In this document: positions 1 to 64,000 of the stretch, one piece after another
Numbering within the stretch: position 1 is the first letter of the stretch
How the letters are laid out: every line of letters starts with the position of its first letter
Origin: Pseudomonas sp. LS44
GTDB taxonomy: Bacteria; Pseudomonadota; Gammaproteobacteria; Pseudomonadales; Pseudomonadaceae
Length of the DNA: 64,000 nucleotides
Reading direction: 5' to 3'
Assembly (NCBI RefSeq): GCF_024730785.1
Contig: NZ_CP102830.1
Span: 1,178,001 to 1,242,000 of the forward strand
Notes under the pieces: model-generated
Told to the model about the DNA's origin: nothing
The model's database searches: none
The model's input: the letters and a program-made list of their open reading frames with translations, nothing else
Position numbers and translations under genes: made by a program

Positions 1-1
1 G

Positions 2-2596
2 AAGAACGGCCGCCCGCAGCGCGAGCAGGGCTACACCTATTCCTTCGACATGCTCGGCGAAGCGGCGCTGACCGCCGCCGACGCCGAGAAGTACATGGCC
101 GACTACCGCAAGGCCATCGACACCGTCGGCGCCGAGCCGCAGGTCGGCCCCGGCCCGCGGCCGTCGATCTCGATCAAGCTGTCCGCCCTGCACCCGCGCT
201 ACGAAGTGGCGCAGCGCGAGCGTGTGCTCACCGAGCTGTTCGCCAACGTCCGCGAGCTGGCGATCCGCGCGCGCAAGCTGGATGTCGGCATCTCCGTCGA
301 CGCCGAGGAAGCCGATCGCCTGGAGCTGTCGCTGGAGCTGTACGAGAAGCTCATGCGCGACCCGGCCATCGCCGGCTGGGGCGAGTTCGGCCTGGTGGTG
401 CAGGCCTATTCCAAGCGCTGCCTGCCGGTGCTGGTGTGGCTGACCCTGCTGGGCAAGGAGCTCGGCGCCAAGATGCCGCTGCGCCTGGTCAAGGGCGCCT
501 ACTGGGACAGCGAGATCAAGCAGTGCCAGCAGTGGGGCCTGGATGGCTACCCGGTGTTCACCCGCAAGGAAGGCACCGACACCTCCTATCTGGCCTGCGC
601 GCGCTACCTGCTCTCGGAGTTCACCCGCGGGGTGATCTACCCGCAGTTCGCCAGCCACAACGCCCACACCGTCAGCTGCATCCTGGCCATGGCCGCCGAG
701 GCCAAGGGCCGCACCGGTGAGGAGCGTAATTTCGAGTTTCAGCGCCTGCACGGCATGGGCGATGCGTTGTACGACACCATCCTCGAGCAACACCGCAAGA
801 ACGTGCGCATCTACGCCCCGGTCGGCGCGCACAAGGACCTGCTGCCCTATCTGGTCCGCCGCCTGCTGGAGAACGGCGCCAACTCGTCGTTCGTCCACCA
901 GCTGGTCGACCCCAGCGTGCCGGTGGCGTCCCTGATCGATCATCCGGTGACGCAACTGCGCAAGTTCACAACCCTCGCTAATGACAAGATCGTGCTCCCG
1001 GCAGAGCTGTTCGGCGCGGCGCGGCAAAACTCCCAAGGCCTCAACATGAACATCCAGACCCAGTGGACCGAACTGGAGCGCGCCTACCAGCCGCACCTCA
1101 ATCGTCAATGGCAAGCCGCGCCGGTGATCAATGGGCAGGCCCTGCCTGGCACCGCGCAAGAAGTGCGCTGCCCTTATGAGCTGAGCCGGTTGGTCGGCAC
1201 CGCGCAGTTCGCCAGTGCCGCCCAGGCCAAGCAGGCCATGGAGGCGCTGAGCGCCGCCTGGCCGCGCTGGAATGCCACCCCGGTCGATGCGCGCGCGGCG
1301 ATCCTCGAACGTCTGGCCGACCTGCTGGAAAGCTATCGTGCCGAGCTGATGGCGCTGTGCACCCTGGAAGCCGGCAAGAGCCTGCAGGATGGCATCGACG
1401 AAGTGCGCGAGGCGGTCGACTTCTGCCGCTACTACGCCCAGCAGGCGCGCCTGCGCCTCGGCCGCGAGGAGCTGCAAGGGCCGACCGGCGAGCGCAACGA
1501 GCTGTTCCACGAAGGTCGCGGCGTGTTCGCCTGCGTCAGCCCGTGGAACTTCCCGCTGGCCATCTACCTCGGGCAGATCAGCGCCGCGCTGGTGGCCGGC
1601 AACTGCGTGTTGGCCAAGCCGGCCGAGCAGACCAGCCTGATCGCCGCGCGCGCCCTGGAACTGCTGTTCGAAGCCGGCCTGCCGCAGGACGTGATCGCCT
1701 TCCTGCCCGGCGACGGTGCCACCCTCGGCGGCGTGTTCTGCCGCGACGCGCGTCTGGCCGGGGTGTGCTTCACCGGCTCCACCGACACCGCGCGGGTCAT
1801 CAACCGCCAACTGGCCGAGAAAGACGGCCCGATCGCCGCGCTGATCGCCGAGACCGGCGGCCAGAACGCCATGATCGTCGACTCCACCGCGCTGCCCGAG
1901 CAGGTGGTCAAGGACGCCGTGCAGTCGGCCTTCACCAGCGCCGGCCAGCGCTGCTCGGCGTTGCGCGTGCTGTACGTGCAGGCGGACATCGCCGAGCGGG
2001 TCATCGACCTGATCAAGGGCGCCATGGCCGAGTTGAAGATCGGCCCGACCCACCTGCGTGAAAGCGACGTCGGCCCGGTGATCGACGCCGAAGCCCGCGC
2101 TGGCCTGCTGGCGCATATCCAGCAGCTGAAAGGCGCGGGCAAGCTGATTGCCGAAGCCGAGCTGCCGGCCGGTCTGGACGGCCACTTCGTCGCCCCGGTG
2201 GCGTTCGAGATCGCTGGCATTCACGAGTTGAAGAAGGAAAACTTCGGCCCGGTACTGCACCTCGTGCGCTTCCAGGCCAGCGAGCTGGAGCAGGTGGTCG
2301 CGGCGATCAACGCCACCGGTTACGGCCTGACCCTCGGCGTGCACAGCCGTAATGAGGAAACCGCGCGGCGCATCGAGGCGCTGGCGCGGGTCGGCAACCT
2401 CTATGTCAACCGCAACCAGATCGGCGCGGTGGTCGGCGTCCAGCCGTTCGGCGGCTGCGGCCTGTCCGGCACCGGGCCGAAGGCCGGTGGGCCGAGCTAC
2501 CTGTTGCGCTTCGTCAACGAACGCAGCACCTCGGTGAACACCACCGCGGTCGGTGGCAACGCCTCGCTGCTGTCGCTGGGCGACGCGGAGTCGTAA
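2..2596 (+). CDS. putA: Bifunctional proline dehydrogenase / P5C dehydrogenase PutA (5' truncated)
   Basis: PutA oxidises proline to glutamate in two steps, an FAD-dependent proline dehydrogenase and an NAD-dependent aldehyde dehydrogenase. The window opens inside the gene: the frame is open from base 2 and the first Met, at base 50, lies within conserved PRODH sequence (YTYSFDMLGEAALTAAD), so it is not the start. About 864 codons are visible, against roughly 1,310 in pseudomonad PutA; the N-terminal DNA-binding part and the start of the barrel lie outside. PRODH landmarks are RLVKGAYWDSEIK near 484-520 and YLVRRLLENGANSSF near 847-891. The aldehyde dehydrogenase half shows SPWNFPLA, the catalytic Glu in AETGGQNA, and the catalytic Cys (codon 1952-1954) in SAGQRCSA. 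It is followed in tandem by the proline permease gene. Confidence 0.97.
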   Translation, partial: KNGRPQREQGYTYSFDMLGEAALTAADAEKYMADYRKAIDTVGAEPQVGPGPRPSISIKLSALHPRYEVAQRERVLTELFANVRELAIRARKLDVGISVDAEEADRLELSLELYEKLMRDPAIAGWGEFGLVVQAYSKRCLPVLVWLTLLGKELGAKMPLRLVKGAYWDSEIKQCQQWGLDGYPVFTRKEGTDTSYLACARYLLSEFTRGVIYPQFASHNAHTVSCILAMAAEAKGRTGEERNFEFQRLHGMGDALYDTILEQHRKNVRIYAPVGAHKDLLPYLVRRLLENGANSSFVHQLVDPSVPVASLIDHPVTQLRKFTTLANDKIVLPAELFGAARQNSQGLNMNIQTQWTELERAYQPHLNRQWQAAPVINGQALPGTAQEVRCPYELSRLVGTAQFASAAQAKQAMEALSAAWPRWNATPVDARAAILERLADLLESYRAELMALCTLEAGKSLQDGIDEVREAVDFCRYYAQQARLRLGREELQGPTGERNELFHEGRGVFACVSPWNFPLAIYLGQISAALVAGNCVLAKPAEQTSLIAARALELLFEAGLPQDVIAFLPGDGATLGGVFCRDARLAGVCFTGSTDTARVINRQLAEKDGPIAALIAETGGQNAMIVDSTALPEQVVKDAVQSAFTSAGQRCSALRVLYVQADIAERVIDLIKGAMAELKIGPTHLRESDVGPVIDAEARAGLLAHIQQLKGAGKLIAEAELPAGLDGHFVAPVAFEIAGIHELKKENFGPVLHLVRFQASELEQVVAAINATGYGLTLGVHSRNEETARRIEALARVGNLYVNRNQIGAVVGVQPFGGCGLSGTGPKAGGPSYLLRFVNERSTSVNTTAVGGNASLLSLGDAES

Positions 2597-3147
2597 GTAG
2601 TAGCCCGGATTGCAATCCGGGGCAGCGGTTCCGAGAAATCCCGGATTGCATCCGGGCTACGCAAGCGAGCGCTGTAAAGTTGGAAGGACCTGGCGGGAGA
2701 GGGCGGTGCTGCCGGTTTTCCCTCTCACCGGCCCCTCTCCCACAAGTGGGAGAGGGGAGTGCCTGGCAGGATGCCTTGGCTTTTGTCCCCCCACTTCCGT
2801 TTACGGGAGAGGGTTAATCTGTAGCCCGGATGGCATCGGGGCCTGACTGATTGGTATCCGATTCGTAGGGTGGGTTAGCCGTAGGCGTAACCCACCAGCT
2901 TTGCTGGACGCCGGTGGATTACGCCGCTACGCGGCTAAGCCACCAAAGCGGCCAGATCGACGCTTTTTGTCCCCTCTCCCGTTTACGGGAGAGGGTTAGG
3001 GAGAGGGGCGTTTTACCCTTTCCTTCGGCCCCTCTCCCATTCATGGGCGAGGGGGGTTAGCCCGCCACAAGCGGGCATTTGTGCCAACCCATGTCGCGGA
3101 CTATCCGTCGCGGCGCAATAACAACAACTCGAGAGGGTAATCCCCCC
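2597..3147. repeat. Repeat-packed putA-putP intergenic region
   Basis: These 551 bases hold no credible gene. They are built from short palindromes also found elsewhere in the window. A GTAGCCCGGAT/ATCCGGGCTAC pair lies at 2600-2660, three bases after the putA stop, with a single copy at 2821-2841. CCCCTCTCCC/GGGAGAGGGG hairpins lie at 2732-2757, 2971-2996 and about 3028-3055. A GGGTGGGTTA/TAACCCACC hairpin lies at 2868-2896, followed by a related one at about 2913-2943. The putP ribosome-binding site GAGAGGG (3131-3137) ends the region. Confidence 0.85.
2600..2660. repeat. REP-like paired palindrome next to the putA stop
   Basis: GTAGCCCGGATTGCAATCCG and CCGGATTGCATCCGGGCTAC form a paired hairpin beginning 3 bases after the putA stop. 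Placed there it may protect or terminate the putA transcript. It belongs to the family also found at 7444, 13071 and 45610. Confidence 0.88.
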
Positions 3148-4638
3148 ATGACAGCCAGCACCCCCATGCTGATCACTTTCGTGGTGTACATCGCCGCGAT
3201 GGTTCTCATCGGCCTGTACGCCTATCTGCGCACCAAGAACCTGTCCGACTACATCCTCGGCGGCCGCAGCCTCGGTGCCTTCGTCACCGCGCTGTCCGCC
3301 GGCGCCTCCGACATGAGCGGCTGGCTGCTGATGGGCCTGCCCGGCGCGATCTTCCTCGCCGGTATCTCGGAAAGCTGGATCGCCATCGGCCTGATCGTCG
3401 GCGCCTACCTCAACTGGCTGTTCGTCGCTGGTCGCCTGCGCGTGCAGACCGAGCACGCCGGCAACGCCCTGACCCTGCCGGACTACTTCACCAACCGCTT
3501 CGAGGACAACAGCAAGATCCTGCGCATCTTCGCCGCGGTGGTGATCCTGGTGTTCTTCACCATCTACTGCGCCTCCGGCATCGTCGCCGGCGCGCGCCTG
3601 TTCGAGAGCACCTTCGGCCTGTCCTACGGGACCGCGCTGTGGGCCGGTGCCGCGGCGACCATCGCCTACACCTTCATCGGCGGCTTCCTGGCGGTGAGCT
3701 GGACCGACACCGTGCAGGCGACGCTGATGATCTTCGCCCTGATCCTCACCCCGGTCATCGTGCTGCTCGCCACCGGCGGCGTCGATCCGACCATTGCCGC
3801 CATCGAGCTGAAGGACGCCGCCAACCTCGACATGCTCAAGGGCGCCAGCTTCGTCGGCGTGATCTCGCTGATGGCCTGGGGCCTGGGCTACTTCGGCCAG
3901 CCGCACATCCTCGCGCGCTTCATGGCCGCCGAGTCGGTGAAGGCCATCCCGGCCGCCCGGCGCATCTCCATGACCTGGATGATCCTCTGCCTGGCCGGCG
4001 CCGTGGCCGTGGGCTTCTTCGGCATCGCCTACTTCTCCGCGCATCCGGATCAGGCTGGCGCGGTGGGCGAGAACCCCGAGCGGGTGTTCATCGAACTGGC
4101 CAAGATCCTGTTCAACCCGTGGATCGCCGGCATCCTGCTGTCCGCCATCCTCGCCGCGATCATGAGCACCCTGAGCTGCCAGCTGCTGGTGTGCTCCAGC
4201 GCGCTGACCGAGGACTTCTACAAATCCTTCCTGCGCAAGGACGCCAGCCAGACCGAGCTGGTCTGGGTCGGCCGCGCCATGGTCCTGCTGGTCGCGCTGA
4301 TCGCCATCGGCCTGGCCGCCAACCCGGATAACCGCGTGCTCGGCCTGGTGTCCTACGCCTGGGCCGGCTTCGGCGCCGCCTTCGGCCCGGTGGTGATCCT
4401 CTCCCTGCTGTGGAAGGGCATGACCCGCAACGGCGCGCTGGCCGGCATGCTGGTCGGCGCGGTCACCGTGATCGTGTGGAAGAACTGGATCGGCCTGGGC
4501 CTGTACGAAATCATCCCCGGCTTCATCCTCGCCACCCTCGCCATCCTGATCTTCAGCCGCATCGGCAACGGCCCGTCGCCGACCATGCTGAAGAACTTCG
4601 ACGAGGCCGAGCAGGAATACCAGGACGCGCATATCTGA
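3148..4638 (+). CDS. putP: Sodium/proline symporter PutP
   Basis: Inner-membrane Na+/proline symporter of the SSS family, importing the substrate for PutA. The ATG at 3148 is chosen over an upstream in-frame start at 3079 because GAGAGGG lies 10 bases ahead of it and the protein then begins as PutP proteins do (MTASTPMLITFVVYIAAMVLIG). This gives 496 residues, the usual length. About a dozen hydrophobic segments run through the protein. Family landmarks are YILGGRSLGAFVTALSAGASDMSGW near residues 34-58, the sodium-site region, and AWGLGYFGQPHILARFMA in the middle. It follows putA in the same orientation across a repeat-rich spacer. An intrinsic terminator follows at 4754-4780, so its transcript probably ends before the LysR gene. 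Confidence 0.97.
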   Translation: MTASTPMLITFVVYIAAMVLIGLYAYLRTKNLSDYILGGRSLGAFVTALSAGASDMSGWLLMGLPGAIFLAGISESWIAIGLIVGAYLNWLFVAGRLRVQTEHAGNALTLPDYFTNRFEDNSKILRIFAAVVILVFFTIYCASGIVAGARLFESTFGLSYGTALWAGAAATIAYTFIGGFLAVSWTDTVQATLMIFALILTPVIVLLATGGVDPTIAAIELKDAANLDMLKGASFVGVISLMAWGLGYFGQPHILARFMAAESVKAIPAARRISMTWMILCLAGAVAVGFFGIAYFSAHPDQAGAVGENPERVFIELAKILFNPWIAGILLSAILAAIMSTLSCQLLVCSSALTEDFYKSFLRKDASQTELVWVGRAMVLLVALIAIGLAANPDNRVLGLVSYAWAGFGAAFGPVVILSLLWKGMTRNGALAGMLVGAVTVIVWKNWIGLGLYEIIPGFILATLAILIFSRIGNGPSPTMLKNFDEAEQEYQDAHI

Positions 4639-4753
4639 GTGCGCTCTGTGGCTACAACCGTCGCCGCGGCCTGGTCGCACCGCGGCTGACGGCCTGGAAC
4701 GAGGTCCTTCATGCCTGGTTCCGGGACTCTCCCTCCGCGACCCGATGTGCTTC

Positions 4754-4780
4754 AACCGGCCCCCTGGGCCGGTTTTTTTT
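4754..4780 (+). terminator. Intrinsic terminator after putP
   Basis: A perfect 9-bp stem AACCGGCCC/GGGCCGGTT with a 3-base loop is followed by eight T residues (4773-4780). It lies about 115 bases after the putP stop. Confidence 0.9.
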
Positions 4781-4817
4781 GCCCGGATCGCACTGGTAAA
4801 GCGGCCCGCGATTATTT

Positions 4818-4885
4818 GTAGGAGCGAATTCATTCGCGATGGAGTCGCACGGAGTTGCCCAATTCGCGAATGAATTCGCTCCTAC
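4818..4885. repeat. Long inverted repeat, GTAGGAGCGAATTCATTCGCGA type
   Basis: The left arm GTAGGAGCGAATTCATTCGC and the complementary right arm, ending in GAATTCGCTCCTAC, are separated by about 25 bases. The same element recurs at 19609-19668 and 51521-51580, with degenerate or half copies at 12976-13044 and 22084-22108. It is a dispersed intergenic palindrome of unknown function. Here it lies just beyond the 3' end of the LysR gene and could form a hairpin in that transcript. Confidence 0.85.
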
Positions 4886-4906
4886 GGGTGGTGGGGTGCC
4901 GCCGCT

Positions 4907-5788
4907 TCAGCCCACCTCGCGACCGAGCCAGGCGAGGAAGGCCTTGACCGGCGGATGGCGTTCCCGCCCCGGCACGCACAACGCCGAATAGCCCGCGCCG
5001 GGCACGCTGATTTCCGGCCGGTATTGCTCCAGCAGGCCGCTCGCCACCGACTCCGACACTAGGATCGAACTGGCCAACACCAGGCCCTGGCCGGCAATGG
5101 CCGCCTGCAGCGCGTAGTGCTCCTCGTCGTACTCGCGCTGCGGTGCCCCGACCAGCCAATGCTCGGCGCCGGCCGCCGCGCACCAGGCCTGCCAGCCCAA
5201 GGCATACAGGCCCGAACTGCGCCAGCGCAGGGTGATCAGCGTCGGCAGCTCGTCGCCGAGGCCGGCCACCAGCGTCGGCGAGCCATAGACCGCGAAGCGC
5301 TCGTTGAGCAGGCACTGGCTGTGCAGGGTCGGGTACTGGCCGACGCCGTAGCGGATCGCCAGGTCGACGCTGGCGTCCTGCTGCAGGTCGACCAGCACCG
5401 TGCTGGCATCCAGACGCAGGTTGATGTCCGGGTATTCGGCGTAGAAGCGGCCGAGCCGCGGGATCAGCCACAGCGCGGCGAAGGCCGGGGTGGTGGACAG
5501 CGTCAGGCTGCCGGCGCTGCGTTGCGGGCGCAACTGGTCGAGGGTCTGGGTCACGTCCAGCAAGGCGCCGTGCAGGCTGTCGAACAACCGCTGGCCGCCG
5601 GCGGTCAGGCGCACGCTGCGCGGCAGGCGCTCGAACAGCGGCACGCCGAGCCAGCTTTCCAGGCTGCGGATCTGGTGCGAGACGGCGGTAGGCGTCACCG
5701 CCAGTTCCGCCGCCGCCGCCTTGAAGCTGGACAGGCGCGCGGCGGACTCGAAGGTGCGCAGGGCGGTGAGCGGTAGGTTGGCGAACAT
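4907..5788 (-). CDS. LysR-family transcriptional regulator, GcvA-like
   Basis: A 293-residue LysR-type regulator. The N-terminal winged helix-turn-helix spans roughly residues 5-62 (ALRTFESAARLSSFKAAAAEL, then VTPTAVSHQIRSLE), followed by a periplasmic-binding-protein-like effector domain from about residue 90. The segment LTAGGQRLFDSLHGALLDVTQTLDQL resembles the GcvA subgroup. It is transcribed divergently from the azoreductase gene across 137 bases containing inverted repeats that could be its operator, the classic LysR arrangement; the azoreductase gene is therefore the obvious target. The order putA-putP-LysR-azoreductase matches P. aeruginosa as I recall it. The effector is unknown. Confidence 0.9.
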   Translation of the reverse strand: MFANLPLTALRTFESAARLSSFKAAAAELAVTPTAVSHQIRSLESWLGVPLFERLPRSVRLTAGGQRLFDSLHGALLDVTQTLDQLRPQRSAGSLTLSTTPAFAALWLIPRLGRFYAEYPDINLRLDASTVLVDLQQDASVDLAIRYGVGQYPTLHSQCLLNERFAVYGSPTLVAGLGDELPTLITLRWRSSGLYALGWQAWCAAAGAEHWLVGAPQREYDEEHYALQAAIAGQGLVLASSILVSESVASGLLEQYRPEISVPGAGYSALCVPGRERHPPVKAFLAWLGREVG

Positions 5789-5800
5789 CGTGGCTCCATG

Positions 5801-5825
5801 GGTGAGTTGAATTCACCTTGGTGAA
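5801..5825. promoter_or_regulatory. Candidate LysR operator between the regulator and azoR
   Basis: Two overlapping inverted repeats lie 13-37 bases upstream of the LysR start. One is GGTGA-N7-TCACC (5801-5817) and the other is TTCACC-TT-GGTGAA (5812-5825). LysR proteins usually bind interrupted dyads next to their own start and a divergent target. Assignment to this regulator is inferred from position only. Confidence 0.5.
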
Positions 5826-5925
5826 CTAATCCTCATTTGTCCGCTGTTACGGCTGGCAATAGCTTAGCTCCTGAGTTTCATCCAAACGAAACGCTTGTCG
5901 AATCACGTGGAAAGAGGAGCTTGAG

Positions 5926-6561
5926 ATGAGTCAGATTCTTGCCGTACAAGGCAGCCCGCGAGGCGAACGGTCCCATTCCCGGCGTCTGCTGGAGTCCTTC
6001 CTGCTGGCCTGGCAGACCCAGGACCGTGAGCGCGCGGTGCTGCGCCGCGAGGTCGGCCGGGTGGCCATTGCGCCGATCAACGAGAGTTGGATAGCCGCGG
6101 CCTTCCAGCCAGAGGGCGAGCGTGACGAGGTGATGCAGGCCGACTTGGCCTTGAGCGAAACGCTGGTGGATGAGCTGTTCGCCGCCGACCGCCTGGTGAT
6201 CGCCACGCCCATGTACAACTTCGGCGTGCCCAGCGGGGTGAAGGCCTGGGTCGACCAGGTGGTGCGCATCGGCCGCACCTTCGATTTCGATCCGGGGAAC
6301 CCCCGCAGCCCCTATACGCCGCGTCTGCTCGGCAAGAAGGCGCTGATCGTTACCACCCGTGGCGATCACGGCTACGGGCCGGGTGCAATTTACGCCGCGC
6401 GCAACCACGCCGACACCCACCTGCGCACGGTGCTCGAGTTCATCGGCATCGACGACGTAACGGTGATCGCAGTGGAGGACGACGAATACGGCGGCCAGTC
6501 GTTCGCCGACTCTTACGCCCGCGCCGAGCGCGCTTTGGCCGAGCTGGCCGGGAGCTTCTGA
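5926..6561 (+). CDS. azoR: FMN-dependent NADH-azoreductase
   Basis: Flavodoxin-fold cytoplasmic quinone/azo reductase that uses FMN and NAD(P)H, 211 residues, a normal length. The N-terminal phosphate-binding segment is ILAVQGSPRGERSHSRRL. The flavin-proximal motif TPMYNFGVPSGVKAWVDQVVR lies near residues 95-115, and TTRGDHGYGPG lies where AzoR proteins carry TTRGG-type loops. The start is fixed by AGAGGAG at about 5912-5918 ahead of the ATG. The gene is divergent from a LysR gene that probably regulates it. A decayed SMR efflux gene starts one base after its stop, which suggests the two were once co-transcribed. Confidence 0.93.
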   Translation: MSQILAVQGSPRGERSHSRRLLESFLLAWQTQDRERAVLRREVGRVAIAPINESWIAAAFQPEGERDEVMQADLALSETLVDELFAADRLVIATPMYNFGVPSGVKAWVDQVVRIGRTFDFDPGNPRSPYTPRLLGKKALIVTTRGDHGYGPGAIYAARNHADTHLRTVLEFIGIDDVTVIAVEDDEYGGQSFADSYARAERALAELAGSF

Positions 6562-6562
6562 G

Positions 6563-6757
6563 ATGGCTTGGTTGTTTCTGCTGCTGGCGCGGCGTTCGAG
6601 GTGCTGTTCGCCATACGCCGAGGTTTTCAGCCGGCCGCTGCCGAGCGTGCTGGAGGTCGCCGCCGCGGCGCTCGGCGTGCTGTTGCTGGGCGAGGCGTTG
6701 ACGGCGACCAAGTTGGTCGCCGTCGCCCTGATCGTAGCGGGAGTGGCGGGGTTGTAG
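6563..6757 (+). pseudogene. Remnant of a small multidrug resistance (SMR/SugE-type) efflux gene
   Basis: The frame opens with MAWLFLLLA, typical of SMR N-termini, then loses sense. The expected continuation AAFEVLFAI is readable only in another frame (about 6588-6615). Sense returns as YAEVFSRPLPSVLEV and jumps directly to LGVLLLGEALTATKLVAVALIVAGVAGL, the last transmembrane helix of the family. My reading is one lost base after LLLA, about 11 lost bases before YAE that restore the frame, and an in-frame loss of some 45 residues covering the middle helices. Only 64 codons remain of about 105, so a working four-helix transporter is unlikely. It begins one base after the azoR stop. Confidence 0.75.
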
Positions 6758-7118
6758 TGATGCTCGCCATTTTTTTGAGCGGTGACGGGCCGGCTGGGGA
6801 GGAGCCGGCTGTCGGCCCCCGTGGGAGGTGCCGCGCGCAACCCCGCCTGCTGGCGGCCGCGCTGCGGCCCTCCACTGCCGTGCTCTGAGCAGGCCGGTTT
6901 TTTAGCGGATCACCGGTCATGTGCAGGTCGCAGTCTGCTGCTATGCCTACCAAGACTCTCTGCCGCAGCGAAGCAGCCATGCTGCGTCCGCAGGGTGATA
7001 TGGCAAGTACGCGCAACGTTCGGTCGGACTCGCGGATTCGGAGGAATGGCGGCCCTCCTCTAGGCAATCGCGGCCGACTCGCTGACCGCCATCAATCAAC
7101 CTCGCCAGAGGTAAGACC
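6758..7118. other. Non-coding stretch after the SMR remnant
   Basis: These 361 bases hold no convincing gene. The open frames present lack ribosome-binding sites and recognisable sequence. A GCCGGCT-N6-AGCCGGC hairpin lies near 6789-6808. The stretch ends with the leader of the GYD-domain gene (AGAGG near 7107). Confidence 0.55.
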
Positions 7119-7409
7119 ATGGCAACCTTCATCTCGCTACTGAACTTCACCGACCAGGGCATTCGCTCGGTCAAAGAGTCACCCGATCGTTTCCAAGCCT
7201 TCAAGGCGATGGCCGAGGGGCTGGGGGTGGCCGTCAAGGCCGTCTACTGGACCGTTGGCAGCTATGACCTGCTGGTGGTCACCGAGGGGAGCGACGAGGC
7301 CGCAACCACCGTGCTGTTGAAAGCCGGCTCGCTCGGCAATGTGCGGACGCAGACACTGCGTGGGTTCTCCGAGCAGGAGATCAGGAAAATCATCGGCAAC
7401 ATGCCTTAG
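7119..7409 (+). CDS. GYD-domain protein
   Basis: A 96-residue cytoplasmic protein of the GYD family, small ferredoxin-like-fold proteins named for a Gly-Tyr-Asp signature. Here it reads YWTVGSYDLLVVTEGSDEAA near residues 43-62, in the family position with Ser-Tyr-Asp. The N-terminus MATFISLLNFTDQGIRSVKESPDR is typical (a beta strand, then 'T.QGI..VK.SP.R'). CCAGAGG lies about 10 bases upstream of the ATG. The function of the family is not established. It appears monocistronic, with a REP-like palindrome 35 bases downstream. Confidence 0.85.
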   Translation: MATFISLLNFTDQGIRSVKESPDRFQAFKAMAEGLGVAVKAVYWTVGSYDLLVVTEGSDEAATTVLLKAGSLGNVRTQTLRGFSEQEIRKIIGNMP

Positions 7410-7443
7410 TGGCTGCGGATTAGCCGCTGCGTACTCTGAGTTC

Positions 7444-7506
7444 GTAGCCCGGATGTAATCCGGGGAGCGGGGTTGCCTGCTTTCCCCCGGATTGCATCCG
7501 GGCTAC
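7444..7506. repeat. REP-like paired palindrome, GTAGCCCGGAT type
   Basis: GTAGCCCGGATGTAATCCGG and CCGGATTGCATCCGGGCTAC flank a short GC-rich centre, making an outer and two inner hairpins. It is the same family as 2600-2660, 13071-13131 and 45610-45669. It sits between the convergent GYD gene and the PBP-like gene, whose coding end is at 7532. Confidence 0.88.
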
Positions 7507-7531
7507 CGGGCTGGCGGGAGCGTTACAACAC

Positions 7532-10500
7532 TTATCGATGGCTGACCTGCATGCCCGAATTCGGCGTCATGCACTGGCCAGGGCTGCTGCCTTGCAGATA
7601 GGGCTGGAGAATCGGTGCCATGCCTTTGAGCACCTGCACCGGCAACGCCGAGGTGAAGCGGAAGTTTTCCGCCGCACGGCCGGGGACGAAGGCGGTGAGC
7701 GTGCCGTAGTGGTGGTCGCCGAGGTAGAACACGAAGGTCGCGGTGCGGTTCATCGCCTTCGAACTCTTCACCCAGCCGCCGCGGGTGACGCTCTCGATGC
7801 GGTTGTCGCCAGTGCCGGTCTTGCCGCCCATCACCAGCGGCTGGCCGTCGGCCTGGGTGAAACTCCCGACCAAACGGCGTGCCGTACCGGCTTCCACCAC
7901 CTGGGCGAGGGCGCCGCGCAGGGCCGCGGCCACCGCGCTGGGCAGCACCCGCTCGGCGCGGTCCGGGTCGATACCCAGGCGCGTTTCGTAGGGGGTGTCC
8001 GTGGCGAATTGCAGGCTGTCGATGCGCACGGTGGGCAGACGCACGCCATCGTTCTGGATGATTCCCATCAGCTCGGCGAGCGCGGCGGGGCGGTCGCCGG
8101 AGCTGCCGATGGCGGTGGCCAGCGACGGCACCAAGTGGTCGAACGGGTAGCCGACGCGCTGCCAGCGGCTGTGGATATCGAGAAACGCCTCGACCTCCAG
8201 CATGGTGCGGATGCGGCTGTCGCGTGCGCTTTTGTGGCGGCTCTTGAACAGCCAGGCATACACCTCCTGGCGCTCGAATTCGCTGGCGTTGGCGGCGTCC
8301 TTGTAACTGGCTTGCGGGTTCTCCAGCAGGTAGCCGAGCAGCCACAGCTCCAGCGGGTGCACGCGGGCGATATAGCCTTGGTCAGGCAGATCGAAGGCGC
8401 CGGGCCGGTACTTCATATACAGCTCGTGAATGCGTTCTTCGCCGATCTTCTCCTGCGGCAGATGCGCATTGACGAACGCACCGAAGGTTTGTTCGTCGAC
8501 TCCCGGCATCAGGTAGCGGTGTACCGCGGCCAGCCGCGAGGCCGTTGGGCGCAGGCCGTCGAGAAAGGTCTCGAGGCGTTCGGCGGCGTTTTTGCCCTGA
8601 TATTTGCGCCAGAAGCGCAGCAGGAATACGCGGCCTTCGCGGTCGGCGAAGCGTGCCAGATACTCCTGGCGGCGTAGGTTGCTATCGTCCTTGAGCAGCT
8701 CGGCGCTGTTGTTCGACCCTTGATAGGTGCTGTAGCGCACCAGATCGCGCAGCAGGCGAATGAACGGCAGGTTGATCGATTCGCGCAGGGCTTCGCGCAG
8801 GGTCGGCCGGCGGCCGTTGTCTTCTTTGCGGAAGTTATTGAAGGTGTGCATGCCGCCACCGGTGAAGAAGCCTTCATAGGGGCTGGCTGAGTATTTGCGT
8901 TCCAGGGCCGCCTCGAGCATCACTGGCAGGCTGCGGTCCTTGGCATCGATCAGGTAGTCGACGGCCCAGCGAGTCAAGTGATCCGGATCGGCGACTTCGA
9001 CCTTGCGCAGTTCGGCTGCCGGCACGGCGGCGAAGCGCGTATGCAGTTCGTTGATAACTTCCAGATAGGTGGTGAGTACGCGCAGCTTGGCGGTGGAGCC
9101 GAGTTCCAGCTTGCTGCCCTCGTTGATGTCGAACGGCTGCACCGTACTGTCGGTCTGCACGCGCACCCGTGAACCGTCGGTGGTGCGTTCGAACAGGGTG
9201 AAGCTGTAATTGACCTCGGCGGTTTTCTCCGGTGACAGCAGGCGTTCGCCATACAGACCGATCTGCTCGGCGAAGGTCGGATCGGCGAGACGCCGCAGGT
9301 ATTCGCTGACTTGCTGCTGCAGGGTGCCATTGAGCGTCGTGGTGGCGGATAGATCGAGGCGGTCGAGGTCGTATAGCGGCCGGTCGAGCATCGCTGACAG
9401 GCGACTGCGAGCCACGCTGATGCCTTTGTTGATCTCGTTGGCCTGCAGCGCCGGCTCCTGCTGCAAGTTGCGGAAACGCAGCTGGCTGGCCAGCGCGGCA
9501 TCGCGCAGCGCGCTGTCGATCACCCCGCCATTGGCGAGGATGCGCAGGTGGCTGTCGGTTAGCTGGTTCAGCTCGTCGCGGCCGCGGGCCAAGTAATAGG
9601 ACGGGCGGCGCTGAGCGATCATCAGCGACAGCACCTGCCGTAGCGCCAGGGCGCGGGCGGGTAGGTTGGCGGCGCGCTCATCGGCGAGCGCGGCGTTGAC
9701 TTGGGCGAAACCGGCTCCGTACCAGATGCGCAAGCCATCGGCCATACCATGAATTTCGCCATGCCCCGGTGCGGCGGATAGCGGCACGCTGTTGAGGTAG
9801 TCGCGGATGATGTCCTGGCGCGCCGCCAATGTCTGTGGCCCCTGCTGATAGGCGCGTACGCTGGCGGACATCATCTGCTTGAGCTTCTCGCCGGCCGAGC
9901 CGGTGCGACCTTCCGGCGAGTGGCGGTATTTCTCCAGTTGCGTGGCCAGTGTGCTGCCGCCGGCGGACTGGCCGGCCAGGCCGACGTGCTTGCCGACCTG
10001 GCTCCAGGCCGCCAGGAGGAAGCGCGGCCAGTCCACGGCTGGGTTGGCCAGCGGTTGTTTCTCGTCCAGCAGCTCGCGGTTTTCAATGAACAGCAGGCTG
10101 CCCACCACCAACGGCGGAATGCTGGCAAAGTTCGGATAGAACTGTTGCGGGTAGCTGAAGCCGTACAGCGGTACGCCACTGCAATCGGCAATCGCCAGGC
10201 CGGCCTGAATTTTCTCGCGGTAGGGAATGAACAGGCCGCGCTGACTGTAATTAAGCAGCGCCGGGGAAAATTGGGCCTGGGCGAGAATCAGATAGCCGCG
10301 CCTCTGCAGTCGGTCGAGTAGTTGCGGCAGGTAGGCATAGCCGAGGCGGCGGTCGAACGGTCCCGCGTCGGGAAACTCGATAGCGCTGCTCGGGCCGCTC
10401 TCTACGCGGTAATCGAGGCGTTGCGCGTAATTGCTGAGTTCGCTGGACTGCAGGCGCGCCGTGCGCACCTCGCCGTACAGCAGCACGCCAAGGCCAATAG

Positions 10501-10633
10501 CGAGTAGCAACAAGAGAAACCAGAAGTAGCGACGTAGCTGGGAACGGGGGGCGGGTTTAGGGGAATGAGGTTCTGGGAGCCCGCTCGCAGCTGGAGCGGT
10601 CTGTTGTGCATCGGATTGCCATAGTGCGCCCAT
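7532..10633 (-). CDS. Class A penicillin-binding-protein-like transglycosylase/transpeptidase
   Basis: A 1,033-residue membrane-anchored periplasmic protein predicted to polymerise and cross-link peptidoglycan. One transmembrane helix lies at about 35-54 after a short cytoplasmic tail. A GT51-like glycosyltransferase region spans about 120-350, with FIENRELLD (183-190) where class A PBPs have ED(R/K)RF, and AGGSTLATQLEKY (224-236) where they have GASTITQQL. The transpeptidase shows all three motifs: STAK (513-516), SIN (619-621) and KTGTG (937-941). The spacing from SIN to KTG, about 315 residues, is much longer than usual. The ATG at 10633 has an in-frame stop 12 codons upstream, so the start is fixed although no good ribosome-binding site is visible. 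It may be a specialised paralogue rather than PBP1a or PBP1b. Confidence 0.85.
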   Translation of the reverse strand: MGALWQSDAQQTAPAASGLPEPHSPKPAPRSQLRRYFWFLLLLLAIGLGVLLYGEVRTARLQSSELSNYAQRLDYRVESGPSSAIEFPDAGPFDRRLGYAYLPQLLDRLQRRGYLILAQAQFSPALLNYSQRGLFIPYREKIQAGLAIADCSGVPLYGFSYPQQFYPNFASIPPLVVGSLLFIENRELLDEKQPLANPAVDWPRFLLAAWSQVGKHVGLAGQSAGGSTLATQLEKYRHSPEGRTGSAGEKLKQMMSASVRAYQQGPQTLAARQDIIRDYLNSVPLSAAPGHGEIHGMADGLRIWYGAGFAQVNAALADERAANLPARALALRQVLSLMIAQRRPSYYLARGRDELNQLTDSHLRILANGGVIDSALRDAALASQLRFRNLQQEPALQANEINKGISVARSRLSAMLDRPLYDLDRLDLSATTTLNGTLQQQVSEYLRRLADPTFAEQIGLYGERLLSPEKTAEVNYSFTLFERTTDGSRVRVQTDSTVQPFDINEGSKLELGSTAKLRVLTTYLEVINELHTRFAAVPAAELRKVEVADPDHLTRWAVDYLIDAKDRSLPVMLEAALERKYSASPYEGFFTGGGMHTFNNFRKEDNGRRPTLREALRESINLPFIRLLRDLVRYSTYQGSNNSAELLKDDSNLRRQEYLARFADREGRVFLLRFWRKYQGKNAAERLETFLDGLRPTASRLAAVHRYLMPGVDEQTFGAFVNAHLPQEKIGEERIHELYMKYRPGAFDLPDQGYIARVHPLELWLLGYLLENPQASYKDAANASEFERQEVYAWLFKSRHKSARDSRIRTMLEVEAFLDIHSRWQRVGYPFDHLVPSLATAIGSSGDRPAALAELMGIIQNDGVRLPTVRIDSLQFATDTPYETRLGIDPDRAERVLPSAVAAALRGALAQVVEAGTARRLVGSFTQADGQPLVMGGKTGTGDNRIESVTRGGWVKSSKAMNRTATFVFYLGDHHYGTLTAFVPGRAAENFRFTSALPVQVLKGMAPILQPYLQGSSPGQCMTPNSGMQVSHR

Positions 10634-10831
10634 AGGGAGGTGATCCTGGCTACACGTTTGATGCCTTTACCTAGAGCGTAGAGGCTCTTGTCGGTCTCTG
10701 CGAAGCTCCTGACAAGATTCTCCCGAGGTGCCACTCCTAGCCTAGAATCGCTAAGGTCATCTTGTCAGTTTGCCCCGACAACGGCTGAAATAGATCTATT
10801 CGATCAGGCCCAGAACCCATTTGGACAGGCT

Positions 10832-11512
10832 ATGCAGCACGATCATCGCGAACAGCTAAAACACAGCTGGCAGGCCAACGCCGATGCCTGGACCGCGGCG
10901 GTGCGCGAGCAACGTATCGAAAGTCGCCGGTTGGTCACCGATGCGGCGATTTTACGCGCGGTGCTCGCCTGTGCGCCCAAGCGCGTGCTGGATATCGGTT
11001 GTGGCGAAGGATGGCTGTGTCGCGGGCTGGCGGCGCATGGCATCCAATCGGTCGGCGTCGACGCATCCGCGCCGCTGATCGAGGTGGCGCGTGCCGCCGG
11101 TTCTGCGCAATACCGCGTATGCGGCTATGCCGAGCTGGATAACCAGGCCGATCTGCTCGGTCAATTTGACATGCTGGTGTGCAATTTCGCCCTGCTCGAA
11201 GAGCCGCTGGCGCCGATGCTTGAGACCTTGCACGGTCTTCTGGCGCCGCACGGTTCGCTGCTGATCCAAACGTTGCATCCGTGGAGCGCGCGGGGGACTG
11301 GCCCTTATCAGGACGGTTGGCGGGTCGAGACCTTCGCCGGCTTCGGTGAAGGCTTCCAGGAACCGATGCCGTGGTTCTTCCGCACCCTGGAATCCTGGCT
11401 GGCCTTGCTGCATGAAACCGGCTGGCGCCTGGAATGGATGCAGGAACCGCTGCACCCGGAGAGCGAGCAACCGGTTTCGCTGCTGTTGCTGCTGCACTCC
11501 GCGCCCCGCTAA
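10832..11512 (+). CDS. Class I SAM-dependent methyltransferase
   Basis: A 226-residue Rossmann-fold methyltransferase. Motif I reads VLDIGCGEGWLCRGLAAHG near residues 50-68, followed by the acidic residue of motif II in SVGVDASAPLIEVAR and by DMLVCNFALLEEP. I start at 10832 (MQHDHREQLKHSWQANADAW) rather than the in-frame ATG at 10688, because sequence before it does not look conserved and homologues begin with such a 'W..NA..W' segment. The substrate is unknown; small-molecule methyltransferases of this type act on many acceptors. It is divergent from the PBP-like gene and followed by a VOC remnant. Confidence 0.82.
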   Translation: MQHDHREQLKHSWQANADAWTAAVREQRIESRRLVTDAAILRAVLACAPKRVLDIGCGEGWLCRGLAAHGIQSVGVDASAPLIEVARAAGSAQYRVCGYAELDNQADLLGQFDMLVCNFALLEEPLAPMLETLHGLLAPHGSLLIQTLHPWSARGTGPYQDGWRVETFAGFGEGFQEPMPWFFRTLESWLALLHETGWRLEWMQEPLHPESEQPVSLLLLLHSAPR

Positions 11513-11557
11513 GAGCCTGTTTACGATCTGCTGCGAGCCGGCCATCCGCAGTCAAGT

Positions 11558-11660
11558 CTGGGGGCGCATCGCCCAGTACGCCGACCCGTTCGGCCACGGT
11601 TTCTGCCTGCTGCAATGGCAAGGTCGGGGCTACGCTGAGGTCTGCGACGCTCCTGCTTGA
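11558..11660 (+). pseudogene. C-terminal remnant of a VOC (glyoxalase-like) gene
   Basis: Between the methyltransferase stop and the next VOC gene, one frame reads IAQYADPFGHGFCLLQWQGRGYAEV and then stops at 11660. 'ADPFGHGFCLLQ...GRGYDE' is a typical C-terminus of pseudomonad VOC/glyoxalase-like proteins. No matching N-terminal half precedes it, because the frame runs back through the methyltransferase in nonsense. I read it as the tail of a lost gene. An intact VOC gene of a different subtype follows 11 bases later. Confidence 0.6.
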
Positions 11661-11671
11661 GGCCGGCCATC

Positions 11672-12103
11672 ATGATCAATCATGCCCACAACACCCGCTC
11701 CAACCTGATTCCCTGTCTGCGCTACCGCAACGCGCCAGCGGCCATCGCCTGGCTGTGTAAGGCTTTTGGCTTCAGCGAGCATTTGGTAGTGCCCAGCGAG
11801 TACGGCGGTATCGCCCATGCCCAGCTCGACTGCGGCACCGGCATGCTGATGCTCGGCTCGCTCGACGAACAATCGGCTTACGGCAAGCTGATGCGCCAGT
11901 CAGATCAGGCGGGCGGTAACACCCAGAGTGTGTATCGGGTGGTCGAACGGGTCGACGAGCTGTATGCGCGGGCCAAGGCAGCCGGCGCGCAGATCGTCAT
12001 CGACATCAAGGATGAAGACTACAGTGGCCGCGGCTTCACCTGTCTCGATCTGGAAGGGCATGTGTGGAGCTTTGGCAGTTACGATCCCTGGGTGGAAGTC
12101 TGA
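11672..12103 (+). CDS. VOC-family (glyoxalase/bleomycin-resistance-like) protein
   Basis: A 143-residue vicinal-oxygen-chelate fold protein with paired beta-alpha-beta-beta-beta modules. The first opens SNLIPCLRYRNAPAAIAWLCKAFGFSEHLVVP, and the last strand reads GRGFTCLDLEGHVWSFGSYDPWVEV, where FxxxDxEGHxW carries a typical metal-site region. I start at the ATG at 11672; a TTG at 11657 is in frame but overlaps the remnant's stop region. The substrate is unknown. Its short spacing (29 bases) to the aldo/keto reductase gene suggests co-transcription. Confidence 0.82.
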   Translation: MINHAHNTRSNLIPCLRYRNAPAAIAWLCKAFGFSEHLVVPSEYGGIAHAQLDCGTGMLMLGSLDEQSAYGKLMRQSDQAGGNTQSVYRVVERVDELYARAKAAGAQIVIDIKDEDYSGRGFTCLDLEGHVWSFGSYDPWVEV

Positions 12104-12132
12104 TTTGCGGCATCGAATAGACGAGGAATGAC

Positions 12133-12954
12133 ATGCGCACAATGGAATTGGCCGGCGCCCACGTGCCGGTGATAGGTCAGGGCACCTGGCGGATGGGCGA
12201 GGACCGCAGCGCGCGCAAGCGTGAAGTAGCGGCGCTGCGCTTGGGCATTGAGCAGGGCCTGAGCCTGATCGATAGCGCCGAGATGTATGGCGAAGGAGGT
12301 GCCGAGGACGTGGTCGGCGAGGCGATTCAGGGTCGCCGCGACGAGGTGTTTCTGGTTAGCAAGGTCTATCCACACAACGCCAGTCGCCAAGGCGTACCGG
12401 CCGCCTGCGAACGCAGCTTGCGGCGCCTGGGCACGGAACGGATCGACCTGTATCTCCTGCATTGGCGCGGTGCTCACCCGCTGGCGGAAACCATCGAAGC
12501 CTTCGAGCGACTGCGCGAGCAGGGCAAGATCGGCCAGTGGGGCGTATCCAATTTCGATGTCGACGATCTGCACGAACTCGGCGACAACGCCTGCGCGGCC
12601 AACCAAGTGCTCTACAACCCCGAGGCGCGCGCTATCGAGTTCGACCTGCTGCCGTGGCAACGCGGCCGAGGCATGCCGCTGATGGCCTACTGTCCCATCG
12701 GCCAGGGCGGGGAGCTGCTGGAGAATGCGGCCTTGCTCGAGGTTGCCCATCGCCATCAAGCAACCCCGGCGCAAGTCGCGCTGGCCTGGGTGATCCGCGG
12801 TGACGGGGTGCTGGCGATTCCCAAGGCGCTAGACGCCGACCATGTCCGGCAAAACGCCGCGGCAGCCGCGTTGCGCCTGAGCGCCGACGACCTGGCCCTG
12901 ATCGACGCCGCCTACCCGCCAGCGCATCGCAAGCTCGCCCTGGAGATGGTTTAG
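12133..12954 (+). CDS. Aldo/keto reductase
   Basis: A 273-residue NADPH-dependent (beta/alpha)8-barrel oxidoreductase. The catalytic tetrad is visible as Asp47 and Tyr52 in IDSAEMYGEGGAE, Lys77 in VSKVYPHNAS and His110 in LYLLHWRG. The cofactor-binding end reads VLAIPKALDADHVRQNAAA near residues 228-246. It most resembles the subgroup annotated in Pseudomonas and enterics as aldo/keto reductase of unknown substrate, often called diketogulonate-reductase-like. It follows the VOC gene with a short gap. Aldehyde or methylglyoxal detoxification is a guess from context only. Confidence 0.9.
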   Translation: MRTMELAGAHVPVIGQGTWRMGEDRSARKREVAALRLGIEQGLSLIDSAEMYGEGGAEDVVGEAIQGRRDEVFLVSKVYPHNASRQGVPAACERSLRRLGTERIDLYLLHWRGAHPLAETIEAFERLREQGKIGQWGVSNFDVDDLHELGDNACAANQVLYNPEARAIEFDLLPWQRGRGMPLMAYCPIGQGGELLENAALLEVAHRHQATPAQVALAWVIRGDGVLAIPKALDADHVRQNAAAAALRLSADDLALIDAAYPPAHRKLALEMV

Positions 12955-12975
12955 GGGACGAGTCGCGCAGGACGA

Positions 12976-13044
12976 GTAGGAGCGAATTCATTCGCGATGG
13001 GATGCGCGGAGTTGTCGCTGTTCGCCGATAAAGCCTGCGCCTAC
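12976..13044. repeat. Degenerate GTAGGAGCGAATTCATTCGCGA palindrome
   Basis: The left arm is perfect (12976-12999), but the right arm has decayed to TTCGCCGATAAAGCCTGCGCCTAC. It is the same family as 4818-4885, and it lies 22 bases after the aldo/keto reductase stop. Confidence 0.65.
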
Positions 13045-13070
13045 CGGTGTTGGCAGGTGGATGCAGGGAC

Positions 13071-13131
13071 GTAGCCCGGATGCAATCCGGGAGGGAATAT
13101 CTCCGACCTCCCCGGATTGCATCCGGGCTAC
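13071..13131. repeat. REP-like paired palindrome, GTAGCCCGGAT type
   Basis: GTAGCCCGGATGCAATCCGG and CCGGATTGCATCCGGGCTAC flank a 20-base centre. It lies between the 3' ends of the convergent aldo/keto reductase and chemoreceptor genes, 14 bases from the end of the latter. Confidence 0.88.
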
Positions 13132-13145
13132 ATGCGCCCCTTCCA

Positions 13146-14780
13146 TCACACCTTGAACTGCCCGATCAAACCGCCCAATTGCCCGGCCAGCACGCCCAGC
13201 CGTTGGCTGGCGGCGGCGGTGGCTTCGGCGGCGTCGGCGTTTTCGCGGGCCAGGCCGGCGGCGGCGGTGACGTTCTGGTTGATGTCCTCGACCACGTGCG
13301 ATTGCTGCAGGGTCGCGCTGGCAATCGAGGCGTTCAGGCCGGTCAGGGTGCGCAGCGACTGGGCGATCTGGCCGAGGCTATGACCGGCTTGACCGGCCAT
13401 CTCCACGGTCAGCTGCGAATTGCGGCTACTTTCGTTGATGACTTTCACCGCGGCGCCGGAATTGTTCTGCAGGCGCTCGATCATCACCTGGATTTCCGCC
13501 GTGGATTTTTGCGTGCGCTGCGCCAGCAGGCGCACCTCGTCGGCAACCACGGCAAAGCCGCGGCCTTGTTCGCCGGCGCGGGCGGCTTCAATGGCGGCGT
13601 TCAAGGCCAGCAGGTTGGTCTGGTCGGCAATCGAGCGAATCACCTCGAGTACGCCGCCAATCTGGGTGCTTTCCTCGGCTAACGACTGCATGACCTGCAC
13701 CGCCTGGCTGATGGTCGTCGACAGCTGGTCGATCTGCTGCAGGCTGCTGTCGATATTGCTCTGGCCTTGTTGCGCCTGACCTTCGGCCGAATGCACTTCG
13801 CCGGAGGCATGTTCGGCGTTCTTCGCTACATCTTGCACGCCGTAAGTGACTTCGTTGATCGCCGTGGCCACCAGTTCCATCTGCTCGGACTGGCGCTGGC
13901 TGGACTGCTGGGCATTGCTGGCGATACCGCCCAGTTCGCCGGCCGCTTGTTGCAGGCCGGCGGTGGCTTCGAGCAGCTTGCGGATGACCTGGCTGAGCTT
14001 CTGGGTGAAGCCGTTGAAGTGCTCGCTCAGCGCGGTCAGTTCGTCATGGCCGTGGGCTTCCAGGCGGCGGGTCAGGTCGCCTTCGCCGTGGGCGATGTCG
14101 GCCATGGCGCGCACCACGGTATCTAGCGGTTGGCTGATGCTGCGGGTAATCAGCATGATCAGCGCGGCCATCAGCAGGATGATCAGCACGCCAATGCCGA
14201 TGGCTTGCATGGCCTGGGCGCGGAATTCGGCGAGCATGTCGTCGATATAAATACCTGAGCCGAGCACCCAGCCCCACGGCTCGAACAGCGCGATGTAGGA
14301 AACCTTGGGCACCGGCTCGCTGGCGCCCGGCTTGGGCCAGCGATAGTCCAGTGAGCCATGGCCTTGGCTTTTCGCCAGTCGAACCATGTCTTTGAACAGG
14401 GCTTTGCCATCCGGGTCTTTCAGGCTGGCCAGCGGTTGCCCGTCGAGCTTCGGATTGGTCGGATGCATGAGCATTCGCGGTTCCAGATCGTTGATCCAGA
14501 AGTAGTCGTTCTGTGCATAACGTAGCCCGCGCACCGCCGTCAGCGCCTGCTTCTGCGCCTCTTCGCGCGACAGCGTGCCGGCTTGTTCGAGGCCATGGAA
14601 GTACTGCAAAACCCCCTGGGTGTTCTCCACCAGATGTTGGGTTTTCTCGATTTTGCCCTGGTAGAGGCCGGTATAGAGCTGCTTGAGCATCAAGCCGCCT
14701 TGCAGCACGAGCATCACCAAGGCCACGGCGAGGATCAGCCAAAGTCGTTTGCGAATACTGATGGCACGTAGGCTGGGCAT
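13146..14780 (-). CDS. Methyl-accepting chemotaxis protein with single Cache domain
   Basis: A 544-residue chemoreceptor. A transmembrane helix lies at about 12-31, then a periplasmic single-Cache (sCache_2-like) sensor at about 35-185 ([30 protein letters not shown] and [15 protein letters not shown] are typical). A second helix lies at about 190-212, then HAMP to about 265 and the cytoplasmic signalling domain. The hairpin tip is very well conserved ([40 protein letters not shown]). sCache_2 receptors often sense small carboxylates, but the ligand cannot be read here. The gene stands alone and has a candidate FliA promoter upstream (14844-14870), as expected for a chemotaxis gene. Confidence 0.96.
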
Positions 14781-15104
14781 TGGTGTTACTCCGGATCTTA
14801 TTATCGGAAGGCGGTTGGCAGTCGGCAGGCTCTGTCACCGACTATGTCGACCCGGATGGGTAAAACTTAAGGTGCTGCGGAAGGTGTTCGCGGTGTCGGT
14901 TGGCTCGCCACGAAGGGCAATATGGAGATATTTGCTGCACGCCGTTCTGACTCCCTCTCCCATTTATGGGAGAGGGTGGGGGAGAGGGGGGCAGGCAGGA
15001 ACAGCGTGGTCGGCACGTCCCCTCTCCCTAACCCTCTCCCCGGAGGGGCGAGGGGATAAAAAGCAAAAGCCCCCGCATCGCCGCGCAAGCGCGCCTTCAG
15101 GGCT
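14781..15104. repeat. Intergenic region with CCCTCTCCC-type hairpins
   Basis: Apart from the FliA-like promoter, this 324-base gap between the chemoreceptor and the EF-hand gene holds two CCCTCTCCC/GGGAGAGGG hairpins, at about 14952-14998 and 15019-15054, of the family seen near 2732-3055 and 45692-45716. A GC-rich hairpin region at about 15070-15105 (GCCCCCGC to GGGCTTT) just after the EF-hand stop may terminate that gene. No coding frame looks real. Confidence 0.7.
14844..14870 (-). promoter_or_regulatory. Candidate FliA (sigma-28) promoter of the chemoreceptor gene
   Basis: Reading the minus strand, TTAAGTTT-N11-GTCGACAT matches the flagellar consensus TAAAGTTT-N11-GCCGATAA at 7/8 and 5/8 positions with exact spacing. 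It lies about 64 bases upstream of the start codon. Confidence 0.6.
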
Positions 15105-15395
15105 TTAATCAGGTTCCCGTTCGTCGTGTGGTAGCAGGTTTTGCCCGGTGGTGGCCATTTCTTCCTGAGTGATCTTGCCATCGTGGTTGCTATCCAACCG
15201 CTGGAATTGCTTCTCGGCGTTGGTCAGATATTCCTCGCGCGAAATAGCCCCGTCGCCGTTACTGTCCATGGCTTTGATACGCGCTTGCAGATGCTCCTGT
15301 ATTCGCTCTTGGATCAGGCCGCGATCGGCGGCGGATGCCGCGACGCTCGCGAGCGACAGGCAGATCAGTAACGACAGGCAGTTAAGTGGACGCAT
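15105..15395 (-). CDS. Secreted EF-hand calcium-binding protein
   Basis: A 96-residue protein with a cleavable signal peptide (MRPLNCLSLLICLSLASVAASA, cleavage likely near residue 22) and two EF-hand loops: DSNGDGAISREE at about residues 44-55 and DSNHDGKITQEE at about 68-79. Each has Asp/Asn/Asp at loop positions 1, 3 and 5 and Glu at 12, the calcium ligands. The mature protein is small and probably periplasmic. Similar short EF-hand proteins are common in pseudomonads; their role is undefined. It is 78 bases from the FMN/Fe-S gene, and co-transcription is possible. Confidence 0.88.
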   Translation of the reverse strand: MRPLNCLSLLICLSLASVAASAADRGLIQERIQEHLQARIKAMDSNGDGAISREEYLTNAEKQFQRLDSNHDGKITQEEMATTGQNLLPHDEREPD

Positions 15396-15473
15396 GGCGG
15401 TTTCCTCTGGCGGGGCTGACCTTCACTTTAGTCCAGCCCGCGGCGCCTCTGCCGGAACCATTTTTGCCAGAAC

Positions 15474-17087
15474 TTAGATCGGCAGGGCGTCGAAGCTCTC
15501 GGCCTGCGCCATCTGCCACATGCGTCGATAGAACTCGCCGGAAATCTCGCCACTGAGCAGCTCGCCCGGCTTGAGGAACACGTGCACCTGCGAGTAGAGC
15601 TTGATCTCGCTGGCCGACAGGCGCCGCACCAGGTGTTTGGCCTCGATCTGCGACGGATGGCTGAGGCCGGCGGCGGCAATCATTTCACTCAGCGCCTTCA
15701 AGGTGTTGCGGTGAAAGTTGTGCACCCGCTGGGCTTTGTCCGGCACCACCAGGGCGCGCTGGCGCAGCGGGTCCTGGGTGGCCACGCCGGTCGGGCATTT
15801 GTTGGTATGGCAGCTCTGTGACTGGATGCAGCCGATGGCGAACATGAAGCCGCGCGCCGAGTTGGCCCAGTCTGCGCCCAGGGCCATCACGCTGGCGATG
15901 TCGAAGGCGCTGACGATCTTGCCGCTGGCGCCGAGCTTGATCTTGTCGCGCAGGTTGAGTCCGACCAGGGTGTTGTGCACGAACAGCAGGCCCTCGCGCA
16001 GCGGCACGCCGATATGGTCGGTGAACTCCAGCGGCGCCGCGCCGGTGCCGCCTTCCTTGCCGTCGATGACGATGAAGTCCGGCAGGATGCCGGTCGCCAG
16101 CATGGCCTTGGCGATGCCCATGAACTCCCACGGATGGCCCAGGCACAGCTTGAAGCCGACCGGCTTGCCGCCGGATAGCTCGCGTAGGCGGGCGATGAAA
16201 GCCATCATCTCGACCGGGGTGGAGAACTCACTGTGCCGCGCCGGCGAGATGCAGTCCTGGCCCATTGGCACGCCGCGGGTCAGGGAGATTTCCGCGGTGA
16301 CCTTGTGCTTGGGCAGGATGCCGCCGTGGCCGGGCTTGGCGCCCTGGCTCAGCTTGATCTCGATCATCCGTACCTGAGGGTTGCTGGCCTGCTCGCTGAA
16401 GCGCGCCGGGTCGAAACGGCCGTCGTCATCGCGACAACCGAAGTAGCCGCTGCCCAGCTCCCAGACCAGATCGCCGCCATGTTCGCGGTGGTAGAGGCTG
16501 ATGCTGCCCTCGCCGGTGTCGTGGTAGAAACCGCCAAGCTTGGCGCCCTGGTTCAGCGCGCGGATCGCATTGGCGCTCAGCGAGCCGAAACTCATTGCCG
16601 AAATATTGAACACCGAGGCCGAGTAGGGTTGCTTGCACTGCGGCCCGCCGATGGTCACGCGGAAGCTGCTCGGGTCGGCGTGATCGGCCGGCAGCAGCGA
16701 GTGGCCAATGAACTCGAAACCGTTCTGATACACGTCGGTGAGGGTGCCGAACGGCTTGTCCGCGCTCTCATTCTTCGCCCGCGCATACACCAGCGAGCGT
16801 TGTGCGCGGGAAAACGGCAGCTGTTCGGCGTCGCCCTCCAGCAGGTACTGGCGGATCTCCGGGCGGATCCCCTCCACCAGATAACGGATGTTGCCGAGAA
16901 TCGGATAGTTGCGCCGCACTGCCTGGCGCGTCTGCAACAGATCGCCGAGACCAATCAGACTCAGCACCCCGGTGAGCAGCGTCAGTGGCCACAGCCAGTC
17001 GTGGGCGACTAGAAAGGGCAGGCTGAATAGGGTGAATAACACGCAGAAAGCGAAGAATGCGTAGCGGCTGAGCAGGGACAGATTCAT
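15474..17087 (-). CDS. FMN-binding glutamate-synthase-family membrane protein
   Basis: A 537-residue protein with two N-terminal transmembrane helices (about 8-28 and 32-48), then the FMN-binding TIM barrel of the glutamate synthase large subunit. Landmarks are NISAMSFGSLSANAIRALNQGA, EIKLSQGAKPGHGGILPKHKV and IVIDGKEGGTGAAPLEFTDHIG. The [3Fe-4S] cysteines are in CIQSQSCHTNKCPTGVATQDP near residues 437-457. It lacks the glutaminase domain of GltB, so it resembles the stand-alone FMN-binding glutamate-synthase-family proteins (YerD type). The physiological reaction is not established; a flavin/iron-sulfur oxidoreductase role is likely. Confidence 0.93.
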   Translation of the reverse strand: MNLSLLSRYAFFAFCVLFTLFSLPFLVAHDWLWPLTLLTGVLSLIGLGDLLQTRQAVRRNYPILGNIRYLVEGIRPEIRQYLLEGDAEQLPFSRAQRSLVYARAKNESADKPFGTLTDVYQNGFEFIGHSLLPADHADPSSFRVTIGGPQCKQPYSASVFNISAMSFGSLSANAIRALNQGAKLGGFYHDTGEGSISLYHREHGGDLVWELGSGYFGCRDDDGRFDPARFSEQASNPQVRMIEIKLSQGAKPGHGGILPKHKVTAEISLTRGVPMGQDCISPARHSEFSTPVEMMAFIARLRELSGGKPVGFKLCLGHPWEFMGIAKAMLATGILPDFIVIDGKEGGTGAAPLEFTDHIGVPLREGLLFVHNTLVGLNLRDKIKLGASGKIVSAFDIASVMALGADWANSARGFMFAIGCIQSQSCHTNKCPTGVATQDPLRQRALVVPDKAQRVHNFHRNTLKALSEMIAAAGLSHPSQIEAKHLVRRLSASEIKLYSQVHVFLKPGELLSGEISGEFYRRMWQMAQAESFDALPI

Positions 17088-17157
17088 GAAAGCTCCTCGC
17101 CGGAGATCGGCCGCTTAGAGCCTAAACCGTGTGAGGCGGGGCGGCCAGCGAAGGGGA

Positions 17158-17538
17158 TCAGGTGTGGATGAGCCGTCCACCGCCGAACGACCAGTTCTCC
17201 CACGACGTCTCCTTGAAACAGACCATGATCTGCTCCGTGTCGAAGTTGGCCTTGGCCAACGTGGTCATCAGTTCTTCGAGGAGTTTCTTCTTCACCTTCA
17301 CGCTGCGCCCCACCGACCAGAGGATTTCGATCAGCACGAAGCTCTCGCCGCGCTCGTTCTGCAAATCTGGATAACTGGGGTCGAAGCGGAAGTCCTCGGT
17401 GTCGAGTTCCAACACACGCTGGAATTTGTCGGTGGCCGGCACGCCCGAGGACACCAGAGCCGCATGCACGGCGTCGACTACGGTGGCCTTGAATGCTGTC
17501 GATTTCGGCTTGCGAACGGTGACGGTGACCAGTGGCAT
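17158..17538 (-). CDS. Tautomerase-superfamily protein
   Basis: A 126-residue protein. The start is taken at 17538 (MPLVTVTVRKPKS), not the upstream in-frame Met at 17598, because tautomerases need Pro immediately after the initiator Met as the catalytic N-terminal base; that Pro is present. The length and ending (MVCFKETSWENWSFGGGRLIH) match the two-module tautomerase_2 group, in which the 'WENWSFG.GR' segment is characteristic. The substrate is unknown. It lies 70 bases beyond the FMN/Fe-S gene start and may be the promoter-proximal gene of a two-gene unit. Confidence 0.87.
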   Translation of the reverse strand: MPLVTVTVRKPKSTAFKATVVDAVHAALVSSGVPATDKFQRVLELDTEDFRFDPSYPDLQNERGESFVLIEILWSVGRSVKVKKKLLEELMTTLAKANFDTEQIMVCFKETSWENWSFGGGRLIHT

Positions 17539-17587
17539 GGGGACTCCGCGAGTACCTGGCGTTAAGGTGGAATATTGTTTCTGTACA

Positions 17588-17648
17588 CTAGCGCTCATTG
17601 CTTTCTAGTAGGGTCATAGCACAGACGTGTTTTTATGCTAGCGCTCAT
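17588..17648. repeat. 11-bp direct repeat CTAGCGCTCAT, 50 bp apart
   Basis: CTAGCGCTCAT occurs at 17588-17598 and 17638-17648, in the AT-rich stretch between the tautomerase gene and an AT-richer methyltransferase gene. The copies could be a duplication scar or regulator half-sites; nothing else identifies them. Confidence 0.6.
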
Positions 17649-17706
17649 GAATACACTGATTGCTTCATGAATTATCGAAATTCTTGTTTGGGTTGTTAGG
17701 GTTGCT

Positions 17707-18450
17707 ATGTCCACCAATGCTTTATATACCGATCTGTCCGGCTATTACGATTTGATGTGTGCTGACATCGACTACCAAGCGCAAAGCAATAGTGTGCGTA
17801 GGTTTCATCAGCTATTCGGCAGTGCAGGCAAGGATCATATCGATTTGGCCTGTGGCACCGGGCCACATGTTCGGTATTTCATAGACTTTGGCTACAGCAG
17901 TAGTGGGCTGGATATTAATCAACCCATGTTGGACATCGCTAAACTGCGCTGCCCGGAAGCCCAATTTACCTTGCAGGATATGTGTGCTTTTAGCGTGGAT
18001 GAACCGGTCGATCTGGTCACCTGTTTCCTCTACTCCATTCATTACAGTGGCGAGATTGACAGGCTGAAAGCGTGCATCGCCAGCGTCCACAAGGCGCTAA
18101 AAGCCGATGGCGTGTTCTGCTTTAATGCTGTGGATAAACATAAGATCGATAACAATTCATTCGCCCGGCATACGGTAGAGCATGGCGGCAGTCACTTTGC
18201 TTTCAGCTCGGGATGGAACTACTGCGGTCATGGCGAGAAACAATCACTACGACTCAGTATTGAGAAAACCACTTTGGATGTTAAACAGTCATGGGAAGAT
18301 GAACATGCCATGGTGGCTTTAGGTTTTGATGAGTGGCAAGAGTTATTGCAACCTTATTTCGAAGTCCATGTTTTTGAACATGACTACGAAAAGATAGTGC
18401 CGTGGGACAAAGTGTCAGGGAACGGCATATTTGTCTGTGTGAAAATTTAA
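17707..18450 (+). CDS. SAM-dependent methyltransferase of atypical composition
   Basis: A 247-residue class I methyltransferase. Motif I reads HIDLACGTGPHVRYFIDFGY near residues 44-63, followed by SGLDINQPMLDIAK, the adenosine-binding acidic region, then DLVTCFLYSIHYSG. The DYDLMCADIDY-type N-terminus resembles small-molecule methyltransferases. Its codons are visibly richer in A and T (AAT, GAT, TTT, ATA) than its neighbours, and the upstream 120 bases are also AT-rich, so I infer recent horizontal acquisition. The ATG at 17707 follows GTTAGGGTTGCT with no strong ribosome-binding site. It is a single gene between opposing neighbours, substrate unknown. Confidence 0.85.
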   Translation: MSTNALYTDLSGYYDLMCADIDYQAQSNSVRRFHQLFGSAGKDHIDLACGTGPHVRYFIDFGYSSSGLDINQPMLDIAKLRCPEAQFTLQDMCAFSVDEPVDLVTCFLYSIHYSGEIDRLKACIASVHKALKADGVFCFNAVDKHKIDNNSFARHTVEHGGSHFAFSSGWNYCGHGEKQSLRLSIEKTTLDVKQSWEDEHAMVALGFDEWQELLQPYFEVHVFEHDYEKIVPWDKVSGNGIFVCVKI

Positions 18451-18580
18451 ATCGAAATATCCGGTTTGCTCTGCGCTTTGCTGTGTTCGGCTGGCGCCAA
18501 GTAATGGTTGGCAAAAGCCGCCAAGGGCAACCGGCGGCCATCCGCAGCATTTTTCTACGCGCTGAGCCGCCGGTATGTGG

Positions 18581-19501
18581 TCAGCCACGCGCCGCGCTCA
18601 CCCCTTCCAGTGTGGCGAATGAAGTGTCCTTAGCGGTCAGCAAGAAGTCGCGCATGAACGGCGCGTCGAGCATGTCGGCGCGGATTCCGGCGTAAAGCGT
18701 GGCGTACAAGCCCTTGTCGCCGAGCCGCTTGGCCGTCACATAGCCGCGGGCGCTGTACTCGTGCATGGCCCAGTTGGGCAGGCCGCAGACGCCCCGTCCG
18801 CTGGCCACCAACTGCATCATCATCACCGTCAGTTCCGAGGTGCGCACTTGCGCCGGCTCGACGTCGGCCGGCTCGAGGAAGCGAGTGAAGATGTCCAGGC
18901 GGTCGCGCTCCACCGGATAGGTGATCAGTGTTTCGCTGGCCAGGTCTTCCGGCACCACGTAGGGCTTGCTGGCCAACGGGTGCTGGTTGGCCACGGCCAG
19001 TTGCGCCTCGTAAGTGAACAGCGGCACATAGGTGATGCCGGCCAACTCGACCGGGTCGGAAGTCACCACCAGGTCGAGATCGCCGCGCGCCAGGGCCGGC
19101 AGTGGGGCGAAGGAAAAGCCCGAGGCCAGATCCAGTTCGACTTCCGGCCAGGCATCGCGGAACTGGTCGATGGTCGGCATCAACCATTGAAAGCAGCTGT
19201 GGCATTCGATCGCCATGTGCAAACGGCCCGCGGTGCCGCCGGCCAGGCGCGCCATGTCGCGCTCGGCGGTGCGCAGTTGCGGCAACAGGCTGTCGGCCAG
19301 TTGCAGCAGGCGCAGGCCGGCGCTGGTGAAGCGCACCGGCTTGGTTTTGCGTACGAACAGCGGCATACCCAGGCGCTCTTCCAGCTCCTTGAACTGATGG
19401 GACAGCGCCGATTGGGTCAGATGCAGGCGCTCGGCGGCTTCCACCAGGCTGTCGGCCTCGCGCAGAGCGTGCAGGGTTTTCAGATGGCGAATTTCCAGCA
19501 T
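18581..19501 (-). CDS. metR: LysR-family methionine regulator MetR
   Basis: A 306-residue LysR regulator that in gamma-proteobacteria activates metE with homocysteine as co-effector. The N-terminus MLEIRHLKTLHALREADSLVEAAERLHLTQSALSHQFKELE is the MetR helix-turn-helix. The effector domain contains GRLHMAIECHSCFQWLMPTIDQF and GRGVCGLPNWAMHEY. I start at 19501 rather than the in-frame Met at 19513 because MetR proteins begin MLEI(R/K)HL. It is divergent from metE, the standard arrangement for this pair, with a 277-base intergenic region holding repeats and dyad sequences. Confidence 0.93.
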   Translation of the reverse strand: MLEIRHLKTLHALREADSLVEAAERLHLTQSALSHQFKELEERLGMPLFVRKTKPVRFTSAGLRLLQLADSLLPQLRTAERDMARLAGGTAGRLHMAIECHSCFQWLMPTIDQFRDAWPEVELDLASGFSFAPLPALARGDLDLVVTSDPVELAGITYVPLFTYEAQLAVANQHPLASKPYVVPEDLASETLITYPVERDRLDIFTRFLEPADVEPAQVRTSELTVMMMQLVASGRGVCGLPNWAMHEYSARGYVTAKRLGDKGLYATLYAGIRADMLDAPFMRDFLLTAKDTSFATLEGVSAARG

Positions 19502-19558
19502 GGGCAACCTCATGGCGTTCGGTGATGAGTAGGAGCGAGTTCATTGGCGATCAATGAT

Positions 19559-19596
19559 GTAGGGCGGGTGCAACCCGCAGGTTTCACCCGCCCTAC
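19559..19596. repeat. GTAGGGCGGGT/ACCCGCCCTAC palindrome
   Basis: GTAGGGCGGGT and ACCCGCCCTAC arms flank an inner CAACCCGCAGGTTTC segment. It sits in the metR-metE intergenic region immediately before another palindrome family (19609-19668). A related, longer copy begins at 22134. Confidence 0.75.
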
Positions 19597-19608
19597 ATAT
19601 AGGTTGGG

Positions 19609-19668
19609 GTAGGAGCGAATTCATTCGCGATCGGCGGAGATAGTCATCGCGAATGAATTCGCTCCTAC
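19609..19668. repeat. Long inverted repeat, GTAGGAGCGAATTCATTCGCGA type
   Basis: The two arms, about 22 bases each, are perfectly complementary around a 14-base centre. It is the same family as 4818-4885 and 51521-51580, and lies 111 bases upstream of the metE start, close to the candidate operators. Confidence 0.88.
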
Positions 19669-19674
19669 AAGACG

Positions 19675-19726
19675 ATCATGAGAAAACCTTGTGATCATCA
19701 AGAATATGTTGAGTTTGTCTCATGAT
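19675..19726. promoter_or_regulatory. Candidate metE/metR operator region with nested dyads
   Basis: A perfect 9-bp inverted repeat, ATCATGAGA (19675-19683) and TCTCATGAT (19718-19726), encloses a smaller dyad, CTTGTGATCATCAAG (19688-19702). It lies 53-104 bases upstream of metE and downstream of the repeat elements. MetR is the obvious candidate by position, but the classical TGAA-N5-TTCA site is not clearly present, so the binding protein is uncertain. Confidence 0.4.
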
Positions 19727-19778
19727 GCGATGGGTGTCGAGAATGGCGGCCATTCATTGATCAGAAGGAGACAACGCC

Positions 19779-22067
19779 ATGGCCCTGGCCCATAACCTCG
19801 GATTCCCCCGCATTGGTCGCGACCGCGAGCTGAAAAAAGCGCTCGAAGCCTATTGGAAAGGCGATCTCGATGAGGCCGGCCTGCGCGCCGTTGGCCGCCA
19901 GCTGCGCGCCGTCCACTGGCAGCTGCAAAAGGACGCTGGTATCGAGCTGCTGCCGGTCGGCGACTTCGCCTGGTACGACCAGGTGCTGACTCATTCGCTG
20001 ACCTTCGGCGTGATCCCCGAGCGTTTCCGCCCGCACAGCGGCCAGCCGAGCCTCGACACCCTGTTCGGCATGGCCCGCGGCGTCAGCCAGGGTTGCTGTG
20101 GTGGTGCGCATGCGGAGGAAATGACCAAGTGGTTCGATACCAACTACCACTACCTGGTCCCCGAATTTTCCGCAGACCAGCGCTTCCAGCTGAGCTGGGA
20201 GCAGCTGTTCGAGGAAGTCGCCGAGGCCCGTGAACTGGGCCATAAGGTCAAGCCGGTGCTGATCGGCCCGCTGACCTACCTGTGGCTGGGCAAGGCCAAG
20301 GGCGATGCATTCGACAAGCTCGACCTGCTCGAACGCCTGCTGCCGATCTACGGCGAAATCCTCGGGCGCCTGGCCGCTCAGGGCGTCGAGTGGGTGCAGA
20401 TCGACGAGCCGATCCTCACCCTCGACCTGCCGCAGGCCTGGAAGAACGCCTTCGAGCGCGCCTACCACCTGTTGCAGTACGCGCCGCTGAAGAAGCTGGT
20501 CGCCACCTATTTCAGCGGTCTGGAGGACAACCTCGGCCTGGCCGTCGGCCTGCCGGTGGATGGCCTGCACGTCGATCTGGTGCGCGCGCCGGAGCAGTTG
20601 CCGTTGCTGCTCGACCGCCTGCCGACCTACAAGGTGCTGTCGCTCGGCGTGGTCAACGGCCGCAATGTGTGGCGCTGCGATCTCGACCAGGCCCTGGAAC
20701 AGCTGCGCGAGGCCGAGCAGCGCTTCGGCGCCAACCTGTGGGTGGCGCCGTCCTGCTCGCTGCTGCACAGCCCGGTCGACCTGGCCCGCGAAGACCAATT
20801 GGATGCCGAGCTGCACAGCTGGCTGGCGTTCGCCGTGCAGAAGTGCGGCGAAGTCGCCGTGCTCAGTGCCACGCTCAACGATCCGCACAGTGCCGCAGTG
20901 CAGGCCGCCCTGGCCGCGAGCCGCACGGTGCAGGCCGGCCGTGCCGCCTCGCCGCGCATCCACAAGCCGGCGGTGCGGGCGCGGCTGGCGGCGGTCAAGG
21001 CGCAGGACAGCCAGCGTCTGTCGCCCTTCGCCCAGCGCATCGAGCAACAGCGTGCGCGCCTGCAACTGCCGGCATTCCCGACCACCACCATCGGCTCGTT
21101 CCCGCAGACCGCGGCGATCCGTCTGGCCCGGCAATCCTTCAAGCAGGGCAAGCTGTCGGCGGCCGAGTACACCGAGGCGATGCACGCGGAAATCCGCCAC
21201 GCCGTGGACGTGCAGGAGCGCCTCGGCCTGGACGTGCTGGTGCACGGCGAGGCCGAACGCAACGACATGGTCGAGTACTTCGCCGAGCAGCTGGATGGCT
21301 ATCTGTTCACCCGCTTCGGCTGGGTGCAGAGCTACGGTTCTCGCTGCGTGAAACCGGCGGTGATCTACGGCGACCTGAGTCGGCCCAAGGCGATGACCGT
21401 GGAGTGGATCGCCTACGCGCAGAGCCTCACCGCCAAGGTGATGAAGGGCATGCTCACCGGCCCGGTGACCATGTTGATGTGGTCCTTCCCGCGCGAGGAC
21501 GTGAGCCGCGAGGTGCAGGCGCGCCAGCTGGCCCTGGCGATTCGCGACGAGGTGGTCGACCTGGAAACGGCCGGGATCAAGATTGTGCAGATCGACGAGG
21601 CAGCGTTCCGCGAAGGGCTGCCGCTGCGCCGTGCCAACTGGCAGCCCTACCTGGACTGGGCCACCGAAGCGTTCCGCCTGTGCGCCAGCGGCGTGCGCGA
21701 CGAGACGCAGATCCACACGCACATGTGCTACAGCGAGTTCAACGACGTGATCGAGTCGATCGCCGCGATGGATGCCGACGTGATCACCATCGAGACCTCA
21801 CGTTCGGACATGGAGCTGCTGGACGCCTTCGAGGCCTTCGAATATCCCAACGAGATCGGCCCGGGCGTCTACGACATCCATTCGCCGCGGGTGCCGGATA
21901 CCGCTGAGATGGTCAATCTGCTCAACAAGGCGGCACGCCGGATTCCCGCCGAGCGCCTGTGGATCAACCCCGACTGCGGCCTGAAAACCCGTGGTTGGGC
22001 GGAGACCGAGGCGGCGCTGGTGAACATGGTGGCGGCGGCGCGGCAGCTGCGCCGCGAGTTGGCCTGA
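19779..22067 (+). CDS. metE: Cobalamin-independent methionine synthase MetE
   Basis: A 762-residue enzyme that transfers a methyl group from 5-methyltetrahydropteroyl-triglutamate to homocysteine, the last step of methionine synthesis without B12. The N-terminal half starts [22 protein letters not shown]. The C-terminal catalytic barrel begins around residue 430 ([16 protein letters not shown]) and holds the zinc ligands in HTHMCYSEF (His and Cys) and in [12 protein letters not shown] (second Cys), with the Glu ligand between them. AAGGAG precedes the ATG by 8 bases. It is divergent from metR, which probably activates it. A terminator-like hairpin lies at 22238-22262. Confidence 0.98.
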
Positions 22068-22083
22068 GCGTCGGTTGGCCTCG

Positions 22084-22215
22084 TGTAGGAGCGAATTCAT
22101 TCGCGATGGGAGCTGCCCAGATTCGCAACCCGCGTAGGGCGTACTCGCGCAGCAGTACGCCGTGGACCCAGGCCGATGGCGGACTGTTCGCTGACGCTCC
22201 TGAGTCCCGCCCTAC
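22084..22215. repeat. Half palindrome plus GTAGGGCG...CGCCCTAC element after metE
   Basis: A half copy of the GTAGGAGCGAATTCATTCGCGA repeat (22084-22108) is followed by an element bounded by GTAGGGC (22134) and GCCCTAC (ending 22215), with an inner hairpin GGCGTACT/AGTACGCC at 22139-22162. No gene is supported here. Confidence 0.65.
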
Positions 22216-22237
22216 GCAATCCTCGGCGTGAAAACTG

Positions 22238-22262
22238 CGCCGAACGACCGTTCGGCGTTCTT
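22238..22262 (+). terminator. Terminator-like hairpin in the metE-hydrolase gap
   Basis: The perfect stem CGCCGAAC/GTTCGGCG with a 4-base loop is followed by TTCTT. It lies 170 bases after metE and 90 bases before the next start codon. Confidence 0.55.
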
Positions 22263-22349
22263 CATCAAATTGTCACCGAACTGTGGCGGCGCGCTCGTAT
22301 GAATGTCTGCGAATCTCTGTCTACTGGGGATCTGCGTTCTGGAATTTCG

Positions 22350-23339
22350 ATGCGCCTGTTGCTGTTGCTCGCCGCCTGGTTGTGCGGCCTGTCGTCCTTT
22401 GCGGCGAACCGTTGTGATGTCGCCGTACCGACCGAAATGGCCGAAGTGGGTGAGGTGCGCCTGGCCTACCAGAGCATCGGTCGGGTGCAGGATCCGGCCT
22501 TGCTGCTGGTCATGGGCATCGGCGGGCAGTTGATCGACTGGCCCGATGAAGTGGTCCAGGCGCTGTGCGCGCAGGGCTTCCGGGTGATCCGTTTCGACAA
22601 CCGCGACGTTGGCTTGTCGACCTGGGTGCAGCAAGCACCCGCAACCAATCTGACCTATGCAGCGCTGCGCTATCGGCTCGGTCTGAGCGTCAGCGCGCCT
22701 TATGGTCTGCGCGACATGGCTGGCGACACCCTGGCGTTGATGGATCATCTGGAGGTTTCGCGCTTCCACGTCCTGGGCGTGAGCATGGGCGGCATGATCG
22801 CCCAACACCTGGCCGATCTGGCTCCCGAGCGGGTGCTCAGTCTGATCCTGTTGATGACCAGCTCCGGCGCCCAGGGTTTGCCAGCCCCGAGCCCGGCCTT
22901 GCTGGCACTGCTAAGCCGGCGCGAGGCCGCTAACCGCGAGCTGGCCATCGAACAGCAGGCCGACTTGCTCGCCGCGTTAGGCAGTCCGGCGACTCATGAC
23001 GATCGCGCGCAGCTCCTGTACCAGGCGCGCGCCGCCTATGATCGGGCCTTCAATCCCGACGGAGCGCAGCGCCAGTTGCTCGCCGTCCTCGCCGAGCCCA
23101 GTCGCGTGGCCTTGCTGGATCGCCTGCAGGTGCCGACTCTGGTGGTGCATGGCACTGCCGATCCGCTGCTGCCGGTGATGCACGGCGTGCATGTCGCTGC
23201 GCACATCAGAGGCAGCCAGCTACGCCTGATTCCGGGCTTGGCGCATCGCTTTCAGGAGGCCTTCAAGGCGCCGCTGCTGGGCGCCGTGCTGCCTTATCTG
23301 GCGGCCCATCGGCGACCGATCGGGGTGGCGCAGTTGTGA
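22350..23339 (+). CDS. Secreted alpha/beta-hydrolase
   Basis: A 329-residue alpha/beta-hydrolase-fold enzyme. I start at 22350 (MRLLLLLAAWLCGLSSFAA) because this gives a clean signal peptide; in-frame starts at 22299 and 22176 would bury it. Fold landmarks are PALLLVMGIGGQLIDWPD (oxyanion loop region), RFDNRDVGLST, the nucleophile elbow GVSMGGMIAQ, the acid strand VVHGTADPLLP and the catalytic His in IPGLAHRFQEAF. The sequence style matches the FAD/NAD-free esterase/epoxide-hydrolase-like group; the substrate is unknown. It ends 10 bases before the convergent glpD gene. Confidence 0.87.
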   Translation: MRLLLLLAAWLCGLSSFAANRCDVAVPTEMAEVGEVRLAYQSIGRVQDPALLLVMGIGGQLIDWPDEVVQALCAQGFRVIRFDNRDVGLSTWVQQAPATNLTYAALRYRLGLSVSAPYGLRDMAGDTLALMDHLEVSRFHVLGVSMGGMIAQHLADLAPERVLSLILLMTSSGAQGLPAPSPALLALLSRREAANRELAIEQQADLLAALGSPATHDDRAQLLYQARAAYDRAFNPDGAQRQLLAVLAEPSRVALLDRLQVPTLVVHGTADPLLPVMHGVHVAAHIRGSQLRLIPGLAHRFQEAFKAPLLGAVLPYLAAHRRPIGVAQL

Positions 23340-23349
23340 TGGGCTGGGG

Positions 23350-24882
23350 TCAGGCGGTTTGCATGTGCTGCGGGCGCTCGGCGGCCAGGTAAGCGCGTAA
23401 GCGGGCCTGCTGGCCGGGGCTGAGGAGCAGACCGAGCTTGGTGCGGCGCCACAGGATGTCGTCGGCGTCGACAGCCCATTCCTGTTCGCAGAGGTAGTCG
23501 ACCTCGCGGGCGTAGAGTCCACCGCCGAGGTTTTCGCCCAGATCGGTCACCCCGCGTACGCCTTCCAGCAGGCGCCAGCAGCGACTGCCATAACTGTGTG
23601 CCCAGCGCCGGGCGAGGCTGCGCTCGAGCCAGCCGTGACGCTGACACAAGATCTCGGTGAGCCGCTCTGGATCGCTCAGTTGTTCGCCGCCGGGGAGTGG
23701 CGCCGTGGCCGTCCAGGCCGGCCGCATGCGCGGGAAATACGGCGCGAGCTGCGCCAACGCCGTTTCGGCGAGTTTGCGGTAGGTGGTCAGCTTGCCGCCG
23801 AACACCGACAGGAGCGGCGCTTCGCCAAGTTGGCCGACCAGCGCCAGGGTGTAATCGCGGGTCACTGCCGCCGGGTCGTCCGACTCGTCGTCGCACAGAG
23901 GCCGCACCCCGGCAAAGCTGTGCAGGATGTCAGCGCGGGCGATGGAGCGCTTGAAGTGGGCGTTGACCACCTGCAGCAGGTAATCGATTTCCGTGTCGCT
24001 GATCGTCACGCGCGCCGGATCGCCGCGGTATTCGCAATCGGTGGTGCCGATCAGGCTGAAGCGCTCGAGATAGGGGATGACGAAGACGATGCGCCGGTCT
24101 TCGTTTTGCAGGATGTAGGCCTGCTCGCCGTCGTGCACGCGCGGCACGATGATGTGGCTGCCCTGGATCAGGCGGATGCCGTAGGGCGAGGGCAGTTTCA
24201 GGTTGTCTTCGAGCAGGCTGGCGACCCACGGGCCGGCGGCGTTGACCAGCACCCGAGAACGGATCGAGTACAGGCTGCCGTCCGCACGCTCCAGATGGAC
24301 ATGCCAGAGCCCTTTGCGGCGCCGCGCGCTCACGCAGCGGGTGCGCGTATGGATATGTGCGCCCTGTTCGCGGGCGGCCATGGCGTTGAGCACCACCAGG
24401 CGAGCGTCATCGACCCAGCAATCGGAATACTCGAAGCCGCGGGTGATCTCCGCCTTCAGCGGGCTGCCGGCGCCCAGTCGTCGCCCGCGAGAGCCCGGCA
24501 GCTTTTCGCGTTTGCCCAGGTGGTCGTAAAGGAACAGGCCGACGCGGATCATCCAGGCCGGGCGCAGGTGCGGGCGATGGGGAAGAATGAAGCGCAGCGG
24601 CCGAACGATATGCGGTGCTTTGGCCAGCAGCACCTCGCGCTCGGCCAGCGACTCGCGCACCAGGCGGAATTCATAATGTTCGAGATAGCGCAGGCCTCCG
24701 TGAACCAGCTTGCTGCTGGCGGACGAGGTGTGCCTGGCCAGATCATCCTGTTCGCAAAGGAACACTGACAAGCCACGCCCGGCGGCGTCCGCGGCAATCC
24801 CGACACCATTGATGCCGCCGCCAATCACAGCGAGATCGTAGACTTCGGCCAATGGCGCGGTAGGGGTTTGCTGGGCTGGCAT
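23350..24882 (-). CDS. glpD: Aerobic glycerol-3-phosphate dehydrogenase GlpD
   Basis: A 510-residue membrane-associated FAD enzyme oxidising glycerol-3-phosphate to dihydroxyacetone phosphate and passing electrons to quinone. The N-terminal dinucleotide-binding motif is DLAVIGGGINGVGIAADAAGRG at about 16-37. HTSSASSKLVHGGLRYLEHYEF and FGGKLTTYRKLAE are family signatures for flavin binding. The length is normal. glpR lies 185 bases upstream in the same orientation. A GlpR-like operator at 24915-24934, between glpR and glpD, suggests glpD has its own repressed promoter. Confidence 0.97.
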   Translation of the reverse strand: MPAQQTPTAPLAEVYDLAVIGGGINGVGIAADAAGRGLSVFLCEQDDLARHTSSASSKLVHGGLRYLEHYEFRLVRESLAEREVLLAKAPHIVRPLRFILPHRPHLRPAWMIRVGLFLYDHLGKREKLPGSRGRRLGAGSPLKAEITRGFEYSDCWVDDARLVVLNAMAAREQGAHIHTRTRCVSARRRKGLWHVHLERADGSLYSIRSRVLVNAAGPWVASLLEDNLKLPSPYGIRLIQGSHIIVPRVHDGEQAYILQNEDRRIVFVIPYLERFSLIGTTDCEYRGDPARVTISDTEIDYLLQVVNAHFKRSIARADILHSFAGVRPLCDDESDDPAAVTRDYTLALVGQLGEAPLLSVFGGKLTTYRKLAETALAQLAPYFPRMRPAWTATAPLPGGEQLSDPERLTEILCQRHGWLERSLARRWAHSYGSRCWRLLEGVRGVTDLGENLGGGLYAREVDYLCEQEWAVDADDILWRRTKLGLLLSPGQQARLRAYLAAERPQHMQTA

Positions 24883-24914
24883 CGCGGTCCTTGGTGGTTG
24901 GAAGTGAACGTGAT

Positions 24915-24934
24915 GATGTTCATTTACGAAAATA
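24915..24934. promoter_or_regulatory. Candidate GlpR operator upstream of glpD
   Basis: GATGTTCATTTACGAAAATA matches about 15 of 20 positions of the enteric GlpR consensus WATGTTCGWTAWCGAACATW. It is 33-52 bases upstream of the glpD start, a typical repressor position. Confidence 0.65.
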
Positions 24935-25067
24935 GTAGCCCGGCAAAAGAGCGCTGGCTAGCCCGGCCATCGGCCAGCGCAGTTCTTTGAAATGTAGGAG
25001 GATTGGGCGGCGTGGGCCGGGCCGCGCAGGTCGAGTGCAGCGATCCCCAAAGGGGCTGCATGGCGCA

Positions 25068-25826
25068 TCAGGCCAGATGCAGCTGAATCTTCTGTTCGCT
25101 CAGTAGGCGGGCGAGGGCGGCGGGTGGCGCGCGGTCGGTGAACAGCTGGTCGACCAGTTCAATGGCGCCCAAGCGCACCACCGCATTGCGCCCGAATTTG
25201 CTCGAGTCGGCGGCCAGTAATACCTGCCGCGCATTGTGGATGATCGCCTGGGAAACCCGAACTTCCTGATAGTCGAAATCGAGCAGGCTACCGTCTTCAT
25301 CGATACCGCTGATGCCGACCACGGCGAAATCGACCTTGAACTGCTGGATGAAATCCACCGCGCTCTGGCCGACCACGCCGCCGTCGTCACGCACGGTCCC
25401 ACCGGCCACCAGCACCTCGAAATCAGCCTTACTACTGAGTTGCGCAGCGACATGCAGATTGTTGGTGATGACCTTCAATCCGCGATGGTTGAGCAGCGCG
25501 CGGGCGATGGCTTCGGTGGTGGTGCCGATATTGATAAACAGTGAGGCGTGGTCGGGAATCTGGGCGGCAATCGCCTCGGCAATCCGCTGCTTCTCATCGC
25601 GCATCAGGCCGGCGCGCATGGCGTAGGCGGTGTTGTGGATGCTCGATGCCTCGCTCGCCGCGCCGCCGTGGGTACGGCGCAGCAGGCCTTGTTCGGCGAG
25701 TTGGTTGATGTCGCGGCGGATGGTCTGCGGGGTGACGGAAAAGCTCTGGGCCAACTCGTCGATGCTGACGTAGCCGCGTTCGCGCGCACGTTCGAGAATA
25801 CTCTGCTGTCGGGGTGCCAGATTCAT
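25068..25826 (-). CDS. glpR: Glycerol-3-phosphate regulon repressor GlpR (DeoR family)
   Basis: A 252-residue DeoR-family repressor. The N-terminal winged helix reads [56 protein letters not shown]. The C-terminal sugar-phosphate isomerase-like sensor domain contains [38 protein letters not shown] and [19 protein letters not shown]. Glycerol-3-phosphate is the known inducer for the family. It precedes glpD and is divergent from ybaK. A GlpR-like site overlaps the ybaK start region (25906-25925), which would also allow autoregulation. Confidence 0.96.
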
Positions 25827-25905
25827 AAAAGTATCCAGATTTTTGCCGGATTATAGGCTGTCGTTGCCAGCGATTTGCCGCTAAGGTAAGCCGAAATCAC
25901 CATTT

Positions 25906-25925
25906 TGTTTTCACTATCGAACATG
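25906..25925. promoter_or_regulatory. Candidate GlpR operator at the glpR-ybaK divergent promoter
   Basis: TGTTTTCACTATCGAACATG matches about 15 of 20 positions of the GlpR consensus, including a perfect CGAACAT half-site. It overlaps the ybaK ATG (25923) and lies about 80 bases upstream of glpR. Confidence 0.55.
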
Positions 25926-26393
25926 ACTCCTGCCATCGACCTGTTAAAGAAAGCCAAGGCTGAGCACCGCGTGCACAGTTACACCCACGACCCGAAGGCG
26001 CCGTCCTATGGGCTGGAGGCTGCGGAAAAGCTCGGTTTGGAGCCGGCGCGGGTGTTCAAGACGCTGCTCGCGGCGAGCGAGAAGGGCGAGTTGCTGGTAG
26101 CCGTGGTACCGGTTGCCGGCAGTCTCGATCTGAAAGCGCTGGCGCATGCCGCCGGAGTGAAGAAAGCCGATATGGCCGACCCCGCCGCGGCCCAGCGCGC
26201 CACTGGCTATCTGCTCGGCGGCATTAGCCCGCTGGGGCAGAAGAAACGCCTGCGGACCTTTATCGACAGTTCGGCGCAGCATCAGCCGAGCATCTATGTC
26301 AGCGCCGGTCGCCGTGGCCTGGAAGTGGAGCTGACCGCCGCCCTCCTGGCCCAGCACACTCAAGCCGCTTTCGCCGATATCGGCCGCGGCTGA
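25923..26393 (+). CDS. ybaK: Cys-tRNA(Pro) deacylase YbaK
   Basis: A 156-residue editing enzyme that hydrolyses cysteine wrongly attached to tRNA-Pro. Family features are the conserved lysine segment ARVFKTLLA near residues 38-47, the central VVPVAGSLDLKALAHAAGVKKADMAD and GYLLGGISPLGQKKRLRTFID. The start is the ATG at 25923, not the in-frame TTG at 25905. No clear ribosome-binding site precedes it and a GlpR-like site overlaps it. glpK follows in the same direction, separated by a 142-bp MITE-like element, so the two may once have been close neighbours. Confidence 0.94.
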   Translation: MTPAIDLLKKAKAEHRVHSYTHDPKAPSYGLEAAEKLGLEPARVFKTLLAASEKGELLVAVVPVAGSLDLKALAHAAGVKKADMADPAAAQRATGYLLGGISPLGQKKRLRTFIDSSAQHQPSIYVSAGRRGLEVELTAALLAQHTQAAFADIGRG

Positions 26394-26435
26394 GCAGGGC
26401 ACTTCGTAAACGCTTTACCCCGCTGCAGCGCGCTA

Positions 26436-26577
26436 GCAGGCCGTTGAAAAAGGTAGCGAGCGAAGGCTAGACAAGGCGAAATCAGGCGAAAAAGCGCAGT
26501 TTACGAGTGGTAAATGAGCATTTTGAGCCTGATTTCAACGCGGTATAGCCGAGCGCAGTAGTTTTTCAACGGCCTGC
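26436..26577. mobile_element. 142-bp MITE-like element with terminal inverted repeats
   Basis: The ends are inverted copies: GCAGGCCGTTGAAAAA on the left and TTTTTCAACGGCCTGC on the right, extended with mismatches to TA. The interior shows partial internal symmetry (GAAATCAGGC near 26479 against GCCTGATTTC near 26527). No gene is inside. It resembles non-autonomous, IS-derived dispersed elements common in pseudomonads (recalled, not searched). It fills most of the space between ybaK and glpK. Confidence 0.75.
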
Positions 26578-26604
26578 CAGCCGATAACAATAAGGAAATG
26601 CGCC

Positions 26605-28092
26605 ATGTCTCAATACCTGCTCGCCATCGACCAGGGCACCACCAGCTCTCGGGCGATCGTCTTCAGTGCTCAGGGTTTGCCGGTGGCACGCGCCCAGCAG
26701 GAGTTCAAGCAGTACTTCCCGAAAGACGGCTGGGTCGAGCACGACGGTGAGGAAATCTGGCTGACGACCCTCAAGGTCTGTCGCGAGGCGATCGAACACA
26801 GCGGTCTGAATGTCGCCGAGATCGCCGCCATTGGCATCACCAACCAGCGCGAAACCACGCTGGTATGGGATGTGCAGACCGGCACGCTGATCCATCCGGC
26901 GATCGTCTGGCAGGATCGCCGCACGGCCGATTACTGTGCCGAACTCAAGGCTGCCGGCCACGAAGCGAGCGTGGCGCGCAAAACCGGCCTGCTGATCGAT
27001 CCATATTTCTCGGCCACCAAGCTGCGCTGGATTTTGCACAACGTTCCCGGCGCTCGCGAGCGCGCCGAGCGCGGTGAGCTGCGCTTCGGTACCGTCGACA
27101 GCTTTCTGCTGTGGCGCCTGACCGGCGGCCAGGTGCATCGCACTGATGCGACCAATGCTTCGCGCACCTTGCTATTCAATATCCATCGGCAGCAGTGGGA
27201 CGATGAATTGCTCGCTCTGTTCGACATCCCGCGCAGCCTGCTGCCCGAAGTGCTCGATTGCGCCGCCGAGTTTGGTCACACGCAAGCCGATTTGCTGGGC
27301 GCGAGTATTCCGGTGCTGGGCATGGCCGGTGACCAGCAGGCCGCACTGATCGGCCAGGCGTGCTTTCAGCCGGGCATGGTCAAAAGCACCTATGGCACCG
27401 GCTGCTTCATGATCCAGAACACCGGTAGTCAGCCGGTGGCTTCGCGGCATCGGCTGCTCACTACGGTCGGTTATCGCCTGAATGGTGAGGTTACCTACGC
27501 AGTGGAAGGCAGCATCTTCGTCGCTGGCGCGGCGGTGCAGTGGCTGCGCGACGGCATCAAGCTGATCACCCATGCGCGCGACAGCGAGGCGCTGGCCGAG
27601 CAGACCGGCGATGCCTGCGGCGTGTATCTGGTGCCGGCCTTCACCGGGTTGGGTGCGCCCTATTGGGATCCGAAGGCGCGCGGAGCGATTTTCGGTTTGA
27701 CCCGCGACACGGGCATCAAGGAAATCGTCACCGCTGGCCTGCAATCGGTCTGTTATCAGACCTGCGACTTGCTCGAAGCCATGCGTCAGGACGGCGCCGC
27801 CGCGCCCAGCGCGTTGCGGGTCGACGGCGGCATGGTGGAGAACAACTGGGTCATGCAGTTCCTCGCTGACATTCTCGGCGTGCCGGTCGAGCGCCCGGAA
27901 GTGACCGAAACCACCGCGCTGGGCGTGGCCTACCTGGCCGGCCTGCAGGCCGGGCTGTATGCCGACCTGGCGCAGATCGCCAGTCATTGGCATCGTCAAC
28001 AACGGTTCACCCCGCGCATGGCGGAGGCGCACCGCGACAAGCTGTATGCCGGCTGGCTGGATGCGGTGCAACGGGTCCGCAGCGGCGCCTGA
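26605..28092 (+). CDS. glpK: Glycerol kinase GlpK
   Basis: A 495-residue cytoplasmic FGGY kinase converting glycerol and ATP to glycerol-3-phosphate. The N-terminal phosphate loop reads [16 protein letters not shown]. The FGGY signatures are [39 protein letters not shown] and [44 protein letters not shown] precedes the ATG by about 8 bases. Pseudomonads usually have the facilitator gene glpF just before glpK, but here a MITE-like element and ybaK stand there instead. glpR and glpD run in the opposite direction. The next gene starts 30 bases downstream and may be read through. Confidence 0.97.
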
Positions 28093-28122
28093 AAGACGAG
28101 TTCGACGAAGAGGTCACGCAGG

Positions 28123-28899
28123 ATGCGCAACTTTCGGAAGGGATGGGCAGCTCTGCTGCTGATGGCCGCGAGTGGCGCGCCGGCCTGGGGCGAAACATTG
28201 ATCATTACCGGCGATGTCTGGTGCCCGATCAACTGCGCGGCGAAGGCGTCCAAACCGGGGGGCTTCGTCGAGCTGGCGCAGCAGATCTTCAGCGAAGAGG
28301 GGATTCGCGTCGAATACCATACGGTGAACTGGGCGCGGGCGATTCTAGACGTCCGCCAGGGGCGCGCCAATGCGCTGATCGGCGCCGGCCGCGACGACGC
28401 CCCGGACTTCCTGTTCAGCGCCACCGCACCGGCTACCTCGCGTACGTGCTTCTACACCAAACCGGGCAGTGACTGGCGCTACGACGGCCCGGCGACGCTC
28501 GCCGCGGTCAGCTTGGCGGTGATTAACGGCTACAGCTACGGCGACGAGCTGAACGGCTATATCCACACCTACGAGCATGACAGTGCGCGGGTGCAGACCG
28601 CCGCAGGCGACCAGGCACTGGGCATCAATGTCGAAAAGGTGTTGCGCAGCCGTGCCGATGCGACCCTGGAGAACACCTGGGTAATGGCCCGCTACCTGTC
28701 GCGGCAGGCGCCACCGGTATCGCTGCGCCGCGCCGGCTGCCGGACGCCAGATGTACCGATCTACCTGGCCTTCGCACCCAAGCTGGCGAGCAGCCAGCGC
28801 TACATGGCGCTGTTCGAGGCCGGGGTGCAGCGCTACCGCGAAAACGGTCGGTTGCGGGTGCTGCTGGCCAGCTACGGCTTGCGCGACGGCGAACTGTAG
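28123..28899 (+). CDS. Periplasmic solute-binding protein, amino-acid ABC type
   Basis: A 258-residue protein with a signal peptide (MRNFRKGWAALLLMAASGAPAWG, cleavage near residue 23) and the family-3 substrate-binding fold: ETLIITGDVWCPINC at the start, GGFVELAQQIFSEEGIRVEYHTVNWARAILDVRQGRANALIGAG through lobe 1, and LAVINGYSYGDELNGYI in lobe 2. No permease or ATPase gene adjoins it, so it may be an orphan sensor-like binding protein or serve a distant transporter. Six Cys residues in the mature protein are more than usual and could form disulfides. The ligand is unknown. It begins 30 bases after glpK. Confidence 0.8.
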   Translation: MRNFRKGWAALLLMAASGAPAWGETLIITGDVWCPINCAAKASKPGGFVELAQQIFSEEGIRVEYHTVNWARAILDVRQGRANALIGAGRDDAPDFLFSATAPATSRTCFYTKPGSDWRYDGPATLAAVSLAVINGYSYGDELNGYIHTYEHDSARVQTAAGDQALGINVEKVLRSRADATLENTWVMARYLSRQAPPVSLRRAGCRTPDVPIYLAFAPKLASSQRYMALFEAGVQRYRENGRLRVLLASYGLRDGEL

Positions 28900-28986
28900 C
28901 GGCGCGAAAGTGCTGTGACTGTGACGGGCGCCGCTATGCGCGGGGCGGCATACTGGATGCACTCATTCCTGCCCCACGAGGTCGCC

Positions 28987-29772
28987 ATGCAGCTGAATTT
29001 CCACCAGATCGATGCGTTCACCCAGCGTCCGTTCAGCGGCAATCCGGCGATGGTCTATCGCCTCGACACCTGGCTGGACGAGGCGCAGATGCAGCGCATC
29101 GCGGCCGAACACAATCTGGCGGAAACCGCCTTCGTGGTGAAAGAGGATGCGCGCTGGCGCATCCGCTGGTTCACCCCGACCAGCGAGGTGCCGCTCTGTG
29201 GGCACGCCACACTGGCCTGCGCCTGTGTGCTATTCGAGCACTACCAGGAGCCGGGCGAGCGGCTCGAATTTGTCTGCCAATCCGGCGCGCTCAGCGTCAG
29301 CCGTGAGGATGGGCGCTTGGTGCTGGATTTTCCCTGCCTGCCGCCCCGGCCGATCGAGGTCAGCGCGGCGATCCTGCAGGCGCTCGGTGGACAACCGGAG
29401 CAAGTGCTGGATACCGGCAAGGAGCTGATGGTGGTGCTCGCCGACGAGCAGCACGTGCGCGCCTGTCGGCCGGATCTGAAACAGGTCGCGGCATTGCCCT
29501 GGCTGGGCATGATCGTCACCGCGCCCGGTGTGAAGCACGACTTCGTCTCGCGCTACTTCGCCCCGGCCATCGGCATCGACGAAGACCCGGTGACCGGCTC
29601 GACGCACTGCAGCCTGATTCCATACTGGGCGGCGCGGCTCGCCAAGAAGCACCTTACGGGCTTCCAGTGCTCGGCGCGCGGTGGCGAGCTGTATTGCAGC
29701 CTGGAGGGCGATCGGGTCAGGATCGCTGGACATGCCGTGCGCATCGCGAGCGGCACGCTCTGGCTCGACTGA
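28987..29772 (+). CDS. PhzF-family isomerase/epimerase-like protein
   Basis: A 261-residue protein of the PhzF/diaminopimelate-epimerase fold. The catalytic Glu is Glu46 in AEHNLAETAFV. Other conserved segments are IDAFTQRPFSGNPAMV, IRWFTPTSEVPLCGHATLACA and GIDEDPVTGSTHCSLIPYW. I start at 28987 (MQLNFHQIDAF), with GAGG just upstream, rather than the in-frame ATG at 28915. No other phenazine genes are nearby, so it is one of the many housekeeping PhzF homologues of unknown substrate. An 88-base gap separates it from the solute-binding protein gene. Confidence 0.92.
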   Translation: MQLNFHQIDAFTQRPFSGNPAMVYRLDTWLDEAQMQRIAAEHNLAETAFVVKEDARWRIRWFTPTSEVPLCGHATLACACVLFEHYQEPGERLEFVCQSGALSVSREDGRLVLDFPCLPPRPIEVSAAILQALGGQPEQVLDTGKELMVVLADEQHVRACRPDLKQVAALPWLGMIVTAPGVKHDFVSRYFAPAIGIDEDPVTGSTHCSLIPYWAARLAKKHLTGFQCSARGGELYCSLEGDRVRIAGHAVRIASGTLWLD

Positions 29773-29837
29773 CCCCGGACGGGAGCGACAGCGCGGCTGT
29801 CTATACTGCCGGCAGTTAGCGTAGATAAGGATGATCG

Positions 29838-30911
29838 ATGACGGCGCCTCCGCGTGACCAGCTACTGCGTTTGCGACGAACCCTGATGGCCAGCACTGCC
29901 TCGCTCCTGCACTTGCTGCTGTGCTGGTTGGCCTTTAGTGCTGGTTTCATGTCGCTTCATCTGGCCGGCATGCTGGTGCTCAGCTTCATCGTTCTCAGCA
30001 GCTGCGTGCTGTTTCTGCTGGTCATTTGGCTCAATCTCAACCTGCGGTTTCGCGATCCCAGTCTGACCACTGCGCAGATGTGCTGGGCGATCGGGGTGGT
30101 GTTCTTCACCGCGTATTTCGTCGAAACCCTGCGCATGCTGTTTTTGATGATGGCATTGGTGGTGATGATGTTCGGCGCTTTTCGCCTGCGACTTGCAGGC
30201 TATGTGCGCGTCGGTCTGTTCACCGCAGCCTGCTATGTCGGGCTGCTGGTTAGTTTGTGGGCGCGCGGCGCGGTCATGGATGGGCGCGTCGAACTGATCC
30301 AAGCCTTCGAGTTCGCTGTATTGATGCTCGGCGTATGCATTCTCGGTCTGGAGATGAGCAACCTGCGCAACATGCTTCAGGTGCGCAATCGCGATCTGCA
30401 ACAAGCGCTGGAACGCATTCAATTGCTGGCGATTACCGATGAACTGACCGGCCTGTACAACCGACGTTTCGCCAATGACCTGTTGGCCCAGCAAAAATCC
30501 TTGGCCGATCGGGGCAATTACAGCTTCGTGCTGTGTCTGGTCGATCTGGATTTGTTCAAGTCAGTCAACGACCGCTTCGGCCATGGCAATGGCGATGCGG
30601 TGCTCAAACAATTGGCGCAATTGTTTCGCCACGCGGTCCGCGACGTCGATTTCGTGGCGCGGTTGGGCGGCGAGGAATTTCTCCTGCTGCTATCGCATAC
30701 CGATGTGACCGGTGCCGAACTGGTGCTTGAGCGTTTGCGTCAGGGCGTGCGCAATACCGAATGGCAGGATTGCCTGGGCCTGCGCCTGAGTTTGTCGGTT
30801 GGTGTCAGTGCCTATCGGCCGGTCGAGGACTGGGAAGACACCATGCTGCGCGCCGATGGCGCGTTATATCAGGCCAAGAACGGCGGTCGCGATCAGGTCG
30901 TGGTGCTGTAG
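29838..30911 (+). CDS. Membrane-bound diguanylate cyclase (GGDEF domain)
   Basis: A 357-residue inner-membrane protein predicted to make cyclic di-GMP from two GTP. About six hydrophobic segments fill residues 18-172, a MASE-like membrane sensor with short loops. A short coiled linker follows (residues 175-197), then the GGDEF domain from about residue 198 (AITDELTGLYNRR). The active-site motif is GGEEF at 277-281, and an RxxD inhibitory site (RDVD, 268-271) lies five residues before it. All residues expected for activity and product inhibition are therefore present. The stop is inside the convergent ABC gene: the two coding ends overlap by 19 bases. Confidence 0.94.
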   Translation: MTAPPRDQLLRLRRTLMASTASLLHLLLCWLAFSAGFMSLHLAGMLVLSFIVLSSCVLFLLVIWLNLNLRFRDPSLTTAQMCWAIGVVFFTAYFVETLRMLFLMMALVVMMFGAFRLRLAGYVRVGLFTAACYVGLLVSLWARGAVMDGRVELIQAFEFAVLMLGVCILGLEMSNLRNMLQVRNRDLQQALERIQLLAITDELTGLYNRRFANDLLAQQKSLADRGNYSFVLCLVDLDLFKSVNDRFGHGNGDAVLKQLAQLFRHAVRDVDFVARLGGEEFLLLLSHTDVTGAELVLERLRQGVRNTEWQDCLGLRLSLSVGVSAYRPVEDWEDTMLRADGALYQAKNGGRDQVVVL

Positions 30912-32002
30912 CGGCTCAGCCCGGAGTCGCCAAGATTGACCTGGGCGGCCACGCTACCTTGGGCCGGGAATACCACCAAATGGTCGGCGGCGATGCGGAT
31001 ACCAACCTGGGCGCCAGGCAAGTGATCGGCATGGCTGGGGAAAATCGATTCCAGCAAAGTGCCGGTCGGTAGTTGCAGGCGATAAAGCGTCGCTGCGCCG
31101 AGGAAGGTCTTGCCGACGATCAGCGCTTTCAGCGCACTGTCAGGCGCGTAGACGACATCGTCAGGGCGCAACAGCACGTCGACCGCGCTACCGGTCGGCC
31201 AAATATAGGCCCGATTGCCGCTAATCACGCCGAGCTCGGTCTGCACCGTATCCGGGCTGAGCAGTTGCCCGCGGATGAAATAGCCTTGGCCGATGAAGCT
31301 GGCCACGAACGGTGTCAGCGGCTCGTGGTAGAGGTTGTAAGGCGTATCCCACTGCTCCAGATGTCCTTCCTTGAACACGCCAACGTGATCGCTGACGGCG
31401 AAGGCTTCTTCCTGATCGTGGGTAACCAGAATCGCGCTGGTGCCGCGCGCCTTGAGGATGTCGCGCACCTCGTGGCTCAAGCGCCGACGCAGATCGCCGT
31501 CGAGATTGGAGAACGGTTCATCGAGAAGCAGGAGTTGCGGCTGCGGCGCCAGTGCACGGGCCAGTGCGACACGTTGCTGTTGGCCGCCGGAGAGTTCATG
31601 TGGGTAGCGTTTGCTCAACCCGCCGAGTTTGACCAGTTCAAGCAGTTCAGCGGTGATGCGCTCGCGTTGAGGATGTTTACGGATCCCGAAAGCGACGTTG
31701 TCAGCTACGCAGAGATGTGGAAATAGCGCGTAATCCTGAAACACCATGCCGATTCGGCGTTTCTCCGGCGCCAGGGTGAAGCCGCTACGGGAAATCACCT
31801 CACCACTCAGTTCTATCTCCCCTTCGGCGATTGGCTCGAACCCGGCGATTGCGCGCAATGTGGTGGTCTTGCCGCAACCGGAGGGTCCAAGCAGGCAGCC
31901 GATATCGCCGGCATTGAGATGCAGGCTGAGGTCTTGCACGATTTTCTGCTCGCGGTAGCCGCACGCCAGATTGCGCAGGCTCAACAGCAGGGTTGGACTC
32001 AT
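30893..32002 (-). CDS. ABC transporter ATP-binding protein (FbpC/PotA-like)
   Basis: A 369-residue importer ATPase. Walker A is [10 protein letters not shown] (39-48), the signature is [15 protein letters not shown] near 137, Walker B is [12 protein letters not shown], and the H-loop is [16 protein letters not shown]-terminal regulatory (TOBE-like) domain follows from about residue 240. The sequence style is that of iron(III), polyamine or similar importers. The start at 32002 overlaps the argF stop as ATGA, so translation is coupled to argF; an in-frame Met at 32260 lies inside argF and is rejected. No permease or binding protein adjoins it, as I recall also for the ATPase after argF in P. 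aeruginosa. The substrate is unknown. Confidence 0.92.
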
Positions 32003-32922
32003 GCGTGGTAGTAAGCCGGCTCGACGAGCATTTCCAGCAGGGCCTTTTGCACGTGCAGGCGATTCTCCGCCTGGTCCCAAGCCAACGAGCGGGGATCTTC
32101 GAGCAGATCGGCGCTGATTTCTTCGCCGCGATGAGCGGGCAGGCAATGCAGGAAGATTACGTCCTCGGCCGCTTGATCGAGCAGCGCGCGGTTGACCTGA
32201 TATGGGCGGAACAGCTCCAGGCGCTGAGCGACTTCCTCTTCCTGGCCCATCGACGTCCACACGTCGGTGCTCACCAGGTGAGCTCCCGCCACCGCTTCGC
32301 GCGGATCACGGACGATACGTACGCGTTCGCCTGCTTGGGCGAGCAGGGCGGCGTTGGGTTCATAGCCTTGCGGGCAGGCCACGCGCAATTGGAAGTCGAA
32401 TTGCATGGCCGCTTCTATATAGGTGTTGCACATGTTGTTGCCATCGCCAATCCAGGCGGCAGTCTTGCCCTGGATGCTGCCCCGCTGTTCGAGAAAGGTT
32501 TGCATGTCAGCGAGCAGTTGGCAGGGGTGCAGGTCGTCGGAAAGACCGTTGATTACCGGCACTTGGGAATAAGCGGCGAATTCGGTCAGCGTGCTGTGCG
32601 CGTAGGTGCGGATCATTACCGCATCGAGCATGCGCGACATGACGATGGCGCTGTCGCTGATTGGCTCGCCACGGCCTAGCTGTGTGTCACGCGGAGACAG
32701 GAAGATCGCCTGACCGCCAAGTTGGATCATGCCGGCCTCGAATGACAAGCGCGTACGGGTCGATGCTTTCTCGAAAATCATGCCCAGCACGCGGTTCTTC
32801 AGCGGCTCGAACAGTGCGCCGCGGTTGCGCAAGTCCTTCAACTCGATGCCACGCCGGATCAGGCCATTGAGCTCCTCGGGCGTGCAGTCCATTAGCGAGA
32901 GAAAGTGTCTTGCGGTCATCAT
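31999..32922 (-). CDS. argF: Ornithine carbamoyltransferase ArgF
   Basis: A 307-residue anabolic enzyme making citrulline from ornithine and carbamoyl phosphate in arginine synthesis. The carbamoyl-phosphate motif is STRTR at residues 54-58 in [14 protein letters not shown]. The second signature, [13 protein letters not shown], lies near residue 262 with the reactive Cys, and [14 protein letters not shown] is the third family motif. Two Met codons in tandem start the gene (32922 and 32919), preceded by AAAGG. The stop overlaps the start of the ABC ATPase gene. It pairs functionally with argG at 40494. I found no ArgR site as clear as the one before argG. Confidence 0.97.
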
Positions 32923-33246
32923 TCACTACCTTTGTACAACGCTTGCGCAGATCCCAAGACCGAATTTCGGAGAAAAAGGGGCGGGATCTGCGGCTGGTGG
33001 CCGCTACGGGCGACGAATAGGGGAAGGCGCGATCTTATAAAAAAATGTCGTGCCACGCTATCGAGCTTCGGTCGCGGCGCGGCCTGTGAGGGGCGGCCGG
33101 GGTGCGACTCTGGGCTCGATCCACAGTAATCAGCCATGCCCAGCACGGCGGCGCTTCTGCGGAAGGGGAGCATTTGTACACTGTGGCTCTGCGGATTGGC
33201 AAACTCGCAACGGCGCGCGACAGCTGGCGGCGGGCGGATCAGGCAT

Positions 33247-33277
33247 AAAAAAACCCCGCCGGATGGCGGGGTTTTTT
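33247..33277 (-). terminator. Bidirectional terminator after the cold-shock gene
   Basis: The stem CCCCGCC/GGCGGGG is flanked by A and T runs on both sides (AAAAAAA at the left, TTTTTT at the right). It lies 15 bases beyond the cold-shock gene stop on the minus strand. Confidence 0.92.
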
Positions 33278-33291
33278 AATTCGAGGGGGGT

Positions 33292-33504
33292 TTAGACCAC
33301 CTGAACTTCTTCGGCTTGCATGCCTTTCTGGCCTTTAACGGCTACGAAAGAAACAGCTTGGCCTTCTTTCAGGCTTTTGAAACCTTGGGTCTGGATAGCT
33401 TTGTAGTGCACGAACAGGTCGGCGCCGCCGTTGCTTGGAGTGATGAAGCCGAAGCCTTTTTCATCGTTGAACCATTTAACGGTGCCGTTTTCGCGATTTG
33501 CCAT
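33292..33504 (-). CDS. Cold-shock-domain protein (CspA family)
   Basis: A 70-residue single-stranded nucleic-acid-binding beta-barrel. Both RNA-binding motifs are intact: KGFGFITP at about residues 16-23 and DLFVHYKAI at about 29-37. The length is exactly typical. It is followed by a strong terminator, so it is monocistronic. The 377 bases upstream, without a gene, are a plausible long leader as in cold-regulated csp genes. Which of the several pseudomonad Csp paralogues this is cannot be decided from sequence alone. Confidence 0.96.
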
Positions 33505-33881
33505 GGTGTTTGTTCCTAGAAACGAAGTGAGTTGCAGCGCAGGTTTAATGCCTCGCCAGTACTGAGTGCAAAGAGTTAGCGCATTCGTGCAGGGTTGGAT
33601 CGAAATCTAAACACCAAGTAGCGAGTCGCGGTTACATATGCAGCACAGTGGGCCAAAGATACTCACTTTGAATGATTAATGCGATGGTTGTGAGCGTGCC
33701 ATAGCGGTTTATTCTCAGGTTTAGCTGTGAGAAGCGTTCCGATTGCGATAAATCGGCTCGCCTGATGGTCCTGGATTCATGAGACGAACGCTTATGGCGC
33801 AACGATCCGAACGACGCCATAGTCATTTTCCAGCGACCTCGACCGGTCGTCTCGACTCCATAAAAATGCGAGGCCAGGCCA
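33505..33881. other. Leader/intergenic region between csp and the oxidoreductase gene
   Basis: These 377 bases show no convincing coding frame. The minus-strand side should contain the cold-shock gene promoter and long 5' leader. The plus-strand side holds the promoter of the molybdopterin gene (GAGGCCAGGCC just before its start). No recognisable repeat element was seen. Confidence 0.5.
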
Positions 33882-35990
33882 ATGACCAAGACCCGTCATC
33901 ACCGTGCATGCCATCTCTGCGAGGCTATCTGCGGCCTGACCATCGAAACCGAACGGCTCGACGATTGCTCCCAACAGATCCTGTCGATCAAGGGCGATGC
34001 CGAGGACAGCTTCAGTCGCGGTCATATTTGTCCGAAGGCCGTGGCCTTGCAGGATATTCAGAGCGACCCTGACCGCCTGCGCCAACCGATGCGGCGAGTC
34101 GGTAACGAATGGCAGCCGATCGAGTGGGGTGCGGCTTTCGAGTTGGTCGCCGAGCGGTTGAGCGCTATCCAGGCTGCGCATGGACAGAACGCTGTGGCGG
34201 TCTATCAAGGCAACCCCAGCGTGCATAACTACGGCTTGATGACCCACAGTAATTACTTCCTGGGACTGCTGAAGACCCGCAACCGCTATTCGGCCACCTC
34301 GGTGGATCAGCTGCCGCACCATCTGGTCAGCCATCTGATGTATGGACATGGGCTGTTGATTCCGATTCCCGACATCGATCACACCGACTTCATGCTGATT
34401 CTTGGCGGCAATCCGCTGGCCTCCAACGGCAGCATCATGACCGTTCCAGATGTGGAGAAGCGTCTCAAGGCGCTCAAGGCGCGCGGCGGCAAACTGGTGG
34501 TCGTCGATCCGCGGCGCAGTGAAACCGCCGCCATTGCCGATCAGCATCTGTTCGTGCGGCCAGGTCAGGATGCGGCGTTGCTGCTGGGCGTGCTGAATAC
34601 GTTGTTCGAGGAAAATCTGACGCGTGGCAGTCATCTGCTTAGCAATGGTATTGATGCTCTACGCGGGGCGATCCACGAGTTCGACGCCGAGGCGATGAGT
34701 CGCCGTTGCGGCGTGTCGGCCGAGGACATTCGCCAGTTGGCGCGCGATTTCGCGGCAGCCCCGAGCGCGGTGTGCTACGGCCGCATGGGCGTGTCTACCC
34801 AGGCCTTCGGCACCCTCTGCCAATGGCTGGTGCAGCTAATCAACTTGGTGACCGGCAATCTGGATCGGCCGGGCGGGGCGCTTTGCACCCAACCGGCGGT
34901 GGATCTGGTGGCGACTACTTCCGGCGGGCACTTCAACCGTTGGCAGAGTCGTGTTTCGGGATTGCCGGAATATGGCGGTGAGCTACCTGTTGCGGCGCTG
35001 GCCGAGGAAATGCTGACGGCGGGCGAGGGGCAAATTCGCGCGCTGGTGACCGTGGCAGGCAATCCGGTGCTGTCGACACCTAACGGACGTCGCTTGGAGC
35101 AGGCTCTGGAAGGCTTGGAGTTCATGCTCAGCATCGACTTTTATATCAATGAGACAACTCGTTATGCGGATCTGATCCTGCCGCCGACTGCGCCCTTGGA
35201 GCACGATCACTACGACACCACTTTCAACATGTTTGCGGTCCGCAATGTCACCCGTTTCAATGAGGCGGTGCTGGACAAGCCGCAGGGCGCGTTGCACGAC
35301 TGGGAAATTTTCGTTGGTTTGGCCCAGGCATTCACGGCCAGAAATTCCATCGAGTTGAAAGCGACCATACCGCCTGAGCAGTTGATCGATCTAGGACTAC
35401 GTTTCGGGCCCTACGGCGAACGCAGCGAATATCAGCTGTCTGTGGCGCGATTGCGCGAGTATCCCCATGGCCTGGATTTAGGTGCTTTGCGTCCTAATTT
35501 GGCCGGGCGCCTGAAGACTACGGAGCAGACCGTGCAGGCCGCGCCGGCGATCTTGCTGGCTGATCTGCGACGATTCGCTGAGGTTCCAGCGCCGCAAGCA
35601 GGCGAGCTGGTGTTGATTGGTCGCCGCCACGTGCGCAGCAATAATTCGTGGATGCACAACTATCATCGCCTGGTGAAAGGCAAGCCGCGCCATCAATTGA
35701 TGATGAATCCCGCCGATATGGCGCTGCGTGGTTTGAGCGATGGCCAGCAGGTGCGGGTGCGCTCGCGGGTGGGCTTTATCGAGGTCGAAGTGGCAGCGAG
35801 CGACGAAATGATGTCCGGGGTGGTCAGCCTGCCGCATGGTTGGGGGCATGGTCGACCTGGCGTCCAGATGGGGATCGCCGCCGCTCAACCGGGAGCAAGC
35901 GCCAACGACCTCACCGACGAGCGGCAGCTCGATACGCTATCGGGTAACGCCGCTCTGAATGGGGTGCCGGTGGAGGTTGAAGCCGCCTAA
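33882..35990 (+). CDS. Molybdopterin-dependent oxidoreductase with [4Fe-4S] cluster
   Basis: A 702-residue bis-MGD enzyme of the DMSO-reductase superfamily, formate-dehydrogenase-like branch. The N-terminal cluster ligands are Cys10, Cys13, Cys17 and Cys50 (CHLCEAIC, then RGHICPKA). Cofactor-binding segments include LILGGNPLASNGS, VVVDPRRSETAAIAD, DLILPPTAPLEHDHYDTTFN and the C-terminal LPHGWGHGRPGVQMG. There is no twin-arginine signal, so it is cytoplasmic. No partner electron-transfer subunit is adjacent. It belongs to the single-subunit family annotated simply as molybdopterin oxidoreductase; its substrate is unknown. An 'AxxHxxxN...' pattern in place of Sec/Cys after the cluster was not resolved. 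Confidence 0.92.
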   Translation: MTKTRHHRACHLCEAICGLTIETERLDDCSQQILSIKGDAEDSFSRGHICPKAVALQDIQSDPDRLRQPMRRVGNEWQPIEWGAAFELVAERLSAIQAAHGQNAVAVYQGNPSVHNYGLMTHSNYFLGLLKTRNRYSATSVDQLPHHLVSHLMYGHGLLIPIPDIDHTDFMLILGGNPLASNGSIMTVPDVEKRLKALKARGGKLVVVDPRRSETAAIADQHLFVRPGQDAALLLGVLNTLFEENLTRGSHLLSNGIDALRGAIHEFDAEAMSRRCGVSAEDIRQLARDFAAAPSAVCYGRMGVSTQAFGTLCQWLVQLINLVTGNLDRPGGALCTQPAVDLVATTSGGHFNRWQSRVSGLPEYGGELPVAALAEEMLTAGEGQIRALVTVAGNPVLSTPNGRRLEQALEGLEFMLSIDFYINETTRYADLILPPTAPLEHDHYDTTFNMFAVRNVTRFNEAVLDKPQGALHDWEIFVGLAQAFTARNSIELKATIPPEQLIDLGLRFGPYGERSEYQLSVARLREYPHGLDLGALRPNLAGRLKTTEQTVQAAPAILLADLRRFAEVPAPQAGELVLIGRRHVRSNNSWMHNYHRLVKGKPRHQLMMNPADMALRGLSDGQQVRVRSRVGFIEVEVAASDEMMSGVVSLPHGWGHGRPGVQMGIAAAQPGASANDLTDERQLDTLSGNAALNGVPVEVEAA

Positions 35991-36087
35991 GCGCGAGATG
36001 GGAGGCCGCGCAACGAACGTGGCTTTCCGTTACAATGCCGCCATCGTGCCGACCGGTGAGTCGGGAAGTTCAGTGCCGAGGTGCCCC

Positions 36088-36414
36088 ATGGATATCATCG
36101 AAACCATCAAAGAGCAGATCGCCAACAACACCATTCTGCTGTATATGAAAGGCTCGCCGAATGCGCCGCAATGCGGCTTTTCCGCGAAGGCCGCGCAAGT
36201 GGTGATGGGCTGTGGCGAGAAATTCGCTTACGTCGACATCCTGCAGAATCCGGAAATCCGCGCCAATCTGCCAAAATACGCCAACTGGCCGACTTTCCCG
36301 CAGCTGTGGGTGGGTGGCGAGCTGGTTGGTGGTAGCGACATCATGCTTGAGATGTTCGAGAAGGGTGAGCTGCAAACCCTGATCAAGAATGCGGCCAGCA
36401 ACGCCAGCGCCTGA
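36088..36414 (+). CDS. grxD: Monothiol glutaredoxin GrxD
   Basis: A 108-residue CGFS-type monothiol glutaredoxin that carries [2Fe-2S] clusters between scaffold and acceptor proteins. The active site CGFS lies at about residues 29-32 in NAPQCGFSAKA. WPTFPQLWVGGELVGGSDIMLEM holds the glutathione-binding TVP-like (here TFP) and GG motifs. I start at 36088 (MDIIETIKEQI) after GAGG; the longer frame from 35959 overlaps the upstream gene and is rejected. A perfect bidirectional terminator separates it from the convergent bacterioferritin gene. Confidence 0.96.
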   Translation: MDIIETIKEQIANNTILLYMKGSPNAPQCGFSAKAAQVVMGCGEKFAYVDILQNPEIRANLPKYANWPTFPQLWVGGELVGGSDIMLEMFEKGELQTLIKNAASNASA

Positions 36415-36420
36415 TTTGCA

Positions 36421-36459
36421 GATACAAAAAAGCCCCGCACTGCGGGGCTTTTTTGTATC
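36421..36459. terminator. Bidirectional terminator between grxD and bfr
   Basis: A perfect inverted repeat with arms GATACAAAAAAGCCCCGCA and its complement encloses a single base. The GC core is flanked by A and T runs that serve both convergent genes. Confidence 0.95.
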
Positions 36460-36467
36460 TGCAACTT

Positions 36468-36938
36468 TTATTCGTCCATCTGCGACTGCAGGTAGTTTTC
36501 CAAGCCGACTTTGTCGATCAGGCCGAGCTGGGTTTCCAGCCAGTCGATGTGCTCTTCCTCGGACTCGAGGATTTCCTCGAGCATGTCGCGGCTGCCGTAA
36601 TCGCCCACGGTCTCGCAGTAGGCGATGGCGGTCTTCAGATCGGGCACTGCGCTCATCTCCAGCTTCAGGTCGCTGGCGAGCATCTCTCGGGTGTTCTCGC
36701 CAATCATCAGCTTGCCGAGATCTTGCAGGTTGGGCAGGCCTTCAAGAAAGAGGATGCGCTTGGTCAACTTGTCCGCATGCTTCATTTCGTCGATGGACTC
36801 GTGGTACTCGTGCTCGCCGAGTTTCTTCAGACCCCAATCTTCGTACATGCGCGCATGCAGAAAGTACTGGTTGATGGCGACCAGCTCGTTCCCGAGGATC
36901 TTGTTGAGATGCTGGATGACCTTCTTGTCGCCTTTCAT
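36468..36938 (-). CDS. bfr: Bacterioferritin (haem-binding, ferroxidase-active)
   Basis: A 156-residue ferritin-like four-helix subunit that assembles into the 24-mer iron-storage shell. The haem ligand Met52 is present (DEMKHADK). The full ferroxidase set is present: Glu18, Glu51, His54, Glu94, Glu127 and His130. It thus corresponds to the BfrB type of P. aeruginosa. bfd, encoding the ferredoxin that reduces the haem to release iron, lies 200 bases upstream in the same orientation, with its own terminator between, so the two are probably separate transcripts with opposite iron responses. Confidence 0.97.
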
Positions 36939-37093
36939 GTCTGCTCCTGCCGCACAAAGGAATGGTTATTTTGAATAGTGTGCGAGCGGAAAGCATATCT
37001 GTCAAACATAAGTTATTGAAATATAAGTAAAAAATAATCTGAATACGAACGTTTTTGTTCCGCGTTTTGAAGCTAAATTGTTGAATTCAGGAC

Positions 37094-37121
37094 ATAAAAA
37101 AACCGGACATAAAGTCCGGTT
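37094..37121 (-). terminator. Intrinsic terminator after bfd
   Basis: The stem AACCGGAC/GTCCGGTT has a 5-base loop. Read on the minus strand it is followed by a run of T residues. It is about 18 bases after the bfd stop. Confidence 0.9.
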
Positions 37122-37138
37122 CTATATTTGCGGTTAAA

Positions 37139-37357
37139 TCAGGCGGCAACAAAACCTGCGGGGTAGGCTAGCGCTGACTGCATACTTTGCGCCTCGGTCA
37201 GGGTTTCGCGTACGACCTGCTTGGCCAGGCATGCACATTTGCCGCATTGGGTACCGACCCCGAGAGACTCGCGAACGTCGCGATAACTGCAGCAACCTTC
37301 ATAGATCGCATCGCGAATTTGACCGTCGGTGACACCTTGGCAGAGGCAGACGTACAT
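37139..37357 (-). CDS. bfd: Bacterioferritin-associated ferredoxin Bfd
   Basis: A 72-residue [2Fe-2S] protein that donates electrons to bacterioferritin haem so stored iron can be mobilised. The cluster ligands are Cys4, Cys6, Cys38 and Cys41 (MYVCLC and TQCGKC). The helix-turn-helix BFD fold segment is VTDGQIRDAIYEGCCSYRDVRESLGVG. A good Fur box lies 48 bases upstream, consistent with known induction under iron starvation in Pseudomonas. It ends in its own terminator before bfr. Confidence 0.96.
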   Translation of the reverse strand: MYVCLCQGVTDGQIRDAIYEGCCSYRDVRESLGVGTQCGKCACLAKQVVRETLTEAQSMQSALAYPAGFVAA

Positions 37358-37404
37358 AGGGGATCGCCCGAAAACTGAAATGGCTTGATGGGCGGGATAT
37401 TAAT

Positions 37405-37423
37405 GTTAATGAGAATGCTTGTC
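37405..37423. promoter_or_regulatory. Fur box upstream of bfd
   Basis: GTTAATGAGAATGCTTGTC matches 14 of 19 positions of the Fur consensus GATAATGATAATCATTATC. It lies 48-66 bases upstream of the bfd start in an AT-rich promoter region. Confidence 0.72.
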
Positions 37424-37520
37424 AAAATTGAAGTGGGGAGATTCTCATTTGTCCGATTAGTGGTAAGTCGCCTTTAGAAACGGGTCAACGGCCTCGCGTA
37501 TTGCGCCAGACGTGAGACAA

Positions 37521-37548
37521 AAGAAAACCGGCCTGGGCCGGTTTTCTT
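37521..37548. terminator. Terminator after rnt
   Basis: The perfect inverted repeat AAGAAAACCGGCC/GGCCGGTTTTCTT has a 2-base loop. On the minus strand the T run follows the stem. It is 30 bases past the rnt stop. Confidence 0.9.
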
Positions 37549-37577
37549 AGGGTCATGCTGAATGCAAAGCCGCTTTT

Positions 37578-38252
37578 TTAGTCTTCGAAGTCCATCCAGC
37601 CGCCCATTTCTTTCCAGCGGTTAACGATCCCGCAGAACAGTTCGGCAGTCTTTTCCGTGTCGTAACGCGCGGAGTGCGCCTCACGTCCATCGAACTCAAT
37701 CCCGGCAGTCTGGCAAGCCTTGGCCAGGACCGTCTGCCCGTAAGCCAAACCCGCGAGGGTCGCAGTATCGAAGCTGGAGAATGGATGGAACGGATTGCGC
37801 TTGAGGCTGGTGCGGGCCACTGCGGCATTTAAAAAGCCGAGGTCGAAGCTGCTGTTGTGGCCGACCAGAATGGCGCGCTTGCAGCCGTTGGCTTTGATCG
37901 ATTTACGCAGGCCGCGGAAAATCTCGTTTAGCGCGTGCTCTTCGCTCACCGCCATGCGCAGCGGGTGGTCCAACTTGATGCCAGTGAACTCCAGTGCAGC
38001 GGCCTCGATATTGGCGCCCTCAAAGGGTTCTACGCGGAAAAACTGGGTGTGCTCAGGAAACAGAAAGCCGTCGTCATCCATGCCAATAGTGGTAGCGGCA
38101 ATTTCCAGCAGGGCGTCAGTGGCGCAGTTGAAACCGCCGGTTTCGACGTCAACGACTACGGGCAAATAGCCGCGAAAGCGTGCGGCCATTGGGTGGCGCG
38201 GACCAGAAGGCAGGCTGCCGTCGAGTTCGTCATCGAACTGTTCTTCGCTCAC
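37578..38252 (-). CDS. rnt: Ribonuclease T
   Basis: A 224-residue DEDDh 3'-5' exoribonuclease that trims tRNA and other stable RNA 3' ends. The acidic motifs are [10 protein letters not shown] (Asp and Glu, near residues 33-42), [13 protein letters not shown] (Asp, near 129-141) and [13 protein letters not shown] (His and Asp, near 192-204). The start codon is GTG at 38252, overlapping the pyrC stop as GTGA, so translation is coupled to pyrC. A strong terminator ends the pair. Confidence 0.96.
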
Positions 38253-39292
38253 AGTGCAGTCTCCAGACGCCAGCGCAGCGTTTCGCCGGCGCGTAGCGGA
38301 ATCACGGTTTGTTCGCCAAACGGCAGGCTGGCCGGGGCGGTCCAGTCCTCGCGGATCAAGGTGATGCTGTCCTGATTGCGCGGCAGGCCATAGAAATCCG
38401 GGCCGTGATGGCTAGCAAAGGCTTCCAGCTTGTCCAGCGCGTTGCGCTGCTCGAAGGCTTCGGCATATAGCTCAATGGCGGCATAGGCGGTGTAGCAGCC
38501 GGCGCAGCCGCAGGCGGCTTCCTTGGCGTGCTGGGCATGCGGTGCCGAGTCGGTACCGAGGAAGAATTTCGGGTTGCCACTCACGGCCACATCCAGCAGC
38601 GCTTCCTGATGCGTGTTGCGCTTGAGGATCGGGAGGCAATAGAAGTGCGGGCGGATACCGCCGACCAGCATGTGGTTGCGGTTGTACAGCAGATGGTGAG
38701 CGGTGATGGTGGCGCCGACGTTGCTTGACGCGCCTTTGACGAACTGTGCGGCATCGCTCGTGGTGATGTGCTCGAACACCACTTTTAGCGTGGGGAAACG
38801 TTCGACGACACGACTCATGTGCTCATCGATGAAGCGTTTCTCGCGATCGAAGACATCCACCTCGGCGCGGGTGACTTCGCCGTGGACCAGCAGCGGCAGG
38901 CCGACTTCGGCCATCACTTCCAGAACCGGAAAGATTGCATCGATGTTGGTTACGCCGGAGTCCGAATTGGTCGTAGCGCCAGCCGGATAAAGCTTGGCGG
39001 CATGAACGAAGCCGCTGGCTTTAGCGGCGCGGATATCGCCAGGCGTGGTGCGGTCGGTGAGATACAGGACCATCAGCGGCTCGAAACGGCTACCGGCCGG
39101 CAGGGCGGCGAGGATGCGCTGGCGATAGGTATCGGCTTCTTCGGCATTGCGCACCGGTGGCACCAGGTTGGGCATGATGATGGCGCGGCCGAAGGTACGA
39201 GCGACGTCGCCGACGGTTTGTGGCAGGACGGCACCGTCGCGCAAATGGATGTGCCAATCGTCTGGGCGCAGTAGGGTGAGGCGGTCTGACAT
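38249..39292 (-). CDS. pyrC: Dihydroorotase PyrC
   Basis: A 347-residue zinc amidohydrolase closing carbamoyl-aspartate to dihydroorotate in pyrimidine synthesis. It is the class II type of gamma-proteobacteria (about 345 residues), with the metal-binding [10 protein letters not shown] near residues 11-20, [13 protein letters not shown] (the carbamylated Lys precedes this in AAKLYPAG), [15 protein letters not shown] and GTDSAPH. I start at 39292 ([16 protein letters not shown]) rather than at the Met 20 codons upstream. It is the first gene of a pyrC-rnt unit and is divergent from motY. Confidence 0.97.
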
Positions 39293-39358
39293 GGGGAATT
39301 CCAGGCGGGTAAAACGTGCCTGAATGCTACCGGAAAAGGGCCTTTCAAGCACTGGCTA

Positions 39359-39385
39359 TCAAGTTTTGGCGGCTATGACCGATAC
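39359..39385 (+). promoter_or_regulatory. Candidate FliA (sigma-28) promoter of motY
   Basis: TCAAGTTT-N11-ACCGATAC matches the flagellar consensus TAAAGTTT-N11-GCCGATAA at 7/8 and 6/8 positions with exact spacing. It lies 36 bases upstream of the motY GTG, an ideal position for a transcription start near 39392. Confidence 0.7.
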
Positions 39386-39421
39386 CCGAAGGAATGCCGT
39401 ATTTCCTTCGCGGAGCTTGCT

Positions 39422-40369
39422 GTGCCTCGGTCAATCATTCTCCTTTTTAGCCTGTTTGCCAGCCTGCCGGTGCAGGCGCTGACTTTTCAGACGCGTCTGG
39501 AGAAGGTCGAGTGGACGGTTGAGGGCGACCAATTCGAATGCCGCTTGTCGCAGGCGATTACTGATTTTGGCAGTGGTCAGTTCGTGCGGCGTGCTGGCGA
39601 GCAGGCGACGTTTCGTCTGCAGGTGCGTGAGCGCTGGATGGGGGCCGGTTCGGCGACCTTGCTCGCCGCCGCCGCCCCTTGGCAGCCGGGGCGTGGCGAT
39701 ATCAATCTCGGCGTGGTGTCCGTCGGCAGTGGCGAGGTGCCGTTTAACAGTACGCAAGCGCAAGCCGGGCGGCTGCTCAGCGGCCTGCTGGATGGACGTA
39801 GCCCGCTGGTGCGCCACCGTAGCCAGCAAAGTGGCGAGCAATTGGAAGTGCGCCTGCTGCCCGTCAAGTTCGCCAAGGCTTACGACGATTACCTGGCCTG
39901 TACCAATAAGCTGCTCCCGGTCAACTTCGATCAGGTCAAACACTCGCAAGTTGGCTTTCCAGGAGATGGTACGGCGCTGGACGATTTGGCCCGAGCCAAA
40001 CTGGACATCATCCTGCAGTTCCTGCGTGCCGATCCTAGCGTCAACCACATTGAACTGGACGGCTATGCCGATAATGGCGGCAACCGCCTGACCAACCGCG
40101 ATTTATCGCGGCGCCGGGCACTGGCAGTACAGGAATACTTCAAGGCCCAGGGCATGGCGGAGACGCAGATCGTTATGCGCTTCTACGGCGAGCAATATCC
40201 CTTGGCGGCCAATACCAACGCAGCCAATCGCGCGAAGAACCGACGGGTGACTGTCCGTCTGTCGCGCGAAGCGTCGCCGGCTGCTCCCGCCCCGACGGCG
40301 ACCACCGCGCCGACGCAAGCCCCAGCTCAGTCCCCGGCGGCGGCCCCAGCAGCCTCTGGCGCGTCCTGA
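39422..40369 (+). CDS. motY: Sodium-type flagellar motor accessory protein MotY
   Basis: A 315-residue envelope protein that, in Vibrio and Pseudomonas, anchors stator units around the flagellar motor. The signal peptide is [19 protein letters not shown]. The N-terminal MotY domain (about 20-160) has the conserved pair F(E)C..SQAI near residue 39 and a later Cys in [10 protein letters not shown]. The C-terminal OmpA-like peptidoglycan-binding domain (about 165-285) ends [26 protein letters not shown] and [14 protein letters not shown]. An Ala/Pro/Thr-rich tail of about 30 residues follows. The start is GTG at 39422, with GGAG 8 bases before it. Its position between pyrC-rnt and argG matches the P. 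aeruginosa motY locus as I recall it, and a FliA-like promoter precedes it. Confidence 0.9.
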
Positions 40370-40397
40370 ATCGCATCGTCGCAGCGGCGTAACAGTC

Positions 40398-40434
40398 TGT
40401 CGCCTTGCCGTCACAAGCTGTCGCGCCCCTGTAA
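40398..40434. promoter_or_regulatory. ArgR operator upstream of argG (two direct half-sites)
   Basis: Two direct copies of the pseudomonad ArgR half-site TGTCGC-N8-AA lie exactly 21 bases apart: TGTCGC-N8-CA at 40398-40413 and a perfect TGTCGC-N8-AA at 40419-40434. This matches the published P. aeruginosa arrangement TGTCGC-N8-AA-N5 in tandem. It is 60-96 bases upstream of the argG ATG. Confidence 0.78.
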
Positions 40435-40493
40435 ATTGCCCGCCGAGCCCAGTAGAATCACGGGTTTTCCGTAATACCCGTGGAGTTGATGGC

Positions 40494-41711
40494 ATGGCGG
40501 ACGTGAACAAGGTTGTCCTGGCTTATTCCGGTGGCCTGGATACCTCGGTGATTTTGAAGTGGCTGCAAGACACTTATAACTGTGAAGTGGTGACCTTCAC
40601 CGCCGACCTCGGTCAGGGCGAAGAGGTCGAGCCGGCCCGCGCCAAAGCCAAGGCCATGGGCGTCAAGGAAATCTACATCGACGACCTGCGCGAAGAATTC
40701 GTTCGCGATTTCGTCTATCCGATGTTCCGCGCCAATACCGTCTACGAGGGTGAGTACCTGCTGGGTACTTCCATCGCGCGTCCGCTGATTGCCAAGCGCC
40801 TGATCGAGATCGCCAACGAAACCGGTGCCGATGCCATTTCCCATGGCGCGACCGGTAAGGGCAACGACCAGGTACGTTTCGAGCTGGGTGCTTACGCGCT
40901 GAAGCCAGGCGTGAAAGTCATCGCTCCGTGGCGTGAGTGGGATCTGCTGTCGCGCGAGAAGCTGATGGACTACGCCGAGAAGCACGCCATCCCAATCGAG
41001 CGCCACGGCAAGAAAAAATCGCCGTACTCCATGGATGCCAACCTGCTGCACATCTCCTATGAAGGCGGCGTGCTGGAAGACACCTGGACCGAGCATGAAG
41101 AAGATATGTGGAAGTGGACCAAGTCGCCGGAAGCGGCGCCGGATGTCGCGACCTATATCGAACTGACCTACCGTAAGGGCGACATCGTTGCCATCGACGG
41201 TAAGGAACTGAGCCCGGCGCAGGTGCTGACCGAGTTGAACCGCATCGGCGGCGAGAACGGTATCGGCCGTCTCGACATCGTCGAGAACCGCTACGTTGGT
41301 ATGAAATCGCGTGGCTGCTACGAGACCCCCGGCGGCACCATCATGCTGCGTGCGCACCGCGCCATCGAGTCGATCACTCTGGACCGCGAAGTCGCCCACC
41401 TGAAAGACGAGCTGATGCCCAAGTACGCCAGCCTGATCTACACCGGCTACTGGTGGAGTCCGGAGCGTCTGATGTTGCAGCAGATGATCGACGCCTCGCA
41501 GACCAACGTGAACGGTGTAGTGCGCCTGAAGCTGTACAAGGGCAATGTCATCGTCGTTGGCCGCCAATCCGACGATTCGCTGTTCGATGCCAACATCGCC
41601 ACCTTTGAGGACGATGCCGGTGCGTACAACCAGGCCGACGCCGCGGGCTTCATCAAGCTCAACGCGCTGCGCATGCGTATCGCTGCCGGCAAGGGCCGCA
41701 AGCTGTTCTGA
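40494..41711 (+). CDS. argG: Argininosuccinate synthase ArgG
   Basis: A 405-residue cytoplasmic ligase joining citrulline and aspartate with ATP, the step after ArgF in arginine synthesis. The ATP-binding PP-loop reads [19 protein letters not shown] at about 7-25. The second signature, [13 protein letters not shown], lies near 118-130. The length is normal for the short bacterial type. GTGGAG lies upstream of the ATG. A tandem ArgR site 60-96 bases upstream suggests control by arginine through the AraC-type ArgR. A hairpin terminator follows at 41734-41758. Confidence 0.98.
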
Positions 41712-41733
41712 TAAGCTGCAAGCCTGAGCCAAC

Positions 41734-41758
41734 AAACCCCGGCCACGAGCCGGGGTTT
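41734..41758 (+). terminator. Hairpin terminator after argG
   Basis: The stem AAACCCCGGC/GCCGGGGTTT has a 5-base loop. The T run is short (3), so it is moderate in strength. It lies 23 bases after the argG stop. Confidence 0.75.
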
Positions 41759-41804
41759 GCATTTCTAAGCCCCGTCAAGCGGGCCACCGAGGAGGAGAAC
41801 CCTG

Positions 41805-42197
41805 ATGAGACTGCTGCACACTATGCTGCGCGTCGGCGATCTGGATAAATCCATTGCCTTCTATACCGAGGTGTTGGGTATGACGCTGCTGCGTCGCAAC
41901 GATTACCCGGACGGCCAGTTCACTCTGGCGTTCGTCGGTTATGGCGACGAAGCACACAATAGCGTGCTCGAACTGACCCACAACTGGGGCGTCAGCGAGT
42001 ATGAGTTGGGCAACGGCTATGGCCATATCGCCCTGGAAGTCGAAGACGTCTACAAGGCGTGTGAGGACATCCGCGCGCTGGGCGGCAAGATTACTCGCGA
42101 GGCTGGACCGATGAAACATGGCCACAGCATTCTGGCATTTGTCGAAGACCCGGACGGTTACAAGATCGAGTTGCTTTCGCCGAAGCGGCGCGACTGA
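41805..42197 (+). CDS. gloA: Lactoylglutathione lyase (glyoxalase I)
   Basis: A 130-residue VOC-fold metalloenzyme that converts the methylglyoxal-glutathione hemithioacetal to S-lactoylglutathione. All four metal ligands of the nickel-type short enzyme are in place: His5, Glu56, His74 and Glu122. The length matches the E. coli-like GloA and the P. aeruginosa GloA1 found beside argG. GAGGAGGAG precedes the ATG, an excellent ribosome-binding site. A strong bidirectional terminator follows. Confidence 0.97.
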
Positions 42198-42210
42198 TCG
42201 ACCCGCGCCA

Positions 42211-42254
42211 CAGACATAAAAAAGCCCCGCATTGGCGGGGCTTTTTTATGTCTG
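42211..42254. terminator. Bidirectional terminator between gloA and the PA3496-type gene
   Basis: A near-perfect inverted repeat of 20-base arms, with core AAGCCCCGC/GCGGGGCTT and flanking A and T runs, lies between convergent genes. Confidence 0.95.
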
Positions 42255-42258
42255 TGCT

Positions 42259-42441
42259 TCAGAGATCAAAGTCGTACTCGGCCAACTGCCGATTCAGGCG
42301 GCGTTCTTCCAGCAGGTTATCGATCAGGCGCCGTTTGGTCAGGTTGGTTTTCGCGACTTCGGCGGGTGTTTCCGCTGCATCTTCCGCTTCTTCGGCGACC
42401 AGATCGTCGTCGATTTCGACATCGTTTTTGCCAGTGCTCAT
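42259..42441 (-). CDS. PA3496-family putative envelope integrity protein
   Basis: A 60-residue acidic protein. The N-terminal half is rich in Asp, Glu and Ala and probably disordered. The conserved C-terminus reads KRRLIDNLLEERRLNRQLAEYDFDL. I recall this as the PA3496 family, a short pseudomonad protein encoded next to nth; the envelope-integrity label comes from that family name, not from anything visible here. No signal peptide or membrane segment is present. It ends at the strong terminator shared with gloA, and nth is 104 bases further along on the same strand. Confidence 0.78.
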   Translation of the reverse strand: MSTGKNDVEIDDDLVAEEAEDAAETPAEVAKTNLTKRRLIDNLLEERRLNRQLAEYDFDL

Positions 42442-42545
42442 GATCTTGCTCCGGACTACCTAAGCCATTTGCGCCCTTATATCGGCAAAACCCGAATGGG
42501 TAAAAAAGTTTTTTTCAATCGATCTTCTAAAAGAGCAATACACAG

Positions 42546-43184
42546 TCAATCGTCCGAGGTCTTGAATTTGTATTCGCAGAGGTCCTCGATTCGGCAGCTT
42601 CCGCAGCGCGGTTTGCGGGCTTGGCACACGTAACGGCCGTGCAGGATCAGCCAGTGATGGGCGTCGAGCAGGAATTCCTTGGGCACGAACTTCAGCAGCT
42701 GGCGTTCCACTTCGAGCACATTCTTGCCTGGAGCGATGCCGGTACGATTGCTGACCCGGAAAATATGCGTGTCCACCGCCATGGCCAGCTGCCGGAACGC
42801 AGTGTTGAGTACCACATTGGCGGTCTTGCGGCCGACACCAGGCAGGGCCTCCAAGGCCTCGCGAGTTTCCGGCACCTGACTGCCGTGCTGCTCGATCAGA
42901 ATCCGGCAAGTCTCGATGACGTTCTTGGCTTTGCTGTTGAACAGGCCGATGGTCTTGATGTATTCGCTGAGCCCCGCAACACCCAGTGCGTAAATCGCCT
43001 CGGGCGTATTGGCCACCGGATACAGCTTGGCGGTGGCTTTGTTGACGCCGACATCGGTGGCTTGCGCGGAAAGGATCACCGCGATCAACAGCTCGAACGG
43101 TGTCGAATAGGCCAGCTCGGTCTTTGGTTCAGGGTTGTCTTCATGCAGGCGGCGAAAGATTTCCAGACGTTTTGCAGCGTTCAC
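42546..43184 (-). CDS. nth: Endonuclease III
   Basis: A 212-residue [4Fe-4S] DNA glycosylase/AP lyase removing oxidised pyrimidines. The catalytic Lys120 lies in the helix-hairpin-helix [12 protein letters not shown], and the catalytic Asp is Asp138 in AMAVDTH. The cluster ligands are Cys187, Cys194, Cys197 and Cys203. It is the last gene of the rsx operon: its ATG overlaps the rsxE stop by four bases (43181-43184). That association is conserved in gamma-proteobacteria. Confidence 0.98.
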
Positions 43185-43891
43185 TCAATCACTCCGGTTA
43201 CTCGCACGCGCCGATTCTGTGTTGCCGCGGGGTCGTGCAACGGCAGCACGGCACGGCTGGCGAGCGTTTCATCGATACGGTTTTTCAGGGCGATCAGCAA
43301 ACCCAGAACCAGAAAGGCACCGGGTGGCAGGATTGCCAGGAGAAAGCCTTGATAGTGCGGGAACACGCTGATCTGCCAGTTGGCGGCCAGCGGCCCGAAC
43401 AGTAGCTGCATATTGCTGAGCAGCATGCCAGTCCCGAACAGCTCGCGCAGGGTGCCGAGGGCGAGCAGCACCAGACTGAAGCCGATACCCATCATCAGTC
43501 CATCGAAACCGGCCTGAAACACGGTGTGCTTCGCCGCGAAGGCTTCGGCGCGGCCGAGAATGATGCAGTTGGTGGTGATCAGCGGAATGAAAATGCCAAG
43601 GATCTGGTACAGCTCGAAGGTATAGGCGCGCATCAACAGCTCGATGCAAGTGGTCAGCGCGGCAATGATCATCACGAAGATCGGCAAGCGCACCGCATCG
43701 CTTACCGCATTGCGAATCAGCGCCACCGCGGCGTTCGAGCAGGTCAGCACCAGCGCCGTGGCCAAGCCCAGGCCAAGCGCATTGACCATCGAATTGCTGG
43801 TGCCTAGCAGCGGACACAGGCCGAGCAGCTGGACCAGTCCGGGGTTGTTCTTCCACAAGCCGTTGACGGCAATTTCGCGGTAACTAGCCAT
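43181..43891 (-). CDS. rsxE: Electron transport complex subunit RsxE
   Basis: A 236-residue integral membrane subunit of the Rnf/Rsx complex, homologous to NqrD. About six transmembrane helices run between residues 20 and 205, with [23 protein letters not shown] and [18 protein letters not shown] as family signatures; the Cys pair in the membrane halves binds the intramembrane [2Fe-2S] cluster together with RsxA. A hydrophilic C-terminal tail of about 30 residues follows. Its start overlaps rsxG by 8 bases and its stop overlaps nth by 4, so the genes are co-translated. Confidence 0.96.
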
Positions 43892-44528
43892 TGGGTGCCT
43901 CCTCGCTACCGAGCAGCTCGGCCTTGTGCGCGTCGAAATATTGCAGGGCCAAATGCACGGCTTTGACCACCGCGCGCGGGGTAACGGTGGCTCCGGCGAA
44001 CTGGTCGAACGCGCCCTGATCCTTTTTCACCGCCCAACCGCTGGCGTCCGGATTACTTAGCGAGCGGCCTTCGAACTCACGCACCCAGGGACTTTTGCTC
44101 AGTTCGATCTTGTCACCGAGGCCGGGCGTTTCACGGTGTTTAACTACCCGCACGCCGGCCAGCCGACCATCGGCCTGAATGCCCACCAGCAGGTGAATGG
44201 CACCGCTATACCCGTCCGGCGCGGTGACTTGCAGAATCACCGCAGTGGCCCGGCCATGCAACGTGGCGATATAGGCCGGCAGTGGCGCGGGCTTGCCGAG
44301 CAGCTTCGGTTCGAAGACCTGCACGCTGTGGTCGAGCAAGTGATTGTCGTAGCTGCCAGCGGGAAGGATCTCGCCGAGGCTGCGCGATTGCGCCTCGCGT
44401 TCCGCCTCGAGAATGCGTGCAGCGGTGCCTTGCTGGGTCAGCGCGACCAGGCCCACGGTAATGATCGCGAACGCGCCAAGCACCAGGCTGTTTTTCAGCA
44501 TCGAGCGGCTGATTTCTGGCAGCGCCAC
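43884..44528 (-). CDS. rsxG: Electron transport complex subunit RsxG
   Basis: A 214-residue periplasmic-facing subunit with one N-terminal transmembrane helix (about 13-31) and an FMN-binding domain. FMN attaches covalently to Thr in an SGATxT-like motif, here [11 protein letters not shown] near residues 177-187. [14 protein letters not shown] is another conserved segment. Electrons from RsxC reach this flavin en route across the membrane. It starts 3 bases after the rsxD stop and overlaps rsxE. Confidence 0.95.
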
Positions 44529-44531
44529 GGC

Positions 44532-45563
44532 TCAGTCTCCAATCTTGAAGCCGCGCTCGGCCTTGCGGTGGCCGTAGGTGCGCGGGCGGGTGTAGTAATC
44601 GATGGTTGGCGCGGCGAGGTTCATTAGCAAGACGCCGAACGCCATGCCGTCCGGGTAGCCGCCCCAGGTGCGGATGATGTAGACGAGGATGCCGACCCCG
44701 GCACCGAAAATCAGCCGGCCGAGATTGCTGGTCGCGCCGCTGACCGGATCGGTGACGATGAAGAAGGCGCCGAGCATGGTCGCGCCGCTGAACAGGTGAA
44801 ACAGCGGCGAGCCGTTGGAATCCGAGCCGCTGCCATTCCAGAACACCAGGCTCATCAGCATCAACGCGGCGAGCATGCCGACCGGTGCGTGCCAGGTGAA
44901 CAGGCGTTTGTACAGCAAGTACAGGCCGCCGATCAGGAACGCCGCGTTGATCCAGCCCAGCGCGCGGCCACCGTCACCGCCGAAGCCCGGATAGCGGGCG
45001 CGCAGCTCTTCGACGGTCAGGCTGTGGTTGATCTTCAGCACATCCAGAGCGGTGGCCTGGCTCCAGCCGTCGGGCTGACTGACGAGGCCGAGAATGCGTT
45101 GCAGCGCCTCCAGCGGTCCGACGCTGTGCGGCGCTGGCCAGCTGGTCATGGCCAGCGGAAAGGAAATCAGCACTACCACGTAGCCGACCATTGCCGGGTT
45201 GAACGGGTTCTGCCCGAGGCCGCCATACAGTTGCTTGCCGAACAGGATGGCGAAAGCGGTGGCGATCAACGTCAGCCACCAGGGCGAGAAGGGCGGCAGC
45301 GCCAGGGCCAGGAGTACGGCGGTGACCAGCGCGCTGCCATCCTTGAGGAACAACTGCACGGGGCGTTTGCGTGCGGCAAGCACCGCTGCCTCACAGCCGA
45401 GTGCGACCAGGCTGGCCCACAGCAGGTTGATCAGCGTGCCGAAGCCGTACAGCCAAGTCAGCGCCAGCACGCCGGGCAAAGTAGCGAGCAGCACCTGGAG
45501 CATGACGCCCTGGGTGCGATTGCCGCCCTGGGTATGGGGCGAGGTGATACGGGGCAGGGCCAT
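44532..45563 (-). CDS. rsxD: Electron transport complex subunit RsxD
   Basis: A 343-residue membrane subunit homologous to NqrB, with eight or more predicted helices. The covalent FMN site is the Thr in DPVSGATSNLGR near residues 270-281. QNPFNPAMVGYVVVL is a second family landmark. It is cleanly read from MALPRITSPHTQGGNRTQGVM. Unlike the other rsx genes it does not overlap its upstream neighbour: 249 bases containing repeat elements separate it from rsxC. Confidence 0.96.
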   Translation of the reverse strand: MALPRITSPHTQGGNRTQGVMLQVLLATLPGVLALTWLYGFGTLINLLWASLVALGCEAAVLAARKRPVQLFLKDGSALVTAVLLALALPPFSPWWLTLIATAFAILFGKQLYGGLGQNPFNPAMVGYVVVLISFPLAMTSWPAPHSVGPLEALQRILGLVSQPDGWSQATALDVLKINHSLTVEELRARYPGFGGDGGRALGWINAAFLIGGLYLLYKRLFTWHAPVGMLAALMLMSLVFWNGSGSDSNGSPLFHLFSGATMLGAFFIVTDPVSGATSNLGRLIFGAGVGILVYIIRTWGGYPDGMAFGVLLMNLAAPTIDYYTRPRTYGHRKAERGFKIGD

Positions 45564-45812
45564 GAGGGCTCCGATTGCTGTTCATCGTGGGATGGGGGCT
45601 CACCCATCCGTAGCCCGGATGAAATCCGGGAGAATCTCGATATCGCTTCCCGGATTGCATCCGGGCTACAGGTTCAACCTGTGCTCTTACTTCCTCTCCC
45701 GTTTACGGGAGAGGAAAGTCGGCCTGCTCGTCCGCTCTTGGTCCATCGTGGCTATGCCCACGAGCGCCGGCTCGATGGGTATCGCTGCGCTCAACCCATC
45801 CTACAAAATTGG
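45564..45812. repeat. Repeat cluster inserted in the rsx operon between rsxC and rsxD
   Basis: The spacer holds a GTAGCCCGGAT-type paired palindrome (45610-45669) and a CTCTCCCGTTTACGGGAGAG hairpin (about 45694-45713). It also holds a GGATGGGT-rich segment, with a GATGGGT/ACCCATC pair at about 45773-45801. No coding frame is supported. All other rsx junctions overlap or are nearly contiguous. Confidence 0.82.
45610..45669. repeat. REP-like paired palindrome inside the rsx operon
   Basis: GTAGCCCGGATGAAATCCGG and CCGGATTGCATCCGGGCTAC flank an 18-base centre. It lies 47 bases before the rsxD start in the transcript leader between rsxC and rsxD. Confidence 0.88.
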
Positions 45813-48104
45813 TTAGCGGCGCTCCTGCAACTTGCGTTCAGCCTCTGCCAGTCGCGTGCGTGCGGCTTCCAGCATTTTGGCGCTAGCACTCTCGTCGCGT
45901 TCCAGCTTGTGCAGATCGGCACGGGCGTAGGCGAGTTCGGTTTTCAGCGCACGGGTGGCTTCGTCTATCGGGCGTTTGTCGGTGCGCACCAGCTCCGGCG
46001 CGGGCTTGCCAGAGGCGTCCTCGGCAGCGTGCAGGGCTTGTTCGGCGGCGCTCAGCGCGGCGCGCAGACTTTCCAGTTCGCTGGCGTCGGCGCCAGCCTG
46101 TTCGGCTTTCTTCATTGCGGCACGCTTCATTGCCAGGTCGATCTTCGCCCGTTTCAGCGCCGCTTCCCCTGCAGGCGCAGGAGCGCTAAGCGTTGCCGCG
46201 GCTTCGGTCGCGTCGAGCAGCGGTTCGAGGCTGGCAAGTTGGTTGCGCAGTCGTTCGAGTTCGGCCTGTTGTTCGCTGCTGGGCGCATCGCCGGCGGCAC
46301 TTTCGGTCTTCTTCAGTTGCACACGCAGCATGGCGGCCTGGATCTTGGCTTTCTTGCGCGCGGCTTCATCCTCAAACGGAGCCGCATTGGCAGGAAGTTC
46401 GCTGTTGGCCATGGCCGCATCGAGCGCCTGTTGCGCGGCAGCGGCGGCCTGGCGCAGTTCATCGACCTGGGTCTGCAACTCCGTGGTGGCATGGGCGGCT
46501 AATTGTTTCTCGGCCTTCTTCAGGGTGACCTGGGCCATGCTAGCGGCGATTTTCAGGCGTTTCTGCTCATCGCTGAGGGTGCCGGCTTTTTGCGCCTGCA
46601 CCCGGGCGATGGCGTTGTCGCCCGCCGGCGCGGCGGCGTTTTGCTCGGTCTGCAGGCGGGCGCTGGCGGCTCTTTCCTGTCGGGCCTGACGTTCGGCTTC
46701 GCGGCGTTGTTCCTCGCGGCGCAGGCGTTCCTGGCGCTGTTCGAAGCGTTGGCGCGCCTGCTCGGCTTTCAGTTGTTTGTATTCCAGCTCGCGGATATCC
46801 GCCTTGGCGGCGCGGTAGTACTGCACCAGTGGAATGCTCGACGGGCACACATAGGCGCAGGCGCCGCACTCGATGCAGTCGAATAAATGGTGGGCCTTGA
46901 GCTGTTCGTGATCCTGGCCGAGGGCAAAAAAATGCAGCTGTTGCGGCAGCAGAAGCGCCGGGCAGACTTCTGCACAGTCGCCACACCGGATGCACGGCAA
47001 GGCCGCTGGCGGCGCCGGCAGTTCTTGATGACTGCCAGCCAGCAGGCAGTTGCTGGTCTTGATCAGCGGCACGTCCAGACTCGGCAGGGTGAAGCCCATC
47101 AGCGGTCCGCCCATCAGCAGGCGTTCCAGCTGTTCGGCGTGCAATTCGGCCTGCGCCAGCAGTTCTCTGACCGGCGTGCCGAGCAGAGCGTTGACGTTCA
47201 TCGGCTTGCCCAGCGCCGCACCGGTGAGGGTGACGATGCGGGAAATCAGCGGCTGGCCGAGGACCACGGCATTGTGGACGGCCACGCAGGTGCCGACGTT
47301 CAGGCAGAGCATGCCTATATCCGCCGGCAGGCCGCCGCTCGGCACCTCGGCGCCGGTGAGGATCTGGATCAGCTGCTTCTCGCCGCCGGACGGATAGCGG
47401 GTGGGAATCTCGCGCAGCTGGTACGGCCGCTCGCCGAGGGCCGCGCGCACGGCGGTGATGGCTTCGGGCTTGTTGTCCTCGATGCCGATCAGCACCTGCT
47501 CGGGTTGCAGCAGGTGGGCAAGGATGTCGATGCCGCTGGCCAGCTCGCTGGCGAACTCGCGCATCAGCATGTCGTCGGCGCTGATATACGGCTCGCACTC
47601 GGCGCCGTTGATCACCAAGGTGGTGATTTTCTCCGCCGCGCGGGTGCGCAGCTTGGCCTCGGAGGGAAAGCCGGCGCCGCCGAGACCGCTGATCCCGGCT
47701 TCGCGGATCTTCGCCAGCAGCTCCGCGGCCGGCAGTGGGCGATAGTCCGGGCAGGGCACCAGCTTGCACCACTGCTCTTGGCCGTCGCTGTCGATGACGA
47801 TGGCCGGCGCCGGCAAACCAGACACATGCGGATAGGCCTGCGGTCCGATGAAGCTGACGATGCCGGAGGTTGGCGCATGTACCGGCGCACTGATGGAACC
47901 GTTGGCGGCGGCGATCAACTGGCCTTTGAGCACGCGCTCGCCGACCTGCACACAGGGCTCGGCCGGCGCGCCGATGTGCTGGCTGAGCGGCAGGATCAGC
48001 TGGCGCGGCAGTGGAACCGCTTGGATCGGCAGAGCGGTGGACTGGCGCTTGTTGTCCGGCGGGTGGATGCCGCCGGGCATCTGCCAGAGCTGTATGACGG
48101 TCAT
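45813..48104 (-). CDS. rsxC: Electron transport complex subunit RsxC
   Basis: A 763-residue peripheral subunit that accepts electrons from NADH through FMN. The N-terminal part has GGIHPPDNK and the NADH/FMN-binding [16 protein letters not shown] (137-152), then [12 protein letters not shown]. Two [4Fe-4S] motifs follow: Cys371, 374, 377 and 381, and Cys410, 413, 416 and 420. From residue 440 the protein is a long charged/alanine-rich coiled region with three clear repeats of a (K)xKIxxAMxRxxLKKAE unit (about 515-565, 583-635 and 650-697). The start at 48104 overlaps the rsxB stop as ATGA; the in-frame Met at 48158 is inside rsxB. Variable C-terminal repeats are usual in gamma-proteobacterial RnfC. 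Confidence 0.96.
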
Positions 48105-48667
48105 GCTGCTTGCTCGCGGTCGCTGGCGATCAGACGGGCGGGCTGCGGCCACTTCCAACTGTGCAGCTGAGTGCCGACTACCAGCATGTCGATGCAGTCG
48201 ACCGGGCAGGGCTCAACGCACAGGTCACAGCCGGTGCACTCGCTGGCGATCACCGTGTGCATCAGCTTGGCGGCGCCGACGATGGCATCCACCGGGCAGG
48301 CCTGGATGCACTTGGTGCAGCCGATGCATTCGGCCTCGCGGATATAGGCGACGCGGGGCGGCAAGGCGCCCTCGACGGCATCCAGCGGCTCGGCTTCGAC
48401 ATCCAGCAGGGCGGCCAGCGCGGCGATGGTCGCCTCGCCGCCGGGCGGACATTTATTGATCTTGTCGCCGGCGGCGATGGCTTCGGAATACGGTTTGCAA
48501 CCGGGATAGCCGCACTGGCCGCACTGGGTTTGCGGCAACAGCGCGTTGACCTGCTCGGCAACCGGATCGCCTTCGACTCGGAAGCGTACCGCGGCATAGC
48601 CGAGCAGCGCGCCGCAGACCAGGCACAGCACCAGCAGCGCGAGAATGGCGCTGAGGATCAGGCTCAT
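48101..48667 (-). CDS. rsxB: Electron transport complex subunit RsxB
   Basis: A 188-residue ferredoxin subunit with one N-terminal membrane anchor (about 4-24). Next comes a four-Cys Fe-S domain, [17 protein letters not shown] with KCPPGG, and then two ferredoxin-type [4Fe-4S] motifs, [14 protein letters not shown] and [14 protein letters not shown]. The start at 48667 overlaps the rsxA stop as ATGA; a longer frame upstream lies inside rsxA and is rejected. It stands between RsxA and RsxC in the operon order rsxABCDGE. Confidence 0.97.
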
Positions 48668-49257
48668 AACTTGACCAGCCCGGCGAAGCCCATGAACGCC
48701 AGCGACATCAGGCCGGCGGTGATCATGCCGATCGCTGCGCCCTGAAACGGCTTGGGTACATCGGCGATGGCGATCCGTTCGCGCAGCGCGGCGAACAACA
48801 CCAGTACCAGCGAGAAGCCCAAGCCGGCGGCGAAGCCGCGCGTGGTGGCGCCGAGAAAGCCCAGTTCGCTCTGATTGGCGTTGAGTAGGGCGACGCCGAG
48901 GACGATGCAGTTGGTGGTGATCAGCGGCAGGAAGATGCCCAGCACGCGGTACAACAGCGGGCTGGTCTTGTTCACCACCATCTCGGTGAACTGCACCACC
49001 ACAGCGATCACCAGGATGAAGCCGATGGTGCGCAGAAACTCTAGATCCAGTGGCTTCAACACGTACTGCAGCAGCAGGTAGCTGCACATCGCCGCCAGGG
49101 TCAGGACGAACGTGGTGGCCAGCGCCAGGCCGATGGCGGTCTCGATCTTGCGCGACACGCCCATGAACGGACACAGGCCGAGAAACTGCACCAACACGAA
49201 GTTGTTGACCAGGATGGAGCTGACCAGGATCAGGGCGAATTCGGTCATTGAAGCCAC
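48664..49257 (-). CDS. rsxA: Electron transport complex subunit RsxA
   Basis: A 197-residue integral membrane subunit homologous to NqrE/RnfA with six predicted helices. [31 protein letters not shown] and [15 protein letters not shown] carry the paired Cys that bind the intramembrane cluster with RsxE. It is the first gene of the operon. In E. coli the complex keeps SoxR reduced; in other bacteria Rnf couples ferredoxin/NAD to ion flow. No obvious promoter motif was assigned in the 130 bases between it and metG. Confidence 0.97.
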
Positions 49258-49338
49258 CGGTGCCGGAGTGAGGAGGGCGCCTACTGGCGCCCGAGTAACC
49301 CTAAGGCTAGCGCAGGGCGGGCGCCTTACAGCCAGCGC

Positions 49339-49370
49339 CGGGGATGGAGCACGCAGCCGTCCATCCCCGG
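49339..49370. terminator. Hairpin between metG and rsxA
   Basis: The perfect 10-bp stem CCGGGGATGG/CCATCCCCGG has a 12-base loop and no T run. It lies 17 bases after the metG stop on the minus strand. It could be a factor-assisted terminator or an mRNA end stabiliser. Confidence 0.5.
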
Positions 49371-49386
49371 TGATTGGTGACGTGGC

Positions 49387-51429
49387 TTACTTGACCCGTT
49401 GGCCGGGCTTGGCGCCGTTATCCGGGCTGAGCAGGTAGATTTCCTCGCCGCCAGGTCCGGCCGCCAGGACCATGCCTTCGGACACGCCGAACTTCATCTT
49501 GCGCGCGGCCAGGTTGGCCACGTACAGGGTCAGCCGGCCTTCCAGCTTGCTCGGGTCCGGGTAGGCGCTCTTGATCCCGGAGAACACGTTGCGCTTGGCG
49601 TCGCCGATATCCAGGGTCAGACGCAGCAGCTTGTCGGCGCCTTCGACGAACTCGGCTTTTTCGATCAGGGCGATACGCAGGTCGACCGCGGAAAAGGCAT
49701 CGAAATTGATATCGGCGGCCAGTGGCTCCTTGGTCAGTTCGCCATTGCCTGCGGGCTGGTTCTTGGCTTCGGTGGCGGCGAGGTCTTCTTTGGAGGCTTC
49801 GATCATGGCTTCGATTTTCGCGGGTTCGATACGGGTCAGCAGCGGGTTGAACGGGTTCAGCTGGTGGTTGGCCAGCAGGCTCTGGTGGTCGTCCCAGTGC
49901 AGCGGCGCGACGTTGAGGAAGGCCTCGGCGTCGCGCGCCAGGTTCGGCAACACCGGCTTGAGGAAGATCACCAACTGACGGAACAGGTTCACGCCCAGGG
50001 CGCAGACGGCCTGCACTTCATCCTGCTTGCCTTCCTGCTTGGCCAGCGCCCACGGCGCCTTGTCGGCGATCCAGGCGTTGGCGCGGTCGGCCAGGGCCAT
50101 GATTTCGCGCATGGCGCGGGAGAAATCGCGCGCCTCGTAAGCCTCGGCAATGCTCGGCGCGGCGGCCTGGAAGGCGTCGGTCAGTTCCGGTGCGGCATTG
50201 CCGGCGACCAGCACACCGGCGTTGCCCTTGTGGATGAAGCCGGCGCAGCGGCTGGCGATGTTGACCACCTTGCCGACCAGGTCGGAGTTGACCTTCTGCA
50301 CGAAGTCTTCGAGGTTGAGGTCGAGGTCGTCGACGCCGCGGCCGAGCTTGGCGGCGTAGTAGTAGCGCAGGTATTCCGGATTCAGGTGATCCAGATAGGT
50401 GCGCGCCTTGATGAAGGTGCCGCGCGACTTGGACATCTTCTGGCCGTTGACGGTCAGGTAGCCGTGCACGGCGACCCCGGTTGGCTTGCGCAAGCCTGCG
50501 CCTTCGAGCATGGCCGGCCAGAACAGGGCGTGGAAGTTGACGATGTCCTTGCCGATGAAATGGTACAGCTCGGCCGTCGAATCCTTGGCCCAGAAGGCGT
50601 CGAAGTCCAGTTCCGGACGCTTGGCGCAGAGGTTCTTGAAGCTGGCCATGTAGCCGATCGGCGCGTCCAGCCAGACGTAGAAGTACTTGCCCGGCTCGTC
50701 GGGAATCTCGAAGCCGAAGTACGGCGCATCGCGGCTGATATCCCACTCCTGCAGGCCGCCATCCAGCCATTCGGCGATCTTGTTGGCCACTGCGTCCTGC
50801 AGGGTGCCGCTGCGCGTCCAGCTTTTCAGCATGGCCTCGAAGTCCGGCAGCTTGAAGAAGAAATGCTTGGAATCCTTGAGCACCGGCACGGCGCCGGAAA
50901 TCGCCGAGCGCGGGTTCTTCAGCTCGGTCGGCTCGTAGGTGGCGCCGCATTTTTCGCAGTTGTCGCCGTACTGGTCCTCGGCCGCGCATTTCGGGCAGGT
51001 GCCCTTGATGAAACGGTCGGCGAGGAACATGCCCTTTTCCGGGTCGAAGTATTGGGTGACTGAGCGGGTGGCGATGTGTCCGGCGTCGCGCAACTTGAGG
51101 TAGATGGCGGTGGACAGCTCGCGGTTTTCTTCCGCATGGGTGGAGTGATAGTTGTCGAAATCGACCAGAAAATCGGCGAAGTCGGCGGTGTGCTCGGCCT
51201 GCACGTTGGCGATCAACTGCTCGGCAGTGATGCCTTCTTTCTCCGCGCGCAGCATGATCGCCGAGCCATGCGCATCGTCGGCGCACACATAGATCGCCTG
51301 GTTGCCGCGCAGCTTCTGGAAGCGCACCCACATGTCGGTCTGGATGTACTCGAGCATATGGCCGAGGTGGATCGAACCGTTGGCGTAGGGCAGGGCGCTG
51401 GTGACGAGGATTTTGCGGGCTTCGGACAT
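49387..51429 (-). CDS. metG: Methionyl-tRNA synthetase
   Basis: A 680-residue class I aminoacyl-tRNA synthetase charging tRNA-Met. The HIGH-type motif is [15 protein letters not shown] near residues 13-27. The zinc-binding knuckle is [23 protein letters not shown] lies in [13 protein letters not shown], and the C-terminal tRNA-binding EMAP-like domain (about 580-680) begins [15 protein letters not shown] start at 51429 ([18 protein letters not shown]) instead of the Met 13 codons upstream. It is divergent from apbC across a long inverted repeat, the order metG-apbC-dcd being familiar from P. aeruginosa. Confidence 0.98.
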
Positions 51430-51520
51430 GGTGATCGGCTGCACTGGTATTTCGAAGGAAGTCGGCAACTATATAGGCGCGGCGGGTTTTTTTCATCCGT
51501 GACGCCGTGTCGAGCGCCCT

Positions 51521-51580
51521 GTAGGAGCGAATTCATTCGCGATGAGGGCTGCCTTGGTTCGCGAATAAATTCGCTCCTAC
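51521..51580. repeat. Long inverted repeat, GTAGGAGCGAATTCATTCGCGA type
   Basis: The left arm is complete. The right arm differs by one base (AATAAATTCG in place of AATGAATTCG). It lies in the divergent metG-apbC promoter region, 92 bases from metG and 69 bases from apbC. Confidence 0.86.
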
Positions 51581-51648
51581 GAAAAAGCCGGTTGGCGGCT
51601 GCTGTTATCATTCCCGCCTGTTTTTGCTCAGCCTTTTGGAGTCGCCCC

Positions 51649-52743
51649 ATGAGCTCTATCACCCGCGAAGCGGTTGAAGCCTGCCTACGTCAGTTCACCG
51701 ATCCGCATCTCGATCAAGACCCCGTCAGCGCCGGCTGCGTGCGGGAAATCGACATCCAGGGCGCTCAGATTCGGGTCCGTCTGCAGCTCGGCTACGCCGC
51801 CGGTCTGTTCAAAAGCGGTTGGGCGCAGATGCTGCAAATGGCTCTGGAGAATCTCCCTGGCGTAAGCCAGGCCAAGGTCGAGGTTGATTGCCAGATCGCC
51901 GCGCACAAGGCCCAGGCCCAGGTGCCGGCGCTGGCTAACGTGAAGAATGTGATCGCCGTCGCCTCCGGCAAGGGCGGGGTGGGCAAGTCCACCACGGCCG
52001 CCAACCTGGCCTTGGCGCTGGCCCGCGAAGGCGCGCGTGTGGGGATTCTCGATGCGGATATCTACGGTCCGAGCCAAGGCATCATGTTCGGCATTCCGGA
52101 AGGTACCCGGCCGCTGGTCAAGGATCAGAAATGGTTCGTGCCGCTCAAGGCGCATGGAGTCGAGGTGATGTCGATGGCCTTCCTCACCGACGACAACACG
52201 CCGATGGTCTGGCGTGGGCCGATGGTTTCCGGGGCGTTATTGCAATTGATCACCCAGACCGCCTGGGATGACCTCGACTACCTGGTCGTCGACATGCCGC
52301 CGGGTACCGGCGACATCCAGCTGACCCTGGCGCAGAAGGTGCCGGTGGCCGGCGCGGTAATCGTCACCACCCCACAGGATCTGGCCCTGCTGGATGCCAA
52401 GAAGGGCGTGGAGATGTTTCGCAAGGTCAATATCCCGGTGCTCGGCGTGGTGGAGAACATGGCCGTGCACATCTGCTCGAACTGCGGGCACGCTGAGCAC
52501 CTGTTCGGCGAAGGCGGCGGCGAGAAGCTGGCCAGCCAGTACGGCGTCGATCTGCTGGCTTCGTTGCCGCTGTCGATGGCCATTCGCGAGCAATCAGACG
52601 GCGGCAAGCCGACCACCGTGGCTGATCCGGAAAGCCAGATCGCCATGATCTACCAGGCCATGGCCCGCAGCGTCGGTGCGCGCATCGCCCAGAGCGAGCT
52701 CAGCGCCAGCGCGATACCCAATATCGTCATCTCCGACGATTGA
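51649..52743 (+). CDS. apbC: Iron-sulfur cluster carrier ApbC (Mrp)
   Basis: A 364-residue P-loop ATPase that binds and transfers Fe-S clusters. The N-terminal MIP18/DUF59-like domain covers about 1-95 (FTDPHLDQDPVSAGCVREIDIQG). The deviant Walker A is ASGKGGVGKSTTAANLALAL near 105-124. The cluster-binding CxxC is in HICSNCGHAEHLFGEGGGEK near 278-297. I start at 51649 (MSSITREAVEACL), after TTTTGGAG; a longer in-frame stretch upstream covers the divergent metG region and is rejected. It converges on the MreB-like gene with a 6-base gap. Confidence 0.96.
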   Translation: MSSITREAVEACLRQFTDPHLDQDPVSAGCVREIDIQGAQIRVRLQLGYAAGLFKSGWAQMLQMALENLPGVSQAKVEVDCQIAAHKAQAQVPALANVKNVIAVASGKGGVGKSTTAANLALALAREGARVGILDADIYGPSQGIMFGIPEGTRPLVKDQKWFVPLKAHGVEVMSMAFLTDDNTPMVWRGPMVSGALLQLITQTAWDDLDYLVVDMPPGTGDIQLTLAQKVPVAGAVIVTTPQDLALLDAKKGVEMFRKVNIPVLGVVENMAVHICSNCGHAEHLFGEGGGEKLASQYGVDLLASLPLSMAIREQSDGGKPTTVADPESQIAMIYQAMARSVGARIAQSELSASAIPNIVISDD

Positions 52744-52749
52744 GTTTGC

Positions 52750-53277
52750 TCAGGGGGTCAGTAGCGATCCGCCGTCAGCGGGGAACTGCCGGTTGCGCAG
52801 TTCCTCGTGGCTCAGCTCGCGGCCAACCCATAGCTGAACCTGATGCGCGCCTGCGCTGCGGCAGAGTTCGTACAGGCCGCGTGTCTCTACTTGGGTCAGC
52901 CCACCTTCCAGATGCTCCAGTGGATGCAGAATCACTGTGGGCGCTGCCTTGAACAGTGACCTCGGCCCTAGCCGGCGAAGGAATAGCTGCAGGGTTTTCT
53001 CGGCGATGGAAAAGTTGGCCAGCAGCGAGCGGGGATGCTCGAAGCCGTTGAGCAGCTCGATATCAGGCCGCCCCTGAAGGTTCATGGCTTCGTGTCCTAC
53101 CGCTACTGCCTCGCGCTTACCGTTACGCGTCTGCGTGGCCAGTAGTGGTGGCTCGTCGAAGGTGTTGCCGGATGGCAGATGCACGCCGCTGAGATGCCGG
53201 GACGTGAGCTTCAGGTAGAGCAGAGGGCGTAGGTTTTCGAGCACGAGGGAGTCCTTTCCGGGCTGGGCGGTGTGCAC
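52750..53277 (-). CDS. Small MreB-like (actin-fold fragment) protein
   Basis: A 175-residue protein. Its second half ([47 protein letters not shown]) closely parallels the MreB segment 'VIHPLxxxEGGLTxIExRALxELAxxAGAxxVxxWxGRxLxxEEL'. The first half ([52 protein letters not shown]) parallels the first actin subdomain, in which MreB binds nucleotide. It is half the length of MreB and lacks the later nucleotide-binding subdomains, so it cannot be a full cytoskeletal ATPase. I recall such short genes being labelled rod-shape-determining protein. Its role is unknown. It is convergent with apbC and divergent from dcd. Confidence 0.65.
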
Positions 53278-53393
53278 AGCCTAATGGTGCGCAACTTTGT
53301 CGTCGACCGGTCGGCGCCTACTTTGCTCGATACGGTGCCTCCGGTAAGATGCGCGATCATTTTTCAACCACCGCCATCAGGACGACGCCCGCC

Positions 53394-53960
<567 letters not shown>

Positions 53961-53982
53961 AGGTTAGAGCGCGAGTTAGAGA

Positions 53983-54007
53983 AACCGGGCCAATGCCCGG
54001 TTTTTTT
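53983..54007 (+). terminator. Intrinsic terminator after dcd
   Basis: The stem AACCGGGC/GCCCGGTT, with a 4-base loop, is followed by a run of T residues to 54007. It is 23 bases past the dcd stop and immediately precedes the IS110 element. Confidence 0.93.
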
Positions 54008-54063
54008 ATAGCTATGTACCCGTTAAGTATTGCGCACCGCTTTTGTAGATACCGTCTTGTCAC

Positions 54064-55035
54064 TCAGTGGGCAAGGGCCAGGCGAGCATCAAAGGGTTGG
54101 CCCGATTTGAGTACCCCATAGGCGATGTGCAGCAGTTTGCGCATCGCCGCGCAGACGATCTGCTTGCCGGCTTTGCCGCGGGCTCGCAGCCGCTGTGCCA
54201 GGGCTTTGATGGCCGGATTGTGGGTCAGCGAGACGACCGCCGGCATGTACAGGCCGGTGCGCAGACGAGCCGAGCCCACGCGGGAGATGCGCACGTGGCC
54301 CTTGTGCTGGCCCGACTCCTGCAGCTTCGGGTTCAACCCGGCGAACGCGGTGATCGCCCGGGCATTCTTGAACTGCAGCGGATCGCCCAGCTCCGCCAGG
54401 AGCAAGGCGGCCGTCTGCTCGCCGATGCCATCGATGCTGACCAGCAGATCGCGCTTACCGCGCAGGTTCGGATCGTCATCGATGTGTGCCCGGATGGCCT
54501 GCAGGGTCTCGGCAATCTGCTGCTCGACATGCTCCAGCACCGAACGGATCGAATCCTGCACGCTGGCATCGGCGACATCCAGGCGATTGCGCTCCATCTG
54601 CTCGATCTCCTTGAGGTCCTGCAGACGCCGCACCAACGCGCGCAGGCGGCGTATCGCCGGTGGCTCGGGCTGCCAGACGCGTAACTCATCCACGTGCCGC
54701 TGGCCGTAGCTGGCCATCAGCTTGGCGTCGACCTGGTCCGTCTTGACCCGCTGCAACTGGCTCCGGGCGTAGCTGGCAATCTGCGCGGGACTCATCACAC
54801 AGACCCGGTAGCCCAGGCCATGCAGGTGCTCGGCCAGCGCCTCGTGATAGGTGCCGGTGGCCTCCATCACGAGCCAGGCGCCCGGCTCGGCGTACTGCTG
54901 CAGCCACTCCTGGAGTACCCGGAAACCGGCGGCGCTGTTGGCCAACTTGGCCTTAGTGCGGTACTTGCCATTCGCCTGCAGGGTGACGATGTCGAAACTG
55001 TGCTTGGCGATGTCGATGCCGACGATGCTGGACAT
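54064..55035 (-). CDS. IS110-family transposase (DEDD/serine recombinase)
   Basis: A 323-residue IS110 recombinase. The N-terminal RuvC-like domain shows the DEDD residues Asp8 (GIDIAKHSFD), Glu57 (MEATGTYHEAL), and Asp99 and Asp102 (KTDQVDAKL). A coiled central part spans about 125-190. The C-terminal Tnp domain has the helix-hairpin SIDGIGEQTAALLLAELGD and AFAGLNPKLQESGQHKG, with Ser240 in the position of the catalytic serine of the family. VGSARLRTGLYMPA is also typical. The gene appears intact. Members of this family are guided by a bridge RNA encoded in a non-coding end of the element. Confidence 0.95.
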   Translation of the reverse strand: MSSIVGIDIAKHSFDIVTLQANGKYRTKAKLANSAAGFRVLQEWLQQYAEPGAWLVMEATGTYHEALAEHLHGLGYRVCVMSPAQIASYARSQLQRVKTDQVDAKLMASYGQRHVDELRVWQPEPPAIRRLRALVRRLQDLKEIEQMERNRLDVADASVQDSIRSVLEHVEQQIAETLQAIRAHIDDDPNLRGKRDLLVSIDGIGEQTAALLLAELGDPLQFKNARAITAFAGLNPKLQESGQHKGHVRISRVGSARLRTGLYMPAVVSLTHNPAIKALAQRLRARGKAGKQIVCAAMRKLLHIAYGVLKSGQPFDARLALAH

Positions 55036-55168
55036 GAAGACTCCTCAGCTAATCCATTCAGGATGATCATCACTGCACCCGGCCCTACCTTGTGAATGCG
55101 AGCTCTCACCTGTGGTGGGCCCTAGATACCGTTCGGACTGTTCGAGTGAGTGTGGAGGGCCGGAGCAC
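55036..55168 (-). ncRNA. Candidate IS110 bridge RNA region
   Basis: This is the 133-base non-coding left end between the inverted repeat and the transposase start, on the transposase strand. IS110-group elements encode their guide (bridge) RNA here. It contains GGGCC/GGCCC pairs able to form stem-loops (for example GGGCCC near 55118-55123 and GGCCGG near 55078 and 55158). It also carries ACGGTATCTA (55123-55132, minus strand), identical to ten bases spanning the opposite end of the element (54046-54055), as expected if a donor-binding loop recognises the element's own terminus. Boundaries and folding were not computed. Confidence 0.45.
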
Positions 55169-55180
55169 TATCTACAAAGC

Positions 55181-55438
55181 TGGCTCGAGGCCTTAGGGTG
55201 GGTACGACTTCCAGGCCCTCCCCGATGATCAGTCGGGAACTATCCCCCTCACGGGACGATAGTCGAGATACAAGGGTGGGTTAGCCGCGCAGCGGCGTAA
55301 CCCACCAGGCCTGAACGTCCCAACACGTAACTGGGGCAGAGCCTTTTTATGGGCGCTGATTACGGGTGACGAAAAGACTTGAACCCCCATCGCGCCGCCC
55401 ACTCTGTTGAAGAGCGAACGACTCTCAGGAGGTGCGAG
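55181..55438. repeat. Flank of the IS element with a TAACCCACC palindrome
   Basis: Between the IS repeat and the small proline-rich gene there is no convincing gene. A GGGTGGGTTA/TAACCCACC hairpin (55274-55306), of the family seen at 2868-2896, lies within it. The last bases carry the strong ribosome-binding site of the next gene. Confidence 0.6.
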
Positions 55439-55588
55439 ATGCTCACCCAGCCACTTGGTATCCATAGCGGCGGCATTCCCGGTCAACCCGATCCGGATAG
55501 TCCGGACGAACCGTTGAAGCCCCATCAACCTGGCGAACCGGGGGAGCCGACGGTGCCTGATCAGCCGCCGCCGGCGCCGGTGGTTTGA
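55439..55588 (+). CDS. Small proline-rich protein of unknown function
   Basis: A 49-residue protein beginning MLTQPLGIHSGGIPGQPDPD and continuing as Pro/Glu/Gly-rich sequence (PHQPGEPGEPTVPDQPPPAP) with about 30 per cent proline. It has no signal peptide or membrane helix and should be disordered. Although very short, it has an excellent ribosome-binding site, AGGAGGT (about 55428-55434), five bases before the ATG, so I regard it as real. I have an impression of similar short conserved hypothetical proteins in pseudomonads but could not check it. GC hairpins at 55619-55636 and 55726-55744 follow. Confidence 0.68.
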   Translation: MLTQPLGIHSGGIPGQPDPDSPDEPLKPHQPGEPGEPTVPDQPPPAPVV

Positions 55589-55618
55589 TGCCTGGCGATT
55601 AATTGCGGGCCAAAAAAT

Positions 55619-55636
55619 GGGCGCCTGGGGGCGCCC
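55619..55636 (+). terminator. Hairpin after the small proline-rich gene
   Basis: The stem GGGCGCC/GGCGCCC with a 4-base loop lies 31 bases after the stop. It has no T run, so it is uncertain as a terminator. Confidence 0.4.
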
Positions 55637-55721
55637 GGAGTCAAACGATGCAGAGGTTCTGAACGCCCATTCCCAGGAAAGTTCGCCGCCCTAGCGAGTT
55701 AGGCAGATTATTTCAGGCAAA

Positions 55722-55744
55722 AGAAAGGGCGCCAGAGGCGCCCT
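55722..55744 (-). terminator. Terminator after the acylase gene
   Basis: The stem AGGGCGCC/GGCGCCCT has a 3-base loop. On the minus strand it is followed by TTTCTTTT. It lies about 80 bases beyond the acylase stop. Confidence 0.7.
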
Positions 55745-55822
55745 AAAAATGATCAATGGAGTAAGTCCACTTACTCTGAGTCGAGTGGGAAAATTTAGTT
55801 CACCCGCTTCGATGAACGGCCT

Positions 55823-58363
55823 TCATTTTCCGGGGATCAGTGTCAGCCGTTTGCTGCCGTAGACCTTGTCGATATTTTGCGATTGGAACGGGAAGCTCAA
55901 GTACTGGCCTTTGCGCCACGCATCGATGCCATCGGCGTAATGCGGGCTGGCCGGGTTGCCGGATTGGCCCGTGCTGTTGACCCCCAGCATCGGCTCCGCC
56001 TGAGCGAAATCGACGACGATGCGCATGGCTGGAATCAGCCAGGTGTCGAAGTCTTTGCCCCAGTGGTAGGCGGACACGTTCAGCGTGCTGTGATCGCCGC
56101 CGGCCGGATAGGGCCCGCGGTCCAGATAACCCTTGATCGCGTTGATCCCGGTGCGCTGGCTGGCGCTCATATACGGCGCCATTTGCGTGGTCTCGGTGGC
56201 GAAGGTGTAAGTGTGTAACTTGCCCCATTGCCAGGCCTTGCGATCCGCGCCGAGCTTGCTTTCCGCGAAGCTGACCGCGCCTGCCAGGCTGCGGGCGAGA
56301 ATGGCCGGTTTGTCTTCCTTCTGCGGCGTGCTGACGTCGTCCCAGAACGGGCTGTCCTCGCGACCGAGCAAATGGTCGGCCTGCGCCGAATAGGACAGGT
56401 TGGCGTTCTCGACCAGGGCTTGCCAGGCCTGGCTGGTGTCCGGGCCGAGTTCGTCGAGGAACGTCTGCCGGGCACTTTCCTGCAAAAACACCTCATACAG
56501 TGCGGCATCGGCCGAAGTTGCCGCGAGACGACCGTCGAAGGCCAGCAGGCGGGTGTGCGCCTCACGTGCCTTGGCGCGATCGCCGGCGGGCAGGGCGTCG
56601 ATGGCTTTCTGCAGCGGCTGGGCCATGCCGGGTGCGCCGACCATCGCTTTCAGCTTGGCGGCGAATGGGGTGGTTTGATCCTGTTGCATGGCGATCATGC
56701 TGCGACTGTCCTGCTTGCCGCTGCCGGCCAGTTCGGCAATCCGCTCGCCGCGCTCCGGGTAATACCAGGAGTTGGACAGCTGCATGCCGTAGCCGCGGGG
56801 TACGGTGCGTTGGTTGGCGGTACCCAGCCAGCCTTGTTGCGGGTCTTGGTCGTACGGATGGAGCATCGAATCGGCGAAGCCATCCCAGTCATAGCGACCG
56901 TCCCAGCCCGGCGACGGCAAGAGGCCGATGCCGTCACGGCGGTTGGGATAACGCCCGGTGACTTGCCAGCCGATGTGCTGGGCGTCGGCGAACACCATGT
57001 TCAGCGCAATCGTGCGGATTTCCCGGCTGGCTTCGAAGGCTTGGTCGACCGACTGGGCGCGGGACAGATCAAAGAATGCATCAAGGGTCTTGTCCGCTTC
57101 CAGTTGGGTGGTCTGCAGGGCCAGGCCATAGCCACTGCTCAGTTGCAGTGGCTGCAGCATATGTTTGCGCTCGCCGAGCACGCTGTTGAGCAACGGACCA
57201 TGGGCGGTTTCGTAGATGGTTTCGCGGATCGGGCGCTGACCTTTGGCGAAGAACGTCTCTTGCCGCTCGCGGGCCGGCAGCCATTTGCCCTGGGACTGGT
57301 AGTACAGGCGGCTGCCCTGACGTTTGATCTTCTCCAGGAACAAGTCCTGGTTATCGCCCATGACCATGGTCATGCCCCAGGCCAGTTTGCCGTTGTAGCC
57401 GGCCACCACCGCCGGCACCCCAGCGACGGTAACGCCGGCGGCCTGGAATTTCGGCGAGCGGATCTGCACGAAGTTCCAGGCCGACGGCAGGCTGATCGGC
57501 AAGTGGGTGTCGTTGGCCAGCAAGCTTTTGCCGCTGCGGCTGCGCTGCGGCGCGATGGCCCAGTTGTTGGAAGCGGCGACCCCAAGCTTGTCGAGCGCGG
57601 CGATCTGGCTGGCCGCGGCATTGACGGCGCTGAGGCCCTGGATTTGCCCGCTGAGTGCGAGGCCCTTGAGTTTCTCGGCTTCGGCGAACGGCAGCGGCTC
57701 GTCCGGATAGGTCGGGGTCAGCCAGGCCAGTTTGTCGGCGCCGACTTTCTGGGCGAGCACCAGCGAGGCAATTTCTTCCTGCAGATTCACCGCCAGGCCG
57801 AAGTTCATCAGGCAGAACACCAGCACCGAGTCTTCCGGCTTCCAGTAGGCCGGGCGATAGCCTGTCTCGGCCAGGTCCATAGGCAGTTTGTCTTGGTAGC
57901 GGAACAGATAGGCGTTGACGCCACGTGCGTAGACTTCGAAGAATTTCTTCAGGCGCGGCGAGGCATTTTTGTACAGCACCTCGGCGCTCTGCTTGAGGTT
58001 GACCGCGCGCATGAAGCGGTCGACCTCCAACACGCCGGGGCCGGCCATTTCCGCCAGACGACCCTCGGCCATCAGGCGCATGCCGACCATCTGACTGAGC
58101 CGGTCGCTCGCGTGCACATAGCCCAAGGTGAACAACGCATCGTGGAAGGTGCTGGTTTCGATCAGCGGCATGCCCAGCGCGTTGCGGCGGATCGACACGT
58201 TCTGCGCCAGGCCCTTGACCGAATGCGTCCCGGAGGTCGGCGGCAGGCTGTCGGCGTATTGCCCATTTAGCCAGCTCTGACAGCCGGTGAGGCCGAGCAT
58301 GCCGGTGAACATGGCTGCGGCGGCGAAGCGCGGAAGAAATTGCGTTAGGGCTGGCGAGGCCAT
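55823..58363 (-). CDS. Penicillin-acylase-family N-terminal nucleophile hydrolase
   Basis: An 846-residue Ntn-hydrolase precursor of the penicillin/acyl-homoserine-lactone acylase family. The N-terminus has a lipoprotein-like signal with Cys28 in [10 protein letters not shown]. The alpha chain runs to about residue 264. Self-cleavage would expose Ser265 in [12 protein letters not shown], and the beta chain follows with [41 protein letters not shown] and, near the end, [17 protein letters not shown]. Its length and spacing match active family members. I start at 58363 (MASPALTQF), with GCAGGAG 11 bases upstream. The substrate (an acylated amine such as an AHL, peptide or antibiotic) cannot be read. 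It is a single gene. Confidence 0.9.
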
Positions 58364-58453
58364 GGAGTGAAGCTCCTGCGGGAAGGGCGTTGGGCAGGGC
58401 GCTACGTTAGTGAGCACGACAGCGCCGCGCAAGCCGCACGGGCGGCTTGCCGT

Positions 58454-59101
58454 CTATTTGCGCGCCGGTGGGTTTATCTGTTCGGCCAAGGCGTAGGCCC
58501 GCTCGGTCGCTGGACGAGCTTTGATTGCCGCGAACCAGCGCTGGAGATGGGGGAAGTCGTCGAGATTCTGTTCCTGCCATTGATGCGGCACGATCCAGGG
58601 ATAAATGGCCATGTCGGCGATGCTATAGGCCGACCCGGCGACGAAATCGCGGCCGCTCAGATGCTTGTCGAACACCCCGTACAACCGCGCGGTTTCATCG
58701 ACATATCGCTTGATCGCATAAGGGACTTTTTCCGCGGCGAAGCGATTGAAGTGGTGGTTCTGGCCGGCCATCGGCCCCAGGCCGCCCATTTGCCAGAACA
58801 GCCATTGCAGCGCTTCTTGGCGACCGCGCAGATCGGCAGGAATGAACTGGCCGGTTTTCTCCGCCAGGTACAGGAGGATCGCGCCAGACTCGAACAGCGC
58901 GAGCGGCGCACCTCCGTCGGCGGGCTGCGAGTCGACAATGGCGGGGATTTTGTTGTTCGGGGAAATTTTCAGGTACTCAGGCGCGAACTGCTCGTTCTTG
59001 CTGATATTGATCGGGTGCACCCGATAGGGCAGCCCGGCCTCTTCGAGGAACAGGCTGATCTTGTGGCCGTTGGGGGTTGTCCAGTAGTACAGGTCAATCA
59101 T
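58454..59101 (-). CDS. Glutathione S-transferase, Nu-class (YfcG/YghU-like)
   Basis: A 215-residue GST. The thioredoxin-like N-terminal domain (about 1-83) begins MIDLYYWTTPNGHKISLFLEE, where TPNG is the signature of the YfcG/Ure2p-like disulfide-reducing group. The cis-Pro is in NNKIPAIVD and the glutathione gamma-Glu site in LFESGAILLYLAEKTG. The helical C-terminal domain contains MGGLGPMAGQNHHF and AGSAYSIADMAIYPWI. I choose 59101 as start because GGAG lies 7 bases before this ATG; an in-frame ATG 12 bases earlier overlaps that site. It is probably a glutathione-dependent disulfide reductase or peroxidase. Confidence 0.92.
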   Translation of the reverse strand: MIDLYYWTTPNGHKISLFLEEAGLPYRVHPINISKNEQFAPEYLKISPNNKIPAIVDSQPADGGAPLALFESGAILLYLAEKTGQFIPADLRGRQEALQWLFWQMGGLGPMAGQNHHFNRFAAEKVPYAIKRYVDETARLYGVFDKHLSGRDFVAGSAYSIADMAIYPWIVPHQWQEQNLDDFPHLQRWFAAIKARPATERAYALAEQINPPARK

Positions 59102-59168
59102 TGTTGTCTCCATATGCGTAGCACGATGCTCTGCCGACTCCCGTCATCAGTTCAATCGGCAGAAAGCA

Positions 59169-59193
59169 AAAGGCCCGCGCGGGGCGGGCCTTT
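59169..59193 (-). terminator. Terminator after the SEC-C gene
   Basis: The stem AAAGGCCCGC/GCGGGCCTTT has a 5-base loop, with extra T on the minus-strand side. It lies 18 bases past the SEC-C stop and upstream of the GST start. Confidence 0.87.
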
Positions 59194-59210
59194 GAATGCT
59201 AGCGGGCGAT

Positions 59211-59429
59211 TTAAGCGCCGTGGCACTTCTTGAACTTCTTCTCGCTGCCACACGGGCATGGATCGTTGCGTCCGACATCTTTCAGGGCGTTGCGAACCGG
59301 CTCCTGGGGCGCGTGGCCGCAATTCGGACCGTGGACATGGCCATGATCGTGGTCATGGTGGTCATGGTGGTGAGCGTGGTCGTGGTCGTGGTTGCAATCA
59401 GGACCGTGAACGTGGGGTTGCTGGCTCAT
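59211..59429 (-). CDS. His-rich SEC-C metal-binding motif protein
   Basis: A 72-residue protein with two parts. Residues about 7-40 are extremely rich in His and Asp (alternating HDHDH-type sequence, with Cys in DCNH and NCGH), a likely transition-metal buffer. Residues about 50-71 form a SEC-C zinc motif ([19 protein letters not shown]), the zinc-binding tail known from SecA and YchJ; the last ligand is His instead of a second Cys, as in many SEC-C sequences. It has no signal peptide, so it is cytoplasmic. It starts 5 bases after the LEA14-like lipoprotein gene stop and is probably co-transcribed with it. Confidence 0.88.
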
Positions 59430-59434
59430 GTGAG

Positions 59435-59932
59435 CTACTCCGGAATGAAATCGCCGGGAATTATCTCGCCATTTCGGCTCAGGTGCACGCTGCGTCCGAA
59501 CCAGAAGCCGGTTTTTACTTCGCCTTCCAGGCGATAGCGAATCGGCTGATCGGGACTTTCGAGCAATTTGACGATGGGTTTGATATGCCGCCAGAGGTTG
59601 GTGCGCAGCGGGATCTGGAACGTGTGGTGGCCGTTGGCCGGGACGGTGAAGCTGACGTTGGATTCGCCGTCGGCGAGCTTCATGTCATTGAGGTACAGGC
59701 TGTAATCCAGGCCACGTACGGCGAAACTGGCTGGGTTCGGGTTGTCGATGCGAAAGCGCAAGACGAACCGCTGCTCCAACAGTTTGGCTCTGACTACATC
59801 AACGTTGATGAGGCGGACATCCGGGTCCTTGAAATCACCTGTAAGCCAGGTGGAGCATCCTGCAAGGCCTGATGTGAGACCGAAGAACATCAATAGGCTG
59901 ATAATTTTTATCGTTTTCGCCTGGTAAAACAT
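59435..59932 (-). CDS. LEA14-like (LEA type 2) lipoprotein
   Basis: A 165-residue lipoprotein. The signal ends in a lipobox, [13 protein letters not shown], with the lipidated Cys at about residue 26. The mature domain has the LEA type 2 beta-sandwich pattern: [53 protein letters not shown], in which '(R/V)xDNPNP..(I/V)...Y.(L/V)...' is the signature. Such proteins are envelope stress-related with unknown activity. It is followed after 5 bases by the SEC-C gene. Confidence 0.88.
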
Positions 59933-60047
59933 TTCAATGCTCCGCTAGGGCTTTCAGTGTGTAACAAGCATCTGCTTGGCTGCAACTTGTTGTTGGCTGA
60001 AAAAAACCTGCGCCATACTGAGCGGAAAATGGGACAGGAGTGTGACC

Positions 60048-60578
60048 ATGAACCTTTATGAAATCGCCTTTTCCGGCCAGACGCTGCCGGGGGCGCAGCC
60101 GGAATTGGTGCGGGCAAATCTGGCCCGACTGTTCCAGGCCGACGAGCAACGTATCGCACTGCTGTTCTCTGGGCGGCGCATCGTGATCAAAAGCAATCTC
60201 GATAGCGCGGCTGCGGAAAAGTACCGCTCGACTCTGGAGCGCGCCGGTGCAGTGGTCGAGGTGGTCGCCCTGGATATTCAGATCGAAGAGGTCGAACTGG
60301 CACCGCCGCCTCCGATAGCGATTGCGCCGGCGCCCACCGGCCGTCTTCAGGTGGCGCCTCGAGATGAGTACATGGCGGCATTCAGCGAAGTGGATGCACC
60401 GGATTTCGGTATCGCGCCAGTGGGTGCCAATCTGCAGGACGCGCTTCCCGAAGCCACACCGCCAGCAGTGGACTTCTCGCAGTTCAGCCTGGCGCCGGTG
60501 GGCAGCGACATGGGGCAGAAGAAGACGGAGAACGCTGCACCGGCACCCGATACGTCGCATTTGAAACTTCAGGATTAA
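60048..60578 (+). CDS. Conserved hypothetical protein with an N-terminal 'FSG..L.G' domain
   Basis: A 176-residue cytoplasmic protein. Residues about 1-75 (MNLYEIAFSGQTLPGAQPEL, LFQADEQRIALLFSGRRIVIKSNLD, EKYRSTLERAGAVVEV) form a compact domain that I recall at the N-terminus of several pseudomonad proteins, sometimes fused to membrane domains. The rest is Ala/Pro-rich with little predicted structure. Short related strings recur: FGIAPVGANL and FSLAPVGSDMG, a possible internal repeat. AGGAG precedes the ATG at 60048 by 7 bases; in-frame upstream ATGs are rejected. The function is unknown. A clear terminator follows. Confidence 0.75.
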   Translation: MNLYEIAFSGQTLPGAQPELVRANLARLFQADEQRIALLFSGRRIVIKSNLDSAAAEKYRSTLERAGAVVEVVALDIQIEEVELAPPPPIAIAPAPTGRLQVAPRDEYMAAFSEVDAPDFGIAPVGANLQDALPEATPPAVDFSQFSLAPVGSDMGQKKTENAAPAPDTSHLKLQD

Positions 60579-60579
60579 C

Positions 60580-60605
60580 AAAAGGCCCGCAGATGCGGGC
60601 CTTTT
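60580..60605 (+). terminator. Terminator between the hypothetical gene and ychJ
   Basis: The stem AAAGGCCCGC/GCGGGCCTTT has a 4-base loop, with flanking A and T. It lies directly after the stop codon and can serve both convergent genes. Confidence 0.88.
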
Positions 60606-60624
60606 CAGTGGCGCAGCAGAGCGA

Positions 60625-61092
60625 TCAGACGAAGCCGGCGCAGCACTTCTTGAATTTCAGACCGCTTTGGCATGGACACGGATCATTGCGACCGGCCTTG
60701 AGCGGCACAGTCGAGTCGATGTAGTACCAGCGACCAGCGTTCTGCACGAAGGCCGAGCGCTCATGATGACTGTGCTCACCCTGCCCATCGTGCCAGCGCG
60801 CCGTAAAGGTGACGAAGGCGTGCTCGGGCTGCCCGCCGAATACTTCGGCGCTTTCCACCTCCAGGCCCAGCCAGGTGCTCTGTGCACTCCAGGCACTGAT
60901 GGCCGCGCGGTCAATGCCGGTCTGTTGAGCGATCAGTGTCGTGCTCAGCAAGTAATCGGCAAGACCCAGCACGTAAGCGCTATAGCGCGAGCGCATCAGG
61001 TGTTCGGCGCTGGGGGCTGGCGTGCCAGCGTGGTAGTGGCCGCAGCATTCATCCAGATGACTGCCACTGCCGCAGGGGCAGATCGCTTGCAT
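60625..61092 (-). CDS. YchJ-family SEC-C protein
   Basis: A 155-residue protein of the YchJ family: an N-terminal SEC-C motif ([14 protein letters not shown], about residues 5-18), a central NTF2-like domain ([24 protein letters not shown] through [18 protein letters not shown]) and a second SEC-C motif at the C-terminus ([16 protein letters not shown]). Both zinc sites look complete. I start at 61092 ([10 protein letters not shown]). It overlaps nothing and lies 2 bases after the stop of the next gene on this strand, so the two are almost certainly one transcript. The molecular role is unknown. Confidence 0.92.
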
Positions 61093-61094
61093 GG

Positions 61095-61592
61095 TTACCA
61101 CCAGTATTTTCCGAAGTTCTCTGGATTGGCCCAAAACTTGGCGTTGAGCCAGTCGGGTACCTGTTTGTATTCGCGCAAGTCATAGGTGAATAGCGTCAGG
61201 GTCTGATCGCCGCGCTGGAAACGCTCGCTGGCTTGCAGGGCCAGGGAGAAAAAATCGGTCTCCTGCCAGGCGCTCGCCTGTAGATCGACGAGGACCGCCA
61301 GCCGGCTGGCATTGAGGTTGCGAATCCCGCCGAGCAGCTGCAAGCCAGTGCGTTTGGGTAGATGCTCGAGGCAATCGGCAATCAGGGCGAGATCGAAACG
61401 TTGCGCCGCCAAATCCGCGGGCAGTGGGCCGGCGCTAGCCTGGGCGAGCTGGCAATCCGGATGCGCCTCTTGAAAGGCTTGCACGGCCGGTAATTCGCTC
61501 GCGCCAACCAATAGCAAACGGTTAGGCGCATAGCGCTCAAGCAAGCCGGCCAATGCTTGCTGCGGGGTACGAGAGGAAAGGCTATCGATCAT
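61095..61592 (-). CDS. Methyltransferase-like hypothetical protein (DUF6231-type)
   Basis: A 165-residue protein with a Rossmann-like pattern: [29 protein letters not shown], then [39 protein letters not shown], resembling a SAM-methyltransferase core without the classic GxGxG. The C-terminus [21 protein letters not shown] is distinctive. I recall this as a pseudomonad family (DUF6231), an assignment from memory. I start at 61592 ([14 protein letters not shown]); the Met 16 codons upstream is rejected. The ychJ gene follows after 2 bases, so the two are probably coupled. Confidence 0.75.
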
Positions 61593-61725
61593 CAAAAGTC
61601 CTCGATCAGGGCTACAAAGACTAACGCGCCGCTCGAACATGGCCTAGTGCTGGCGATTTTATATGTCGAGGTCTTTACTCTCATAACCGTCGGTTATCAG
61701 CCGATTCCTCGAGGAGAGTTCCCAG

Positions 61726-62418
61726 ATGAGCATTACAAGGACAGCACTACCCCTGATCTTAGTCAGTAGCCTGTTGACCGGCTGCGCGGGCCTACAGAAA
61801 ACCGACTGGCCTAAGTGCGCCGCAGTGGGTGGCGTAGTAGGTGCTGGACTGGGTGCCATTGAAAGCAGCGCGTGGGCCGGCTGGGGCGTTCTGGTCGGCG
61901 GCGCAACCGCCGCAGCCTATTGCTGGGTGCATGGTGATGGTGACGAAGACGGCGATGGCGTGCTGGATAGCCGCGATAAGTGCCCAGGCACCCCGCCCAA
62001 TACTCCGGTCGATGCCAATGGTTGCCCGCCGGTAGTCGAGACCGTGGTGGAAGAGGTCGTCGTGGTCCAGGAGGAAACCATTGTCGTGCGTGATCTGCTG
62101 TTCGGCTTCGACTCCGCCAAGCTCACTCCTGCCGACAAAGCCAAGCTGGATACCGTGGCTTCGCGTCTGAAAAGCGAAGCACCGGATGCCAGGCTGACCG
62201 TCACCGGCCACACTGACAGCGTCGGTTCGGATGCCTACAACCAGAAGCTCTCCGAGCGTCGCGCTCAATCGGTGACCGATTACCTGGTGAGTTCGGGTGT
62301 ATCGCAAGCCAGCATCCTCGGCGTACAAGGTGCTGGTGAAAGCCAGCCGGTGGCTGACAACTCCACCGAAGATGGACGCGCTCAGAACCGTCGCGTCGAA
62401 ATTCTCATCCAGCGTTAA
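61726..62418 (+). CDS. OmpA-family lipoprotein with calcium-type repeat
   Basis: A 230-residue outer-membrane lipoprotein. The lipobox is SSLLTGC with the lipidated Cys at residue 20. A glycine-rich hydrophobic stretch follows at about 34-68. A thrombospondin type 3-like acidic repeat (DGDEDGDGVLDSRDKCPGTPP, within 71-92, and CPPVVE) probably binds calcium. The C-terminal OmpA peptidoglycan-binding domain covers about 118-230 (FGFDSAKLTPADKAKLD, VTGHTDSVGSDAYNQKLSERRAQSV and AQNRRVEILI). GAGGAGA precedes the ATG. Such proteins tie the outer membrane to the cell wall. A hairpin follows at 62430-62465. Confidence 0.94.
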   Translation: MSITRTALPLILVSSLLTGCAGLQKTDWPKCAAVGGVVGAGLGAIESSAWAGWGVLVGGATAAAYCWVHGDGDEDGDGVLDSRDKCPGTPPNTPVDANGCPPVVETVVEEVVVVQEETIVVRDLLFGFDSAKLTPADKAKLDTVASRLKSEAPDARLTVTGHTDSVGSDAYNQKLSERRAQSVTDYLVSSGVSQASILGVQGAGESQPVADNSTEDGRAQNRRVEILIQR

Positions 62419-62429
62419 CTGCACCATAC

Positions 62430-62465
62430 CCGTCGCCGTACGCGCTTTTCGCGCTGCGGCGACGG
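62430..62465 (+). terminator. Hairpin after the OmpA-family gene
   Basis: The stem CCGTCGCCG/CGGCGACGG encloses an inner GCGC stem (ACGCGCTTTTCGCGCT). It is followed by TTCCCTCTGT, without a clean T run. It lies 12 bases after the stop. Confidence 0.6.
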
Positions 62466-62617
62466 TTCCCTCTGTACTCCTCCGTACTGACTTGCCCAAT
62501 CAATCGTCGCCCGCTCTGCATCGGGGCTTCAACGACGCCTGCGCTTTATCGGCGGCGCTGGTGTCGGCCGAGCTTTTGACGGTAAGGTGCGGACAAATAA
62601 TACGAAAGGGGTGGGGT

Positions 62618-62887
62618 ATGAAGGTCTTTCTCGGCGCGGCCAAGGTGCTGGCTTTGCTGTTCTGGTTGACGGTAGTGGTAAATCTCTTCGAACCCTTCGC
62701 ACAGCCTTTCGGACTGTTGCTGCATTTCTGCGGCGGCCTGCTCCTGGTTATCAACGGCTACCAATTGGTTCTGCGTAGCGTCGGCCTACGCGAGCAGTCC
62801 GTTTTGTGGTGTGCCCGTGCGCTGTTGTTTGGGCCCTTGCAGCGCGATGAGGTGCCGATGGCCGCGCTGGAGTTGGCTCATGCGTAG
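62618..62887 (+). CDS. DUF1145-family small membrane protein (YhhL-like)
   Basis: An 89-residue membrane protein with two hydrophobic helices, about 8-23 (LALLFWLTVVVNLFEP) and 31-52 (FGLLLHFCGGLLLVINGYQLVL), separated by PFAQPF. The 'LFW..V..NL..PF..PF..LL...G..LL..N..Q' pattern is that of DUF1145/YhhL proteins. The ATG at 62618 follows AAAGGGGTGGGGT. A longer in-frame stretch upstream is not conserved-looking and overlaps the preceding hairpin. Its end overlaps the collagen-like gene start by 8 bases, suggesting co-translation. Function unknown. Confidence 0.82.
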   Translation: MKVFLGAAKVLALLFWLTVVVNLFEPFAQPFGLLLHFCGGLLLVINGYQLVLRSVGLREQSVLWCARALLFGPLQRDEVPMAALELAHA

Positions 62888-63677
62888 CCTCTTAATGTTG
62901 GCACTACTTAGCAGCCCAGTGATCGCGGCGGCCGCCGAGGTCAAGGTTGAATCCAATACGCTGCTGCGCCTGCCGGCGAACACCAGTCTGATGGTCCTTG
63001 AGCGGCTGGAGATTGCCGATGCCGGAGTCTTGCTGATTCCTGCGACGGTCAATGAGTTGCGCGTCGGCGAACTGCGCCTAGGGCGTGATGCGCGCATCGG
63101 CATCGCCCCTGGCGAGCAGGCGTTCCGCCTGGAGGCCAAACACGCCGAATTGGCTGCCGGTATCCAGATCAGCGCGCATGGCGCGTCGGGTAAGGTGGAT
63201 AAACCGGCAACGCCGGGCCGCAACTTGAGCGTGCGTCTGGAGCAGGTCAGCCTGTCGGGCACACTTCTGGTGGACGTGCACGGGGGCGCCGGCGCGCCGG
63301 GATTGCCCGGTTTGGATGGCGCAGCGGGCGAGACGGCCGGTTGCTTGTGGGGACAGGCCGGGCCCGGCAGTGACGGACAGAACGGTAGCGATGGCCAAAC
63401 CGGCGCTGCCGGTGGCCAGGTCCGACTGGAAGTGCCAGAGAGTTTCCCCGTCGATGCCCTACAGGTGCGCCGTGAAGGTGGTGCCGGCGGTCTGGCTGGT
63501 GAGGCGGGCCGCGCTGGTCCTGGCGCATCGCCCAAGGGGTGTTTGCTGTACAGCAGTGACGGTGCCCGCGATGGCCGCAGCGGACAGCCCGGTCAACCGG
63601 GCGCGGCTGGTCGGGAAGGCAGCGTGAATGTGGTGCGCTTTGCCGACCAGTCGGGCGCCGTCAGCCGATCAGAATGA
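62880..63677 (+). CDS. Secreted collagen-like protein
   Basis: A 265-residue exported protein. The signal peptide is MRSLLMLALLSSPVIAAAA. Residues about 20-132 form a beta-rich domain with repeated LxxxELRVGELRLGRDARIGI-like strands. Three glycine-rich collagen-like blocks follow (about 133-175, 196-217 and 226-247), with runs such as GAPGLPGLDGAAGETAG, GQNGSDGQTGAAGG and GQPGQPGAAGREG, in which every third residue is often Gly. Two Cys (in GCLWG and GCLLY) sit inside the blocks. The start at 62880 overlaps the DUF1145 gene by 8 bases. The stop overlaps the convergent CopD-like gene by 9 bases. The role is unknown; surface or matrix function is a guess. Confidence 0.78.
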   Translation: MRSLLMLALLSSPVIAAAAEVKVESNTLLRLPANTSLMVLERLEIADAGVLLIPATVNELRVGELRLGRDARIGIAPGEQAFRLEAKHAELAAGIQISAHGASGKVDKPATPGRNLSVRLEQVSLSGTLLVDVHGGAGAPGLPGLDGAAGETAGCLWGQAGPGSDGQNGSDGQTGAAGGQVRLEVPESFPVDALQVRREGGAGGLAGEAGRAGPGASPKGCLLYSSDGARDGRSGQPGQPGAAGREGSVNVVRFADQSGAVSRSE

Positions 63678-64000
63678 CGGTCGCAGGGCGGCAATCGCCA
63701 CGACGGTGAGTCCGATCAGCAGGTTAAAGCCCACTAGGCGGCGAATCCGGCCGAGTACCGCGCCGCCGCCCGGCCAGTCTTGCGCAGCCACGGCGCGGCG
63801 CAATTCCGGCAGCTGGAGCGCCTGCACGCGCAGGAACAGCGCAACCATGGCGACATACAAGCCCATCATCATGTGCACATAGCGCGGCGCCGTCTCGAAA
63901 CCAGCGAAGCGCAGGTGCAACATGGCAACACCGCTGATCGGCAACACCAGCACGGCAATCCATACCCAGAAGAAGAAACGCCGGAAGACCTCGAGCCACA
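63669..64000 (-). CDS. CopD-family-like membrane protein (5' truncated by the window end)
   Basis: The frame is open to the window end, so the N-terminus is missing. The visible 110 residues read from WLEVFRRFFFWVWIAVLVLPISG and contain three hydrophobic segments, FETAPRYVHMMMGLYVAMVALFLRV in the middle and LVGFNLLIGLTVVAIAALRPSF at the end. This matches short pseudomonad integral membrane proteins placed in the CopD family (copper-resistance-related membrane proteins). Whether this one handles copper is not shown by the sequence. Its last nine bases overlap the 3' end of the collagen-like gene on the opposite strand. Confidence 0.75.
   Translation of the reverse strand, partial: WLEVFRRFFFWVWIAVLVLPISGVAMLHLRFAGFETAPRYVHMMMGLYVAMVALFLRVQALQLPELRRAVAAQDWPGGGAVLGRIRRLVGFNLLIGLTVVAIAALRPSF

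Follow-up and report, generated by a model that had tools for sequence, protein, structure and literature searches.

An insertion sequence of the IS110 family is carried by Pseudomonas sp. LS44 in a 64,000-nucleotide stretch of its genome, hereafter called the window. The locus raises the question of where this element ends and of what its long non-coding left end encodes. The initial annotation had placed the ends near 55180 and 54039, at a pair of inverted repeats, and had proposed a bridge RNA in the left end. Comparison with repeats of the same chromosome and with relatives in other genomes makes it nearly certain that the mobile element is an intact, ordinary but well-resolved insertion sequence of the IS110 group, with a bridge RNA predicted in its left end. 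All features described below lie on the minus strand.

The recombinase

The recombinase (transposase) is a protein of 323 aa encoded at 54064-55035, and its assignment draws on the open reading frame, Pfam, NCBIfam and solved structures. It matches the Pfam models DEDD_Tnp_IS110 and Transposase_20, and the NCBIfam model 'IS110 family RNA-guided transposase' matched above its cut-off, in agreement with the intact transposase reported initially. The protein shows the architecture of the IS110 group, namely a DEDD RuvC-like domain and a C-terminal Transposase_20 domain with a conserved serine. Among solved structures, only IS621 (E 1e-64) and ISCro4 (9t56, E 3.8e-64) were matched at E 0.001 or better. 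The nearest protein among the best 120 of 2403 database matches, at 96% identity, comes from Pseudomonas cavernae.

Residues D8, E58, D100, D103 and S241, which we take to be the catalytic positions by analogy with IS621 and from its alignment, were followed across 120 aligned rows (the element's own included, duplicate loci between collections kept). Variation was found at D8 only, in two rows. The initial annotation was right that the DEDD residues and the serine are kept; the serine is number 241, not 240. One of the two deviating rows is the second copy in the same genome (L048, G000:C1:818858-819826), which has Asn for the first catalytic Asp at position 8. The window copy may be the sole working one of the two. 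The other row, L071 of Pseudomonas mendocina FFL34, has Gly at this position and also the worst guide fit, with three of seven letters off. L071 may have been moved in trans or may sit at an off-target site.

Ends of the element and the interrupted REP

The insertion site lies inside a REP palindrome, TAACCCACC-CT-ACAAAAG, with a CT core on both sides. When the flanks of the element are joined at one CT, at least eleven places of the same chromosome align straight across the junction, a lower bound since 13 of 150 own-genome candidates were scored. Because these uninterrupted REPs align across the junction, the element is delimited as 55274-54049, i.e., 1226 bp including the left CT core (55274-55273), with the second CT at 54048-54047. 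The second own-genome copy supports the same limits, and the relatives' ends support the right core. The left non-coding end thus spans 237 nt (55036-55272) and the right one 15 nt (54049-54063). The interrupted REP, recognised from own-genome matches, continues on the left at 55275-55308 and on the right, with its repeated flank (ACAAAAGCGG...), at 54011-54046. The long upstream end with a short right end and the core dinucleotide present twice, as CT, are both traits of the IS110 group. In one relative copy of genome G266 (L131), CC replaces the right CT core. The IS110 group is also described by a short subterminal repeat of 2-3 bp (ATA/TAT). Here TAT follows TG after the left core (55270-55268 region), and visual inspection close to the right end showed no ATA partner.

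When the element and its flanks were searched against the own genome, a single additional full copy (97%) was obtained, together with 57 short matches located in the flanks. The short matches include the REP palindrome free of any insert, e.g., CTGGTGGGTTACGCCGCTGCGCGGCTAACCCACC-CT-ACAAAAGCGG. The further copy occupies a different REP and has the same ends. Comparison with an empty site in a related strain had been suggested initially. Related genomes lack the REP at this locus, and it is the paralogous REPs of the own genome, the only empty sites used, that fix the ends. Indeed, 34 of 37 other genomes match the joined flanks, with no junction-crossing alignment at the locus; there the matches begin at or close to the dcd gene (query 465-531). 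The locus of G266 can be aligned to either side of the junction (query 40-277 and 468-841) and has no REP. A search of a plasmid collection gave three weak or partial records, the best at 71% over 79% (Xanthomonas sacchari), and a phage collection gave no match to the element.

Relatives and the donor segment

Relatives at E 1e-40 or better were found in 26 of 398 genomes of the genus, the own genome included. A scan of named genomes contributed the best 80 of 146 loci, mostly from Pseudomonas and Stutzerimonas. With further stretches added, the set came to 121 rows, each of roughly 280 aligned residues or more, and some loci are present twice because two collections hold them. Both ends were recognised in 103 rows, representing 45 distinct left ends; the other 18 were dropped as truncated, distant or without motifs. 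The ends were found by the motifs CTTGTAT and [AG]C[AG]GTATC, so the constancy of the termini is partly due to selection, while guides and targets played no part in finding them.

The initial annotation had pointed to a 10-base segment, TAGATACCGT, common to the left end and the right terminus. The segment is present as written and corresponds to the predicted left donor guide. Pairs of 10 bases are by themselves at chance level: about 1.7 exact inverted pairs are expected per 1.9 kb, and many pairs are equally long. What gives the segment its meaning is the comparison with relatives: 44 of 45 distinct ones have ACGGTATC at the corresponding position of the left end, and the remaining one, L168, has ACAGTATC both at that position and at its right end. 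The right-end copies were found with a motif for that segment, and this conservation is therefore partly by selection. Across the 45 left ends, the column of the right donor guide is conserved as [AG]CAAG.

For the 18 rows whose ends were not recognised, the longest segment common to the left and right end was compared with 100 shuffles. The donor segment was clear in L098, with 12 bases and 0/100 shuffles as long. It was weaker in L125 (5/100), L134_0 (15/100), L124 (17/100) and L122 (23/100). A different segment scored in L128 (1/100), though ACAGTTCAT is visible in both of its ends. Nine rows were at chance level, three were too short, and L073 was an artefact of a cut-off start.

Structure of the predicted bridge RNA

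Structure and guide matching point to a three-part bridge RNA in the left end, composed of a 5' stem-loop, a target loop and a donor loop. The region matched by the covariance model built here (R1) is 55068-55265 at 195.6 bits; the RNA itself is predicted and its ends are approximate. The 5' stem-loop (helix 1) falls at 55238-55264, the target loop with its stem (helices 3 and 4) at 55154-55220, and the donor loop with its stem (helices 5-7) at 55071-55152. The putative left target guide, ACCCACC with the core CT (55195-55203), equals the left flank at 55281-55273. It lies 16 bases upstream of the putative right target guide TTTGTAG (55172-55178), whose reverse complement, CTACAAA, stands in the right flank. 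The left donor guide ACGGTATCT (55124-55132, within TAGATACCGT) equals the right terminus and core at 54055-54047. Reading the sequence gives ACAAG (55089-55093) as the right donor guide, with the left terminus CTTGT (55274-55270) as its reverse complement. The left target guide had been overlooked initially. The region proposed for folding, 55036-55185, omits both that guide and the 5' stem-loop.

The alignment comprised 26 of the 28 left ends at under 93% identity, the most distant two (L168 and L102) being left out. RNAalifold predicted 56 pairs, 32 of them with compensatory changes. After removal of three pairs overlapping the donor guides, 53 pairs remained, with 94.5% of cells paired and 32 pairs with changes on both sides. 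Slid partners gave 30-44% paired, against 94.5% observed. None of 500 shuffles reached the observed value on any of five measures; two cautions are that a single alignment served both to derive the consensus structure and to count its pairs, and that the shuffles ignore kinship. A lack of conserved structure across homologous left ends had been named initially as one refuting outcome, and the structure proved to be conserved. The other refuting outcome named, boundaries at a distance from the repeats, did occur on the left side, by 94 bp.

In the window, the next match of the covariance model after this left end, itself one of the 26 sequences building the model, reached 7.2 bits. The model matched in 21 of 21 genomes, all picked for carrying the transposase. 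The fold of the single sequence was not better than shuffled (z -0.57), and a search of Rfam gave no match. A promoter at the circle junction, as described for the IS110 group, was not above chance, the best candidate having 8 of 12 consensus letters, a value reached by 14% of shuffles. Among the candidates for orphan bridge RNAs that were read, L199 and L200 turned out to be followed by a transposase, and L201 to be a short remnant. L201 (G164:C1:579825-579960) is a miniature derivative of about 73 bp, in which the first part of the left end is joined to the right terminus. It has neither target nor donor loop and adjoins a GCCCACC-CT flank.

Matching of guides and targets

One left target was taken for each of the 45 distinct left ends. 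The letters of the left guide from -7 to -1 equal the target in 44, 43, 43, 44, 44, 44 and 45 of 45, and the match falls to 14/45 at -8 and 2/45 at -9. There are 19 distinct 7-letter guides, and 130 of their 133 letters match the left target; 100,000 shuffled targets gave a mean of 64.4 and a maximum of 101. A register test with 18 guides gave 123 of 126 matching letters in register, compared with 21-52 of 126 after shifts of 1-12 bases. The best match was found at the expected register in 17 of the 18 guides and one base off in the remaining one. Mismatches to the target occur in L071, as described above, and in L024, where one letter is off. The L168 family has one guide, with copies in ATCCACC, ACCCACC and GCCCACC.

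The right guide reads GTAG in 42 of 45 left ends, the exceptions being L074 and L030 (ATAG) and L102. In L102 the right target is CTCTCC, with a fitting right guide GGAGAG. Beyond GTAG, the right guide matches weakly (33/45 at the next letter, then 10-15 of 45). On a quickly built tree of 34 transposases, in which 16 of 31 inner branches have weak support, the left guide shows a minimum of 22 changes. L140 (GTACGCC) and L074 (ATCCACC) form the clearest pair: their transposases are near-identical and their guides differ, each element standing at its own match. In L031 (P. putida W15Oct28) and L153 (G110), the core-facing guide letters are CG and CA, and the elements stand at CT. Pairing at the second core base may be dispensable, G110 having 22 bridge RNA matches.

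Guides and host repeats

Exact occurrences of guide plus CTAC were counted on both strands for five patterns in 21 of the 26 genomes carrying a relative. The pattern of the window element, ACCCACCCTAC, occurs 126 times in the own genome, compared with 3 for the reversed pattern. It also occurs 79 times in G266 and 18 times in G078, the other carriers of this guide, and at most 14 times in the other 18 genomes. The target was identified by test as a GTAG-tagged REP, i.e., a high-copy short palindrome with GTAG at one end. GTAG is described as the end tag of a large REP class (PMC3733652).

Similarly, GCCGCTCCTAC is found 447, 394 and 84 times in its three carriers and at most 11 times in 16 other genomes. 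It is also common in G078 (129) and G012 (54), whose guides differ. The pattern GCAGCTCCTAC occurs 790, 323, 305 and 42 times in four carriers and at most 13 times in the other 17, and CCAGCTCCTAC 103 times in its carrier, 53 times in G129 and at most 16 times in the other 19. The reversed-pattern control is high for GCCGCTCCTAC, GCAGCTCCTAC and CCAGCTCCTAC, for which the comparison between genomes is the better one. Against the idea of a host repeat, GTACGCCCTAC occurs only 4 times in its carrier G113, versus 43 times in G078 and 26 times in the own genome. The guides thus point mostly, not always, at a repeat common in the host, with G113 as one clear exception. G113 has seven bridge RNA matches and four uninterrupted GTACGCCCTAC sites, and its targets read TTCGCGAGTACGCCCTACGCGAA or similar. 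Its target is perhaps a low-copy repeat that is already mostly filled.

It is our own, mildly new reading that GTAG, the REP end tag, persists in one half of the target guide while the other half changes. In the literature searched, which did not extend to preprints and most subscription journals, no paper on guides following host REPs across Pseudomonas was found. A broader reading, to which we give slightly less than an even chance, is that the two halves of the target guide have separate functions in this branch of the IS110 group, which is centred on Pseudomonas. The right half would keep GTAG and the 7-nt left half would change fast and track the stem of the host REP or another repeat. 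The element would in this way stay locked on an abundant, mostly intergenic repeat in any genome that it enters, by natural re-programming of its RNA and with a recombinase that changes little or not at all.

Alternative readings

The initial annotation had seen an unusual hybrid, in which subterminal inverted repeats typical of IS1111 and ends near 55180 and 54039 are combined with the long upstream end of the IS110 group. The 10-base inverted pair, TTTGTAGATA and TATCTACAAA, is real, and its letters are present; they are not the ends of the element. The uninterrupted REPs place the left end 94 bp beyond 55180 and the right repeat mostly in target DNA. In the half TATCTACAAA, TAT belongs to the element, CT to the second core and ACAAA to the target, so that 7 of its 10 bases are core and target DNA. 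The left half (55178-55169) contains TTTGTAG, the putative right target guide. The 'inverted repeat' arises because the right target guide of a bridge RNA has the target beside the element as its reverse complement. Other letters occupy the left copy in relatives (AACGTAG, ATCGTAG etc.), and the bases beyond the core vary with the insertion site. Long subterminal inverted repeats of the IS1111 kind (7-17 bp) are therefore absent, the right half being target DNA and the left one an internal guide. An IS1111-type long non-coding end with an RNA downstream of the transposase gene is likewise absent, the right end having only 15 nt. Rejected by the uninterrupted REPs, the hybrid is left with virtually no probability.

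It is also very improbable that the REP-like letters of the left end (ACCCACCCT and TTTGTAG) are a captured scrap of REP or a product of chance and not guides. REPs are abundant in this genome (126 exact ACCCACCCTAC), and 9-base matches arise by chance. However, relatives with quite different targets carry fitting letters at the same two places of the loop, with 130/133 observed versus a shuffled maximum of 101, and the best match keeps the same register in 17 of 18 guides, the other being one base off. A different doubt concerns the present activity of the window copy, which could belong to a bridge-RNA element and no longer be mobile. Only two copies exist in the genome, and the other has lost its first catalytic Asp to Asn. 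Nevertheless, the window copy has a complete reading frame and has lost none of the five catalytic residues, neither of its ends and none of its guides, and close relatives occur in multiple copies (G266 has 8 bridge RNA matches and G110 has 22). By its sequence the window copy looks intact, and loss of mobility is considered unlikely.

Proposed mechanism and significance

With the ends, the REP site, the conserved RNA structure, the match of guides to targets and the identity of donor guide and terminus established by sequence comparison, a mechanism can be proposed. The bridge RNA would be encoded in the 237-nt left end and would have the three parts named above. The left target guide ACCCACC-CT would read the foot of the REP stem, and the right target guide TTTGTAG the GTAG end tag and three bases further. 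The donor loop would read the junction of the element's circular form (ACGGTAT-CT-TGT), and the DEDD/serine recombinase would exchange strands at the CT core. Strand exchange at this core would let the element land in a REP with CT on both sides. By analogy with IS621, the RNA is presumably made, a circular intermediate formed and strands exchanged, and the copy may still be moving.

What is new is this copy and the worked example that it offers, not the kind of element, and it is the comparative pattern that makes the case interesting. With this copy, the IS110 group gains an element that is fully delimited, apparently intact and readable in its guides. The element also illustrates that an inverted repeat seen by eye at such an element can be an RNA guide and not an end. 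Moreover, the 19 distinct guides, some of them on near-identical recombinases, provide a natural series on how bridge RNAs are re-programmed in evolution. The same series bears on why REPs so often serve as insertion sites.

Comparison with known systems

Insertion into REPs by IS110-family elements was described in 2006 for IS621, ISPa11, ISPpu9, ISPpu10 and ISRm19, and REP was given as a preference for ISPsy7 (PMC1525189). A 2024 study described bridge RNAs and their guides and showed 16 natural guides to be concordant with their targets (PMC11208160), and natural redirection was described in one IS1111 pair (PMC11187229). ISPa11 of P. aeruginosa resembles the element in its REP target and RNA guide (PMC11187229, PMC1525189). 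It differs as a member of the IS1111 group, with an RNA downstream of the transposase gene and subterminal inverted repeats, neither of which occurs here.

ISPpu10 and ISPpu9 of Pseudomonas putida KT2440, compared by their published descriptions, are likewise IS110-family elements inserted in REPs. Every copy is described as lying in a REP with 2-bp direct repeats (PMC1525189). A bridge RNA has been predicted for ISPpu10 (PMC11208160), and a 244-nt 5'-UTR is described for ISPpu9 (PMC8450116). ISPpu9 differs by two small RNAs and separate ssr9 copies, and no feature resembling a downstream RNA was seen in the element here.

ISCro4 (9t56) was compared by its recombinase alone, which is related over nearly the whole length (E 3.8e-64). 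A further comparison is with IS621 of E. coli, an IS110-group element whose bridge RNA was shown by experiment (PMC11208160). Both have a DEDD/serine recombinase (E 1e-64) and a long left and short right non-coding end. The three-part bridge RNA in the left end, the CT core and the insertion into REPs are also shared, as are the order of the loops and the sides of the guides (PMC11208160). The element here differs in its guides and its REP sequence, and in being known from sequence alone. On this footing, it is assigned to the plain IS110 group, as a relative of IS621 and ISCro4.
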